50,307 nt of DNA from Desulfamplus magnetovallimortis (GTDB lineage: Bacteria; Desulfobacterota; Desulfobacteria; Desulfobacterales; Desulfobacteraceae): positions 6,016-56,322 of the forward strand of contig NZ_LT828563.1 of NCBI RefSeq assembly GCF_900170035.1. Direction: 5' to 3'. The notes below the pieces were generated by a model. That model saw only the letters and a list, made by a program, of their open reading frames with translations. It searched no databases and had not been told where the DNA came from. Position numbers and translations under genes: made by a program. Shown one piece after another: positions 1 through 50,307 of the stretch (the stretch's first letter is position 1; each line of letters starts with the position of its first letter).

Positions 1-63
1 AAAAAACTTTCTCAAACAGATGAAAGGCTTGCCCATGTGTTGCGAAGCTTTTCTCTTTTGTAA
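1..63 (+). CDS. possible 3' end of a gene cut by the window edge
   Basis: An open frame runs from the window edge to TAA at 61-63 and would encode 20 residues ending RLAHVLRSFSLL. The composition looks protein-like, but 20 residues is too little to assign a family. The alternative is chance coding. The stretch 64-252 before the next gene holds no other ORF I trust. Confidence 0.3.
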   Translation, partial: KKLSQTDERLAHVLRSFSLL

Positions 64-196
64 TGTGTGAACCCTTCCCGCCTATGCATCTATTCCTCAA
101 ATATGATTCTTGTTACAAACAACGATAAAGAGTTCCAAAGAGTGAGTGGATTGAATCTGGAAAATTGGGTAGGGTGAATAGAACCGCACCCCGTGG

Positions 197-220
197 CCCC
201 TCTCCATAAATGGAGAGGGG
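197..220. repeat. perfect 10-bp hairpin upstream of the AIPR gene
   Basis: CCCCTCTCCA at 197-206 pairs perfectly with TGGAGAGGGG at 211-220 around a TAAA loop. No T run follows, so it is not a clear terminator. It sits about 30 bp before the preferred start codon at 253 and would lie in the leader of that mRNA, or be a repeat end. Confidence 0.6.
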
Positions 221-252
221 GAACTTTGACGGTTGAGTTGGAGACGTTCAAC

Positions 253-1965
253 ATGAACATCAATGCAAGTATCATTGATCAGCAATTGACGGGTATTCTT
301 GAGAAGAATCCGGAATGGGTCGATCATTTTGGAAAAGATGAAAATAGAAAGCGCTCTGCTGCCTTTATTTTGCTATGCATGGCAAAAAGCCTGGATATTT
401 CATTGGAAGAGAGCGTTGAGCTTCTGACCGAAGGGGGGAATGATGCCGGTGTTGATGGGCTGCACATTGGGGAAGTGGAAGATGGAGAGTTTCTTGTAAC
501 CATTTTTCAAGGAAAGTATAAAATTAAAGATTTAAGCGGAGTCGCGAATTTTCCTGAAAATGGCGTGCAAAAAGCGGTCAATACAGTTCAGGTACTGTTT
601 GATCCGTTTCGAAAAGTTACATTGAATGAACGCATTGCGCCAAAGATTGAAGAGATACGCTCATTGATTCGTGACGCATTTATTCCAAAGGTTCGGGTTA
701 TCCTCTGTAATAACGGTGCCGCGTGGAATGATACAGCTCGGCAATGGATTGATGAAATTAAAAAGGATTTTCCGGAGAAGGTCCATTTTTTCCATTTTAA
801 TCATGACTCCATTGTAAATATACTGCAAAAGCCCAAAAAAGTTGACGCGACGTTGCATTTAAACGGCCCAATTATTGTGGAAGATATGAATTACATGCGT
901 GTCCTGGTGGGTCGGATTTCCGTTCACGCCATATCTCGGTTGTTTGAAGAACATGGGGATCGTTTGTTGCAGAGAAACATCAGGCGATACCTTGGCTTGC
1001 ACAGTAATCGGGTTAATATGGCCATCCATGACACCCTTTGTTCGGATAAATCAGATAAATTTTATTTTTACAACAATGGTATTACTGTTGTCTGTGACAA
1101 GTTTGATTACAATGCTTTTCAGAAAGCTGACTATCACGTAAAGACGGTCAATATGCAGGTGATCAATGGGGGACAAACCTGCAAAACCATCCATCAGACC
1201 CTTAAATCACACGGCCCTGATATAGTCGGTGAATCTGCTTATGTCATGATTCGTATCTATCAAATGGCAGATGAGAATAAGGATTTTGTAAATGATATTA
1301 CTTACGCCACAAACAGTCAGAATCCGGTGGATTTAAGGGATCTTCATTCAAACGATGAAGTGCAGAAAAAGTTAGAGATTGATTTTTCCGGCTTAGGGTT
1401 TACATATAAGCGTCAAAAAGATGAGAGTAGTGCCGGAGCCAATGTTATATCAAGTTTAACCGTGGCAGAGGCTGTGCTGGCCGTTTGGCGGGAGAAGCCT
1501 CACCATGCAAAGTTTCGGCGGAAGGAACACTTTGGAAAGCTCTATGAAGAGATCTTCAATACGTTAAGCGCTGCACAGGCGATCATTGCCACACGAATTT
1601 TCAGAAAAGTTGAAAATGAACGAAAGCGTCCTTCCAGTGATAACCCACCTCAATTTTTGCCCTATGGGTCACATTATATTGCCATGATGATTGGGCGTTT
1701 CTTATTACAAGCGCATGGTATCGCTATCATGGAGTTATCCCATCGTAATTTTGCAGAGATGAATACGCTTCTGGATGAGCGCTTTGCCACATACCATGGG
1801 CAAGCTTGTGAAAGCATCTCCCAGGCACTGAAAAAGTGCTATGGAGATCGCGTGATTTCATTGCAACAACTATCCGCTACTTTCAGGCGTGGTGATCTGC
1901 TTGAAATGCTGAAACCTCACCCTGATCCTTTCTTAATACTGTCTGAATCAGGATGCCCAGGATAA
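253..1965 (+). CDS. AIPR-family abortive phage infection protein
   Basis: The product is about 570 residues and resembles AIPR (abortive infection phage resistance) proteins, which are thought to act as nucleases in antiviral defence. The N-terminal part shows a restriction-endonuclease-like pattern: GGNDAGVDG with D64 and D68, then FQGKYK with Q86 and K88, as in PD-(D/E)XK folds. The AIPR-typical segments FYNNGITVV and QVINGGQTCKTIH follow. I chose ATG 253 because GGAG at 240-243 lies 9 nt upstream; a GTG at 193 is in frame but would translate a hairpin. The last residues (SESGCPG) and the TAA at 1963-1965 are encoded by a dispersed palindromic repeat, so the natural C-terminus may have been replaced. 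It stands alone, with no visible partner. Family call is firm; the defence role is inferred from the family. Confidence 0.85.
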   Translation: MNINASIIDQQLTGILEKNPEWVDHFGKDENRKRSAAFILLCMAKSLDISLEESVELLTEGGNDAGVDGLHIGEVEDGEFLVTIFQGKYKIKDLSGVANFPENGVQKAVNTVQVLFDPFRKVTLNERIAPKIEEIRSLIRDAFIPKVRVILCNNGAAWNDTARQWIDEIKKDFPEKVHFFHFNHDSIVNILQKPKKVDATLHLNGPIIVEDMNYMRVLVGRISVHAISRLFEEHGDRLLQRNIRRYLGLHSNRVNMAIHDTLCSDKSDKFYFYNNGITVVCDKFDYNAFQKADYHVKTVNMQVINGGQTCKTIHQTLKSHGPDIVGESAYVMIRIYQMADENKDFVNDITYATNSQNPVDLRDLHSNDEVQKKLEIDFSGLGFTYKRQKDESSAGANVISSLTVAEAVLAVWREKPHHAKFRRKEHFGKLYEEIFNTLSAAQAIIATRIFRKVENERKRPSSDNPPQFLPYGSHYIAMMIGRFLLQAHGIAIMELSHRNFAEMNTLLDERFATYHGQACESISQALKKCYGDRVISLQQLSATFRRGDLLEMLKPHPDPFLILSESGCPG

Positions 1966-2071
1966 CCAGGATTTACAGGATAAAAATCTTGAGCATCCTG
2001 TAAATCCTGGTTATCCTGATTCAGACAAATACAATAAATGCCAAAAAAGCCAGCAAGATGTCGATTTTGAG
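1941..2071 (+). repeat. dispersed palindromic element, copy 1 (left arm degenerate)
   Basis: The core runs from GTCTGAATCAGGA (1941-1953) to its exact inverse TCCTGATTCAGAC (2014-2026). Between them are 9-nt units of the form CAGGATNNN on the left and their complements on the right. The right outer arm ends with TGTCGATTTTGAG at about 2059-2071, as in the other copies. The left outer arm is not recognisable because the AIPR coding sequence is there. The rest of the gap to 2232 has nothing I can assign. Confidence 0.85.
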
Positions 2072-2232
2072 TGATTATTTCGGCTACAGCCATAAAGTGG
2101 GACACTTTCTGGATATCATTCTTTAAAAATCCTTGTATAATTTGGCTTACAAAAAATGTAGAGAAGGAATATGATTCTCGTCAAAATTCCTTCCTCGATT
2201 TTATTAACTCTTAATATTACAGCCCCTATCCC

Positions 2233-3624
2233 ATGTATCTATTCATCCTCTTTATCCTATCTCTTTTTTTAACAATCGCCCTCATCCCTGTTTTTAAACG
2301 TATGGCCTTTCGGGTCAACCTGCTGGATGAGCCTGATCCCAGAAAAGTTCATGTTCTGCCCATGCCGAGAAGCGGCGGTATATCCATGGCACTTGGTACT
2401 CTTGTTCCGGTTCTGCTCTGGGTTAACGTGGATTATAACATACAGCCCATTCTTGTGGGGTGCGGTATTATAGTGCTTTTTGGCCTTGTGGATGATATCA
2501 GGAATCTTAAATATACCCAAAAACTTATGGCTCAGATTGCGGGTGCACTTGTTGTTATTCTATGGGGGGGGGTTCGGATTCACTATTTGGGTAATATTGT
2601 CTCCACTGACTTTGAGATACCTTATTTTTTTTCAGTCGGCTTGACCATGCTTTTTATAGTTGGCGTGACAAATGCCATTAATCTATCGGATGGGCTTGAC
2701 GGTCTTGCCGGCGGAATATCCATGTTAAGCTTCATAGGTATTGCAATTTTGGCATATCGTTGCGGTAATATGGCTTTGACCATGATGTGTGCGGCTGTTA
2801 TAGGAGCCATATTGGGTTTTTTGCGCTACAATACCCATCCTGCCATTATTTTCATGGGTGATGCCGGCAGCCAGATGCTTGGTTTTCTCGGTGCTGTCTT
2901 TACATTGATGCTCACCCAGTGCAGCACTCCGTATAATCAGATTATGCCGCTTTTTCTCATTGGATTTCCAATTCTTGACACCTTGACTGTGATGGTTGAG
3001 AGGATGGCAAAGGGGGGATCGCCTTTCAAGCCGGACAAGAATCATTTTCATCACAAGCTCATGAAGCTTGGGCTTTATCACTCAGAATCTGTTATGACCA
3101 TATATCTGCTACAGGCCATGTTCATTGGCTGTGCCTTTGTCTTCAGGTATTACTCAAACGGGGTCAACCTGGTTATTTTTTCCTTTTTATCAGGTATTAT
3201 TGTACTGAGTTTTGAGGTTCTTCGTCGAAAGGATGTTCATTTTCGTACTTCCCGGAAAGGAGAACCCCGTTCCGAAAGTATCCTTGCCAGAATCAAGGCA
3301 CGGGGTTATGCCATCAGGCTTGTTTTTGCTATTTTCAGGTGGGGTTTGTATCTTGTTGTTATCTTTCAGTCTTTTATCAGCCAGGAGGTTTCGGGTGCTG
3401 TTGGAACTGTAGCCTTTATATTAATTGTGGTTGCTTTTTTGGTAAAGCGGTTAAAGTTTGTGTCAGCAAAGGAGATGACACGCATCACAATTTACGGAAG
3501 TATTCCTCTGATCTGCTATCTTTCCACGTTTACGCCGGTATCATGGATGGCTCCGGAGCTGGAAAATCTTAACAATCTTTTTTTGTGCTGGTGGTTATGT
3601 CAGGAATTGCTACGCTCAATTTGA
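2233..3624 (+). CDS. WecA/MraY-like undecaprenyl-phosphate sugar-1-phosphate transferase
   Basis: This membrane enzyme family transfers a HexNAc-1-phosphate from a UDP-sugar to undecaprenyl phosphate, the priming step of polysaccharide or O-antigen synthesis. Family signatures occur in order: LDEPDPRKVH (residues 31-40) with PRSGG, GLVDDIRN (84-91), NAINLSDGLDGLAGG (about 146-160), FMGDAGSQ (about 210) and the PDKNHFHHK histidine motif (about 270). Many hydrophobic segments are visible. The 463-residue frame ends at TGA 3622-3624, but family-like sequence continues at once in the -1 frame, so this gene is probably interrupted or programmed (next entry). No strong ribosome-binding site precedes ATG 2233. 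It opens the EPS locus. Whether it makes EPS or O-antigen lipid intermediate cannot be told from sequence. Confidence 0.88.
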   Translation: MYLFILFILSLFLTIALIPVFKRMAFRVNLLDEPDPRKVHVLPMPRSGGISMALGTLVPVLLWVNVDYNIQPILVGCGIIVLFGLVDDIRNLKYTQKLMAQIAGALVVILWGGVRIHYLGNIVSTDFEIPYFFSVGLTMLFIVGVTNAINLSDGLDGLAGGISMLSFIGIAILAYRCGNMALTMMCAAVIGAILGFLRYNTHPAIIFMGDAGSQMLGFLGAVFTLMLTQCSTPYNQIMPLFLIGFPILDTLTVMVERMAKGGSPFKPDKNHFHHKLMKLGLYHSESVMTIYLLQAMFIGCAFVFRYYSNGVNLVIFSFLSGIIVLSFEVLRRKDVHFRTSRKGEPRSESILARIKARGYAIRLVFAIFRWGLYLVVIFQSFISQEVSGAVGTVAFILIVVAFLVKRLKFVSAKEMTRITIYGSIPLICYLSTFTPVSWMAPELENLNNLFLCWWLCQELLRSI

Positions 3625-3872
3625 CAAACCGGCAAAAGGGTTTTAAGGTTAATACTCTGGATTTACTTATTTTTATCGTGATGATTCTGTTGCCCAATCT
3701 GCCGGGCGTCAATTTGCAGGATCCAAGGTTCAAGCTTGTGATGGCCAGGGTACTCATTCTGTTTTTCAGCTATGAGGTGCTTCTTGGAGAGCTTAGAAAG
3801 GAAGATCCTTTCCTTGATCTTTCCCTGCTTGGTGCCTTTGGGGTGCTTGCAGTAAAGGGGCTTTGGGGTTGA
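3585..3872 (+). CDS. C-terminal part of the WecA-like protein in the -1 frame
   Basis: This frame overlaps the 3' end of the transferase and encodes NRQKGFKVNTLDLL followed by two hydrophobic segments and GELRKEDPFLDLS. It looks like the C-terminal membrane extension of long WecA-like proteins rather than a separate gene. Zero-frame codons CTT TTT TTG at 3577-3585 contain the heptamer T TTT TTG (3579-3585). A slip back by one base there joins the two frames into a protein of about 546 residues. The break could be a programmed -1 frameshift, a real one-base deletion in a T homopolymer, or a sequencing error. No independent start with a ribosome-binding site is evident. Confidence 0.65.
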   Translation: MLVVMSGIATLNLTNRQKGFKVNTLDLLIFIVMILLPNLPGVNLQDPRFKLVMARVLILFFSYEVLLGELRKEDPFLDLSLLGAFGVLAVKGLWG

Positions 3873-3943
3873 TTTAAGAGAGGTTATCAGGTTTTGAAGT
3901 TGAGTATAAAATATTTCTTTAAACAAGAAGACTCTGGAATTAC

Positions 3944-4228
3944 ATGAGATTAAACTCCACAGAAAAAAAAGCCATTAAAGACAGTATCCTCAAGGTAGAT
4001 CCTTGTGCAAAGATTTACCTGTTCGGTTCCCGTGTAGATGATAATAAAAAGGGTGGAGATATTGATCTTCTGGTTTTTTCATCCCTTAACGCTCTGGAGG
4101 CAAAGCTTTTAATAAAGACCGAGCTTTTTAAGCGCATTGAAGAGCAGAAAGTGGATATTATTGTCAGCGATGATCATGAAGATCCTTTTGTAAAAATGAT
4201 CCTTGAGGATGGGGTGCAACTGATATGA
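3944..4228 (+). CDS. mntA: MntA-like nucleotidyltransferase antitoxin
   Basis: A 94-residue minimal nucleotidyltransferase. The signature LFGSR with G28 and S29 is followed after nine residues by D39-I-D41, matching the GSX9-10DXD motif of MntA antitoxins, and a third acidic position is likely in VDIIV. In characterised HepT-MntA (type VII) systems the antitoxin AMPylates a tyrosine of the toxin. The TGA at 4226-4228 overlaps the ATG of the next gene (ATGA), the usual coupling. The pair sits between the WecA-like gene and the TPR lipoprotein gene and is probably an insertion into the EPS locus. Confidence 0.85.
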   Translation: MRLNSTEKKAIKDSILKVDPCAKIYLFGSRVDDNKKGGDIDLLVFSSLNALEAKLLIKTELFKRIEEQKVDIIVSDDHEDPFVKMILEDGVQLI

Positions 4229-4680
4229 ACCGCTGGATCGGTATTCTTGAAAACGACCTTTTGGAGCTTGCAAAAGCTGCGGATGTGTTGAGATATTCCT
4301 TTGATAAGTGTTCCAGAATTGATATGATGGAAGGGCTTGACAATGAAGAGCTTGAAAGCTTTGAGGCATTGACAAGCCGTTTTGCAAGAGTCAGCGATCT
4401 TCTGATACAGAAAGTTTTCAGAACCATAGACGTGGTTGAGCTTGAGGATGCAGGAACGGTAAGAGACCGAATAAATAGGGCTGCCAAAAAAGAACTTATT
4501 TCGGATGCTGATGCCTTTATTGGTATCCGTATGTTGAGAAATGAAATTGCCCATGAATATAAATCGGAAACAGTGTATGTGATTTTTGAAAAGGTTCTTT
4601 GTATGACACCGACACTTCTTGAAGGAATTGATTCAACCATTGCATACGCCAGAAATCTTAATATAGAGTCATGCATATGA
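4225..4680 (+). CDS. hepT: HepT-like HEPN-domain RNase toxin
   Basis: A 151-residue, mostly helical protein with the motif RNEIAHEY at residues 105-112, which fits the RX4HXY signature of HepT exactly: R105, H110 and Y112. R and H are the RNase residues of HEPN toxins, and the tyrosine is the AMPylation site in studied HepT proteins. The start codon overlaps the antitoxin stop by ATGA. The motif residues are all present, so an active toxin is expected; this is inferred, not shown. Confidence 0.85.
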   Translation: MNRWIGILENDLLELAKAADVLRYSFDKCSRIDMMEGLDNEELESFEALTSRFARVSDLLIQKVFRTIDVVELEDAGTVRDRINRAAKKELISDADAFIGIRMLRNEIAHEYKSETVYVIFEKVLCMTPTLLEGIDSTIAYARNLNIESCI

Positions 4681-4690
4681 CTTCGAGGGT

Positions 4691-4843
4691 TTGGTTCTAA
4701 TTTCGGCCAATGTTAAACTTTGTGAGGCTGTCTGAATCAGGATACCCAGGATTAACAGGATAAGGCAGGATTAAGTAAGTATCCTGAACATCTTTTTTAT
4801 CCTGGTTATCTTGATTCAGACAAATGGCCGAAATTAGAACCAA
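4691..4843. repeat. dispersed palindromic element, copy 2, with different outer arms
   Basis: The core (4730-4821) has the family's GTCTGAATCAG start and inverse end, with one mismatch (TTGATTCAGAC on the right). Its outer arms differ from the other copies: TTGGTTCTAATTTCGGCCA at 4691-4709 is the perfect inverse of 4825-4843. The total palindrome is 153 bp. It fills the gap between hepT and the TPR lipoprotein gene and could fold into a long mRNA stem. Confidence 0.85.
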
Positions 4844-4884
4844 CCCCAACTTCGACTTTAAGTCCGTATTAAAGGAAAACTTTT

Positions 4885-6885
4885 ATGATTAATAGAAATT
4901 CAATAATTTTATTGTTGTGCCTGATATTGTGTGCCGGCTGCGGCTCTCCTGATGAGAAAAAACAGGCATTCCTTCAAAAGGGAAAAAGCCTTATGGAAGA
5001 AGGAGACATGATTCGTGCAAGGCTGGAATTTAAAAACGCCATCCAGATCGACCCTGAATTTGCAGAACCATATCTTTTGCTGGGGAAGGTGGAGCAGCAG
5101 GAGCGAAATTTTGAAAAAGCCTATGGTTTTTTTATGAAAGCTGTGAAGCTTGATCCTGAAAATGTGGATGCCCGTGTAAATCTTGGCCGCCTGCTCATAG
5201 GTGGCAGGGGATTTGATCAGGCCATGGAGCAGGCAGAGGAGATTTTAAAAAGGGAACCCGGCAATGTGGATGGTCTCATGATGAAAGCATCTGTATTGAT
5301 GTCTGGAAAAAACTTTGATGATGCCAAAAAGATCCTGCTGGCTCTCAGGGGAGATGGCCAAACCATGCCTGATATCTTTTTGATGCTTTCGGCCATTGCC
5401 CGTGAAGGTGGTGACATCACCGGAGCCGAGGCATTGATCAGGGAGGGCATTGAAAAAAATCCTGTTTCTGTTCCCCTGCTGCTTACCATGGCCCAGATGG
5501 AGGCAGGGAAAAAAAATGACAGTGAAGTGGAAAAGCTTCTGGAGCGAACCATATCCCTTGAACCGGAAAACGACGGATTCAAGATGAATCTTGCCGGTTT
5601 TTTTCTCACAAGGGGGCAGGATGACAGGGCTGTGGAAGTTATGGAGAGTCTTGTTGCATCTGCACCGGAAAGTGAAGAGAAGCGTGGAATTGCAGCAGCG
5701 TTCTGGCTCAAGAACCAGAAAAAGGAGCAGGCCATCCTGGTGCTGGAGCAGGGCATTGAAAGAGATCCTGCATCTGTTATGCTCAGGCGCCAGCTCGGTC
5801 AGATTTATGCTGCTGAAAAAAGCTATGAAAAGGCAGGGAAGGTTCTCAGGGAAGGGCTTGCCCTCCATGGTGAGCCTGATGATCCTGATAGGGTAAAATT
5901 TCAGATAGCCCTTGCTGAATTGTCTTTTCAGCAGGGAGATCCAGCCGCTGCCAAGCCCATTGTGGAGGATGTGCTCAAAAATGACCCTAAAAACGTGGAT
6001 GCCCATCTGATACAGGGCAATATTCTACTTTCGGAAAAAAATGGTGAGGGGGCAGTGGCAGCATTTCGGGTGGTGGTAAATGATCATCCTGATATTATGG
6101 CAGCCCATGTTGGTCTTGCCCGTGCCCATGCCCTTAACAAAGATTATGCCCTTGCCCTTGACGGCCTTAAAACCGCATTGAAAAAAGAGCCTGGTTCAGA
6201 TGATCTTCTAAAGGCAATGGCGGAAATTCATCTGCTTCAGGAGGATATTGAGGCTGCCCGTTCCATCATGGAGCAGCGTGTGGAAAAAAATCCCGACAAC
6301 AAGGCTGTAAAGGCTGATTTTGATAACTTTATTGTGCTTTTAGTGCGCTACTATGCTGCAAAAGGTATGGGAGAAAAGGCAGAAGCTCTGTGCAGGGATA
6401 TACCGGATAACATTGCAGCGGCAAACACCCTTGGCAACATGTACGAACAGCAGAAGCAGTATGATAAAGCCATGGCTGTCTATGAGGGGATTTTAAACAA
6501 GGTGCCTGACTCTCCTGATGCTGCCAACAACCTGGCATTTCTGCTGGTGGAGAAGACCCCTTCTCCCGAGGCCATACAGCGAGCCTTTGATCTTGCTGAA
6601 AAAGCCTTAAGCCTTAAGCCTGACTCCCCATATATAAAAGATACCCTTGGCTGGATCGAATTTAAAAGAGGTAATATCGAAAGGGCTGCACAATATATTG
6701 AAGATGCATTGCAACAGGTGCCGGAGCATCCTGTGATTGCATATCATCTTGGGGTTCTCTATCATGAGATGGGGCGTAATGCTGAGGCGGCAAAAGTGCT
6801 TCGGAAGGTTGTGGAAAACGAGGCGGACTTTCCGGAAAAGAGTGCGGCACAGGTGCTTTTTAATATGGTCATGGAAAGCAAGTAA
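4885..6885 (+). CDS. TPR-repeat lipoprotein of the EPS locus (PrsT-like)
   Basis: A 666-residue protein with a lipoprotein signal peptide (lipobox ILCAGC, acylated Cys at about residue 19) followed almost wholly by tetratricopeptide repeats; examples are IQIDPEFAEPYLLLGK and AVKLDPENVDARVNLGR. It should be anchored in a membrane facing the periplasm and act as a protein-protein scaffold. TPR lipoproteins of this kind (PrsT) accompany exosortase/PEP-CTERM EPS loci, and alginate and cellulose systems use similar TPR scaffolds. It is shorter than the roughly 900 residues I recall for PrsT, so the subfamily is inferred from context. AAAGGAAAAC lies just before the ATG. Confidence 0.82.
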   Translation: MINRNSIILLLCLILCAGCGSPDEKKQAFLQKGKSLMEEGDMIRARLEFKNAIQIDPEFAEPYLLLGKVEQQERNFEKAYGFFMKAVKLDPENVDARVNLGRLLIGGRGFDQAMEQAEEILKREPGNVDGLMMKASVLMSGKNFDDAKKILLALRGDGQTMPDIFLMLSAIAREGGDITGAEALIREGIEKNPVSVPLLLTMAQMEAGKKNDSEVEKLLERTISLEPENDGFKMNLAGFFLTRGQDDRAVEVMESLVASAPESEEKRGIAAAFWLKNQKKEQAILVLEQGIERDPASVMLRRQLGQIYAAEKSYEKAGKVLREGLALHGEPDDPDRVKFQIALAELSFQQGDPAAAKPIVEDVLKNDPKNVDAHLIQGNILLSEKNGEGAVAAFRVVVNDHPDIMAAHVGLARAHALNKDYALALDGLKTALKKEPGSDDLLKAMAEIHLLQEDIEAARSIMEQRVEKNPDNKAVKADFDNFIVLLVRYYAAKGMGEKAEALCRDIPDNIAAANTLGNMYEQQKQYDKAMAVYEGILNKVPDSPDAANNLAFLLVEKTPSPEAIQRAFDLAEKALSLKPDSPYIKDTLGWIEFKRGNIERAAQYIEDALQQVPEHPVIAYHLGVLYHEMGRNAEAAKVLRKVVENEADFPEKSAAQVLFNMVMESK

Positions 6886-6993
6886 TGAGAGGATGGAGAC
6901 TCTTTTGTGCTGACTAAACGGGCATGGCGGACGTTCAGCCTCCCTCCGATTTCGGGATAAATCCTGAATCGAATTCCCCACATCTCCAAATTG

Positions 6994-7170
6994 ATGGTAT
7001 CCACCATGGCTGGCGTGCTGGATCATGCCGAGACCGTTGTCATTGGTAATAACTCGTCTGAATTCAAGGATATTGTTTCTCAGGTTGGAGATGGGCAGGT
7101 GGTGGTGGATCTGGTACGCGGGGTCAATGGCATGAAAAGCGGTGAGGGGTATGATGGTATTTGTTGGTAA
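6994..7170 (+). pseudogene. 3' relic of a GDP-mannose/UDP-glucose 6-dehydrogenase gene
   Basis: The 58-codon frame reads VLDHAETVVIGN, then GQVVVDLVRGVNGM, then ends YDGICW and stop. This matches the C-terminal NAD-domain tail of AlgD/Ugd nucleotide-sugar dehydrogenases, whose alginate-type members end in GICW. The catalytic cysteine and the NAD-binding N-terminus are absent, so only the last roughly 13 percent of the gene survives. The lost enzyme would have made a uronic-acid precursor for the polymer. The stretch 6886-6993 between this relic and the TPR gene holds only a possible repeat. Confidence 0.7.
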
Positions 7171-7221
7171 TGCGTGTATTCGAAAGATTTGTATTTTGTT
7201 ATGGCATACGGAGGAAGCATA

Positions 7222-7413
7222 ATGAGACGTATAAAATATACATGTTGGAAGGATGGCAACTATTTTCTTGGATATATCAATGATTACCCCGACTATCAGA
7301 CCCAGGGTTTTTCAAAAGAGGAGCTGATTGAAAATTTGAAAGAGCTGCTGACAGACATTGAATCCGATGAGATTCCTTTTATCCGAAAGGTGGAAGTGCT
7401 GGAAGTTGCGTGA
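7222..7413 (+). CDS. hicB: HicB-like antitoxin (module 1)
   Basis: A 63-residue small HicB-type antitoxin: KYTCWKDGNYFLGYINDYPD matches the beta-strand core of the fold that masks HicA, and GFSKEELIENLKELL is the following helix. ATG 7222 is chosen because GGAGG at 7210-7214 precedes it at a good distance; an upstream in-frame start is unlikely. Its TGA overlaps the HicA start at 7413. The antitoxin comes before the toxin, the reverse of the classical hicAB order. Confidence 0.8.
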   Translation: MRRIKYTCWKDGNYFLGYINDYPDYQTQGFSKEELIENLKELLTDIESDEIPFIRKVEVLEVA

Positions 7414-7595
7414 TGAAAAGACGGGAGTTGCTAAAAACACTTGAAAGCATGGGGTGTGTGCTTGTCAGGCATGGCGCTTCCCACGACTGGTACACCAATT
7501 CTGCGACAAAGCAGTCTCAACCGGTACCGCGTCACAGGGAAGTGAATGACAACTTGGCAAAATCCATCATCAAAAAAATGAAGGGTGCATTTTGA
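7413..7595 (+). CDS. hicA: HicA-like mRNA interferase toxin (module 1)
   Basis: A 60-residue HicA/YcfA-type protein with a dsRBD-like fold: KRRELLKTLESMGCVLVRHG, then ASHDWYTN carrying the catalytic-type histidine, then PRHREVNDNLAKSIIKKM. HicA toxins cleave mRNA. The start overlaps the hicB stop by one base. Immediately downstream is a glycosyltransferase relic, indicating insertion into EPS biosynthesis genes. Confidence 0.82.
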   Translation: MKRRELLKTLESMGCVLVRHGASHDWYTNSATKQSQPVPRHREVNDNLAKSIIKKMKGAF

Positions 7596-7741
7596 CCGGC
7601 ATCTCATGGCTGGTCCATGTCATGAATCGACAGGACATTCACTTGACCCTTGTGGGGGGCGGGACGGAACTGGAGCAACTCAAAGCGATTGCCCATCAGA
7701 TGGAACTGGATGGTTATGTGACTTTTGTGCTGATTAAAAAC
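7595..7741 (+). pseudogene. relic of a GT4-type glycosyltransferase
   Basis: The frame after the hicA stop encodes DIHLTLVGGGTELEQLKAIA followed by DGYVTFV, the typical mid-C-terminal segment of group 1 (GT4) glycosyltransferases just before the acceptor of the E-X7-E region. Homology stops at about 7725. The open frame continues to 8065 only as antisense of the next hicB gene. Only about 45 residues remain, so it is non-functional and marks a lost EPS glycosyltransferase. Confidence 0.7.
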
Positions 7742-8087
7742 GGGATATTGAAGGCAAAACCGTTTTTCTTAATATGTTTGCACAGAAACTGTTTAAACTC
7801 TCATTGGCTTGCAGGGCTTTTATGGCAAGTGCTTTATGCAGCTCTTGGTCAACTCTTAACTGAAATTTACCAGAAAATTTTTTGTTTGCAATGGTTGGAG
7901 GTAGCGGAATATTATCCTCTTCATAAAGTTCAATCCATTCATCAAGGATTTTGCAAAGCTGGCTATAGACTTCTGTTTCATCATCACCGTGGCAGCACTT
8001 CCCGATCCATCCTGGTATTGAACCAACATAACATTGATCTTCTTCCGACCACTCAACAATTTTAAGGAAATGATCTTGTTTTTTCAT
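7734..8087 (-). CDS. hicB: HicB-family antitoxin (module 2)
   Basis: A 117-residue long-form HicB antitoxin on the minus strand. The N-terminal part (YVGSIPGWIGKCCHGDDETE) is the partially degraded RNase-H-like HicB domain; the C-terminal part (GKFQLRVDQELHKALAIKAL then NESLNSF) is a ribbon-helix-helix DNA-binding domain, so it can repress its own operon. ATG 8087 overlaps the TGA of hicA. It is oriented against module 1 and abuts the glycosyltransferase relic, which it may have truncated. Confidence 0.87.
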   Translation of the reverse strand: MKKQDHFLKIVEWSEEDQCYVGSIPGWIGKCCHGDDETEVYSQLCKILDEWIELYEEDNIPLPPTIANKKFSGKFQLRVDQELHKALAIKALQANESLNSFCANILRKTVLPSISRF

Positions 8088-8278
8088 TGTTTGGCCTTTT
8101 TAATTTTTAGTTGAACTTCTTTTTCTTGATACGGTTTTGCATCACTGCCAGGGTTTCTCGAGATGGTTATGACAATCCCCTTGGGGTGTATGAAGTTTCG
8201 ATGACTGCCTTTTCCTCCTCGGTTGATAAATCCTGCATTCTCAAGCTCTTTTAGTAGTTGTCTTATTTTTTTAGGCAT
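8084..8278 (-). CDS. hicA: HicA-family mRNA interferase toxin (module 2)
   Basis: A 64-residue HicA toxin: MPKKIRQLLKELENAGF, then GGKGSHRNFIHP with the conserved GSH histidine, then VQLKIKKAKQ. I start it at ATG 8278 because the protein begins with family sequence there; an upstream in-frame extension is non-homologous. Order here is the classical toxin-antitoxin, with TGA/ATG overlap. Two hicAB-type modules within 1.1 kb are in opposite orientations and are not closely similar, so they are separate acquisitions. Confidence 0.85.
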   Translation of the reverse strand: MPKKIRQLLKELENAGFINRGGKGSHRNFIHPKGIVITISRNPGSDAKPYQEKEVQLKIKKAKQ

Positions 8279-8349
8279 GATAATTTTAGTATCAATGTGA
8301 TACCATAAAGTCAATCAAATCCTGCAAAAATTTTTAAAAGGAACATATC

Positions 8350-8919
8350 ATGATCAGAAAAACATTTTTAATCAGTTTTTGTTACACGATTTTTGCTATT
8401 TTTTCCCCTGTTTTAGCTGATACTCTTCCTGCTTTGGAGGATTATCGTATTGGCACTGGTGATATTCTTGATATTTCTGTCTGGAAGGATCCTGCATTGA
8501 CAAAGCAGGTTATTGTGCTGCCGGACGGGAAGATTCATTTTCCCCTGGTTGGTGAGATGGTGGCTGAAGGTCGCTCTGTTGCTGAATTGACATCAGAGCT
8601 TGAAAAAAAGATTGTGCAGTATGTTCCTGATCCAGTATTGTCGGTAAGTGTTACCCAGATTGGCAGCATGATTTTATATGTCATAGGTAAGGTCAACAAG
8701 CCTGGCCATTTTCTGCTAAACAGCAGAATAAATGTGCTTCAAGCTCTCTCCATGGCAGGTGGGCTTAACCCCTTTGCAAAAGAGAAAGAGATTCGCATAT
8801 ATAGAAAGGATGGCGACAAGACCCTTCAGTTTATGTTTAACTACAGGGATGTTTCAGAAGGTGAAAACCTTGATCAAAATATACTCCTGCATCGCGGGGA
8901 TGTGATTGTGGTGCCATAA
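8350..8919 (+). CDS. polysaccharide export protein (Wza/EpsD-like, XrtA-associated type)
   Basis: A 189-residue periplasmic/outer-membrane export protein. A signal peptide (about residues 1-23, ending FSPVLAD) is followed by the polysaccharide-export domain (DYRIGTGDILDISVWKDPAL then VLPDGKIHFPLVGEM) and a single SLBB-like domain (VIGKVNKPGHFLLNSRINVL). It is short compared with E. coli Wza (about 380 residues) but normal for the exosortase-associated type. No lipobox cysteine is seen. AAGGA at 8336-8340 region precedes the ATG. With the beta-barrel and chain-length proteins downstream it should form the export route for the polymer. Confidence 0.88.
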   Translation: MIRKTFLISFCYTIFAIFSPVLADTLPALEDYRIGTGDILDISVWKDPALTKQVIVLPDGKIHFPLVGEMVAEGRSVAELTSELEKKIVQYVPDPVLSVSVTQIGSMILYVIGKVNKPGHFLLNSRINVLQALSMAGGLNPFAKEKEIRIYRKDGDKTLQFMFNYRDVSEGENLDQNILLHRGDVIVVP

Positions 8920-8935
8920 TAACCGGAACGATTAG

Positions 8936-9365
8936 ATGAAAATAAAACTCTATAACGACATAGTCTTCAAATGGGTATCGATCATCTGATAAACCAGCCA
9001 ATGAACTTGAAGAGTAGAGCTATTACCTCGCCAACGACCAGGATAATAGAGCACCTCTGGATAGCAGAGTCAGCCATAACCATGCCATCAGGGAGGTACA
9101 CGAAATGCTTCAGACATTCACAAAAGATGAGCATCTCCGGGAGCAGTATCGCGTTCAGGAAGAGTTTATACGTGTTCAGCGTACCGAACGGTCATTGCTT
9201 AGAAAAGCCAGAGAGGAAAAAGAGGCTGCTTTAATAGAAAAGGAAAAAGAGCGCAAGGAAAAAGAACTTATGAAGCAAAAATCAATTGATTTCATGCTGC
9301 AAAAAGGTTGTACACCAGAACAGATTTCCGAGATATTGGGGATTCCGTTAAACCAGGTGCAATAA
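8936..9365 (+). pseudogene. Rpn-family nuclease gene, copy 1, internally deleted
   Basis: The first 14 codons (MKIKLYNDIVFKWV) are identical to those of the copy at 9623. A deletion of about 470 bp then joins base 8975 to the downstream region, and the frame stops at a TGA right after the junction. The 3' part (DEHLREQYRVQEEF to PEQISEILGIPLNQVQ) remains open in another frame. Rpn/PDDEXK-family transposase-like proteins are DNA nucleases that promote recombination. This copy carries one 42-bp unit encoding EKEAALIEKEKERK; the other copy has two. Confidence 0.85.
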
Positions 9366-9407
9366 CCTTTTCAGCCTCATTTTTTAGTGCAGGGAACTTT
9401 TACTTAT

Positions 9408-9579
9408 TCAAATCCGACACCAATGCTCTTTTGAGTCTTGTCACTACTGTCAGAATCAGGATGCCCAGGATGATAATGATTTACAGGATAAAAATCCTGA
9501 GCATCCTGCAAATCCTGGTTATCCTGATTCAGACAAATGCAATAAATGCAGATAAAGCAAACAAGATGTGGATTTTGAG
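9408..9579 (+). repeat. dispersed palindromic element, copy 3
   Basis: Full-length copy: left arm TTCAAATCCGACACC, core GTCAGAATCAGGA (one mismatch) at 9449 to TCCTGATTCAGAC ending 9534, right arm TGTGGATTTTGAG ending 9579. It lies directly 3' of Rpn copy 1 and has been duplicated together with it. Confidence 0.88.
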
Positions 9580-9622
9580 TAATTATGCAAAGTAGAATTT
9601 TTTGTTTTTCTGGAATGATTAG

Positions 9623-10563
9623 ATGAAAATAAAACTCTATAACGACATAGTCTTCAAATGGGTATTTGGCAGGGAGAAAGAGACCGGCCCTCTGTTGTCG
9701 CTTCTGAATGCAGCAACAAACTCCCCCAAGCGTTTTTCAGATGTCCAGATTTTGAACCCATTTGATGCAACCAGACCGTATAAAAATGAAAAACAGGGCA
9801 TCCTTGATATTCGTGGCAGGGAGAGCAACACCAAGGAGTGGTTTGATCTTGAAGTTCAAGTGATAGTAAGTGACATATTCCCCCAGCGCTCCAAATACTA
9901 TCTTGCCGGTATGTACCGTGATCAACTGGAAAAGAGTTCTGATGCCAATTATGATCAACTGAAGCCCTGCTACGGCATTCATTTTCTTGTTGAAACGCTG
10001 TTTGACTCAAAAGAGGACGCGCCGTTCTGGTATAATCACTTTTCAATGCTCAACACCCGCTCATATAAGCCTCTGGCAGATCACTGGCATCTGTATTATA
10101 TTGAGCTTAAGAAATTTATGACCTGCTTCAGAATCGAGCATCTGATAAACCAGCCAATGAACTTGAAGAGTGGAGCTATTACCTCGCCAACGACCAGGAT
10201 AATAGAGCACCTCTGGATAGCAGAGTCAGCCATAACCATGCCATCAGGGAGGTACACGAAATGCTTCAGACATTCACAAAAGATGAGCATCTACGGGAGC
10301 AGTATCGCGTTCAGGAAGAGTTTATACGTGTTCAGCGTACCGAACGGTCATTGCTTAGAAAAGCCAGAGAGGAAAAAGAGGCTGCTTTAATAGAAAAGGA
10401 AAAAGAGCGCAAAGAAAAAGAGGCTGCTTTAATAGAAAAGGAAAAAGAGCGCAAAGAAAAAGAACTTATGAAGCAAAAATCAATTGATTTCATGCTGCAA
10501 AAAGGTTGTACACCAGAACAGATTTCCGAGATATTGGGGATTCCGTTAAACCAGGTGAAATAA
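9623..10563 (+). pseudogene. Rpn-family recombination-promoting nuclease, copy 2, frameshifted
   Basis: Residues 1 to about 165 (MKIKLYNDIVFKWVFGRE to LYYIELKKF) match the N-terminal PD-(D/E)XK nuclease domain of Rpn/transposase-like proteins, with ILDIRGRESNTKEWFDLEVQ containing the D...ExQ active-site pattern. At about 10117-10120 the frame shifts; the correct continuation (DLLQNRASDKPANELEEWS) is in the frame ending at 10563. That tail includes a charged coil, a duplicated 42-bp unit, and the C-terminal EQISEILGIPLNQV helix. The ORF ending at 10390 beyond the shift is nonsense. The gene is probably inactive unless the shift is a sequencing error. Confidence 0.82.
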
Positions 10564-10605
10564 CCTTTTCAGCCTCATTTTTTAGTGCAGGGAACTTTTA
10601 CTTAT

Positions 10606-10755
10606 TCAAATCCGACACCAATGCTCTTTTGAGCCTTCTCACTACTGTCAGAATCAGGATGCCCAGGATGATAATGATTTACAGGATAAAAATCCTGAGC
10701 ATCCTGCAAATCCTGGTTATCCTGATTCAGACAAATGCAATAGATGCCGATAAAG
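10606..10755 (+). repeat. dispersed palindromic element, copy 4 (right arm decayed)
   Basis: Nearly identical to copy 3 from the left arm through the core (10647-10732), because both belong to the same duplicated block. Its right outer arm breaks down after GATAAAG at about 10755, which probably marks the edge of the duplication. The remaining gap to 10840 has nothing assignable. Confidence 0.85.
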
Positions 10756-10839
10756 TACAGTAATATCAATTGAACAAGCCATTGTTACCTTAAGGGTTGT
10801 GATTTCCAGTGAATGGCTAATATGCCCGTAAGAGGACTA

Positions 10840-10915
10840 TTTTACCGTGAAAATGATTATCATTTTTATAGTTGGGGGTGATTGATACACAATCATGCCC
10901 GTTTATGAAAGCAAA
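10840..10915 (+). repeat. TTTTACCGTGG dispersed repeat, copy A
   Basis: Begins TTTTACCGTGAAAATGAT, has GGGGGTG in the middle and ends ATGCCCGTTTA. Related copies lie at 15055-15122 (reverse), 18805-18872 and within the rhomboid gene at about 49218-49284 (reverse). In this copy the end overlaps the likely start codon (10905) of the beta-barrel gene. Confidence 0.65.
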
Positions 10916-12263
10916 TGCTTTAAAAGATAAGTTTTTTATTTTTTGCATGGTTTTGAAATATCTGGTTATATTGCTGCCTCTGCTTGTAATGACCGGAGGT
11001 TATCATTATGCCCAGGCTGAAACCCTTTTTCTTGAGCCTCGCATTACTCTGGAGCAGGAATATACAGACAACATTCTTTTTACCAGAAATTCAGAGGAAA
11101 AGGATTTTATCACAACCATCTCTCCAGCTTTTTTAATCAAACAGAAAAGTCCCAGATTGAATGGTAACCTAATGGCTGAGATTAATTCCATATTTTATCA
11201 GGACTTTGATGAGCTTGACTCTGTTGATAAAAGAGGATCAGGAGACCTGAACTATCGTTTTTCCGAGAGATTTACCCTTGGAGCATCGGCAGGTTATCTT
11301 GAGGATTCCCGTACAGACAGGGAGGTCGGAGAGACAGGATTGATTCTCACCGGAGATAGGAAGCAGATAAGAGGAGGCCTTTCCGGGCAATATCACATTA
11401 CGGAAATAACAGCACTTTCCTTTTCCGCAGGATATACCACCGAAGATATTGAGGCTCCGGATAACGAAGGTAATGACAGCATATCTGCCCAGTTGACCCT
11501 TTCCCGCAATATCTCAAAGTGGTTTGCAAATACCACAGCTATTTTTAATATCGGATACACAACTTATACATCGGATTATGAAGATGTGCGCCAGGTGGGT
11601 TATGACGAACTTCCAGATGATGTGCTTATAATTGTCATTGATGAGCAGGAAGGCGATCCCCAGGCCTCTCTTCTTCAGTCCTATTATGCTGATTCAACCT
11701 CTGATGTCTGGAGCCTTACTGCCGGTTTTTCAAGGGATCTCACTGAGCGCTTCTCTTTTTTCATGAAAGCTGGTACAAGCTGCATACTTTCTGACGAGTC
11801 ATCCCGTTTTTCTGTCACAGCGGATCAGGATACCGTGATTTATGATGCCCAAAATGATTATGATGCAGGAACCACATGGGGATGGCTGCTTTTTTCCGGT
11901 ATGAGTTATTTGGGGGAGTACGACAGGATCTCACTTGATATCTCCCGGGATGTAAGGGCTGCAAGCGGCATGAACGGCACAACTGAACGAAGTGCCATTT
12001 CTGTGGGATACACCAGGAGGATAACGGACAAATTGAGCACAGACTTTTCAGGAAGCACCTATCTCAACCAGAGAGAGAGGGAGACCACTTCCGATATAGA
12101 TGAGCTGACATATAATGCTGCTGCCGGTGCAACCTGGCTTTTTTTGCCCACCTGGAGGGCATCGCTGAACTGGAAATATACACGTCTTGAAGACAGGGAA
12201 ACTGATCTAAGCAGGGAGAGGAATGTTATCTGGGCAAGGGTTGTTAAGACCTTTGAATTGTAA
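10905..12263 (+). CDS. outer-membrane beta-barrel protein of the PEP-CTERM/EPS locus
   Basis: About 452 residues. A signal peptide with a long hydrophobic core ends around HYAQA-ETLF. The mature part is rich in alternating aromatic/polar beta-strands (LEQEYTDNILFTRNSEEKDF; TLGASAGYLEDSRTD; WRASLNWKYTRL) and ends with a terminal Leu after Phe-Glu, all typical of outer-membrane barrels. This matches the TIGR03016-like barrels found next to exosortase A EPS genes, which are thought to be secretion pores. ATG 10905 is my choice; a TTG at 10872 and ATG 10947 are in frame and no start has a convincing ribosome-binding site. Its beginning lies within repeat copy A. Confidence 0.8.
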   Translation: MKANALKDKFFIFCMVLKYLVILLPLLVMTGGYHYAQAETLFLEPRITLEQEYTDNILFTRNSEEKDFITTISPAFLIKQKSPRLNGNLMAEINSIFYQDFDELDSVDKRGSGDLNYRFSERFTLGASAGYLEDSRTDREVGETGLILTGDRKQIRGGLSGQYHITEITALSFSAGYTTEDIEAPDNEGNDSISAQLTLSRNISKWFANTTAIFNIGYTTYTSDYEDVRQVGYDELPDDVLIIVIDEQEGDPQASLLQSYYADSTSDVWSLTAGFSRDLTERFSFFMKAGTSCILSDESSRFSVTADQDTVIYDAQNDYDAGTTWGWLLFSGMSYLGEYDRISLDISRDVRAASGMNGTTERSAISVGYTRRITDKLSTDFSGSTYLNQRERETTSDIDELTYNAAAGATWLFLPTWRASLNWKYTRLEDRETDLSRERNVIWARVVKTFEL

Positions 12264-12327
12264 TCCTCAAGTTAACAGCATTTACCACAGCAAGTTGGAA
12301 AATTTAATCAAGGATTAGGAGTAATTA

Positions 12328-12360
12328 ATGAACAACTGCAGTACGTATCGGAGAAATTGA
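12328..12360 (+). CDS. possible 10-codon leader ORF
   Basis: ATG 12328 is preceded by TTAGGAG with ideal spacing, encodes MNNCSTYRRN and stops with TGA at 12358-12360, exactly abutting the ATG of the chain-length gene. The main gene has only a modest site of its own (CGGAGAAATTG), so the short ORF may couple translation. It could equally be a relic of an older start region. Confidence 0.35.
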   Translation: MNNCSTYRRN

Positions 12361-13917
12361 ATGGAAGAAAATGTATTGGGGCCCCAGGATATCATTGCAA
12401 TGATCAACCGCAGGAAGTGGTTTATGATACTTCCTGCCCTGTTAACGATTACCCTTTCGGTCTGTATTGCCATTGTGTTGCCGCCGGTTTACAAGTCCGA
12501 ATCCACCATATTAATAAAGGAGCAGGAAATTCCCGGGGAGTATGTAAAAGCGAGTATGACATCCTTTGCAGAGCAGAGAATCCAGAGCATCAATCAAAGG
12601 GTTATGACATCTGCAAGGTTGCAGGAGTTGATTGATCGCTTTAACCTCTATCCAGAGCTTAAGGAGAAAAAGACAGCAGACGAGATCATTGCCATCATGA
12701 CCAGCGATATAAAGCTTACACCGGTCAATGTGGAGATGGCAGATCCCAGAACAGGACGGGAAAAGGTTGCAACCATTGCCTTTACCATCTCATATGAGGG
12801 TAAAAATCCAGCCAAGACCCAGCAGGTGGTCAATACTATAACCTCATATTACCTCAGTGAAGATATTCAGGTGCGGGAGCAGCAGGCCGAGGAGACCGTA
12901 AGTTTTTTGAATGGGGAACTTGAGCGGGTGAAAAAATCCATGGCAGAACACGAGGCCATGCTGTCAAAATTTAAGGAAGAGAACATAGATTCCCTGCCCG
13001 AGTTTTTTCAGTTGAGCATGCAGTTTTTAAGCCGTACTGAAAATGATATTGAACGTCAGCAGGAGCGTCTCAACAGCCTGAAGGAGAGAAAGGAGTCCCT
13101 TGAGACACAACTTGTGAGCGTTTCGCCCAATCTGGACATGGGAGAAGAGGTGCGCCTCAAGGAGCTGGAGATGCAGCTTGCCAACCTGAAAAGCAAGTTT
13201 ACGGATCAATATCCGGATGTGGTCAAGCTTAAAAGCGAGATCGAGAAGATACAGAAGGTGGTGGATGCAAAGAGGGCCGAGAATAAGGGTAAACCTGATA
13301 ATCCTGTCTATATAAATATCTCTTCCCAGCTTGCCGGAACTCTTTCTGATATGGCATCTGTAAGGGAGCAGATTGCACTTTTGAAAAAGCAGGCCCAGGA
13401 GTACAGGGCAAAGGTATCTGCAACCCCAAAGGTTGAGGAGACCTACAACAGCCTTCTTGCAGATATAAACAACCTCAAGTTTAAATACAACGAGCTTCAG
13501 CAGAAATCAATGGAGGCAAGCCTATCTTTGTCCCTTCAGACTGAACAAAAAGGGGAGCGCTTTACCCTTATAGAGCCTGCCCGTCTGCCTGAAAAGCCAT
13601 TTAAGCCCAATCGGCTTGCCATTGTTCTTATAGGTGTGGTTCTCGGCATAGGTTCCGGTGTTGGTCTTGCAGCTCTTGTTGAATTTTCCGACAGTTCATT
13701 CAGAAGCGCCATGACTCTGGAACGGGTAACTGGATTTCCCGTGCTTGTGGAAATTCCCAGGATTGTCACATTTCAGGATAAAGTAAGAAGAAGCTTCAAA
13801 CTTAGCGTGGCGGTTGTAACGGTTATACTGTTTGTGGCAGGTGGACTTGCTGCATTTCACATTTATGTGATGGATCTCAATGTTCTTTATGTTAAAATAA
13901 TGAATCGTTTCTCATGA
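12361..13917 (+). CDS. Wzz/EpsF-type polysaccharide chain-length determinant
   Basis: A 518-residue inner-membrane polysaccharide co-polymerase. Transmembrane segment 1 is at about 22-42 (MILPALLTITLSVCIAIVL), the Wzz domain with PPVYKSESTILI follows, then a long periplasmic coiled coil (about 165-400, for instance ENDIERQQERLNSLKERKE), then LPEKPFKPNRLAIVL, the proline-rich motif before the next membrane segment, and a further hydrophobic C-terminal helix. No kinase domain is fused; the kinase is encoded by the next gene. It should control polymer length and couple to the tyrosine kinase. The architecture matches the exosortase-associated EpsF/TIGR03007 type. Confidence 0.9.
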   Translation: MEENVLGPQDIIAMINRRKWFMILPALLTITLSVCIAIVLPPVYKSESTILIKEQEIPGEYVKASMTSFAEQRIQSINQRVMTSARLQELIDRFNLYPELKEKKTADEIIAIMTSDIKLTPVNVEMADPRTGREKVATIAFTISYEGKNPAKTQQVVNTITSYYLSEDIQVREQQAEETVSFLNGELERVKKSMAEHEAMLSKFKEENIDSLPEFFQLSMQFLSRTENDIERQQERLNSLKERKESLETQLVSVSPNLDMGEEVRLKELEMQLANLKSKFTDQYPDVVKLKSEIEKIQKVVDAKRAENKGKPDNPVYINISSQLAGTLSDMASVREQIALLKKQAQEYRAKVSATPKVEETYNSLLADINNLKFKYNELQQKSMEASLSLSLQTEQKGERFTLIEPARLPEKPFKPNRLAIVLIGVVLGIGSGVGLAALVEFSDSSFRSAMTLERVTGFPVLVEIPRIVTFQDKVRRSFKLSVAVVTVILFVAGGLAAFHIYVMDLNVLYVKIMNRFS

Positions 13918-13932
13918 TAAGGGATTTCTAAG

Positions 13933-15015
13933 ATGAAGCTCAGAAAAGCATTGGATAAAGCAAGGGATGCAAGGGAGAAACTGGATGTTGAACCCGCCAT
14001 GTCACCTGAAGAGAGAATAGATGTTGTGGAAGTCATGGAACATGCTGATGAAGGTGGGGGTGCTGTGAATAATTCACAGCCTGAAAATATTGATTTTGCT
14101 ATAAAACATGATGCCCAGGATGAAGTGGGAAGAGCTGGGAATAACTCCCAATCAACCCAGCAAAAAACTGAAAACAAGACGCAACTAATTCAGCAAAAAA
14201 CTGAAAACAAGACGCAACCAATTCAGCAAAAAACTGAAAACAAGACGCAACTAATTCAGCAAAAAACTCAAAACAAGACGCAACCAATTCAACAAAACAA
14301 CCCACAACCAGGGGGGCAAAAACATGAAACATGGAAAAAACCTGTTTATTCAAGTTCCCAGACCTTCAGGATAAATCCTTCTGTTGTGGCTGCAAACAGA
14401 GGAGTATGTATAAGTCCGGCTGCTGACGAGATCCAGCGCTACAAGATATTAAGAACCCGCATCCAGCAGCGCAGTGAAGGCAGTACCCTCAATACTATAA
14501 TGATTACAAGTGCCAGAAAGAAAGAGGGCAAGACAGTAAATGCAATAAATATGGCCTTTACCTTTGCACGGGCCATGAACCAGACAGTTCTTCTTGTTGA
14601 TTGTGACTTTACAGGCCAGGATGTTCACAAGTATCTTGGTATTGACAGTCAATTCAGCCTGATTGATTACTTCATGGAAGAGGTGCCTCTAAATGAACTG
14701 ATCATCTGGCCAGGTATTGACAAACTTACCATAATCTCCGGTAACCGCACTGTACTGGATGGTTCGGAGATTCTCTCATCCCATGCAATGGCAGAGCTTG
14801 TGAGGGAGATGAAAACCCGTTACGATGACCGTTATGTGCTCTTTGATGCTCCTCCGGTTCTGGATCATGCCGAGGCTATATCAATGGCTCCCATGATGGA
14901 TGGCATTATCATGGTGGTGGAAGCAGGTGTCACCCCGGAGCAGGATGTTAAAAAGGCGGTTTCCATGTTGCCAAAGGAAAAATTTCTTGGTTTTGTGCTT
15001 AACAAGCAGGAGTGA
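13933..15015 (+). CDS. BY-type tyrosine autokinase of the EPS locus
   Basis: A 360-residue cytoplasmic ATPase/kinase, partner of the chain-length protein 15 bp upstream. The kinase domain starts near residue 150 with RILRTRIQQ-like YKILRTRIQQRS; Walker A is ITSARKKEGKT, Walker A' is VLLVDCDF, and Walker B is YVLFDAPPVL. It ends VLNKQE without the usual tyrosine cluster, as in PEP-CTERM-type kinases. Between the N-terminal helix and the kinase domain lies a low-complexity linker with four 11-residue repeats (QQKTENKTQLI), encoded by 33-bp DNA repeats at 14158-14289. The linker is probably disordered. Confidence 0.88.
   Translation: MKLRKALDKARDAREKLDVEPAMSPEERIDVVEVMEHADEGGGAVNNSQPENIDFAIKHDAQDEVGRAGNNSQSTQQKTENKTQLIQQKTENKTQPIQQKTENKTQLIQQKTQNKTQPIQQNNPQPGGQKHETWKKPVYSSSQTFRINPSVVAANRGVCISPAADEIQRYKILRTRIQQRSEGSTLNTIMITSARKKEGKTVNAINMAFTFARAMNQTVLLVDCDFTGQDVHKYLGIDSQFSLIDYFMEEVPLNELIIWPGIDKLTIISGNRTVLDGSEILSSHAMAELVREMKTRYDDRYVLFDAPPVLDHAEAISMAPMMDGIIMVVEAGVTPEQDVKKAVSMLPKEKFLGFVLNKQE
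14158..14289 (+). repeat. in-frame minisatellite, 4 x 33 bp, in the tyrosine kinase gene
   Basis: Four units of CAGCAAAAAACTGAAAACAA plus 13 more bases, nearly identical, differing mainly at CTA/CCA and GAA/CAA codons. Unit length is a multiple of three, so copy number can change without breaking the gene. Confidence 0.9.
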
Positions 15016-15054
15016 CGAAAATATCTCCAAAAGGTAAATACAATGTTGCCAAAG

Positions 15055-15122
15055 TAAACGGACATTGCGGACCTTTCGCCACCCCCGACCATGAAAATAA
15101 TGTATCTATTTCCACGGTAAAA
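15055..15122 (-). repeat. TTTTACCGTGG dispersed repeat, copy B
   Basis: On the minus strand it reads TTTACCGTGGAAATAGATAC, then TCGGGGGTGGC, and ends TGTCCGTTTA. It fills most of the gap between the kinase and ATPase genes. The similar strings CAAAAGGTAAATACAAT (about 15028-15044) and CAAAAGGTAAATGTAAT (about 15174-15190) lie on either side, suggesting a duplication or insertion scar. Confidence 0.7.
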
Positions 15123-15190
15123 GCTGCTTTGTTTTGTGCTTTGATTTAAAAGCATGAGTGAGGAAGTGTTCTGCAAAAGGTAAATGTAAT

Positions 15191-16315
15191 ATGTACACTC
15201 AATTTTACGGTCTTACTGAAAAACCATTTGGCCTTGTGCCCAACCCTGCATATCTCTACTTGAGTTCCCGTCATCAGAATGCCCTCACATACCTTGAGTA
15301 TGGCCTGGCTGAAAAAGTGGGCTTTATAATGCTCACAGGTGATATTGGAATGGGCAAGACTACCCTTGTACGCCATATTCTGAATAAAGTTGAGTCAGAA
15401 ATGGAAGTGGCTGTTATTTTTAATACAATGGTTCTTTCCAATGACCTCCTTCATCTTATTCTATCTGAATTTGAAATACCTTTTGATTCAGGATTGACAA
15501 AAGGCGCTGCCCTTGAGCTTCTTTATAAGTACCTTATTGATTGCTATAGCTCAGGTAAAAAAGTGCTTTTAATAATTGATGAGGCCCAGAATCTTTCACA
15601 TGAAGTTCTTGAAGAGATCCGCATGATATCCAATCTTCAGACAGATGATGAGATGCTTATCCAGATTATGCTTGTGGGGCAGCCTGAACTCAAGGAGAAG
15701 ATAGCCTCTCCTGCACTTCGTCAATTTGCACAGAGAATTGCAGTAAGTTATCACCTCTCCCCCATGGAGGAGGATGAGACACTCAATTATATTGCACACA
15801 GGATTAAGGTGGCCGGAGGAGATCCTGATCTTTTTGAAAAAGATGCCCTTACAATGATTATAAATGCTTCCGGCGGTATCCCCAGGGTTGTCAATCTTCT
15901 CTGTGATGCATGCCTGGTATATGGTTTTGCCGATTCCCTTGAACATATATCTGCTAATGTTATTGAACAGGTAATTTCAGACAAGGGTGGGATCGGGATT
16001 TTTTTGCCTGGAGTAAATGATGGTGATAATGGTGCAGAGTTTGCAGATAATTCTGCTGCAACAAAAAAAGATAATGTTAAATGCTCCGGAGTTTCGGTAA
16101 GGGAATACAGTGAACTTTACAGCAGGGTTGCACTTCTTGAGAAACATGTTGAACAACTTCAGACAACCATGGAAAAGCACATATTAGAGCTTGAATCAAG
16201 GGCAGATTTCAGCCGCGATCAATTAATAAATACTCTTAAGCGTATGGTTATCATTGAAAAGCAACAAAACCTGAAAATTGCATTTGACTATATCAGCAGA
16301 AAAAAAGATAAGTGA
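15191..16315 (+). CDS. ExeA-like AAA ATPase, XrtA-associated
   Basis: About 374 residues. MYTQFYGLTEKPFGLVPNP is the hallmark N-terminus of ExeA/GspA-like ATPases; Walker A is GDIGMGKTT, Walker B is VLLIIDEAQ, and the arginine-finger region is ALRQFAQRIAVSYHL. It ends with a coiled coil after residue 310. ATG 15191 is chosen because homology begins there. Exosortase A loci regularly include this ATPase, thought to assist export-complex assembly; the exact role is not known. It follows repeat copy B. Confidence 0.88.
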   Translation: MYTQFYGLTEKPFGLVPNPAYLYLSSRHQNALTYLEYGLAEKVGFIMLTGDIGMGKTTLVRHILNKVESEMEVAVIFNTMVLSNDLLHLILSEFEIPFDSGLTKGAALELLYKYLIDCYSSGKKVLLIIDEAQNLSHEVLEEIRMISNLQTDDEMLIQIMLVGQPELKEKIASPALRQFAQRIAVSYHLSPMEEDETLNYIAHRIKVAGGDPDLFEKDALTMIINASGGIPRVVNLLCDACLVYGFADSLEHISANVIEQVISDKGGIGIFLPGVNDGDNGAEFADNSAATKKDNVKCSGVSVREYSELYSRVALLEKHVEQLQTTMEKHILELESRADFSRDQLINTLKRMVIIEKQQNLKIAFDYISRKKDK

Positions 16316-16366
16316 CAAAAAGAAATGAAAACTTTGGCTTGCTCAATGTTTTTTCTATCTATTTTT

Positions 16367-16450
16367 GGCAAGCTTCATTTCCCAGTTTACACTTTCCAGA
16401 TAGAAAACTCTGAGTTGCGGGAATCTCTCACAAAAAGTGTAAAGTAATTT
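16367..16450 (+). repeat. TTTACACTTT palindromic repeat, copy 1
   Basis: TTTACACTTT (16386-16395) and AAAGTGTAAA (16434-16443) form a 10-bp inverted repeat, with GCGGGAAT and TCTCACAAAAA inside. A second copy lies in reverse at 27007-27088 with the same order of motifs. It precedes the LuxR-type gene, so it could also act in its leader or as an operator. Confidence 0.75.
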
Positions 16451-16506
16451 TGGGGTCAAATGAAGGATGCCCTGTTTTTCAGGTTGCCACTTTAACACAA
16501 AAGGAG

Positions 16507-17097
16507 ATGGAAAAGGTGAACCAAAATTTACACGGCAGTCAAAAAAACATCCCGTTTCTCTCCGATAGTGTCAAAAGGTCTTCATTGAGTGAACGTGAAG
16601 CCTTACTTGCAAATGAACTTGCCAGAAAAAACAGTGAGCTTGAAAATCTACAGAGGATTCACAACAGCGTAAGTGTTGAGCTTCTCGAGACCAACAAGGC
16701 AATTGCCACTCTCATCAGAAAGTATGAGAAGATAAGCCACCAGAAAGAGCACGATATTGCCATTCGGATTGAACAGGGAATACTTCCAATGCTTGTATCT
16801 CTAAGAGGTGAAGCAAAACCTAATGACACCCTTGCTCTGGAGTTAGATATGGTTATAGCACAGGTGAAATCCCTTGTTAGGGAGCTGAATCACGGCCCTG
16901 ATGGCCTTAATGAGCTTACTCCAACAGAGATGAAAGTTGCCGTTCTTATAAGAGACGGGGAAACTTCCCAGCAGATTGCAGAGCGCCTTTATATTTCCGA
17001 AAGTACTGTAAAAACGCACAGGAAAAACATCAGGAACAAACTCAATATCAGGCAGAAAAAGATGAATCTTTCAGAGCATCTTGGGGATATCATATGA
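16507..17097 (+). CDS. LuxR-family transcription regulator with N-terminal coiled coil
   Basis: About 196 residues. The N-terminal half is predicted coiled coil (LANELARKNSELENLQRIHN); the C-terminal 60 residues form a LuxR/GerE helix-turn-helix: LTPTEMKVAVLIRDGETSQQ, ESTVKTHRKNIRNKL. No receiver or PAS domain is visible, though EHDIAIRIEQGILPMLVSLR recalls histidine-kinase-associated dimerisation helices. The start is uncertain: ATG 16507 or GTG 16516 (GGAG 9 nt upstream) are both reasonable. It closes the EPS cluster and probably regulates it. Confidence 0.8.
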   Translation: MEKVNQNLHGSQKNIPFLSDSVKRSSLSEREALLANELARKNSELENLQRIHNSVSVELLETNKAIATLIRKYEKISHQKEHDIAIRIEQGILPMLVSLRGEAKPNDTLALELDMVIAQVKSLVRELNHGPDGLNELTPTEMKVAVLIRDGETSQQIAERLYISESTVKTHRKNIRNKLNIRQKKMNLSEHLGDII

Positions 17098-17130
17098 AGT
17101 CTTGGTAATATTGTTAAAAGATGTATGAAT

Positions 17131-17508
17131 TTATATCTGGGGCCACAGTAATGCAGCAAAAAGTTTGTTGGGATTTTTACGTTTCTGCCCAGTAAAAATC
17201 CGGTTAATAGCTTTTTCCTGCGGTTCAACATCCAGCATATTACAGAAAGCCTTGTAGGTGGTGGGAAACCACATGCCTTTGATGGGGTTTTTCAGCACCT
17301 CCCTAATCGCCTCTTTCTGGTAAATTCCAAACAACGCCTGTATCTCTTCAGGGGAACCATAATTAAAAACCTGAGTGATAATGGTTTTGTGGTGTTTTTC
17401 AAAGTCAAGTCTGGTAGTATCAACATCCCAGAACATTCGCTTGAAATTTTTGCGCAATGTATCTTGATCCGTCTGTAACAATTTTGATTTTTTAAGAAGT
17501 TCTGTCAT
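17131..17508 (-). CDS. partner protein of the AbiEii-type toxin (DUF6922-like)
   Basis: About 125 residues from ATG 17508: KRMFWDVDTTRLDFEKHHKT, then ITQVFNYGSPEEIQALFGIY. Small proteins with the FWD...D...H pattern are encoded next to AbiEii-like nucleotidyltransferases and I recall them as DUF6922; they may serve as the antitoxin side. The gene overlaps the nucleotidyltransferase gene by 17 bp and is translated before its neighbour's stop is reached on the mRNA's 3' side. The family label is from memory and moderate. Confidence 0.6.
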   Translation of the reverse strand: MTELLKKSKLLQTDQDTLRKNFKRMFWDVDTTRLDFEKHHKTIITQVFNYGSPEEIQALFGIYQKEAIREVLKNPIKGMWFPTTYKAFCNMLDVEPQEKAINRIFTGQKRKNPNKLFAALLWPQI

Positions 17509-18232
17509 AATATTTCCTGATTGCGGATTTAAGGTAATCAATATAGAAGTCAGTCTCTTTGCCATTCAGAAACATAATTGGTTCATCAATGGCGTTGTTG
17601 TCAAATATATCCTCTAAATCCATGCAGGCAGTCAAAAATTCTTTCGGATGAAAATCATACTTGAAAATTTTTTCAGCGGTGGTGATTATATCTTGCAGAG
17701 AGACTCCATGACGTAGCATTTCTGCCAAATCGACCACATCTTTCATTTTGGAACGCTGGCAGCGGGCAAAGGCTTTCAAAGCCCCTAAATCCCGAATACT
17801 CAAAGTGTCGAATCCAAAGATTTTTTCCGTGGGAAAGACTGGCAGTTTGTAAAGTTCAAGTTCGCTTTCCGCCTGTGAGTTCTGAAATCCCATAAAAGTT
17901 ATCCCAACACCTTTGATAAGGTAATGCTGTTGTCCGTATTGAATGGGAATATTTTCTCGATGATACAAATTGTAATTTCTGAACAAACGATCAACCGCTT
18001 CGACTTGAGAATCCGGTTTGTTCTCTTTGGGGAAGGAAAAAAAATCGAAGTCAATGCTTTGGCGGTGTCCATAATGCAAAGCGATGGCGGTTCCGCCTAC
18101 CAGGAAAAAATGTTCTTCAGGGAGTTTGGGAAAAATCTCGGTTTTCAAAAAATCCGCTGTTTTTATTTGCTCGGGTGGCAGCACTTGGTCAAAGTCGGGC
18201 TGAGATTCAGGCATTGTTGGGGATTTCTCCAT
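17492..18232 (-). CDS. AbiEii/AbiGii-type nucleotidyltransferase toxin
   Basis: About 246 residues. HFFLVGGTAIALHYGHRQSI followed by DFDFFSF is the GG(T)A...H..R..DFD nucleotidyltransferase signature of AbiEii, which transfers nucleotides to an RNA acceptor and causes bacteriostasis. FDTLSIRDLGALKAFARCQR and KMKDVVDLAEML are further family segments. ATG 18232 is the first ATG; no strong ribosome-binding site is present. It and its partner form a likely type IV-style abortive infection module inserted between the EPS regulator and the PEP-CTERM region. Confidence 0.82.
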   Translation of the reverse strand: MEKSPTMPESQPDFDQVLPPEQIKTADFLKTEIFPKLPEEHFFLVGGTAIALHYGHRQSIDFDFFSFPKENKPDSQVEAVDRLFRNYNLYHRENIPIQYGQQHYLIKGVGITFMGFQNSQAESELELYKLPVFPTEKIFGFDTLSIRDLGALKAFARCQRSKMKDVVDLAEMLRHGVSLQDIITTAEKIFKYDFHPKEFLTACMDLEDIFDNNAIDEPIMFLNGKETDFYIDYLKSAIRKYYDRTS

Positions 18233-18307
18233 AAGCAAGATGTTTAGATTACTAAAATATCAGGCATATTTCATTGCCGAGTTAACACTTTTCTCAAGAT
18301 TTTGAAC

Positions 18308-18367
18308 CATGATTAAAGGATTTAGTATGAACTTGATTAAAAAATCAAGCTAAATCCTTTAATCATG
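18308..18367. repeat. 60-bp near-perfect palindrome
   Basis: CATGATTAAAGGATTTAG (18308-18325) is the exact inverse of CTAAATCCTTTAATCATG (18350-18367), and inside it CTTGATT (18332-18338) pairs with AATCAAG (18343-18349) around AAAA. No similar sequence was seen elsewhere in the window. It lies upstream of the AbiEii gene and could be an operator, a cruciform or a mobile-element end. Confidence 0.85.
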
Positions 18368-18494
18368 AAAATCATGGTTTAAAAAATGTGTAACTGATAA
18401 ATGAAAGATGCTGTGTAAAATACATTACAATAGGCACAATGCATGTGGGCTTTAAATATTGCTATTGCCAAAGCAGGAAATACAGGGGTTAAAT

Positions 18495-18707
18495 ATGAAG
18501 TTTCCATATCCACAGCAAAGGGAGCAGGTCAGGGCTTGCAGCAAAACACTCATGGCAAGATATCCTGATTTTAGACTTAAAAGTTTTGTGGCTACAGCAC
18601 TGGGCTTTGACAGAATATGCTGGAGTGAAGTTGAAAACACTGATAAATGGAGGATGCCAAATATTTTTTTAAAAAAAATATTTGCAGGTGCCAGAGTATT
18701 GGCTTAA
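18495..18707 (+). CDS. small hypothetical protein
   Basis: A 70-residue ORF (MKFPYPQQREQVRACSKTLM ... FLKKIFAGARVLA) with mixed charge and no recognised family. Its ribosome-binding site is weak (GGGGTTAAAT). It is isolated between the palindrome and the riboswitch promoter. It may be real or a relic; nothing in context indicates a role. Confidence 0.35.
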   Translation: MKFPYPQQREQVRACSKTLMARYPDFRLKSFVATALGFDRICWSEVENTDKWRMPNIFLKKIFAGARVLA

Positions 18708-18804
18708 ATATTCGTTTTTAAATCAGATAGATATGATAACAATGGGTATATAAAATACCCACTAAAAACTGGAAAATATCCCCCTTTTCTTTTTCATATA
18801 AATG

Positions 18805-18872
18805 TTTTACCGTGGAAATGGATACAATTTTCTATATTCGGGGGTGGCTTGGATGGCAGCCATGACCGTTTA
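18805..18872 (+). repeat. TTTTACCGTGG dispersed repeat, copy C
   Basis: Reads TTTTACCGTGGAAATGGATA, then TTCGGGGGTGGC, and ends CATGACCGTTTA. It lies about 55 bp upstream of the riboswitch promoter, again in a leader or promoter region. The rest of 18708-18927 is AT-rich with nothing assignable. Confidence 0.7.
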
Positions 18873-18927
18873 CTGTGTAATCAAACAATAAAAGAGGATA
18901 AGTCATTTCAAAGACTTTAGAAAATAG

Positions 18928-18956
18928 TTGACAATTTTACTATGTAATACTATTTA
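18928..18956 (+). promoter_or_regulatory. sigma-70-type promoter for the riboswitch transcript
   Basis: TTGACA at 18928-18933 is a perfect -35 box; TATTTA at 18951-18956 follows at 17 bp as a fair -10. Transcription would start near 18963, some 30 bases before the aptamer. Confidence 0.55.
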
Positions 18957-18993
18957 GAGCCAGTTAACAAATTATAACCAAGTTAACAAAACA

Positions 18994-19065
18994 AGAAAAG
19001 CGCCAAAACTGCTGCGAAGTAGTGACGGAAAGCCACGGATCTCCAGAAGATAGCCGGGTTGCCTT
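18994..19065 (+). ncRNA. c-di-GMP-I (GEMM) riboswitch aptamer
   Basis: The conserved elements of the GEMM aptamer occur in order: GCGCCAAAACTGCTGCGAAG (P1b loop with GCGA tetraloop region), TGACGGAAAGCCACGGATCT (the usual GACGCAAAGCC with C-to-G at one base), and AGATAGCCGGGTTGCC (tetraloop receptor and P1a closing strand). GEMM RNAs sense c-di-GMP, and a subclass senses cGAMP. The downstream gene encodes a PilZ protein, a c-di-GMP receptor, which fits. The 3' strand of the aptamer is shared with the terminator that follows, so ligand binding should decide between aptamer and terminator. Confidence 0.88.
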
Positions 19066-19088
19066 GAATAAGGTAGCCCGGCTTTTTT
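19052..19088 (+). terminator. riboswitch-controlled intrinsic terminator
   Basis: AGCCGGGTTGCCTT (19052-19065) pairs with AAGGTAGCCCGGCT (19070-19083) around GAAT, with six T from 19083 to 19088. The 5' arm is the 3' strand of the GEMM aptamer, so stabilising the aptamer should prevent the hairpin and turn expression on. This direction is inferred from the overlap. Confidence 0.85.
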
Positions 19089-19153
19089 GTTTGAGTTGTT
19101 AAAAATATGGTTCAAAAATTGCATGATATAATACATCTAACAGGAGCTTCAAT

Positions 19154-19543
19154 ATGGAAAGAGCAGAGATAAAACACAGCGAGATCAGAAAATACCCCAG
19201 AATGACCCCTTCAAAAGATGTATATGCTGTATTGGGTATGGATAAGTCAGTAATCGGTAAATTATGTGATATCAGCATGGGAGGACTTTCATGCAGATAT
19301 TTCACCCAGACAGAAAACGGAACAGATTACGATTCGGTTGATCTTTTTACTCTTGATAACGATCTTTATATGACAAAGGTTCCCTGTTCAGTAGTTTACA
19401 TCGTCAATCTTGATGCTAATTCAGAGATGGAAAGCACTATGGCTGTAAAAAGCAGGCGAATCGGAGTAAAATTTAACGGTTTAAGTTATGTTCAGAAGTC
19501 CCAGCTAAAAACTTTTGTAGAAAAAGGTGAACGCTGGAACTGA
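19154..19543 (+). CDS. PilZ-domain protein under the GEMM riboswitch
   Basis: A 129-residue single PilZ domain: KYPRMTPSKDVYAV stands for the N-terminal arginine motif (only one arginine in the usual RXXXR place, so binding may be weak), and CDISMGGLSCRYF is the D/NXSXXG loop. RRIGVKFNGL closes the barrel. PilZ domains bind c-di-GMP and control exopolysaccharide, motility or adhesion. AGGAG at 19142-19146 lies 7 nt before the ATG. Its mRNA leader carries the c-di-GMP riboswitch, so second messenger acts both on expression and, probably, on the protein. It precedes four PEP-CTERM genes. Confidence 0.85.
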   Translation: MERAEIKHSEIRKYPRMTPSKDVYAVLGMDKSVIGKLCDISMGGLSCRYFTQTENGTDYDSVDLFTLDNDLYMTKVPCSVVYIVNLDANSEMESTMAVKSRRIGVKFNGLSYVQKSQLKTFVEKGERWN

Positions 19544-19643
19544 TTTTTTCAGGGTAGTACACGGTTTGATGGATTCAGTCTTTTACCAGAAAGTGAATTT
19601 GTCATTATATAATAATAATGTAGTACAATAAGGAGAATTGAAG

Positions 19644-20168
19644 ATGAAAAAGTTTAAACTGATTGTAATAGCTTGTTTGGTTGGGGGGATGTGTTTTTTA
19701 GGTGTAGGCTCTGCACATGCTGTTGGTTCAGGGGGAACCCTTTTTGAAAAGGCTGATTCAGAGAACCTGCTTTCGTATAGTTTTGGAGTATGGACTGATG
19801 ATGTGACTTCTTTTGGCGTTTATAGCCAGGTAACTAATCTTTCGATGGAATTATTGAATAAAAATGAAGTGGACACTATCCTTGCTAATTATGGTTATAC
19901 CTATAGAAAGGAACAGGTGGCTTTTGAAGACGTTTTTAGTGCCCTTGGAATAGGAGCTACAGATACTTTTTCATTTTATTTTAACACACCGTCTTCTCCT
20001 GAGTATGGAAGTTATAGCACAGAAAATTCATTTTCTTTTATGAAAGGTTCAAGTTTGGTTTTTGTGGATGATATTAAAACAGCGGTCCCCATCCCAGCCA
20101 CAGTCTTTCTATTCGGCACCGGCCTGGCAGGACTTGTTGGACTGAGACGCAGAAAAAGAGTGTTGTAA
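19644..20168 (+). CDS. PEP-CTERM surface protein 1
   Basis: 174 residues. Signal peptide ends near VGSAHA; the C-terminus VPIPATVFLFGTGLAGLVGL then RRRKR is a PEP-CTERM sorting tail (PEP-like VPIPA, hydrophobic helix, basic end) recognised by exosortase. AGGAG at 19631-19635 supports ATG 19644 over the in-frame TTG at 19638. The middle is Ser/Phe/Tyr-rich with no known domain. It should be processed and released into the EPS matrix; its exosortase is outside the window. Confidence 0.85.
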   Translation: MKKFKLIVIACLVGGMCFLGVGSAHAVGSGGTLFEKADSENLLSYSFGVWTDDVTSFGVYSQVTNLSMELLNKNEVDTILANYGYTYRKEQVAFEDVFSALGIGATDTFSFYFNTPSSPEYGSYSTENSFSFMKGSSLVFVDDIKTAVPIPATVFLFGTGLAGLVGLRRRKRVL

Positions 20169-20335
20169 TATCCTGATGATGCATAAAAATATTCATAAAA
20201 CCCCTTCACAAGAATTTACCTGAAATGTCAGAACATGATTTTTAAATACATATAAACAGCTTTTTTCACTGCAATATGTCAATCCTGTTCTGACTTCTTT
20301 AAAAGAGTAGCAGAACTTATGAAAGGAGAATGACG

Positions 20336-20857
20336 ATGAAAAAAATAATGTTTATCACCACATTTTTGGGAATCATGTTCTTTACTACTCTTGCTTGTTA
20401 TGCATCCCTTGTATTTAATACTGATAAGCACATTGAGTACACTGGTACTCTTATTAGTTATGAAGACAACCCTGCAATACTTTTGTTTGAAGTTAATAAT
20501 AGTTACGGTGTAGATTTCAGCATAGAGGTGGGTAATTCTAGTCAATATCGTATTGTTTGGATTTTCAATGATAATGAATATTTGTCACCTGGTACTGCAA
20601 CTTGGAGTACGCATTTAGACACTGGTTCATATGAATTTACGTTTTATGGTAACGGTGTAGAAGGTAACGGTGTAGAATATAAATATAATGCATCTTCCAC
20701 AGGAGAAATACTGCAAACATCAACAGAAATACTGCAAACATCAACAAGAAAAACACCAACACCAACACCGCTCCCTGGGGCATTGGTTTTTATGGGAACT
20801 GGTATTGTTGGGGTTTTTATAGTTAGAAAAAACACTAAAGATAGTCTTTTAAAATAA
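20336..20857 (+). CDS. PEP-CTERM surface protein 2
   Basis: 173 residues, signal peptide ending around TLACYA. AAAGGAG at 20322-20328 fits ATG 20336 better than ATG 20330. The tail TPTPTPLPGALVFMGTGIVG then VRKNTK is a PEP-CTERM variant with P-L-P-G in place of the P-E-P. A Thr/Pro stretch and two 21-bp repeats (GAAATACTGCAAACATCAAC) precede it. Domain content is unknown. Confidence 0.8.
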   Translation: MKKIMFITTFLGIMFFTTLACYASLVFNTDKHIEYTGTLISYEDNPAILLFEVNNSYGVDFSIEVGNSSQYRIVWIFNDNEYLSPGTATWSTHLDTGSYEFTFYGNGVEGNGVEYKYNASSTGEILQTSTEILQTSTRKTPTPTPLPGALVFMGTGIVGVFIVRKNTKDSLLK

Positions 20858-20886
20858 TTTGTCTAAAAGAAAGATAGCCCCCGGTT

Positions 20887-21603
20887 CAAACCTTGAAAGA
20901 AAGTAGTTGTACAGTTGAAATGGTTGTTTGTAATTTTTATTTTTAAAACTAAGGAAAAAGGAATTGTTTATGAAAATCAAAATGATTTGCCTTGCTTCGT
21001 TTATATTGTTAATTGCGGCAGTTCAAGCATCAGCCGCCACCACAATAACTCATGATTATGGGACGTCAGGATATACACCAACTCAAGGTAATGGCCCAGA
21101 TGGTTCAGATTATTGGACATTGGATGATAGTAATAGTACTCGTTTTTCGGATTTTTTTGATTTGAGTCAATTTTCATCACTTGACTCTGTTTTAATTTCT
21201 GTTAGGCACATAGAAAATAACCGTACCTTATTGTTACCAGGATATTATCAAGAAAGGTGGAGTATGGAAGCGGATAACCATACAATACAATTTGGAGACC
21301 TCTCAAATAGTAAAGATTCCTGGCAAACTGATTATTTTTATGTTGATGATAGTTATTTTAATACTATATTAGAAAAGGGTGGAATTGGATTTCATTTTTC
21401 TGAATCAACTTGGTTCAATGACATAATGAAACTTGACAATATCACCCTTACTATTGAGGGTACATCTTCTCCTGTGCCGGTACCCGCGGCTTTATGGCTT
21501 TTTGGCTCCGGTTTGCTTGGAATGGTAAGTATCAGAAAAAAATTAAAAAAATAGCCTGATATGTTATTGCTGTTGCGATTTTAATTGATTCTTTCAAGGT
21601 TTG
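20887..21603. repeat. 15-bp inverted repeats flanking PEP-CTERM gene 3
   Basis: CAAACCTTGAAAGAA at 20887-20901 is exactly the inverse of TTCTTTCAAGGTTTG at 21589-21603. The span between them holds the whole third PEP-CTERM gene and little else. It may mark an inverting or mobile cassette or two copies of an operator. Confidence 0.75.
20970..21554 (+). CDS. PEP-CTERM surface protein 3
   Basis: 194 residues from ATG 20970 (AAAGGAA at 8 nt). Signal peptide ends VQASA-ATTI. The tail SSPVPVPAALWLFGSGLLGM then SIRKKLKK is a canonical PEP-CTERM sorting signal. The mature part (DGSDYWTLDDSNSTRFSDFF) looks like a beta-sandwich typical of this class. It is enclosed by 15-bp inverted repeats. Confidence 0.87.
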   Translation: MKIKMICLASFILLIAAVQASAATTITHDYGTSGYTPTQGNGPDGSDYWTLDDSNSTRFSDFFDLSQFSSLDSVLISVRHIENNRTLLLPGYYQERWSMEADNHTIQFGDLSNSKDSWQTDYFYVDDSYFNTILEKGGIGFHFSESTWFNDIMKLDNITLTIEGTSSPVPVPAALWLFGSGLLGMVSIRKKLKK

Positions 21604-21734
21604 TACTCTTTTTTTGCAATTAAGCTAAAATGATAACAGGTTTCGATATGGCAGTTTTTTAGCTTTTTAAATGGAACAACAATTTATAATATCATTTGAT
21701 TTCTATTGAGATAGGAACTAAAAGGGGGATCGAC

Positions 21735-22223
21735 ATGAAAAAGACAATTATTAATGTAATAAGTTTGCTTTTTGTCTTGGGCTTTTCTGGAGTGGCTTTA
21801 GGTGCAACATTAAATTCTGGTGTCCATATAAGTGACTATCCCTCTCCTAACGACTGGGAAACAACTGTTGAAGGAATGCTGACTGGTGTTGATTTGGTTT
21901 TTATAGCAAAAGAAGAGTTTGATGATGATGTAAAATCTGGTAAGTCGAAATTGAGCCAATTAGTGTATTATTATACTGTAAAAGCTGGGAATGATTTTGC
22001 ATTATACGAAATTAGTGGCGGTTTATATGATGTCTCTTGGGCGAATGAGACAATAAAAAACCCAAACAACACAAACAACAACTTGAAAGATGTTTCCCAT
22101 GTAACTTTTTGGGGGATACCTACTCCAACCAACCCTGTACCCATCCCAGCTTCTGTATTACTTTTGGGTTCCGGCCTCATAGGCGTTGTCGGCTTGGGTA
22201 AAAAACGAAAAGAGTCCGCATAA
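21735..22223 (+). CDS. PEP-CTERM surface protein 4
   Basis: 162 residues from ATG 21735, preceded by AAAGGGGG; an in-frame start at 21696 would only extend the signal peptide. Signal peptide ends VALGA-TLNS. The tail TNPVPIPASVLLLGSGLIGV then GKKRKES is a PEP-CTERM signal. A short Asn-rich segment (NPNNTNNN) precedes it. Its end is followed by a clear terminator. Confidence 0.86.
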   Translation: MKKTIINVISLLFVLGFSGVALGATLNSGVHISDYPSPNDWETTVEGMLTGVDLVFIAKEEFDDDVKSGKSKLSQLVYYYTVKAGNDFALYEISGGLYDVSWANETIKNPNNTNNNLKDVSHVTFWGIPTPTNPVPIPASVLLLGSGLIGVVGLGKKRKESA

Positions 22224-22270
22224 TCTAACTGAAACACCCTCTTCATCCTATAATATTATTACTGCATAAA

Positions 22271-22299
22271 AGCAGGGCGATTGACTCGCCCTGCTTTTT
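22271..22299 (+). terminator. intrinsic terminator after the PEP-CTERM genes
   Basis: AGCAGGGCGA (22271-22280) pairs perfectly with TCGCCCTGCT (22286-22295) around a TTGAC loop and is followed by TTTTTG. It ends the PEP-CTERM transcription unit. Confidence 0.92.
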
Positions 22300-22355
22300 G
22301 TGTTTATGGTGTTCTTTGAATAACATTATAACCATAACAAATGAAGTGATATCCC

Positions 22356-23561
22356 ATGTCTGTTTATAAATGCACAATCACAACAACAGAAGGTCGGGCA
22401 TTAACCAGAACCATTGTTGCTGACTCTGTTGCCGCAGCAAAGGAGCGGATTGCCCAGGAAGGGCACTTTCTTCTGGATATTCAGAAAAGTGCCGGAGACA
22501 GCTCTTTTTTTTCCTTTGCACCTTCAAGACCTCTGAAACCAAAGGAATTTATATCCTTTAACCATGAATTTGCCGTTCTTCTGCGCTCCGGTATGCCCAT
22601 TATGGCAGCCCTTGACATGCTTATTAAAAAAGAGGGGAACAAGCGATTTCAATCAATATTAAAGGAGATTATGGCAGATGTTTCCCATGGAGAATCTCTT
22701 TCAACAGCTTTTTCAAAGCATGAACACATCTTTTCCCCCACCTACTCGGCAGCATTAAAGGCGGGTGAGAGCGACGGCACTGTTTCCCAGGCCATATCAA
22801 AATATGTGGATTCCCTGAAAAGAGCAGAGCGCATAAAACAGAAGGTAAAGGCTGCATCCATCTACCCTGTTATCTTAAGCTTTGCCTCGTTTTTTGTGGT
22901 GATCTTTCTTATGATATTTGTGGTTCCGGCAATTACTTCCTCTTTTACCGATTCCGGTGCAGAACTTCCCTTTATGACACAGCTTCTGATGAGTGTTGCT
23001 GATTTTCTCAAGTCGCAATATCTCTGGTTTATTGCCGTCATACTGGTTTTCGTGGTTGCATTGAAAATAAGCCTTGGCAGCGATTACGGCAAAAATATTG
23101 TCCATAAGTGGATATTGAAGCTGCCATACATAGGAAGCCTTACAAAGGCATATGCTGTTTCAAGATTTACCTCCACCCTTTCAACCCTTCTTTCAAGTGG
23201 TTTTACACTCAATGGTGCTGTTGATACAGCTTCAGGTCTTGTAAGTAATTCATATATCCGTTCGGGATTGCGGGGGGTGGTCGCTGATGTTGAAAAAGGA
23301 GAGGGCTTTTCCGAATCCCTTAAAAAGATCGGAGTGTTTCCTGAGCTTGCTGTGAGCATGATCGTGGCAGGAGAACAGAGCAGCAGCCTTGAAGAGATTC
23401 TTATGGAACTCTCTTCCCTTTATGAGGATGATGTGGAAAACGGTCTTACATCCCTTACATCCATAATTGAGCCTATGCTTATGATTCTTATGGGATTTGT
23501 AATAGGATTTATTGTTCTTGCTCTTTATATGCCGGTTTTTCAGCTTGCCGGTACTGTTTGA
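22356..23561 (+). CDS. GspF/PilC-family inner-membrane platform protein
   Basis: A 401-residue type II secretion/type IV pilus platform protein with two T2SSF domains. The first (about 70-195) includes EFAVLLRSGMPIMAALDML; the second (about 270-395) includes FTSTLSTLLSSGFTLNGAVD, then MIVAGEQSSSLEEILMELSS. Three membrane segments lie near 165-190, 215-235 and 370-395. No other secretion genes are adjacent, so it is an orphan here. With the PEP-CTERM genes it may belong to surface-protein export or a pilus encoded elsewhere. Confidence 0.88.
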   Translation: MSVYKCTITTTEGRALTRTIVADSVAAAKERIAQEGHFLLDIQKSAGDSSFFSFAPSRPLKPKEFISFNHEFAVLLRSGMPIMAALDMLIKKEGNKRFQSILKEIMADVSHGESLSTAFSKHEHIFSPTYSAALKAGESDGTVSQAISKYVDSLKRAERIKQKVKAASIYPVILSFASFFVVIFLMIFVVPAITSSFTDSGAELPFMTQLLMSVADFLKSQYLWFIAVILVFVVALKISLGSDYGKNIVHKWILKLPYIGSLTKAYAVSRFTSTLSTLLSSGFTLNGAVDTASGLVSNSYIRSGLRGVVADVEKGEGFSESLKKIGVFPELAVSMIVAGEQSSSLEEILMELSSLYEDDVENGLTSLTSIIEPMLMILMGFVIGFIVLALYMPVFQLAGTV

Positions 23562-23942
23562 AAAGAGGAGTTTTTCTATTGCAGTGTTACGGTTTTATAA
23601 TGAATTGTTTCTCTTTAAATGTGGAAGTTCTTGTGATAAAAGTATGTAATTCATTTCACATTTTTGGTAAAAAAAGGTTAGTAATTTTATTTTTATCTTG
23701 CCGACTTTTTTAACAGAGTTATATTCCCAGCTATTAAAAAAACATTTTTCCTTCTTATAACCCTCATGATTGAGAGGGCATAACAACGAATGATGAAAGT
23801 CCTTAGTAACTCCCCCTTGTAAGCGTGTGAGCTGAGGTAAACATTCTAATAAATATTCTTGAAATTATGTTACTTATCGTTTTAAATGTTTTTATATGTA
23901 ATGCATTAATCCCAAAAATACTGTAATGGAAAATGACGAATC
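23562..23942. other. AT-rich intergenic region, nothing recognised
   Basis: A 381-bp gap between the GspF-like gene and the sigma-54 activator gene. I see no ORF with a ribosome-binding site, no repeat family member, no terminator and no sigma-54 promoter (GG-N10-GC type) that convinces me. Confidence 0.6.
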
Positions 23943-25283
23943 ATGACTTCACCCATTATTGGCCAAAGCAGACAGATTGTTGAGATAAGGGATCTTATAA
24001 AGAATGTTGCTGATACCTGCCTCAATATTTTGATTACAGGAGAGACAGGAGTTGGAAAAGGTGTTGTTGCATCCTCCCTTCATGAAGCATCTCCCAGAAA
24101 GAGCAGGCCACTTGTTACAGTCAACTGTGCAGCGCTTCCGGAAACACTTCTGGAGAGCGAGCTTTACGGCTATTCCAAAGGTGCCTTTACAGGAGCCATG
24201 AAAACAAGGCGCGGAAAGTTCCAGATGGCTGACAAGGGGGTTCTTTTCCTTGACGAGATTGGTGACATGCCAATATCGCTTCAGTCAAAAATTCTCCATG
24301 TACTTCAGACAGGTCTTTTTTCTCCGCTTGGTTCAGATCAGGAGATCAGAAGCGATGTTTGGCTCATTGCTGCAACCAACCAGGATCTTGAGGCCAAAAT
24401 AGAAAAAAGGGAGTTCAGGGCTGATCTTTTCTACCGGCTTAACATTATCAAGATTGAAATTCCTCCCTTAAGGGAGCGCAGGGACGATATTCCGCTTCTT
24501 GTTGATCACTACATTTCCCAATATCTGAGCCAGTATCCTGCAAGGGAGATAGAACTGCCTGACAGTAAGGTTCTGGATAAACTGATGCAGTTCCCCTGGC
24601 CCGGAAATATAAGGCAGCTTCAGAATATAATTAAAAAGCAGCTTGTTGTAAATGACTGGAATGCTGTTATTGAAGAGCTTGCCCATGATGCCGCTTCCCA
24701 TGAGTCGCATTCCGGAGCATCAAAGGATAATACAAATGTTGTTGGTGCTGATCGCAGGAACTCCAGTGGTGCATCTTTTGACGATAAATCCCCTTCCACT
24801 GAGCGTGACGGAACAGGGGCCGGCAGGGAGAGGCGGCAGGGGAGGAGGAAAAGTGATGAGTCTGTCCGTAAAACAAGGGAAGGCAGTAAAAGAAGCGATG
24901 CAGAAGAGAGGCGTGATTGGAAGGAGAGGCGGGATGCAGAGGAGTTGTCTGACTGCACCCTGCCACAAAAAGCTACTAAGGGAAAAGTATATCATGGCAG
25001 ACGGGCAGGGGATGTTAAACCAAGAAGGCGAAAAGGAGATATCCCTGGAGATTCAATCCTGAATGAGTTTCTTGTGGATGGAGATAGCCTTGATAGTTTA
25101 AACCGTGAGTTTTCCCTTGGGAATATCAAAAAAAAGGTCATCAGCAGGGTCGAGTCAGAGGTGATTCAGTATGTGCTTGATAAAACAGCATGGAATCGTT
25201 CAAAAGCATCAAAAATATTAAAGGTTAGTTACAAGACCCTGCTTACCAAGATAACTGAACTCAATCTGGAGCCTCCGGATTGA
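23943..25283 (+). CDS. sigma-54-dependent transcription activator
   Basis: 446 residues. The AAA+ domain begins at residue 4 (IIGQSRQIVEIRDLI) with Walker A GETGVGKG, the sigma-54 contact loop GAFTGA, Walker B GVLFLDEIGDMP, and PPLRERRDDIPLL. A Fis-type helix-turn-helix ends the protein (NRSKASKILKVSYKTLLTKI). There is no receiver or other sensor domain at the N-terminus. Between the AAA+ and DNA-binding parts lies an unusual insertion of roughly 130 residues, hydrophilic and rich in Arg, Ser, Asp and Glu. Sigma-54 activators (PrsR) drive PEP-CTERM genes in other bacteria, so this could do the same, but no promoter was found. Confidence 0.88.
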   Translation: MTSPIIGQSRQIVEIRDLIKNVADTCLNILITGETGVGKGVVASSLHEASPRKSRPLVTVNCAALPETLLESELYGYSKGAFTGAMKTRRGKFQMADKGVLFLDEIGDMPISLQSKILHVLQTGLFSPLGSDQEIRSDVWLIAATNQDLEAKIEKREFRADLFYRLNIIKIEIPPLRERRDDIPLLVDHYISQYLSQYPAREIELPDSKVLDKLMQFPWPGNIRQLQNIIKKQLVVNDWNAVIEELAHDAASHESHSGASKDNTNVVGADRRNSSGASFDDKSPSTERDGTGAGRERRQGRRKSDESVRKTREGSKRSDAEERRDWKERRDAEELSDCTLPQKATKGKVYHGRRAGDVKPRRRKGDIPGDSILNEFLVDGDSLDSLNREFSLGNIKKKVISRVESEVIQYVLDKTAWNRSKASKILKVSYKTLLTKITELNLEPPD

Positions 25284-25312
25284 GGTGCAATGTAAATTTT
25301 GATGTCCGTATA

Positions 25313-25394
25313 AACGTACATGGCGGATACCTGCCACAATCTAAGGAGTGAAAGTCGTTTTTAAAACAGGCTGTTACAGAGACTTTCATATAAA
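25313..25394 (+). repeat. CGTACATGGC dispersed repeat, copy 1
   Basis: Starts AACGTACATGGCGGAT, includes GCCACAATCTAAG and ends CTGTTACAGAGACTTTCATA plus TAAA. A matching copy is at 32312-32392 in the same order. Located between the convergent sigma-54 activator and PilZ genes. Confidence 0.8.
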
Positions 25395-25416
25395 TATTTG
25401 AAAAGTTGTTGCAGAT

Positions 25417-25809
25417 TCAGTTATTGGTGAACTGATTTGTGTTATGAAGAATATAGTTGTCGATGTTTACCATCTGATCCATTGTCAGGTTTTCAAATTT
25501 AATGGCGCATTGTCTCATTGTCAGTGTGCTGTATGGGTTTTCGCTCGGTATAACCCTGTCTGACACCTGTTGAAACCCAAGACCTCTGACATAAAATCCC
25601 TTGCTGCTCAGAAAAATTTGGCTCTCCTCTTTTTCAAAATCCTCAATTTGTGTCTCAATATACTGAAAAGCCAATCCACCCCTGCTGATATTGATTATCT
25701 GTCCGAGTTTGAATGAGTTGGGGCTTATTGCAGCAAATGCGCCGTCGCGTGCCCTGTATCGTTCATGTTGTCTGCGTTCTTTTATCATGTTTTTTTCAGT
25801 TTTCTGCAT
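25417..25809 (-). CDS. PilZ-domain protein 2
   Basis: About 130 residues: ERRQHERYRARDGAF provides the basic RXXXR c-di-GMP motif and IINISRGGLAFQYI the N-X-S-X-X-G loop; CAIKFENL closes the domain. Both c-di-GMP contact motifs are intact, unlike PilZ protein 1. ATG 25809 is chosen because GGAGG stands 8 nt upstream; the in-frame ATG at 25827 has none. No riboswitch was found in its short leader. Confidence 0.83.
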   Translation of the reverse strand: MQKTEKNMIKERRQHERYRARDGAFAAISPNSFKLGQIINISRGGLAFQYIETQIEDFEKEESQIFLSSKGFYVRGLGFQQVSDRVIPSENPYSTLTMRQCAIKFENLTMDQMVNIDNYILHNTNQFTNN

Positions 25810-25910
25810 GGTTGAGGCCTCCGGCATATAGTATTTATTGTTTGCAGATTGGGATGAAATAGTTTTATTTTCATAGAATCTTATGCAATTTATATACCTT
25901 CTCCACTGTA

Positions 25911-26687
25911 TCAGGAATTTTGTTTTAAGAGATACTCCCTGACCTCCGGATTATAGAAATCCATGCCGTCATCCCGCATTGCCATTGCCATTATGTTGTT
26001 TCTGGTAAGATATCTGATATTTTCGTCAGAGAGATGGAGGGATGCAAATACAGGAATGAGGGTTTTTTCGCCAATAACAGGAAACCACGATGGCAGTTCA
26101 GGAATGAGTTTGATAAAATCAGATATATACTCTGTCCTTGCAGTTGCTTTTGTCTCAACAACAAAGATAAATTCTGGTGTCTCTGCAACTACGTCAAACT
26201 CCCTTCGGGAGCTACCGTCGGTTTTGACAGTTCTTACCCGTACTGCAAAATAATTGAACTCCTCCACCTGAAAGTACTCCCTTGCCACACCGCCCATTCC
26301 GGGGGCAACAATATCTTCCACAATGGTTCCCATCTTGTTGGCAAGGTCTCCCCACTGTTTATTCATGCGCTTGCGGTCAGCCTCGCTGTCGGTTTTAAAC
26401 TGTTTCATCTCGTTCTTGAACTCTTTCATCTCGTCCTTGAAGTCTTTCATCTCATCCTTGAACTCTTTCATCTCGTCCTTGAAGTCTTTCATCTCGTTCT
26501 TGAACTCTTTCATCTCGTCCTTGAAGTCTTTCATCTCATCCTTGAAAGCCTTCATTTCCCATTGAAATGATTTGTTCTGATTCACAAGATCCTTGATGGC
26601 CATATCAGTTTTCATGGATTGATATGCCAGTTCCATCATGGCCATTTCAAGGTCACTTACACGTTCTTTTAATGCTGGTTCTCCCAT
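25911..26687 (-). CDS. coiled-coil protein with a PD-(D/E)XK nuclease-like domain
   Basis: 258 residues. Residues 1-105 are a long coiled coil, whose centre is a run of heptads (FKDEMKE, FKNEMKD) encoded by 21-bp DNA repeats at about 26400-26563. Residues 110-258 resemble the DUF3782/DUF1626-type domain: REFDVVAETPEFIFVVETKA has the D...E-x-K order of PD-(D/E)XK nucleases, and VIGEKTLIPVFASLHLS follows. It stands alone. A DNA-related role is plausible, but substrate is unknown. Confidence 0.75.
   Translation of the reverse strand: MGEPALKERVSDLEMAMMELAYQSMKTDMAIKDLVNQNKSFQWEMKAFKDEMKDFKDEMKEFKNEMKDFKDEMKEFKDEMKDFKDEMKEFKNEMKQFKTDSEADRKRMNKQWGDLANKMGTIVEDIVAPGMGGVAREYFQVEEFNYFAVRVRTVKTDGSSRREFDVVAETPEFIFVVETKATARTEYISDFIKLIPELPSWFPVIGEKTLIPVFASLHLSDENIRYLTRNNIMAMAMRDDGMDFYNPEVREYLLKQNS
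26400..26563 (-). repeat. 21-bp tandem repeats encoding heptads
   Basis: About eight 21-bp units alternate between versions reading, on the plus strand, CTTGAACTCTTTCATCTCGT and CTTGAAGTCTTTCATCTCGT. Each unit is one heptad of the coiled coil, so gain or loss lengthens the rod by a full turn pair without a frameshift. Confidence 0.85.
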
Positions 26688-26716
26688 GATTTGCGCCTCC
26701 CAAAATTAGTAAGATA

Positions 26717-26890
26717 CTCAAGATCGACATCTTATTGCTTTTTTATAGTTATTCCATTTGTCTGAATCAGGATAACCAGGATGGATAGGATGTTCAGGAT
26801 ATAGAATCCTGCCTTATCTTTGTTAATCTTGGGTATCCTGATTCAGACAGTATTAACAAAGCTCAAAAAATCATAGGTGTCGTCTTTGAG
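26717..26890 (-). repeat. dispersed palindromic element, copy 5 (reverse)
   Basis: Complete 174-bp copy on the minus strand. Plus-strand ends are CTCAAGATCGACATCTTA (left) and AGGTGTCGTCTTTGAG (right, ending 26890); the core spans 26760-26848. The AAATGG side, the element's 3' end, is at the left, so orientation is opposite to the other six copies. Confidence 0.9.
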
Positions 26891-27006
26891 AAGATAGTGG
26901 TCCGGATAAAATGATCAGATTTTGATATGGATAGATTGACATATTTGTCATTGAAATTCAATTGTTTTTTGCTATCTTTATTGGGCATATTTCATAGAGT
27001 CGCCAA

Positions 27007-27088
27007 AGTACTTTACACTTTTTTGTGAGATATTCCCGCCATTCAGGCTTTTTTCTCCGGAAAGTGTAAAACGGAAAATGAAGCATGC
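27007..27088 (-). repeat. TTTACACTTT palindromic repeat, copy 2 (reverse)
   Basis: TTTACACTTT (27012-27021) and AAAGTGTAAA (27061-27070) enclose TTTGTGAGATATTCCCGCC, the inverse of the arrangement at 16367-16450. The rest of the 526-bp gap 26688-27213, apart from this and the palindromic element, shows nothing I can assign. Confidence 0.75.
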
Positions 27089-27213
27089 CCTTTATTGATC
27101 AGTTTACACATTGTCTGAAGCATGATTTTCAGAAAAGTGCAAACTTACTTTTGGTTGACGTGGCAAAATATCCTGTTCTTTATTGAGGAGTCATATCTGT
27201 TTTTGATGGAATC

Positions 27214-28527
27214 TCAGCTCTTGATCTCCCTGTCATGGAGTCCGATGAGATATAAAAGGCCATCAAGTCCCACATTGGAAATAGCTCCTGCTGCCCGCTC
27301 CCTTACTACAGGCTTTGCATTGTAGGCAACTCCAAGTCCTGCAATGGTGAGCATGGGAAGATCATTTGCACCATCTCCGACAGCAATGGTCTGTTCAAGA
27401 GATAGATTTTCCCGCTGGGCTATTTCACGTAAAAGGCTTGCTTTTTTGCTGCCGTCAATGATCTCTCCTCTGACTTTTCCGGTTACAACTCCATTTTCAG
27501 TATCAAGTTCGTTGGCATACATATAGTCAAAGTTGAGTTTCTTTTTAAGATAGTCTCCCATAAAGGTAAATCCACCTGAGAGAATGCCAAGTTTATATCC
27601 AAGATCTTTAAGGGTTTTGCTGACAAGCTCCACACCTTCCGAAAGCGGAAGTTTAGGAGCAAGTGTGTAAAGCTTCTCTTCCGGAAGCCCTTTTAGAAGT
27701 GCCACACGCTGACGGAAACTCTCTCTGAAATCCATATTTCCCTGCATTGCCGATTCTGTAATGGCAGCCACTTTATCCCCGACGCCTGCAATTTTTGCAA
27801 GTTCATCAATTACTTCCGCCTGTATCAGGGTGGAGTCCATGTCAAAGACCACAAGTTTTCTGTTTTTGCTGTAAACACTCTCCATATGAAATGAGATATC
27901 AATGCCTGTTGTGCGTGATATCTCCATGAAGTTCGCTCTCATGGATTGAAGGTTTGCAGGGGTACCACTGACCGAAAGCTGGATACATGCCCTGGATCTT
28001 TGGTTTTTATAAGGGGTAGTATTGGTTATATTTTTGTCAATGTTGTTAGCAGTATTTTTGTCAAGAATACCATTGTTGGCAATAATACCATTGGCATTAC
28101 CATTGCTATTGTTTAAAGAGATTCGTCCGGTGAGTCGGGAGATAATATCAATATTGAGATTGTTCTCTGCAATTATGGATGTCACTTTTGATATCTGTTT
28201 TGCAGTTACCCTCTTTCCAAGCAGAGTAATAATTCTTCTCTCTTTGCCCTGTGCCTTGACCCATTTATCATAATGATCTGGCTCCACAGGCTTGAGGTCA
28301 ACCTGCAGTGACATCTTGTGCCCTTCGTATAGCATATCCTTGAAGATTGAGGAAAAATCCTTCTCATCCGGTATCTCAATGAGAATGCCAAGCAAAATAT
28401 GCTCGTGTATAACTGACTGGCCGATATCAAGGATATTGACGTTATATTGTGCAAGAATATAGGTAAAGTGGCTGTTTATACCTTTTCGGTCTTTTCCACT
28501 GATGGTAATGAGAACAATTTCACTCAT
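27214..28527 (-). CDS. serB: phosphoserine phosphatase with N-terminal ACT domains
   Basis: 437 residues. SerB hydrolyses phosphoserine, the last step of serine synthesis. Two ACT-like regulatory regions occupy about 1-215 and the HAD phosphatase follows: VVFDMDSTLIQAEVIDELA (catalytic D229 and D231), LGILSGGFTF (motif II), and AVGDGANDLPML (motif IV). Unusual is a low-complexity Asn-rich insertion at about residues 139-176 (NNSNGNANGIIANNGILDKN onwards) inside the second ACT region. The start ATG 28527 has AGGAAGC before it. Cytoplasmic enzyme, complete catalytic residues. Confidence 0.93.
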   Translation of the reverse strand: MSEIVLITISGKDRKGINSHFTYILAQYNVNILDIGQSVIHEHILLGILIEIPDEKDFSSIFKDMLYEGHKMSLQVDLKPVEPDHYDKWVKAQGKERRIITLLGKRVTAKQISKVTSIIAENNLNIDIISRLTGRISLNNSNGNANGIIANNGILDKNTANNIDKNITNTTPYKNQRSRACIQLSVSGTPANLQSMRANFMEISRTTGIDISFHMESVYSKNRKLVVFDMDSTLIQAEVIDELAKIAGVGDKVAAITESAMQGNMDFRESFRQRVALLKGLPEEKLYTLAPKLPLSEGVELVSKTLKDLGYKLGILSGGFTFMGDYLKKKLNFDYMYANELDTENGVVTGKVRGEIIDGSKKASLLREIAQRENLSLEQTIAVGDGANDLPMLTIAGLGVAYNAKPVVRERAAGAISNVGLDGLLYLIGLHDREIKS

Positions 28528-28552
28528 GAACGCTTCCTGTTTTTTTGCAGAT

Positions 28553-29407
28553 CTATAGTAAGGTCATCAGGTTGACCAGCAGTTGATTAATTTTTCCTGC
28601 CGTACATTTGGCTTTATTGATGATCTCCTCAACAGTTGCCTTTTCCGGTGCATCTGGATTATTGATATTTGTGATTGTAGCAAGGCCCAGAATTTTCATG
28701 TTTGCATGAACGCCTGCAATTGCCTCCATTATTGTAGAGAAACCAACAGCATCTGCACCTATGGTTTTAAGATATCTTGTTTCGGCAGGTGTTTCAAGTG
28801 ATGGCCCCTGAAGTCCGGCATATACACCGTGTCTGAGGAAGAGGGGATTTCCTGATGAATCCCGTACCTGTTGTGCTGCCTTGAGAGCCAGTGTCCTCAG
28901 CTCTTTGTCATACACCTCTGTCATATCAGGAAAACGGATACCCCATGTATCTTCATTGGGGCCTGTTAAGGGGTTGCAGCCTGTAAGGTTTATATGGTCG
29001 GTGATTAGCATTATATCACCTGCCCTGAAATTGAGGTTAAGTCCCCCCGATGCATTGCTGATGATAAGGTTTTTAATCCCGAGATGCTGCATTACCCTTA
29101 TGGGAAATGTCACTTCCCGAGGCGAGTATCCTTCATATAGATGAAATCGCCCCTGCATCACCATGAGGGGCTTGGCCCCAAGTAATCCAAATACAAGCTC
29201 TCCTTTATGGCTTTCAACCGTGGAAAGAGGAAAATTGGGGATATCTCCGTAAGGAATTGATGTTTCTATATCCATTGAAGAAGTGCTATCTCCAAGACCT
29301 GTGCCTGTCATAAAAGCTGTTTGAGGCATTTGGATTTTGTTAGTATGGAAAAAATGTGTCTTTATGAATGTAGCAGTTTCAGCTACTTTATCAGTTCTTG
29401 TGGTCAT
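28553..29407 (-). CDS. purine-nucleoside phosphorylase (trimeric PNP type)
   Basis: 284 residues. It cleaves purine nucleosides with phosphate to base and ribose-1-phosphate in purine salvage. Family segments: MTGTGLGDST, VMQGRFHLYEGYSP (phosphate/His region), NLIISNASGGLNL, ITDHINLTG, and GLQGPSLETPAETRY. The usual GMSTVPE near the base site is VGFSTIMEA here, M-to-F and V-to-I/P-to-M changes. MTAP is the alternative in the same fold; the ETPAE segment and length favour PNP. It lies 25 bp downstream of the serB start on the other side of the same strand, so it probably is co-transcribed ahead of serB. Confidence 0.88.
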   Translation of the reverse strand: MTTRTDKVAETATFIKTHFFHTNKIQMPQTAFMTGTGLGDSTSSMDIETSIPYGDIPNFPLSTVESHKGELVFGLLGAKPLMVMQGRFHLYEGYSPREVTFPIRVMQHLGIKNLIISNASGGLNLNFRAGDIMLITDHINLTGCNPLTGPNEDTWGIRFPDMTEVYDKELRTLALKAAQQVRDSSGNPLFLRHGVYAGLQGPSLETPAETRYLKTIGADAVGFSTIMEAIAGVHANMKILGLATITNINNPDAPEKATVEEIINKAKCTAGKINQLLVNLMTLL

Positions 29408-29416
29408 TTTTGGGCC

Positions 29417-29497
29417 CTAAATATGTAAAGGTGTATATAGAGGCAATGCCTTGACGGGCACAATGAATTTGCCGCAATTCAAGCATTCCCGTTTCAT
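29417..29497 (-). CDS. possible 26-residue CxxC small protein
   Basis: ATG 29497 is preceded by a perfect AAGGAG with 7-nt spacing and encodes MKRECLNCGKFIVPVKALPL and a short tail to TAG. CLNCGK resembles a zinc knuckle or an iron-sulfur start. It sits in the 178-bp gap between the radical SAM and PNP genes. It may be a real small protein or the truncated start of a lost gene. Confidence 0.35.
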   Translation of the reverse strand: MKRECLNCGKFIVPVKALPLYTPLHI

Positions 29498-29585
29498 TTC
29501 ATTTCTCCTTGAACTGTATGACAATGGACCCATTATCACGTAAAGTGATTTTTACATATGCAGTTCCGGCAGAGGTTTCTGGTTT

Positions 29586-30767
29586 TCACGATATCTCCTC
29601 TTTAAGCATACAGCAGGCAATTCTGTGGCATGGTGTACCATCTCCGTGATAACTAATATTACCAGGCTGTATCAGCTTGTTCATGACACACCCTTCTGGG
29701 ATTTCAAGTCCAAAGAGATCAGCTTCATTTATTTTATCAGTTTGTACAAGGGTATTGTTTTGGATTTCCAGACTGTGAACAGGGTAGTCTTCGCAGATGG
29801 GACAGCGATAGACACGGCCATTGGGAAAAATAAAATAGTTGTCAGCAACAACCCCTGCACACTGGAATGGTTCACCGTGTTCCAGAAACACTTTGGGGTA
29901 GGTGACAGTAATCCCAAGCTTTGCAACCCGTGCTGCCACTTTTGGCACAATCTCCAACCATTGCTCCATTGAGAGCTGCAGAAAATGTTTGTCAGATGGT
30001 TGGTTATCAGGAAGATCTAAGTTATCAGGAAGATCTAAGTTATCAGGAAGATCTAAGTTATCAGGAAGATCTAAGTTATCAGGAAGATTTAAGTTATCAG
30101 GAAGCTCTAAGTTATTCTTTTTTTCTGAGTAGGATGATTCTGAAGAGGGGGGATAGAAATTGGAAAGTGTTTCAGCAGAATTGCCTCTGATGCCTATTAC
30201 CTGTATGAAAAAGCGCTGAATACCAAGTTCTTTTACAAGGTCAGGCATCATTGAAAGTTCATGCAGGTTTTCACTGCTTACAGTGTATATCATGGAGGTT
30301 GAAAAACCGGCTGCAACAGCTTTTTTGACTCCGGCAATAACGGTTTGGTAGCACCATTTGCCCCTTATGGAGTCGTTGGTTTTTTCTGTGGCTCCATCAA
30401 GTGAGAAACTTATGAAATCAACTTCATCAGGGGAAATTTTGTTCAGTATATCGTGGAACAGATAGCCATTTGTGTCTATGGTTATGGATTTGAATCCAAG
30501 TGATCTTGCCTCTTTTATTGCCAGCAATAGGTCTGGATGCAGCGTTGGCTCTCCTCCAAGAAAAATTACATTGATCTGACTGCATTTTTCAGCAAAGAGA
30601 TTGAGCCATTGCCGGATGGTCTCTATTGAGAGGGTATTTTCTCCATGCTGGCCAGGATTTATATAACAGTGTTTGCAGGATAGATTGCATTTTGTCAGGA
30701 TATGAAAAAAAAGATTGGATGAGTCCTTTGAAAATGCAACGGTTTTTTTTTCATAATATTCTTTCAT
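29586..30767 (-). CDS. radical SAM protein with SPASM-like C-terminus
   Basis: About 393 residues. The SAM/4Fe-4S motif CNLSCKHCY is at residues 27-35, followed by VIFLGGEPTLHPDLL and SLDGATEKTNDSIRG, typical of the peptide-modifying and twitch/SPASM subgroup. Later cysteines (FQCAGVVADNYFIFPNGRVY then RCPICEDYP, and CHRIACCML) would bind auxiliary clusters. ATG 30767 is used; GTG 30785 is also in frame, and neither has a good ribosome-binding site. Between the two halves sits an in-frame repeat of six-residue units (NLDLPD). The substrate is unknown; no peptide precursor gene is recognised beside it. Confidence 0.85.
   Translation of the reverse strand: MKEYYEKKTVAFSKDSSNLFFHILTKCNLSCKHCYINPGQHGENTLSIETIRQWLNLFAEKCSQINVIFLGGEPTLHPDLLLAIKEARSLGFKSITIDTNGYLFHDILNKISPDEVDFISFSLDGATEKTNDSIRGKWCYQTVIAGVKKAVAAGFSTSMIYTVSSENLHELSMMPDLVKELGIQRFFIQVIGIRGNSAETLSNFYPPSSESSYSEKKNNLELPDNLNLPDNLDLPDNLDLPDNLDLPDNLDLPDNQPSDKHFLQLSMEQWLEIVPKVAARVAKLGITVTYPKVFLEHGEPFQCAGVVADNYFIFPNGRVYRCPICEDYPVHSLEIQNNTLVQTDKINEADLFGLEIPEGCVMNKLIQPGNISYHGDGTPCHRIACCMLKEEIS
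30003..30110 (-). repeat. in-frame minisatellite, 6 x 18 bp, in the radical SAM gene
   Basis: Six units of GTTATCAGGAAGATCTAA on the plus strand, the last two with single changes. They encode NLDLPD units on the minus strand between the TIM-barrel and the SPASM-like region. The insertion is hydrophilic and probably a loop. Confidence 0.92.
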
Positions 30768-30841
30768 TTGCCGAGCTAAGGGCACAAAGATAAGGAATTA
30801 TCTACAATAAGTTAGTTAAGACTTCATTCCTGAAGTTCATA

Positions 30842-32260
30842 CTACCCCATACACTGTTTAGATAAATTTGGATCAAAGTCAACAGGATAGGAGCCGTCAA
30901 AGCATGCTTTGCAGAAATTATTTTCCGGATTTTCAACACCACTTGCCTCAAGCATTCCCTCAATTGTGAGGTAATGAAGGGAATCAAGACCAAGAAAGCG
31001 TGTAAGTTCTTCTTCTGTCTTTACTGCTGCCACAAGCTCGCCTTTGGTGGAAAAGTCAATTCCATAATAGCATGGAAATCTGTGTGGTGGGCAGCTTATC
31101 CGCATGTGTACCTTTTTTGCCCCAAGATTTCTCAGTGCCTGTACCCTTGTTTTTGCAGTTGTGCCCCTGATGATGGAGTCCTCAATGATGATGATCTCTT
31201 TGTTGCGGATAAGTTCCCTTACCGGATTGAGTTTCACTCTTACTGCAAAATCCCTCATGCTTTGGGTTGGCTGGATAAAGCTTCTGCCCACATAGTGATT
31301 TCTGATCATGGCCATCTCAAAGGGTATGCCTGACTCTTCGGCATATCCTATGGCAGAGTAGTTTCCGGAATCAGGAAATGGCATTACAAAATCAGCATCC
31401 ACATGGGCCTCCCTTGCAAGCTGTCGTCCGTGGGCTTTTCTCATCTCATATACATTTCTGCCAAATATGGTGCTGTCTGGTCTTGCAAAGTAGATATATT
31501 CAAAAATACAGAGGGATTTTTTTTGGGGAGGATTATCCGGCATTATGCTTGTTACGCCATCTTCATTTATAATGACGATCTCCCCTGGTTCAAGCTCCCT
31601 TACAAAGTCTGCCTGCACAAGGTCAAAGGCGCATGTCTCAGATGCCAGAACATAATGGCCATTGAGCTTGCCAAGGGCTAGGGGGCGGAAACCATGAGGA
31701 TCCTTTACTCCTATAACCTCTCCTTTGCAGGTGAGCAAAATAAACGAGTATGCTCCTTCAAGTTTTGCAACAACCTTCTGGATGGCGTTGAGGACATTGC
31801 CCTGTTTCAGGTTTTTTACAAAAAGATGCAGGAAAACCTCACTGTCCATTGTTGTCTGGAAAATGGAGCCATTCTCTTCAAGCTCGCTTTTCAGGATATG
31901 GGCATTTACAAGGTTGCCGTTATGGGCCACAGCATAAGCTCTTCCCCTGTGCTGCACCACAAAGGGCTGGGCATTTGTAAGGGTTGAGTCACCTGTTGTT
32001 GAGTATCGCACATGGCCGATGGCACTGCCGCCGCCGCCTTCAATTTTTTTGAGATCATCCATGGTAAAGATATCGTGTACAAGTCCCATTCCTTTGTGGG
32101 AGAAGATTTTATCCTTCTCCCTCGCAACAGATATCCCTGCACTCTCCTGTCCACGATGCTGTAAGGCGTAAAGCCCAAAGTAGGTCAACTGGGCAGCCTC
32201 CGGATGCCTGTATAAACCAAACACTCCACACTCATCCCTGGGTCTCTCATTTTCTGTCAT
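30842..32260 (-). CDS. purF: amidophosphoribosyltransferase
   Basis: 472 residues. PurF makes phosphoribosylamine from PRPP and glutamine, the first step of purine synthesis. MTENERPRDECGVFG includes a short propeptide before the catalytic Cys11; LQHRGQESAG and AVAHNGNLVNA are the Ntn-amidase segments; VIIIEDSIIRGTT-like IIIIEDSIIRGTTAKTR is the PRPP loop. Cysteines in KSLCIFEYIYF, FPCYYGIDF and FCKACFDGSYP match the four ligands of the Bacillus-type 4Fe-4S cluster. Complete gene. Confidence 0.95.
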   Translation of the reverse strand: MTENERPRDECGVFGLYRHPEAAQLTYFGLYALQHRGQESAGISVAREKDKIFSHKGMGLVHDIFTMDDLKKIEGGGGSAIGHVRYSTTGDSTLTNAQPFVVQHRGRAYAVAHNGNLVNAHILKSELEENGSIFQTTMDSEVFLHLFVKNLKQGNVLNAIQKVVAKLEGAYSFILLTCKGEVIGVKDPHGFRPLALGKLNGHYVLASETCAFDLVQADFVRELEPGEIVIINEDGVTSIMPDNPPQKKSLCIFEYIYFARPDSTIFGRNVYEMRKAHGRQLAREAHVDADFVMPFPDSGNYSAIGYAEESGIPFEMAMIRNHYVGRSFIQPTQSMRDFAVRVKLNPVRELIRNKEIIIIEDSIIRGTTAKTRVQALRNLGAKKVHMRISCPPHRFPCYYGIDFSTKGELVAAVKTEEELTRFLGLDSLHYLTIEGMLEASGVENPENNFCKACFDGSYPVDFDPNLSKQCMG

Positions 32261-32311
32261 TGTACTTTCCTGTTTATTGTTTATCCGGAAATTTTATTAG
32301 AAATTTTCTAT

Positions 32312-32392
32312 AACGTACATGGCTGATCACCGCCACAATCGAAGAGATGAAAATCGTTTTCAAACAGCCTGTTACAGAGACTTTCATATAAA
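32312..32392 (+). repeat. CGTACATGGC dispersed repeat, copy 2
   Basis: Starts AACGTACATGGCTGAT, contains CGCCACAATCGAAG and ends CTGTTACAGAGACTTTCATA plus TAAA, matching copy 1 at 25313-25394 with about ten differences. It is upstream of purF. Confidence 0.8.
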
Positions 32393-32460
32393 CACTCTGA
32401 TATGTAAAGATTTTAATACATAGTTGTGATTCATCACAATCATGAGGACTTATTAATGTA

Positions 32461-32635
32461 CTCAAAGTCGACACCTATGATCTTGTAAGCCTTGTCAACA
32501 CTGTCTGAATCAGGATTCCCAAGATTAACAGGATAAGGCAGGATTATCTATCATGAACATCTTTTTCATCCTGGTTATCCTGATTCAGACAAATTCAGTA
32601 ACTACCGAAAAAGCCATCAAAGTGTCGATTGTGAG
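32461..32635 (+). repeat. dispersed palindromic element, copy 6
   Basis: Complete copy: left end CTCAAAGTCGACACCTATGA, core 32503-32590, right end TGTCGATTGTGAG. It ends 4 bp before the carB stop codon region (32640) and is very similar to copy 7, which lies upstream of carA in the same orientation. Confidence 0.92.
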
Positions 32636-32639
32636 TTTA

Positions 32640-35600
32640 TTATATGTGGTACTCTTGTATTGATTTGACGGTTAAACACTCTTTTTTCAATGCTTTTATA
32701 GCAAGGCAAATTGCTTTTGCTCCATCTGTTGTGGTGGCATATGGTATTTTGAACCTGATGGCTGATCGTCTTATTTCATATCCATCTCTTTTGGTCTGAC
32801 TGCTTAAGCCAGTGTTGAGGATGAACTGGATCTCATTGTTTTTTACGGCATCCACAACATGGGGGCGGCCAGTTGAAACTTTTTCAACGACCTTAGCCGG
32901 TATTGCGTTGTCTTCAAGAAACATGGCAGTTCCTCTTGTGGCCATTATCTTGAAGCCCATATCATAAAAATCCTTTGCCACAGTAAGAGCTGCCATTTTG
33001 TCACTGTCCTGGACGCTTATAAATACAGTTCCTTCAGTGGGAAGGTTCTGTCCTGCACCAAGCTGAGCCTTTGCAACAGCAGCTCCAAGATCCATGTCAA
33101 TACCCATGACTTCGCCTGTGGATTTCATCTCAGGGCCAAGAACAGGGTCAACCTTTGCGAATCTGTCAAATGGCATGACAGCTTCTTTTACTGAATAGTG
33201 GGCAGGTATTACCTCCTGTGTCAGACCAAGTTCTGCCAATGTTCTGCCAAGCATCACTTTTGTGGCAAGTTTTGCAAGTGGTACCCCTGTGGCTTTACTG
33301 ACAAAGGGAATAGTCCTTGATGCCCTTGGGTTCACCTCAATTACATATACCTTGTCATCCATTATGGCAAACTGGATATTCATAAGGCCAATGACATTAA
33401 GCTCCCTTGCAAGTGCCCTTGTTGCATCTGCCATCTCTTCAATGTGTTCCTGGGATATGGAGTATGGAGGAAGCACGCATGCAGAATCTCCGGAGTGTAT
33501 GCCTGCCTCTTCAATGTGCTCCATCATTCCGCCAATTATTGTTGTTGTGCCGTCGGAGATTGCATCAACATCAAGCTCAAATGCATCTTCCAGGAACTGG
33601 TCAATCAGAACAGGATGATCCGGAGAAGCTGATATTGCAAGGTTGAAGTAGGCTTCAAGTTCTGACGGGTCATATACTATTTTCATGGCCCTTCCGCCAA
33701 GAACAAAAGATGGTCGCACCATTACAGGGTAGCCAATATTTTCAGCAACTTTTTTTGCATCTTCAAAGTTCACAGCAATGCCGTTGGCAGGTTGTGCAAT
33801 CCCAAGTTTGTTGAGCATCTCCTGGAAAAGATCACGGTTCTCAGCGCGATCAATGCTTTCAGGGCTTGTGCCGATTATGGGAACACCTGCTTTTTTAAGT
33901 GCTGTGGCAAGATTTAAGGGTGTCTGGCCGCCAAACTGCACAATGACTCCGTTGGGTCTCTCTTTTTCAACAATATGAAGTACATCTTCACGTGTAAGTG
34001 GCTCAAAATATAGTTTGTCAGAGGTGTCGTAGTCTGTACTCACGGTTTCCGGGTTACTGTTCACCATGATGCTTTCAACACCCTCTTCCCGCAGGGCAAA
34101 GGATGCGTGTACACAGCAGTAGTCAAACTCTATACCCTGGCCGATACGGTTTGGGCCTCCCCCAAGAATCATCACCTTTTTCTTGTCCGAGCTTACCCTT
34201 GCTTCGCACTCTTTCTCATATGTGGAGTAGTAATAAGGTGTAGCTGCCCTGAACTCTGCTGCACATGTATCAACAAGTTTGTAGGCAGGAACAATTCCAA
34301 GTTTCTTTCTGCGGGTTTCAATTTTATCCTCAGAAAGTCCTGTAAGATGGGCAAGCTGTCTGTCAGAAAATCCCCATCTTTTTGCCTGCTCCAGCATCTC
34401 GTGGGGAAGATCTGCACCTGCAAGCACAATTCTTTTTTCAAACTCCACAAGCTGTTTCATCTGATAAAGAAACCAGGGGTCAATGCCGGTGAGGCTGTTG
34501 ATGGTCTCAATATCCATTCCATTTTCCATGGCATGTTTCAGGTAAAAAATCCTTTGGGAATTGGGTGTAGCAAGGCGATATTCAAGCTCGGTTTTTGAGA
34601 CAGTTCCAGGAAGGGGATCTTTGCCGTCTCCTCCAAATCCGAAACGGCTGATCTCAAGGGAGCGAAGGCCCTTTTGAAGGGCTTCCTTGAATGTTCTTCC
34701 TATGGACATGGTCTCTCCCACAGACTTCATTGCAGTGGTAAGAATATCGTCTGTTTCCGGAAATTTTTCAAATGTCCATCTGGGTATTTTTACAACACAG
34801 TAGTCAATGGATGGCTCAAAACAGGCAAGGGTTTTACCTGTAATGTCGTTTGGTATCTCATCAAGTGTAAAGCCAACCGCAAGCTTTGCAGCAATTTTGG
34901 CAATGGGAAAACCTGTGGCTTTTGATGCAAGAGCAGAGCTTCTTGAGACCCTTGGGTTCATCTCCACAATTATCATGTCACCATCTTCCGGATTGATGGC
35001 AAACTGGACATTGGAGCCACCTGTATCCACACCGATCTCCTGCATTATGGCAATGGATGCATCCCGAAGTTTTTGGTACTCCTTGTCCGAAAGGGTCTGG
35101 GCAGGGGCAACTGTTATGCTGTCTCCTGTGTGAACTCCCATGGGGTCAATGTTTTCTATGGAGCAGATAATAACAACGTTGCCTGCGTGATCTCTCATCA
35201 CCTCAAGCTCATACTCTTTCCAGCCAAGCACCGATTGTTCCAGCATAACCTGTGTGATAAGGCTTGCATCAAGCCCATTTTTTGCCATTATGGCAAGCTC
35301 TTCCGGATTGTATGCAACGCCTCCGCCAGTGCCGCCAAGTGTAAAGCTTGGGCGTACAATTATGGGAAAACCAATCTCTTCTGCAACTTTTTCAACTTCA
35401 TGCATGTTTGTTGCAAATCCGCTTTCAGGGATTTTAAGGTTGATACGGTTCATGGCATCCCTGAAAAGCTCCCTGTCCTCGGCTTTTTTGATTGCCTCAA
35501 CAGATGCTCCGATCATCTCCACATTGTATTGATCAAGAATACCCATTCTGGCAACTTCAATTGCAGTATTAAGCCCTGTCTGGCCGCCAAGGGTGGGAAG

Positions 35601-35858
35601 AAGGGCGTCAGGTCGCTCCTTGGCAATCACTTTGGCCACAGTTTCAGGTGTCACAGGTTCGATATAAACCCTGTCAGCAGTGTCAGGATCCGTCATGATA
35701 GTGGCAGGGTTGGAGTTGATCAGAATAACTTCATACCCTTCTTCCTTGAGGGCCTTGCACGCCTGGGTGCCGGAATAGTCAAACTCACAGGCCTGGCTGA
35801 TGATAATTGGGCCTGCACCGATAATCAGAATTTTTTTGATGTCTGTCCGTTTTGGCAT
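32640..35858 (-). CDS. carB: carbamoyl-phosphate synthase large subunit
   Basis: 1072 residues, standard length. CarB makes carbamoyl phosphate from bicarbonate, ammonia (from CarA) and two ATP, for arginine and pyrimidines. Two homologous ATP-grasp halves are seen: [20 protein letters not shown] with [13 protein letters not shown] in the first and [20 protein letters not shown] with [13 protein letters not shown] in the second; the C-terminal MGS-like allosteric domain includes [17 protein letters not shown]. The gene follows carA by 12 bp in an operon. Confidence 0.97.
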
Positions 35859-35870
35859 GGTGGTCTCTTT

Positions 35871-37016
35871 TTACTTTTCCATCATTTTAGCAAATTGTGT
35901 AAACAGATAGGCTGCATCGTGGGGGCCCGGAGACGCTTCCGGATGATACTGCACGGCAAATGCCTTAAGGGCATCGTTCCGGATACCTTCAAGGGACTCT
36001 TCATTAAGGTTTATGTGGGTCATAACTGCGCCCTGTTCATTTAAAGATTTGGGAAGGGTTGCAAGATCCACTGCAAATCCATGATTCTGGGATGTTATCT
36101 CCACCTTGCATGTGGCAAAGTTTTTTACAGGCTGGTTACCGCCTCTGTGGCCAAACTTGATCTTGTGGGTTTTGGCTCCCATGGCAAGGCCCATCAACTG
36201 CATTCCAAGACATATACCGAACATTGGGCGGTGTCCCAGAAGCTCTTTTATGGTCTCAATTGGACCATGCAAAGGTTCTGGATCTCCGGGGCCATTTGAT
36301 AAAAATATGCCGTCCGGGTTGAGGCTTTTTATGACATCGGCAGAGGTTGCGGCAGGAAGTACGAGAACTTCACAGCCTGCATCTTCAAGGCAACGGATAA
36401 TATTGTATTTAATACCAAAATCCAGGGCAGCCACGGAGTGCTTTGTTCCTCTTTGGCGCCATATGGTGTCATCAAGCAGTGTGCAGTTGTTGAGATAGTC
36501 TGGTTGATTGTTCCGCCACAGGTAGGGTGTATCTGTTGAGACCTTTTCTGCAAGGTTGCTTCCCTCCATTGAAGGAAGTTTTTTTGCTTTTTCCACAAGG
36601 GAGGAGGGATCGAGGTCTGTTGTTGAAATTATTGCCCTCATGGCTCCGGCATTTCTGATGTGCCTTGTCAGAGCACGGGTGTCAATATCCTCAACTCCAA
36701 GAATGCCCTCTTTTTTGAGGAACGCGGCAAGGGTTCCTGTGGAGCGCCAGTTGCTGGGGTAATCCACATATTCACGCACTATAAGTGCCGCAGCCTGGAT
36801 GCGGCCAGACTCCATGTCTTCGGGGCATACGCCATAGTTGCCCATCATGGGGCAGGTCATGGTGACCATCTGACCGTGGTATGAGGGGTCGGTCAAGATC
36901 TCCTGATAGCCTGTCATGCTTGTGTTGAATACCACCTCTCCCGAGGCTTCGCCGGATCCTGTGAAACTTCGGCATGGAAAGGTTCTGCCGTCTTCAAGTG
37001 CCAGTAGGGCTTTCAT
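35871..37016 (-). CDS. carA: carbamoyl-phosphate synthase small subunit
   Basis: 381 residues. CarA is the glutaminase subunit delivering ammonia to CarB. The N-terminal domain (ALLALEDGRTFPCRSFTGSG, GYQEILTDPSYHGQMVTMTC) is complete; the class I amidotransferase domain has the nucleophile in MFGICLGMQLMGLA and the His-Glu pair in QYHPEASPGPHDA. It leads the carAB operon; a palindromic element copy lies about 55 bp upstream of its start. Confidence 0.97.
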   Translation of the reverse strand: MKALLALEDGRTFPCRSFTGSGEASGEVVFNTSMTGYQEILTDPSYHGQMVTMTCPMMGNYGVCPEDMESGRIQAAALIVREYVDYPSNWRSTGTLAAFLKKEGILGVEDIDTRALTRHIRNAGAMRAIISTTDLDPSSLVEKAKKLPSMEGSNLAEKVSTDTPYLWRNNQPDYLNNCTLLDDTIWRQRGTKHSVAALDFGIKYNIIRCLEDAGCEVLVLPAATSADVIKSLNPDGIFLSNGPGDPEPLHGPIETIKELLGHRPMFGICLGMQLMGLAMGAKTHKIKFGHRGGNQPVKNFATCKVEITSQNHGFAVDLATLPKSLNEQGAVMTHINLNEESLEGIRNDALKAFAVQYHPEASPGPHDAAYLFTQFAKMMEK

Positions 37017-37070
37017 GATGTTTTTTCCTGATGATATATGTTTGTAAGAATCTGGTGTTATGTTTAATTT

Positions 37071-37244
37071 CTCAAAATCGACACCTATAACATCTTGAAC
37101 CTTGTCAATACTGTCTGAATCAGGATTCCCAAGATTAACAGGATAAGGCAGGATTATCTATCCTGAACATCCTATCCATCCTGGTTATCCTGATTCAGAC
37201 AAATGCAATAACTACTGATAAAGCAGTAAGATGTCGATTTTGAG
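37071..37244 (+). repeat. dispersed palindromic element, copy 7
   Basis: Complete 174-bp copy: left end CTCAAAATCGACACCTATAA, core 37113-37200, right end TGTCGATTTTGAG. The outer ends are a 12-bp inverted repeat (CTCAAAATCGACA). With copy 6 it brackets carAB in direct orientation. Confidence 0.93.
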
Positions 37245-37285
37245 TAATTGTTGTTCAAGGAAGTGAGTGCAGAAATGGGTAGTGT

Positions 37286-37358
37286 CCCAAACCTGTGGAT
37301 GACTCTCTGGAAATATTTATCAAGAGAGTCGTTTCCTTATCAGATCAACGGATTTGGG
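37286..37358. repeat. nested inverted repeat between carA and the glutamate synthase genes
   Basis: CCCAAA (37286-37291) and TTTGGG (37353-37358) enclose GACTCTCT (37301-37308) and its inverse AGAGAGTC (37323-37330). The start AGTGTCCCAAA looks like an insertion-sequence end, but no transposase is present. No gene is evident in 37245-37417. Confidence 0.5.
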
Positions 37359-37417
37359 ATGCCACCCAGAAATGCAATTGGTAGATGAACTCATCCACCC
37401 CTTTTGTTCATTGGCTA

Positions 37418-39778
37418 TTACATCGGCTTGTTGGGCACAAGATCCCATATTCCGCAGGGACATGCACCTTTACAGAAACCGCATCCGATGCAAAGATCTG
37501 GATCTGCTCTGTACTCAAAACCTCCATCCTCTTTTTCGATTCTGGAGATGGCTCCTTCGGGACAGACATGAACGCAGATACTGCAATCACGGCATCGGCC
37601 GCAGGAGGCGCACTCCGCACCACACTGATTAAGAGAGTCAAACTCCTTGATAATGGGATTGAAATACTCAAGGCTTACCCTGGATTTTTTGATCTCAGGC
37701 CTTGTATCAGCAAGCTCAGGCTCTTTGCCGGCAATAATACTGTCAATTGCCTCTGCCGTTCTTTTTCCGGCTCCAATGGCATCGGTTATAAGTCCCGGGC
37801 CAACGATATCTCCAATGGCAAAAATTCCTGGATCAGAGGTCTGGTTAAACTCTGTTACCGAGACAAAACCGTTTCTTGTGGCAATGTCAGGCCCCAGAAA
37901 TTCTGTGTCAGGGGCATCTCCTATGGAAATGATAACAGTGTCAGCCTCAAGAAGCTCTCCATCATCAAGTACGACTCCTTTGGGGGTTATCTCCCTTGTA
38001 AAGCATGGCCACTGAAAGGTTGCACCCACAGCTTCTGCATCCTCTTTTTCCTTGCCAAATGCAGCAGGCTTCTGGACATCTATAAGTAAAATACTTTCAG
38101 CTCCGCTTCTGTGGGCTTCAGTTGCAACATCACACCCCACATTTCCGGCACCGATAATTACAATCTTTTTCCCCGGAGAAGCCTTGTCAGCTTTTGCCTG
38201 TGCCAGAAAGTCATTTGCCGGAACTGCGAACTCGATTCCTGGAACCGGCAGCATTCTCGGTTTTCTGGAGCCTGCTGCAACAACCACATATTCAAAATCT
38301 TTTTTTATTTTCTTAAAGTTTTTAGGGGTTATTTTCTGATCCAGCCGGATATCCGGAATAAGTTGTTTTACCCTTTCAAGTTCCTGATCAAGGATCTGTT
38401 TGGGTATTCTTGAATCGGGAATGACAGAGGAAATTTTGCCTCCGATCTGGTTTGACTCATCAAAAAGAGCAACATCATGACCTTTGAGCGTTAAATGCCA
38501 TGCTGCCGAGATACCACCAGGCCCTGCTCCTATCACTGCTATCTTTCTGCCGCTTTTTTCCGTAATTTCCGGAATCTCGGGAAGATTTGTCTTTTCACCT
38601 GCACGTCCCAAAAGTCTTACATTTACAGGAGTCATGTATTGAAGATTTTTTGTGCATGATGCCATGCAGGGGCTTGGGCAGAGATGGCCGCAAACTGTTG
38701 CCGGAAACGGAGTATATTTCAAACCCATTGTAAGTGCTTCATCTGCAAGGCCGTTCCTGATAAGATGCCACCGCTCCTGGACAGGAATACCAGTGGGGCA
38801 GTTTGCCTGGCAAGGAGCCTTGTAAACAGCATGTTCCCACACAGGAACCATACGCCGGAAATCTCCCTTTGTAATAAGGGGGATGGTTCCCCTTTCCATC
38901 TCCTGGAGATCACCTATAAGACCACCACGGCCAAGTTCTCTGTCCCACACATCCTGTCGGAATGCTGATATGGAAAGAGAACCTGGGGTAACCATCTTCT
39001 CCTGTGGGGTCCTGGCACGCAGGATCTGCCATTCAGATCGTTTGGAAAGGGTGCCAAAAAGCTCCTTTTTGTTGATCTTGCCAAGAAAAATTTCAAGATT
39101 TATGCAGAGCCAGTCCCAGTCATTATCTGTGATGGGGATAAGCCTTGCATCCTTTTCACTGAAACCTGTAGCCTCTCCCCTGAAAAAGACTTTGCCGCCA
39201 ACCATTCCAACCATGGGGCGATATCCAAGTACACTGTGATTTGGAGAGATATGCGGGGTGGCGCCGTTAAATCCACATATAACTGCAATTCCACCGGCCA
39301 TGAACTCTCCAAAATAGTCACCGGCTGATCCAAGTACCCAGAGTTCTGGAGGGGCAAACCTCGGGTTGTGCTTGGTCATTGTCATGCCCCTGGCGCCGAT
39401 GTTGCCTCCAATATAGACTTTACCCTGGGCTCCTCCGTTCATGGCTCCATTGGATGCATTGCCATGGACAGTTATCTCGGCACCTGCATTTAGCCAGCCA
39501 ATATCATCGGAAGCAGGTCCCATAACCTCTATTTCTGTACCAGGATAGCCAAGGGAGCCTGTACGCTGACCCGAGTGGCCCTGAATCCTGATTTTTATCT
39601 TTTCATCTCCGGAAAGGCACAGACGGCCTCCAATTCCGTGCTGCCCGTAGGCTGCCACCTCTATGGCCCTGTGGCCCTGTTGTACGGCATTCTGTATCAT
39701 CTCTTCAAGCACACGGGATGGAATGCGTTTCTCTCCCTTTTTGCCGGGAATATTTGTGTAAAATGTGTTGTCGTTCAT
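37418..39778 (-). CDS. glutamate synthase FAD/NAD(P)H subunit fused to GXGXG domain
   Basis: 786 residues with a composite layout. Residues about 1-250 form the GXGXG right-handed beta-helix normally at the C-terminus of GltB (GNASNGAMNGGAQGKVYIGG). Then comes a GltD-like part: cysteines for 4Fe-4S clusters (CQANCPTGIP, CGHLCPSPCMASC), FAD site AVIGAGPGGISAAW, NAD(P) site VIIGAGNVGCDVA and AIGDIVGPGLITDA. The C-terminus is a double-cluster ferredoxin (CRDCSICVHVCPEGA, CIGCGFCKGACPCGIW). It supplies electrons to the FMN subunit encoded 12 bp upstream. The fusion and ferredoxin tail recall archaeal-type modular glutamate synthases. Confidence 0.88.
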   Translation of the reverse strand: MNDNTFYTNIPGKKGEKRIPSRVLEEMIQNAVQQGHRAIEVAAYGQHGIGGRLCLSGDEKIKIRIQGHSGQRTGSLGYPGTEIEVMGPASDDIGWLNAGAEITVHGNASNGAMNGGAQGKVYIGGNIGARGMTMTKHNPRFAPPELWVLGSAGDYFGEFMAGGIAVICGFNGATPHISPNHSVLGYRPMVGMVGGKVFFRGEATGFSEKDARLIPITDNDWDWLCINLEIFLGKINKKELFGTLSKRSEWQILRARTPQEKMVTPGSLSISAFRQDVWDRELGRGGLIGDLQEMERGTIPLITKGDFRRMVPVWEHAVYKAPCQANCPTGIPVQERWHLIRNGLADEALTMGLKYTPFPATVCGHLCPSPCMASCTKNLQYMTPVNVRLLGRAGEKTNLPEIPEITEKSGRKIAVIGAGPGGISAAWHLTLKGHDVALFDESNQIGGKISSVIPDSRIPKQILDQELERVKQLIPDIRLDQKITPKNFKKIKKDFEYVVVAAGSRKPRMLPVPGIEFAVPANDFLAQAKADKASPGKKIVIIGAGNVGCDVATEAHRSGAESILLIDVQKPAAFGKEKEDAEAVGATFQWPCFTREITPKGVVLDDGELLEADTVIISIGDAPDTEFLGPDIATRNGFVSVTEFNQTSDPGIFAIGDIVGPGLITDAIGAGKRTAEAIDSIIAGKEPELADTRPEIKKSRVSLEYFNPIIKEFDSLNQCGAECASCGRCRDCSICVHVCPEGAISRIEKEDGGFEYRADPDLCIGCGFCKGACPCGIWDLVPNKPM

Positions 39779-39790
39779 GAAACGCTCCTC

Positions 39791-41449
39791 CTAAACCACA
39801 TATTTGATATTGAGACGCTGGGCGACCTGGTAATCATCAATGCCAAGGGCATCTGACATGCCTATGGGCAGGGATGTTGATCTTCCAAGCGGTGCAATTA
39901 TCTTTTTAAGTTCAATATCAAATGAAACAAAGAGATCAACAATACGCTGTGCCACATCTTCAGTGTCAAGGCGGCGGTAGAGCCTTGGATCCTGTGAGGT
40001 GATTCCCTTGGGACAGATACCAAGGTTGCATACATTGCAGCGGTCTTTTTCGGTTCCAATGCAGCCGGCTGCTGCCTGCATTACATATTTTCCAATCTGT
40101 ACTCCACTTGCTCCAAGCATGATAAGAGCTGCGGCATTGGCAGCAATATTGCCGTTTTTGCCAATACCACCACCTGCAAATATTGGAATTTCGTTCTGCT
40201 TACCTATGGCCACAAGGTTAAGGTAGTTATCACGGATACATGATGCAATGGGGTGTCCCATGTGATCCATGGAGACTGTATAGGCAGCTCCTGTTCCGCC
40301 ATCCTCACCATCTATGGCAATGGCTGATGCATAGTCGTTTCTTGTGAGGTTGTTAAGAACTGCAAGGGATGTAGATGATGCTGATATCTTTGGATATACA
40401 GGTACCCTGAATCCCCATGCCATTGACATTGACATTATCATCTTGGCAACTGACTCCTCAATGGAGTACTGGGTCTGGTGGGTTGGGGGGCTTGGAAGGC
40501 TTACGCCCTGGGGAACGCCCCTGATGGCTGCAATTAGCTTGTTGACCTTGTGCCACATAAGAAGACCGCCATCCCCGGGTTTTGCTCCCTGACCATACTT
40601 GATCTCAATGGCACATGGGTCCTCTTTCATGTGGGGTATGGCGTGGATGATCTCATCCCATCCAAAGTAACCGCTTGCTATCTGAAGTATCACATATTTA
40701 AGGAATCTGCTTCTCAAAAGGCGCGGCGGGCATCCTCCTTCTCCTGTGGAGATTCTGACAGGCATGTTAAGCTCTTCATTTAGATATGCCACTCCCATCT
40801 GAAGACCTTCCCACATTGTGGGTGAAAGTGCACCAAATGACATGCCACCTATTATAAGTGGGTATATTTCCCGCACAGGTGGTATCCAGCCGTTGTTTCT
40901 TAAGCGGAGCATGTTCTCCTTTGGAGGAAGGATTCTGCCAAGAAGGGTACGAAGTTCAAACTCGTGGCGTCCGGCATCTAAGGCAGGGTCTGTGAGCATG
41001 GATATCCTGATAAATTTGATTCTGTCCAGAAGTGAATCTGTTGTGTTCCTTCTGCCTCCCCTTGTTCTGGGTTCTCCATGCTGGTTGACGTGGAACCTGT
41101 ATCTGTCAATTCCCTGGTTTGGCACAGGTTTGATGGCATCATTGGGGCAGACCATGGAGCACATTGCACAGCCTATGCATTTCTCTTCAACAGTTTTTTT
41201 CTGGCGGATGCCATACCATGTTTCAAATGCAGAAAGTGGTCTTTCCGAAGGATTTATATTGCCAACCGGTTTAAGATCCATGGATGTTGCAATGTTTCTC
41301 TTTCTGAAGACAGCAAGCTCAATGGCCTGCATGGGGCATACAGCAGTACACTGTCCGCACAGGGTGCATCGATCTTTGTCCCAGTTAATCTGCCATGGCA
41401 GATCACTCAGACTTAAAGAGGAAGGGTTAATGGTTCTGTTTGACGACAT
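39791..41449 (-). CDS. glutamate synthase FMN-binding subunit with ferredoxin domain
   Basis: 552 residues. Two 4Fe-4S motifs at the N-terminus (CTLCGQCTAVCPMQAI at about 31, CIGCAMCSMVCPNDAI at about 92) precede the FMN-binding TIM barrel of GltB: GGMSFGALSPTMWEGL, ISTGEGGCPPRLL, IEIKYGQGAKPGDGGLL, IDGEDGGTGAAY. The cysteines in CIGTEKDRCNVCNLGICPKG would ligate the 3Fe-4S cluster. This subunit condenses ammonia with 2-oxoglutarate to glutamate. It overlaps the amidotransferase gene by 37 bp. Confidence 0.9.
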   Translation of the reverse strand: MSSNRTINPSSLSLSDLPWQINWDKDRCTLCGQCTAVCPMQAIELAVFRKRNIATSMDLKPVGNINPSERPLSAFETWYGIRQKKTVEEKCIGCAMCSMVCPNDAIKPVPNQGIDRYRFHVNQHGEPRTRGGRRNTTDSLLDRIKFIRISMLTDPALDAGRHEFELRTLLGRILPPKENMLRLRNNGWIPPVREIYPLIIGGMSFGALSPTMWEGLQMGVAYLNEELNMPVRISTGEGGCPPRLLRSRFLKYVILQIASGYFGWDEIIHAIPHMKEDPCAIEIKYGQGAKPGDGGLLMWHKVNKLIAAIRGVPQGVSLPSPPTHQTQYSIEESVAKMIMSMSMAWGFRVPVYPKISASSTSLAVLNNLTRNDYASAIAIDGEDGGTGAAYTVSMDHMGHPIASCIRDNYLNLVAIGKQNEIPIFAGGGIGKNGNIAANAAALIMLGASGVQIGKYVMQAAAGCIGTEKDRCNVCNLGICPKGITSQDPRLYRRLDTEDVAQRIVDLFVSFDIELKKIIAPLGRSTSLPIGMSDALGIDDYQVAQRLNIKYVV

Positions 41450-42549
41450 ATTTTTACCTCCTGTCTGTCCGGGCCTACAATGGCTGTATCAAGGTGCATG
41501 GGTTGAATATCTTTACTTTTATCCCGATCCGGTATCACAGCATCAAGGCCGCAGACCTCTGAAGAGAAGGCAAACATGCCGGGGCGACCGCCCACCACGC
41601 CGGGTCTTAGTTTTTTTCTGTCCTGTGCCATGAAAAGGGTGTTGTCCGGCAAGGTTCCTATCACACAGTTGGGACCGTCAATTATCAGTTGACGGCACGA
41701 TTTTTTAAGGTGCTTTAAAAATGTGGCATCCGGATGGTTTTCAATGTCTCTGTCCTGAAGTGGAGTTATGACGTGTTTGTATGCATCAAGCCCCAGGTCA
41801 AGCCCTGACATTGTGTAGTGCAGTATATGGGCAAATACCTCGGAATCTGACTGGTATCCCATGTATCCAGGAAAATCCCTGGATGATAGAAAGTCCCTGA
41901 TTGGTATAAATGCCGTATTTTCGCCATTGGTCATGGTTGAGTATCCCTTTATAAAGAAGGGATGGCACGCATAGAGGTTAATGGCATAGTTGGTGTTCTG
42001 ACGTCCCTGGGCCATGATTGTACGTGCCTTGAGATCCTTTCTGTCAAGTCCGAGGTGTCTTGCGATCTGCATTGGATCCCCAAGCTCCTTTAACATGATG
42101 GTATCCGGCCAGAAGGAAAAGACTATCATATCTTTTTTCTCTTCTCCCATTTCCCTGATTTTCAGGCGGGTCATCATAAGGCGGGTGGCAAGCTCCTTTT
42201 CATCAAGAGTATCAACATTCCATGAATCTGGATACTCATAAGCCCTGAGCAGATAAAGACCTCTTTTAGGTGTACCCTCAAGGGTTTGTTTGGGAACCTT
42301 GATGCTCATTTTGTATTTTGTCATAAAGCCTTGATCCATCATGAACAGGTCAAGCTTGCGGATTCCCTCTTCGCTGAAAATACCGGAAAGGATGGGCGCG
42401 TCCTTCATCTCCTCAAAGGGCCCCCCCAGATCACGAAGCAGAAGTCCCACGCCGGATCCGTCATGACCCTCTTTCATGACATCAAGGGCTTTTATGGCTT
42501 CCATGGGAGAGACTGGATCTTTGCTTGTAAGTGCAAACAGACGGCACAT
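41413..42549 (-). CDS. glutamate synthase class II amidotransferase subunit
   Basis: 378 residues. MCRLFALTSKDPVSP places the N-terminal-nucleophile Cys directly after Met, as in Ntn amidotransferases; GHDGSGVGLLLRD and ACHPFFIKGYSTMTNGENTAF (last segment about residues 195-215) are the substrate-binding parts, and DSEVFAHILHYTM follows. It is the glutaminase part that larger GltB enzymes carry as their N-terminal domain. AAGGAG lies 6-7 nt before the ATG. It is first of the three-gene operon. The promoter should be in 42550-42700, where I see no clear boxes. Confidence 0.88.
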   Translation of the reverse strand: MCRLFALTSKDPVSPMEAIKALDVMKEGHDGSGVGLLLRDLGGPFEEMKDAPILSGIFSEEGIRKLDLFMMDQGFMTKYKMSIKVPKQTLEGTPKRGLYLLRAYEYPDSWNVDTLDEKELATRLMMTRLKIREMGEEKKDMIVFSFWPDTIMLKELGDPMQIARHLGLDRKDLKARTIMAQGRQNTNYAINLYACHPFFIKGYSTMTNGENTAFIPIRDFLSSRDFPGYMGYQSDSEVFAHILHYTMSGLDLGLDAYKHVITPLQDRDIENHPDATFLKHLKKSCRQLIIDGPNCVIGTLPDNTLFMAQDRKKLRPGVVGGRPGMFAFSSEVCGLDAVIPDRDKSKDIQPMHLDTAIVGPDRQEVKICRQTEPLTLPL

Positions 42550-42721
42550 TCTCTTTTCTCCTTGTTATTTTTTATCGTTTGAGCAATATATAAAGCCAGT
42601 TAATATAAGCAGAAATTGATATTTTTTCAATATCTTTTTATTATCCAGAAAAACCATCACCACTGTTTCACAACTGATAATGATGACTTCCCCGTCCTGA
42701 AAAAATTTGAATGGAGGATTT

Positions 42722-42943
42722 ATGTTAAAAATGGTTGATGCTCGGATGGAGAATAACCAGATTTTTTTATCCGAAAAAATATATTTTGAAGATTATGAAG
42801 TAAAGACGATTAAAGTTATATTTGAACTTAACCCTGTGAACAGGAAAGAAAAAGATTCATTATCCAAAATAAAAGGATTGCTAAAAGGTATTGATATCAA
42901 TGAATCTGAATACTATTCCCATCTGGAGAATAAATATCTATGA
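42722..42943 (+). CDS. antitoxin-like small protein
   Basis: About 73 residues (MVDARMENNQIFLSEKIYFE ... ESEYYSHLENKYL) with no named family that I recognise; size, GGAGG at 42713-42717 and its ATGA overlap with a PIN-domain fragment make it the likely antitoxin of a VapBC-like pair. It appears intact, whereas its toxin is not. Confidence 0.6.
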   Translation: MLKMVDARMENNQIFLSEKIYFEDYEVKTIKVIFELNPVNRKEKDSLSKIKGLLKGIDINESEYYSHLENKYL

Positions 42944-43095
42944 AGGTATTTGTTGATACTAATGTGATTATGGATATTCTACTTGATAGAGAACCTTTTC
43001 AGGATGCATCTTGTTTTGTATGGGATTTTATTTCTTCTCTGAAGGTAATAACTCCTGAAAATTTTATGAAAAATGAAAGTAATGATAAGTTGTGA
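42940..43095 (+). pseudogene. internally deleted PIN-domain toxin
   Basis: The 51-codon frame begins MKVFVDTNVIMDILLDREPF, the unmistakable N-terminus of PIN RNases with the first catalytic Asp, but after about 28 residues jumps to SLKVITPENFMKN, which is typical of the C-terminal end. Roughly 80 residues with the other acidic residues are missing. Its TGA overlaps the glnE GTG start (GTGA), so the deletion may have created the present glnE start context. Confidence 0.8.
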
Positions 43096-46000
43096 ATAAT
43101 TTAGATATTGCAAAAGAAAAATTTAATCAGAGATATTCTGATTTATTAAAAGCCTTTGAAGAGAAAGGCGATAAACTTGTCTTTCCGGAAGAGTACCTAT
43201 CTGTAACGGAACTTGAAACGGTTTTGACATATAGTGAATTTGCAGCCTCAACCTTTTCCCGTCATCCGTGGATTCTTGTTGATCTTGCTGTTTCAGGCGA
43301 CCTTGACCGTTCCTATGGCATGGGACATTTTACCTCGCTTTTGAATGACGCATCCCTGCTAAAAAGAGCCTTTGCAGTATTGAAAAAATCTGATTCTGTT
43401 GATCTTTCCAAAGTATCTGTTGATCTACCCGAAGCAGAGGAAATCTTAATTGATAATGAAGATGATCTTCAAAAACTGCTTGTCATGACCCGTATGAGGG
43501 AGATGCTTAGAATTGCATGGCGTGATCTCACAGGAAAGGCAGAGCTTCAGGAGACACTCAGGGATTTGTCTGAGTTGGCTGAAGCATGTGTTGACAAAGG
43601 GATTTCCTTTCTTTATGATAAACTTTGTTCTACTTGTGGAACGCCCGTTGACAGCCAGGGCAGTCCACAGGCTCTGGCTGTGCTGGGCATGGGAAAACTT
43701 GGTGCCGGAGAATTGAACTTCTCATCAGATATTGATCTCATCTTTGCCTATCCCGAAGATGCTGCTTTTCAGGGAAAATGCCAGTTTCATACTACTGGAG
43801 AGTTTTTCACAAAAATGTGCAGGGATTTTTTAAAACTGTTTGACTCTTCTGCAGGCAGGGAACTCCTGTTTCGTGTTGATACACGTCTTCGCCCCTTTGG
43901 TGCCAATGGCCCCCTTGCCATGAGCTTTGATTCAATGGAGGAGTATTATCAGACCCAGGGTCGTGAGTGGGAGCGATATGCCCTGATAAAGGCACGCCCT
44001 GTTGCCGGAGATCTTGTTGCAGGAGATCAGCTTTTAAAGCGGCTAAACCCATTTGTTTACAGACGATATTTTGACTATGGCTCCTTTGATTCCCTTAGGG
44101 ATATGAAACGGAGAATTTCTCTTCAGGTCAAGGATAAGCGGTATCGTCACAATATAAAACTTGGTGCTGGCGGTATTCGTGAGATTGAGTTTTTCGGCCA
44201 GGTGTTTCAGATGATCAGGGGAGGGGTTGAACCTGAATTCCAGGAGCGCAAAATCCTTAAAATTTTAAATCTTCTGGTGGAGAGGGATTGTATTGACCGT
44301 AAAACAGGAGATGAGCTTACATCTGCATATGTTTTTCTCAGAAATGTGGAGCACAGGCTTCAGGAGCAAAGGGATCAGCAGACCCATGACCTTCCGGTAA
44401 AAGAAGAAGAGAAGTTGCTGCTTGCACGTTCAATGGGCTTTGATGACAAAGAGCTGTTTTTTTCTGAACTTACAGCTCACATGGCAGCGGTTCATGAGCA
44501 TTTCAGACATCTGTTTGTTTCAGAAGAAGATGAAGAGATAAATGGAGTTGATAGCAACAGGAACTCCAGCAATGATTTTGCCAATGATAACTCCGTGTGC
44601 AGCAGAGATGAACTTAAGTATCTCTGGCAGAACATCAATGATCCCCAGCACGGTTTTACAGGTAGCCGTATTTCCGGATTTGCTGATGCAAATGCTGTAT
44701 GCGGACTTCTTAAAAATCTTGCAGAGCACCCCAATACAAAAAAACTTACCAGCAATGGCCGTAAACGTCTGGATCGTCTCATCCCTGTACTTGTACAAAA
44801 GGCAGGAGAGGGCGAAAACCCTGAGATCGTTCTTCAGAGGCTTGTTGACCTTATCATTACCATTGAGAGGCGCACCTGTTATCTATCACTTTTGAATGAA
44901 AAACCCTTAGCCCTTGATAATCTTGTGACTTTGGCATCAAAAAGCCCATGGATCATATCCTTTCTTTCAAGACATCCGGCTCTTCTTGATGAACTTATGG
45001 ATCCTGTTGCTCTCTATAAACCACCGGACAGAGTACAGATAGAAGCTTCCCTTGCCCGTCGTATGGCACATATTCCCATTGATGACTTTGAGTTTCAGCT
45101 TGAAGAGCTATGTATATTCAAACAGGTCATGACCCTTAGGGTTGCGGCTGCCGATATAAGCGGTAATTACCCCTTAATGAAGGTAAGTGACAGATTGACT
45201 GATATAGCAGAGGTTGTCATGGCAAGGGTTATTGAGATTGCATGGCACCACACTGTTGCAAAATATGGCCTTCCAACATTTGACAATGATCATGGAAATA
45301 GTGATGTTGACAACGATCATGGAAATAGTGATGTTGACAACGATCATGGAAATAGTGATGTTGACAATGATCATGGAAATAGTGATGTTGACAATGATCA
45401 TGGAAATAGTGATGTTGACAATGATCATGGAAATAGTGTCGTTACATGGTCTGAAGCACCGGGGAACGGTTACCAGGCTCTAAGCGCTTTTACTTCACCT
45501 GGATTTGCGGCAATAGCATATGGAAAGCTCGGAGGCATTGAGCTTGGCTACAAGTCTGATCTTGACATGGTCTTTATCCACTCTGCATCGGAAGGTTTTA
45601 CAAAAGGTGCGAGACGCAGCATTGAAAATATAAGATTCTATACATTCCTTGGGCAGAGAATCATAAATGCCTTAACTCTTCATACACAGGCCGGAACCCT
45701 ATACGAGGCAGATATGCGCCTTCGGCCAAGTGGTCAATCCGGCATGATTGTAAGTCATATTGATGCATTCAGCGAATATATACAAAATGAGGCATGGACA
45801 TGGGAGCACCAGGCAATTATTCGGGCACGTCCCATTGCAGGAGATCCTATTCTTCAGAAGCGGTTTAACCAAATCCGCAATGGAATTCTCATTATCAGAC
45901 GAGAGCCTGAATTTCTGAAAAACGAAGTTCGCACCATGCGGGAGAAGATGAGAGCGGAGCATGAGAAAAACGAACCATTAAAGATTGATGACGATACAGA

Positions 46001-46325
46001 GCTTTTTGATCTGAAGCAGGGCAGGGGAGGTATTATAGATATTGAGTTTCTGGTGCAGTATCTTGTGCTGAGACACGCCTTTGATCATCCACCCCTTACC
46101 CGTTGGACAGACAATGTAAGGTTAATTGAAACCCTTGCCAGAGAAAATATATTGACAGAAGATGATGCCAGGCTTTTAACAGAAGGCTATCTGAAGCTGA
46201 GACAGAAGATTCATCATCTGAATCTGCAGGAAAAAGAGAAGAAAATTTCCGTTGAGTTTTTTGGGGAGACAGGAAAGAAAATCTCTGAACTTTTTGAAAG
46301 TGTGCTTTATGGAAATAGTATTTGA
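43092..46325 (+). CDS. glnE: glutamine synthetase adenylyltransferase/adenylyl-removing enzyme
   Basis: 1077 residues; GlnE adds and removes AMP on glutamine synthetase according to nitrogen state. The two nucleotidyltransferase halves are both present: GMGKLGAGELNFSSDIDLIF (about residues 198-217, deadenylylating) and YGKLGGIELGYKSDLDMVFI (about 810-830, adenylylating). Just before the second lies an in-frame insertion of six nine-residue repeats (DNDHGNSDV, about 731-784) that normal GlnE lacks. It also exceeds the usual 950 residues. The start GTG 43092 overlaps the PIN relic stop. The 3' end has been tandemly copied beyond the stop codon. Confidence 0.93.
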   Translation: MNNLDIAKEKFNQRYSDLLKAFEEKGDKLVFPEEYLSVTELETVLTYSEFAASTFSRHPWILVDLAVSGDLDRSYGMGHFTSLLNDASLLKRAFAVLKKSDSVDLSKVSVDLPEAEEILIDNEDDLQKLLVMTRMREMLRIAWRDLTGKAELQETLRDLSELAEACVDKGISFLYDKLCSTCGTPVDSQGSPQALAVLGMGKLGAGELNFSSDIDLIFAYPEDAAFQGKCQFHTTGEFFTKMCRDFLKLFDSSAGRELLFRVDTRLRPFGANGPLAMSFDSMEEYYQTQGREWERYALIKARPVAGDLVAGDQLLKRLNPFVYRRYFDYGSFDSLRDMKRRISLQVKDKRYRHNIKLGAGGIREIEFFGQVFQMIRGGVEPEFQERKILKILNLLVERDCIDRKTGDELTSAYVFLRNVEHRLQEQRDQQTHDLPVKEEEKLLLARSMGFDDKELFFSELTAHMAAVHEHFRHLFVSEEDEEINGVDSNRNSSNDFANDNSVCSRDELKYLWQNINDPQHGFTGSRISGFADANAVCGLLKNLAEHPNTKKLTSNGRKRLDRLIPVLVQKAGEGENPEIVLQRLVDLIITIERRTCYLSLLNEKPLALDNLVTLASKSPWIISFLSRHPALLDELMDPVALYKPPDRVQIEASLARRMAHIPIDDFEFQLEELCIFKQVMTLRVAAADISGNYPLMKVSDRLTDIAEVVMARVIEIAWHHTVAKYGLPTFDNDHGNSDVDNDHGNSDVDNDHGNSDVDNDHGNSDVDNDHGNSDVDNDHGNSVVTWSEAPGNGYQALSAFTSPGFAAIAYGKLGGIELGYKSDLDMVFIHSASEGFTKGARRSIENIRFYTFLGQRIINALTLHTQAGTLYEADMRLRPSGQSGMIVSHIDAFSEYIQNEAWTWEHQAIIRARPIAGDPILQKRFNQIRNGILIIRREPEFLKNEVRTMREKMRAEHEKNEPLKIDDDTELFDLKQGRGGIIDIEFLVQYLVLRHAFDHPPLTRWTDNVRLIETLARENILTEDDARLLTEGYLKLRQKIHHLNLQEKEKKISVEFFGETGKKISELFESVLYGNSI
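45282..45443 (+). repeat. in-frame minisatellite, 6 x 27 bp, in glnE
   Basis: Six units of GACAATGATCATGGAAATAG plus TGATGTT, near-identical (AAC/AAT in units two and three; GTC in the last). Encodes an acidic, flexible loop directly before the adenylylation motif. Confidence 0.95.
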
Positions 46326-46404
46326 AAGTGTGCTTTATGGAAATAGTATTTGAAAATGTGCTTTATGGAAATAGTTTTTGAAAGTGTGCTTTATGGAAAT
46401 AATG
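46293..46404 (+). repeat. 4 x 28-bp tandem repeat copying the 3' end of glnE
   Basis: The first unit is the last 28 bp of glnE (TTTGAAAGTGTGCTTTATGG then AAATAGTA); three more copies follow the stop codon, which lies at the start of unit two. The unit is not a multiple of three, so each copy shifts frame. The rest of the gap to 46564 shows no ORF; a good ribosome-binding site (AAAGGAG) precedes the next gene. Confidence 0.95.
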
Positions 46405-46564
46405 TTTTATGGCACTTACGGTATGGATTTAGCAGTTATTCCGACAATGAAATCCATCAACTGTGAAGTGTAAGTTAACAAATTAGGGAGCCGGAAATTA
46501 GGGAGTTTGATGAAATCCGGAGCCTCTAACTGTTTAGAACGTTTTTATAAAGGAGATAACATAG

Positions 46565-48301
46565 ATGACTTTAATAAAGTGGGAAACACCCTTCTGGCCT
46601 GAAGGTGTGGCACATGATGTAACCGATTACAACTATCCTTTGACAGAGCTTCTGGATAATGCTGCCCGCAAATATCCTGAAAAAGTATATACCATTTTTA
46701 ATGATGCCACCCGGACATTTGCCCAGGTTAAGGATACTTCCGACAGGATTGCAAATTTTCTTGCAGGGCATGGAATTAAAAAAGGGGACAGGGTTGCAAT
46801 TTTTCTTCCCAATATTCCACAGTTTCCGGAGATTTTTTTTGGTATTCTCAAAGCAGGTGCAGTGTGCGTAAACTGTAATCCGGTCTATACTCCGGCAGAG
46901 CTGAACCACCAGTTGTCAGACTCTGGAGCAAAGATAGTTTTCTGCATGGATCACCCGGTCTTTTACAAAAGCGCAGTAAAGGCCATTGAAGATACTGATG
47001 TTGAAACTGTTATTATTTGTAATATTAAATCATACCTTCCAAAGCTTAAGGCTATTCTGGGAAGCCTTCTTGGAAAAATTCCCAAGGCAGATCACCATGA
47101 ACCAAATCACTTTATGTTTGATGAGATTGTTGCAACTTCTGCCCCAACTCCGCCTGCAATAACCATAAATCCCCATGAGGATACCGCTTTAATGCTTTAT
47201 ACGGGCGGCACAACCGGTGTTCCAAAGGGTGCTGAACTCACCCACGTCAATTTTACATATGATCTGGAAGCAGCAGTTGAATATTTCAGGCTTGTTCATG
47301 ATAAAAACGGAAAAGCTGAAAAGTTGCGTTATGGAGGTTTTCATACCTTTCTTGGGGTGTTGCCCTGGTATCACGTATTTGGAATAAACAGTACATTGCT
47401 GCTTGCTGCAAAAACCGGAAGCCGTTTGATATGTGTGCCTGATCCAAGGGCTGGAAATCCACCATTTACCGAGGTTCTTACAATTGTTCAGAAACATAAA
47501 CCAACCTTCATGACAGCAGTTCCCACCATTTTTGTTGCTTTTACCAACCATCCGCTGATTGATAAATTTGATATATCTTCACTTATGGGATGCCTTTCAG
47601 GAGGAGCACCTCTTCCGCCAGAGGTGTGCAGGCAGTTTGAGGATAAGACAGGTGCCATAATTTTTGAAGCCTATGGCCTGACAGAGACAGCACCTGCGGT
47701 CTGCTGCAATCCTCCTTTTAAGGAGACCCGAAAGATCGGTTCCATAGGTTTTCCCATTCCCGGCACAGATGTCAAGATTCTGGATACAGAGACAGGAACA
47801 AAGGAGATGCCAAGGGGAGAGGATGGAGAGATCGCCGTTTGTGGCCCCCAGGTTATGAAAGGTTACTGGAAGCGTCCTGATGCCAATGAGGAGGTTTTCC
47901 GTGAATTTGAGGGAAGCCGTTATTTTCTCACAGGAGATATAGGAAATATTGACGCAGATGGCTATATCACCATAACAGATCGTAAAAAAGATATGATTAT
48001 TGTAAGTGGTTTTAATGTATATCCAAGGGATGTTGAGGATATCCTTTATACCCATCCTGCGGTTGAGCTTACCGCTGTTGTCGGACTTCCTGACAAGAGA
48101 AGCGGAGAGATGGTTAAGGCATATGTCAAGTTAAAGGATGGAGCTTCTGTAACCATTGAGGAGCTTATGCAGTTCTGCAAGGAGAACATGGCCGGATATA
48201 AACGTCCAAGGGAGATTGAGATAAGGGATGAGATTCCTGTCTCCAATGTTGGTAAGGTTTTAAGACGTGCATTGCGAGATGAAGAAGCAGCCAAAAGCTG
48301 A
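46565..48301 (+). CDS. acyl-CoA ligase (long/medium-chain type)
   Basis: 578 residues of the AMP-forming ligase family, which activates fatty acids to acyl-AMP and then acyl-CoA. Motifs: MLYTGGTTGVPKGAELTH (P-loop), FEAYGLTETAPA, GDIGNIDADGYITITDRKKD, IIVSGFNVYPRDVED and VSNVGKVLRR with the catalytic lysine. N-terminal YPLTELLDNAARKYPEK is common in FadD-like ligases. Chain-length preference cannot be read. The last residues DEEAAKS are the first unit of a tandem repeat; one extra C (GCCAAAAGC versus GCAAAAGC in later copies) probably shortened the original end. Confidence 0.9.
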   Translation: MTLIKWETPFWPEGVAHDVTDYNYPLTELLDNAARKYPEKVYTIFNDATRTFAQVKDTSDRIANFLAGHGIKKGDRVAIFLPNIPQFPEIFFGILKAGAVCVNCNPVYTPAELNHQLSDSGAKIVFCMDHPVFYKSAVKAIEDTDVETVIICNIKSYLPKLKAILGSLLGKIPKADHHEPNHFMFDEIVATSAPTPPAITINPHEDTALMLYTGGTTGVPKGAELTHVNFTYDLEAAVEYFRLVHDKNGKAEKLRYGGFHTFLGVLPWYHVFGINSTLLLAAKTGSRLICVPDPRAGNPPFTEVLTIVQKHKPTFMTAVPTIFVAFTNHPLIDKFDISSLMGCLSGGAPLPPEVCRQFEDKTGAIIFEAYGLTETAPAVCCNPPFKETRKIGSIGFPIPGTDVKILDTETGTKEMPRGEDGEIAVCGPQVMKGYWKRPDANEEVFREFEGSRYFLTGDIGNIDADGYITITDRKKDMIIVSGFNVYPRDVEDILYTHPAVELTAVVGLPDKRSGEMVKAYVKLKDGASVTIEELMQFCKENMAGYKRPREIEIRDEIPVSNVGKVLRRALRDEEAAKS

Positions 48302-48494
48302 AGTTTTAAGATCTAATTGATGTATGAAGAAGCAGCAAAAGCTGAATTTTTAAGACCTGATTGATGTATGAAGAAGCAGCAAAAGCTGAATTTTTAAGAC
48401 CTGATTGATGTATGAAGAAGCAGCAAAAGCTGAATTCTTAAGACCTAATTGATGTATGAAGAAGCATCAAAAGCTGAAGTTTTGAGACCTGATT
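48278..48494 (+). repeat. 44-bp tandem repeat with TGATG-coupled micro-ORFs
   Basis: Five units (the first 41 bp, then four of 44 bp) copy the 3' end of the acyl-CoA ligase gene. Each full unit contains ATG ... TGA encoding MYEEAAKAEFLRPD or a close variant (starts 48320, 48364, 48408, 48452), and each TGA shares its A with the next ATG. The last TGA shares its A with ATG 48496 and lies 4 bp before the rhomboid start ATG 48500, whose first bases (GATGGATGAAAAA) resemble another degenerate unit. Confidence 0.93.
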
Positions 48495-48499
48495 GATGG

Positions 48500-49489
48500 A
48501 TGAAAAATCTGGAAAAAACTGAAATTGTGCCTCTTCCGGAGTTGAATATTTCCCTCTCCGGCCTGGAGAGGGAAAAAGCTGACTTGATTGCTCTTGTGTT
48601 GAGTTCACAGGGTATTGAGGTCTTCTGGGAAAAGCAGTCAGAGGGGCTGTATGATCTGATAATTGATTGTGCACAATATCCCCAGGCTGAAAAGGCACTG
48701 CAAAAGTTTTATCTGGAGAACCCTTTTGTTGATCTGACAGGTGAAAAAAATCAACTCCCGCCGGAAACCTCCCTTCCTGTTATTACAGGGCAGGCAAAGA
48801 TTGTTGTATTGTTTGTCGCCCTTGCTCTTTCTGTTGTTCATTTCTCTCTGATTTATCATGGCAACCATAATAATGTGGTTATGAATTACGGGGCATCTGC
48901 CCTTTATATTTTGCAGGGGCAATATTATCGCATATTTACGGCAATGATGCTCCACTCAAATTTAGGGCATCTTGCCGGCAATGTTGTGGGTTTGCTTGTT
49001 TTTGGAACTCCTCTTTGCAGCATAGCAGGTGCATTTCGGGGGATGCTTTTGATTATACTGTCCGGCGCAACAGGTAATCTTGTTAATGCCTGGATGCATC
49101 GTCAGGCTCATCTATCCATAGGTGCCTCAACTGCTGTCATGGGTGCCATCGGGATTTTGACTGCATGGCAGGTGGCAGGTAAAATCATCATAACATACAA
49201 GGATGAATTACCGGTAAAAACTCATGGCCGGAGTTCTGCCACCCCTGAGTATGGAGATATTGTATCTATTTCCACGGTAAAAAACAGGAATGATAATCAT
49301 CAATTAAAAATTGATATAAAACCCTCTGCTCTTTTTCCTTTAGCTGCCGGTGCCGCTGTGGCAGGCATGCTGAGCGGCGGTGAAAATACAGATATCTCTG
49401 CCCATGTTTTTGGTTTTTTGTGCGGGGTTGTCATTGGCCTTGTCTATTTGATCTTTAAGGAATTTAAATTTTTCAAGGAGAATTCATGA
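48500..49489 (+). CDS. rhomboid-family intramembrane serine protease
   Basis: 329 residues. A cytoplasmic N-terminal region of about 95 residues includes a DUF2007-like part (VLSSQGIEVFWEKQSEGLYD). Membrane segments start at about 100. Signatures: HSNLGHLAGNVVG (H152, H157, N161), catalytic serine in SIGASTAVMG (S210) and catalytic histidine in SAHVFGFLCG (H302). Between them, residues about 236-275 form a hydrophilic stretch (YKDELPVKTHGRSSATPEYG, VSISTVKNRNDN) not expected in rhomboids; most of it is encoded by a copy of a dispersed repeat. The substrate is unknown. The ATGA overlap couples it to the next gene. Confidence 0.88.
   Translation: MKNLEKTEIVPLPELNISLSGLEREKADLIALVLSSQGIEVFWEKQSEGLYDLIIDCAQYPQAEKALQKFYLENPFVDLTGEKNQLPPETSLPVITGQAKIVVLFVALALSVVHFSLIYHGNHNNVVMNYGASALYILQGQYYRIFTAMMLHSNLGHLAGNVVGLLVFGTPLCSIAGAFRGMLLIILSGATGNLVNAWMHRQAHLSIGASTAVMGAIGILTAWQVAGKIIITYKDELPVKTHGRSSATPEYGDIVSISTVKNRNDNHQLKIDIKPSALFPLAAGAAVAGMLSGGENTDISAHVFGFLCGVVIGLVYLIFKEFKFFKENS
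49218..49284 (-). repeat. TTTTACCGTGG dispersed repeat, copy D, inside the rhomboid gene
   Basis: On the minus strand it reads TTTTTTACCGTGGAAATAGA, TACAAT, then CAGGGGTGGC and GGCCATGAG. It is translated in the rhomboid frame as SSATPEYGDIVSISTVK. The forward strand of copy B would translate, in the corresponding frame, as FATPDHENNVSISTVK. Confidence 0.72.
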
Positions 49490-50307
49490 TTACATTACCA
49501 TTATCTAAATATGCAACATCCTTTTTGAATAATTTCCGGTTTTACAGGAAAACTGCATTGATCATAATGGCAATATTGTTCATTCCCATACAGGTATTTG
49601 CAATATATGACCAGATCGCATTTGATGTTGCAGTAAAGGACAATACAGTAACCTTCGCTTTTACACCAGATTATAAACAGGATTTGGACAGGGACGGTAA
49701 TCTTGTTCAAAGAGTGGCTCCGGATATCAAACCTTTCTACAACCTTTATGTTGTTGCTCTAAATACAGATGGCTTCTATTTTATTAACAACAATCAGGGC
49801 ATACTTGAAAAGGAAAAATTTGATCCTGCTGTCGAACCTTCACCCTTGATCACCCGTTCTTCACATGGCTTGGAAACAGTAATGGGCAGCTTTAATGTTG
49901 CAGAACTCAATAACACATATTTTTTTGCAGGTTCCGGTTCATCTCTTCTTGATCTTCTTACAACCGGAAGCTTTGTTCAGCTCTATGCCGGTTACATCCC
50001 GGCCATTCCCCAGCCGGAACGCCAATGGACAATCATGGTATATATGGTCGGCTCTGATCTGGAGGGAGACTCAGGAACAAAGACAAGAAATGCCAGCAAT
50101 GATATTATGCAGATGATAGCGGGTTCTGCCGGCCTGAATAGTAATACTGTTAACATTGTCATTACCACCGGTGGTTCAAAAAGAAATGGATGGCAGACAG
50201 TAAAAAGATCATTCATACATAATGGAACCCTTCATGCAATGGCAGATATGGGGGATCTCAATATGGGAGCACCTGAAACACTTTCGGATTTTGTAAGTTG
50301 GAGTAAA
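49486..50307 (+). CDS. clostripain-family (C11) cysteine peptidase, 5' part
   Basis: The gene starts at ATG 49486, overlapping the rhomboid stop, with AAGGAG 5-6 nt upstream, and runs off the window after 274 codons. A signal/anchor segment (residues about 25-40, TALIIMAILFIPIQVFA) is followed by a beta-rich region of about 130 residues and then the start of the peptidase domain: WTIMVYMVGSDLE, ASNDIMQMIAGSAG, NIVITTGGSKRNGW and LADMGDLNMGAPETL-like DMGDLNMGAPETLSDF. The catalytic His/Cys region lies beyond the window. It would be an exported protease, possibly calcium-dependent as other clostripains. Coupling to a rhomboid is notable. Confidence 0.82.
   Translation, partial: MITLPLSKYATSFLNNFRFYRKTALIIMAILFIPIQVFAIYDQIAFDVAVKDNTVTFAFTPDYKQDLDRDGNLVQRVAPDIKPFYNLYVVALNTDGFYFINNNQGILEKEKFDPAVEPSPLITRSSHGLETVMGSFNVAELNNTYFFAGSGSSLLDLLTTGSFVQLYAGYIPAIPQPERQWTIMVYMVGSDLEGDSGTKTRNASNDIMQMIAGSAGLNSNTVNIVITTGGSKRNGWQTVKRSFIHNGTLHAMADMGDLNMGAPETLSDFVSWSK

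Follow-up and report, generated by a model that had tools for sequence, protein, structure and literature searches.

What kind of element is the 174-bp sequence at positions 26717-26890 of this stretch of Desulfamplus magnetovallimortis DNA, and do its ends and its hairpin have a common origin? The window, by which we mean the whole stretch of 50,307 nucleotides (C24:6016-56322 of the organism's own genome, G000, a 6.68-Mb assembly of 108 contigs that is 97.3% complete), contains seven related sequences, each built around a 9-nt-periodic hairpin, which the first-pass annotation described as a MITE or a REP/RAYT-like element. When comparing these copies with others in the same genome, in its relatives and in other phyla, we came to regard a two-layer composite as the probable answer, with an IS-derived MITE on the outside and, on the inside, a solo hairpin of the type found at GxxExxY nuclease genes that has been captured and amplified. 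The features of the window that concern this question are as follows.

26711-26716, no strand: left copy of the target duplication AAGATA, read from the sequence
26717-26890, minus strand: whole 174-bp element; on the plus strand its B end lies at the left and its A end at the right
26717-26729, plus strand: B-side terminal inverted repeat CTCAAGATCGACA; 17 positions of the element's first 19 nt match the right end of a sister-species IS
26760-26848, minus strand: inner 9-nt-periodic hairpin core, GTCTGAATCAGGAT...ATCCTGATTCAGAC
26878-26890, minus strand: A-side terminal inverted repeat, TGTCGTCTTTGAG on the plus strand; 15 of the element's last 16 nt match the left end of a sister-species IS
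26891-26896, no strand: right copy of the target duplication AAGATA, read from the sequence
1941-2026, plus strand: hairpin core of a copy with its left end lost
2059-2071, minus strand: right terminal repeat of the copy at 1941
4691-4845 (outer limits approximate), plus strand: different inverted-repeat element with ends GGTTTGGTTCTAATTTCGGCCA / TGGCCGAAATTAGAACCAAC and an inner hairpin at 4730-4821
9407-9579, plus strand: element with both ends present but diverged; core 9449-9534
10605-10754 (right limit approximate), plus strand: duplicate of the copy at 9407, right end lost; core 10647-10732
32461-32635, plus strand: complete 175-bp element without exact target duplication; core 32503-32590
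37071-37244, plus strand: complete 174-bp element without exact target duplication; core 37113-37200

All seven cores were found where the first-pass annotation had placed them (1941, 4730, 9449, 10647, 26760, 32503 and 37113). The common order of parts that it gave for all seven, with CTCAAA-type ends on both sides, holds for four copies (9407-9579, 26717-26890, 32461-32635 and 37071-37244) and fails for three: the copy at 1941 is without its left end, the copy at 10647 is without its right end, and the ends of the copy at 4730 differ from the main type (GGTTCTAATTTCGGCCA). At 26717-26890, the 13-bp terminal ends have one (left) and two (right) mismatches to the consensus with AAGATA on both sides, which on inspection of the flanks is the only exact 6-bp duplication among the four two-ended window copies. 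The core of this copy (26760-26848), when folded as RNA, has a predicted energy of -46.3 kcal/mol on the plus strand (z -8.0) and -37.4 kcal/mol on the minus strand (z -7.6). Further copies, for which a genome-wide search had been proposed, are abundant. The left-end pattern CTCAAARTCGACACCTATGA has 434 matches with up to three mismatches across the whole G000 genome (221 forward and 213 reverse), compared with a single match for the reversed-pattern control. A census sample of 1,430,307 bases (C1:1-800000, C2:1-200000, C3:1-200000, C4:1-180000 and the window) contained 116 two-armed cores, a number that scales to about 540 in the genome.

Several other features of the window lie beside these copies. 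An AIPR-family ORF (PF10592, 193-1965) terminates within the copy at 1941: its stop codon falls in the hairpin core, and the element thereby encodes the C-terminus of the protein. The left end of this copy is missing. Tandem minisatellites occur at 26353-26600 (period 21 nt), 45253-45468 (27 nt), 46265-46432 (28 nt), 48292-48511 (44 nt), 29985-30128 (18 nt) and 14130-14294 (33 nt), and several of the six overlap ORFs; the genome may be generally prone to unit expansion. A c-di-GMP-I riboswitch is located at 18992-19066 (57 bits).

For the outer layer, the reading as a MITE is supported by the ends, the 6-bp duplications, nested insertions, insertion sites outside long ORFs and a sister-species IS with matching ends. 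Threshold classification of the 116 cores in the 1.43-Mb sample gave a main-element end on at least one side for 105 and both ends, with 13-bp terminal inverted repeats, for 80. Among these 80 complete copies, 43 are flanked by an exact 6-bp duplication, 8 more by one with a single mismatch and 8 others by an exact 7-bp duplication, leaving 21 with neither a 6-bp duplication (up to one mismatch) nor an exact 7-bp one; shuffled partners gave a mean of 0.96 6-bp duplications and a maximum of 5 in 200 shuffles. The duplicated target sites approximate TANNTA. Only one of the 80 copies has both flanks within an ORF of at least 120 aa, and such ORFs, counted in any frame, make up 0.85 of the sample. 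Six candidates for nested insertion into another hairpin were identified, four of which have an exact duplication on inspection of the flanks (including TGTTAA at C4:165746 and TATCTT at C3:48263); the interrupted hairpins serve as known empty sites. The element is short, with a length of 170-179 bp in 47 of 67 outer-end pairs, and has no transposase inside. Its ends, A (CTCAAARTCGACACCT...) and B (CTCAAAATCGACATCTTAT...), are unlike one another beyond the 13 bp in an alignment of 70 copies.

The end pattern is present in 10 of 39 relatives' genomes (G000 included), 9 of the 10 being within the genus. Among ten loci from genomes other than G000, hairpin-bearing copies occur in G001 (L072), G002 (L068) and G008 (L065), and G003 (L067) contains an element of 173 bp that lacks the hairpin motif but has these ends, with TAACTA exactly duplicated. 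IS-derived bacterial MITEs such as those of Thiomargarita, as described in sections of PMC4853749, are likewise short and non-coding, with terminal inverted repeats, a target duplication, many copies and mostly intergenic positions; Correia elements are mentioned there as another bacterial example. The element studied here differs from these in having a separable 9-nt-periodic hairpin module that is also found outside the MITE and in other phyla.

An IS transposase with matching ends, which the first-pass annotation had suggested looking for, was found in the sister species G005 with both ends and in G003 with one. The G005 copy (L069:164-1520) is a 1357-bp IS whose ends are of the CTCAAAAACGACA type and whose minus strand encodes a PF01609 transposase of 401 aa. 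Its left end matches the MITE A end at 15 of 16 nt and its right end matches the B end at 17 of 19 nt with the correct polarity, these matches being short (BLAST E 0.006); a target duplication of its own is absent. The G003 transposase is 92% identical to the G005 protein (residues 14-401), and its IS copy lies at a contig edge with a single end at hand. The transposase matches the general domain PF01609 at 44.2 bits (cut-off 23) and scores below the curated cut-off in all nine NCBIfam models that it matched, IS701_3 being the best with 91.1 of 170 bits. The likely parent IS resembles the IS4/IS701 superfamily in its 401-aa DDE_Tnp_1 transposase and in the make-up of a 1357-bp element with matching ends, but lies near these families under each matched NCBIfam cut-off.

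None of the G000 stretches searched contained the IS transposase. The best result of a protein-level search of G000 was a weak match (E 2.3e-5) with a broken frame. Unpaired convergent CTCAAAATCGACA ends (up to two mismatches, 400-4500 bp apart, 1.25 Mb of G000) formed six pairs, none with matching duplications, and the ORFs adjoining six odd ends, by reading, include no recognisable transposase. Six DDE_Tnp_1 matches in G000 were not bracketed by an end pair (up to two mismatches) in the stretches around each gene. As the IS transposase was not found in G000, the MITE family there may no longer move, its motor having seemingly been lost. In line with the description of the window as free of transposases, we found no DDE transposase with these ends there (10 of the window ORFs being compared with Pfam), but the Rpn-family gene at 9623-10390 is named 'putative transposase'.

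The hairpin itself had been treated as part of the MITE. We found instead that it is a module of its own, which recurs in several phyla and is linked with GxxExxY nuclease genes. In its anatomy, the number of units varies among copies as had been described, in whole 9-nt steps (L057, L023:7421, L034:19143 and L197:3489), and the core foot GTCTGAATC stands on both sides. The NNN positions, which were said to stay paired, do not: in 100 cores of 84-92 nt from G000, spacers match their partners at 0.27, which is the level of chance, and hexamers match theirs at 0.58 in ungapped register, the folds showing helices interrupted by internal loops. Five folds, covering four window copies, gave long and strong stems (z from -5.6 to -11.2). 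Spacer covariation is absent in G000 (0.27 compared with 0.50 between arms taken from different copies, although the mixed orientations of the copies disturb this control) and weak in 32 foreign hairpins (0.50 compared with 0.45). In counts of exact patterns, the purine-rich arm comes first 22 times and second 0 times. The window hairpins had no match in Rfam at the gathering threshold.

Within G000, we found the hairpin centred in GGTTCTAATTTCGGCCA-type outer repeats at window 4691-4845, C4:2052 and C1:552313 (core enlarged), in CTACTTTGTTA-type outer repeats at C1:107876, C1:323073, C2:138999 and C4:116764, and within joined ends of two types at C1:652250 and C1:541973. The duplications of the GGTTCTAATTTCGGCCA type are 8 bp by eye, exact at C1:552313 and matching at 7 of 8 positions at the other two. 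The core is thus found here in at least two further inverted-repeat types, and the MITE ends occur without it in a sister species; for these reasons we consider it a module separate from the MITE. A general rule by which hairpins insert into other inverted repeats was rejected: only 2 of 33 foreign hairpins have outer flanks that exceed all shuffles (mean score over the 33 of 7.7, compared with 6.0 for mismatched partners), indicating that capture by inverted repeats is not general.

The sequence at the core end is also found in Cyanobacteria, Bacteroidota, Chloroflexota and Poribacteria. A scan of contigs for ATCCTGATTCAGACA returned at least 109 stretches, for 80 of which the first matches were inspected. 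In many of the inspected stretches the arms are of the CAGGAT/ATCCTG type and repeat every 9 nt; such arms occur in Dolichospermum, Anabaena, Pontibacter and other Bacteroidota and, among the matches listed, also in Dehalococcoidia, Caldilineaceae, Poribacteria, Beggiatoa and Desulfamplus. Two Desulfamplus records (L075 and L155) have the A-side sequence too, and some of the ATCCTGATTCAGACA matches listed are lone and lie within genes. In Dolichospermum, the loci returned by two DNA searches were too rearranged to yield a clean empty site of a solo hairpin; in the stretch inspected, G216 and G208 are without a hairpin where G056 and G048 have one, and the far flank differs too.

Cyanobacterial loci also present some peculiarities of their own. 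In the loci inspected from Dolichospermum relatives (L292-L331), several hairpins are arrayed together with a GxxExxY gene, the arrays change fast, and other periodic repeats (CGCAGAGG and ACGAAGG) occur beside such arrays. Some cyanobacterial arms are broken by a short TAGCGTAGCGTGGCGCAAGCCATA-like palindrome (upstream of L131:6165-6683 and at L131:2829-2890), so that repeats are nested in repeats in cyanobacteria too.

With what is the hairpin associated outside the MITE? G000 has two GxxExxY genes. The one at C10:113469-113807 has CAGGAT arms both upstream and downstream, whereas the second, at C1:1040593-1040940, lies between copies of another 9-nt repeat, CACGGAAAG CACGGAAGG / TTCCGTGCT TTCCGTGAC. 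When these two proteins were used as queries, 4 of the 109 motif stretches listed proved to carry a GxxExxY ORF, in each case near the motif; in L120, the gene sits between the left and right arms of matching units, and the protein between the arms belongs to the GxxExxY family (TIGR04256 / PF13366 PDDEXK_3). Twenty motif genomes were chosen, 19 of which were searched for PF13366. It was present in 17 of these 19 compared with 54 of 148 genomes sampled from the organism's own phylum (Fisher p 1e-5, confounded by taxon).

To loci selected through the motif we can add loci selected independently of the hairpin, taken as the best-scoring one per genome from 30 of the 54 phylum genomes with a match (one of them from G000). 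Excluding two at contig ends, 25 of the 28 testable phylum loci have inverted-repeat flanks above all 100 shuffles, compared with 0 of 29 for MazF/PemK controls under the same selection (30 loci, one at a contig end; Fisher p 3e-13). The same was found for 25 of 30 motif-genome loci; the other 5 of these, and 3 of the 28 phylum loci, do not exceed the shuffles. An earlier flank test (450 nt, 50 shuffles, 36 loci mostly chosen by the hairpin motif) had 29 of 36 above shuffles, and the G000 gene that failed it (L182) passed as L239 with gene bounds taken from the family match. Three-unit arms are common, for example ACCACGGAA CACACGGAA TACACGGAA in L247. Across 65 loci, identical 5-mers occur 459 times at a spacing of 9, 273 times at 8, 221 times at 10 and 90 to 160 times at the other spacings between 5 and 14. 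Base-by-base comparison of 150-nt flanks gives a modest peak at lag 9 (0.296 in the phylum sample compared with 0.246-0.283 at other lags, and 0.266 at 9 in the control).

In 23 aligned GxxExxY sequences, D68, E78 and K80 are invariant, which we take to be as expected of a working PD-(D/E)XK site. A sequence-profile search at E up to 1 found no solved relative, structure prediction from four sequences reached a mean pLDDT of 40.7, and a search of viral contigs with one GxxExxY protein as query gave no relative. In L084 and L111, the C-terminal tail of the GxxExxY protein consists of translated arm units (e.g. ...NNPENPKIIKS), which is possible since a 9-nt unit keeps the reading frame.

A strict 9-nt rule for assigning the arms to repeat classes failed to label 45 of 65 loci, and we changed to a rule allowing 9 or 10 nt, under which 27 remained unlabelled. 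The nuclease tree has a supported group of 19 rows that contains all but one of the 11 GGAT-class loci (of these 10, two are the same locus), together with 7 unlabelled and 2 TGAT-class rows. The GGAT loci of this group come from G000, Dolichospermum, Bacteroidota, Poribacteria and Dehalococcoidia; the second nuclease of G000 is far off on the tree and has its own different repeat. Repeat class changes 11 times along the tree compared with a shuffled mean of 21.2, with 0 of 500 shuffles as low (37 labelled of 64 rows, unlabelled rows being uncounted and L215 omitted as the same locus as L111, though counted in the tree grouping). Clustering in the phylum-only subset is weak (19 rows, 7 changes compared with 9.0, 32 of 500 as low). 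GxxExxY (TIGR04256/PF13366) is known as a protein family but little studied, and a full-text search of the open-licence literature by core sequence, arm sequences and family names gave no paper linking the nuclease or its family to such hairpin arms and no described function of the family; a passage of PMC8934634 mentions the family name incidentally. The association suggests that the hairpins and the GxxExxY nuclease are one unrecognised genetic element.

How do other explanations fare against these observations? The whole 174 bp could be a single MITE with a minisatellite-like expansion as its core, the likeness to GxxExxY flanks being convergence on simple 9-nt repeats. Unit number does differ by 9 nt, and a MITE with a minisatellite core is known: according to sections of PMC4596501, BrickBuilt of Porphyromonas gingivalis likewise combines MITE ends, a tandem-unit core, predicted stem loops, variable unit number and intergenic positions. 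BrickBuilt differs in its 23-nt direct repeats, its 19 copies in one strain and its presence in P. gingivalis and some P. gulae strains, with the word 'nuclease' occurring 0 times in the main text of that paper (PMC4596501), whereas the element here has 9-nt inverted arms, hundreds of copies and a core found in several phyla. We judge the single-MITE account unlikely. The GTCTGAATC foot and the CAGGAT units are not confined to this MITE but are also present in further outer elements of G000 and in other phyla, adjoining GxxExxY genes of one protein group, and the sister species has the MITE ends with the core absent. Also unlikely is that the hairpins are RNA or terminator-like regulators kept for their function, to which the gene of a GxxExxY nuclease, possibly RNA-acting, was merely attracted. 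Such regulators would agree with the strong predicted RNA hairpins, the location of copies almost always outside long ORFs and the 22 to 0 purine-first polarity, but not with the transposition scars and nested insertions, the unpaired NNN positions of G000 or the lack of Rfam matches for the window hairpins at the gathering threshold.

REP elements and REPINs, like the hairpins here, are abundant extragenic palindromes, and a REP/RAYT-like reading was one of those offered by the first-pass annotation. Under it, the element would move by single-strand transposition through a Y1 transposase, for which its palindromic form, high copy number, extragenic location and the four Y1 matches in the genome could be cited. 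The system is also alike in that, as parts of PMC3733652 describe, an enzyme gene is bracketed by the same abundant extragenic palindrome that occurs elsewhere in gene-less copies; the enzyme here is a PD-(D/E)XK (GxxExxY) protein rather than a tyrosine transposase and the arms are 9-nt-periodic. However, the hairpins of G000 flank no Y1 gene: the hairpin motif is absent from 14 kb around the best one, and lies at its nearest 2.5-5.9 kb from the other three. By eye, the aligned consensus contains no GTAG/CGTC tag (as defined in PMC3733652) at the core foot. Given in addition the DDE-type ends and duplications, we have abandoned this reading as highly improbable. The hairpin might also be moved by the gene type of the Rpn-family PD-(D/E)XK_2 protein (window 9623-10390) instead of GxxExxY, since MITE copies flank that gene on both sides and the Thiomargarita authors tied a MITE to PD-(D/E)XK_2 genes in a section of PMC4853749. 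The window has a tandem duplication of about 1.2 kb at 8925-10784, comprising the Rpn-family (PF12784, TIGR01784) gene and one MITE copy, with a partial second copy of the gene upstream. Both flanking copies belong to this duplication of gene and element, so their presence on both sides reflects one event, which makes an Rpn-type mover quite unlikely.

We therefore return to the composite of an IS-derived MITE with a GxxExxY-type hairpin inside, for which the best-supported mechanism is a cut-and-paste MITE carrying a captured hairpin as cargo. The outer layer is a MITE of about 174 bp that moved by cut-and-paste DDE transposition with 6-bp target duplication, its likely source and motor being the 1357-bp IS near the IS4/IS701 families (seen in one sister species, with the transposase in a second), which would have mobilised it in trans. 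The inner layer would be a gene-less solo copy of the hairpin type that brackets GxxExxY PD-(D/E)XK genes in several phyla. An inverted-repeat element of this genus may have captured such a hairpin, after which transposition would have multiplied it to several hundred copies. For the hairpin's own spread, the most economical account has the nuclease acting on DNA structures (cruciforms or hairpins) that its own arms form, with gene-less copies as the non-autonomous counterpart, so that solo hairpins would spread with it; we infer this from the clustering of repeat classes by nuclease clade.

More broadly, we tentatively propose that GxxExxY nucleases and their clade-specific 9-nt-periodic arms may constitute a new class of mobile or selfish DNA in many phyla, in which the nuclease would recognise the hairpin or cruciform of its own arms and solo hairpins would be non-autonomous, as REPs are to RAYTs, and could be taken up and multiplied by conventional transposons, of which the window would be an example. 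If right, the association assigns a testable role to a widespread nuclease family; it also offers a way to account for several kinds of 9-10-nt-periodic inverted repeat in Cyanobacteria, Bacteroidota, Chloroflexota and Desulfobacterota. The window itself represents a clear case of an element riding in an element, in which a MITE has multiplied a foreign-type hairpin into several hundred copies.
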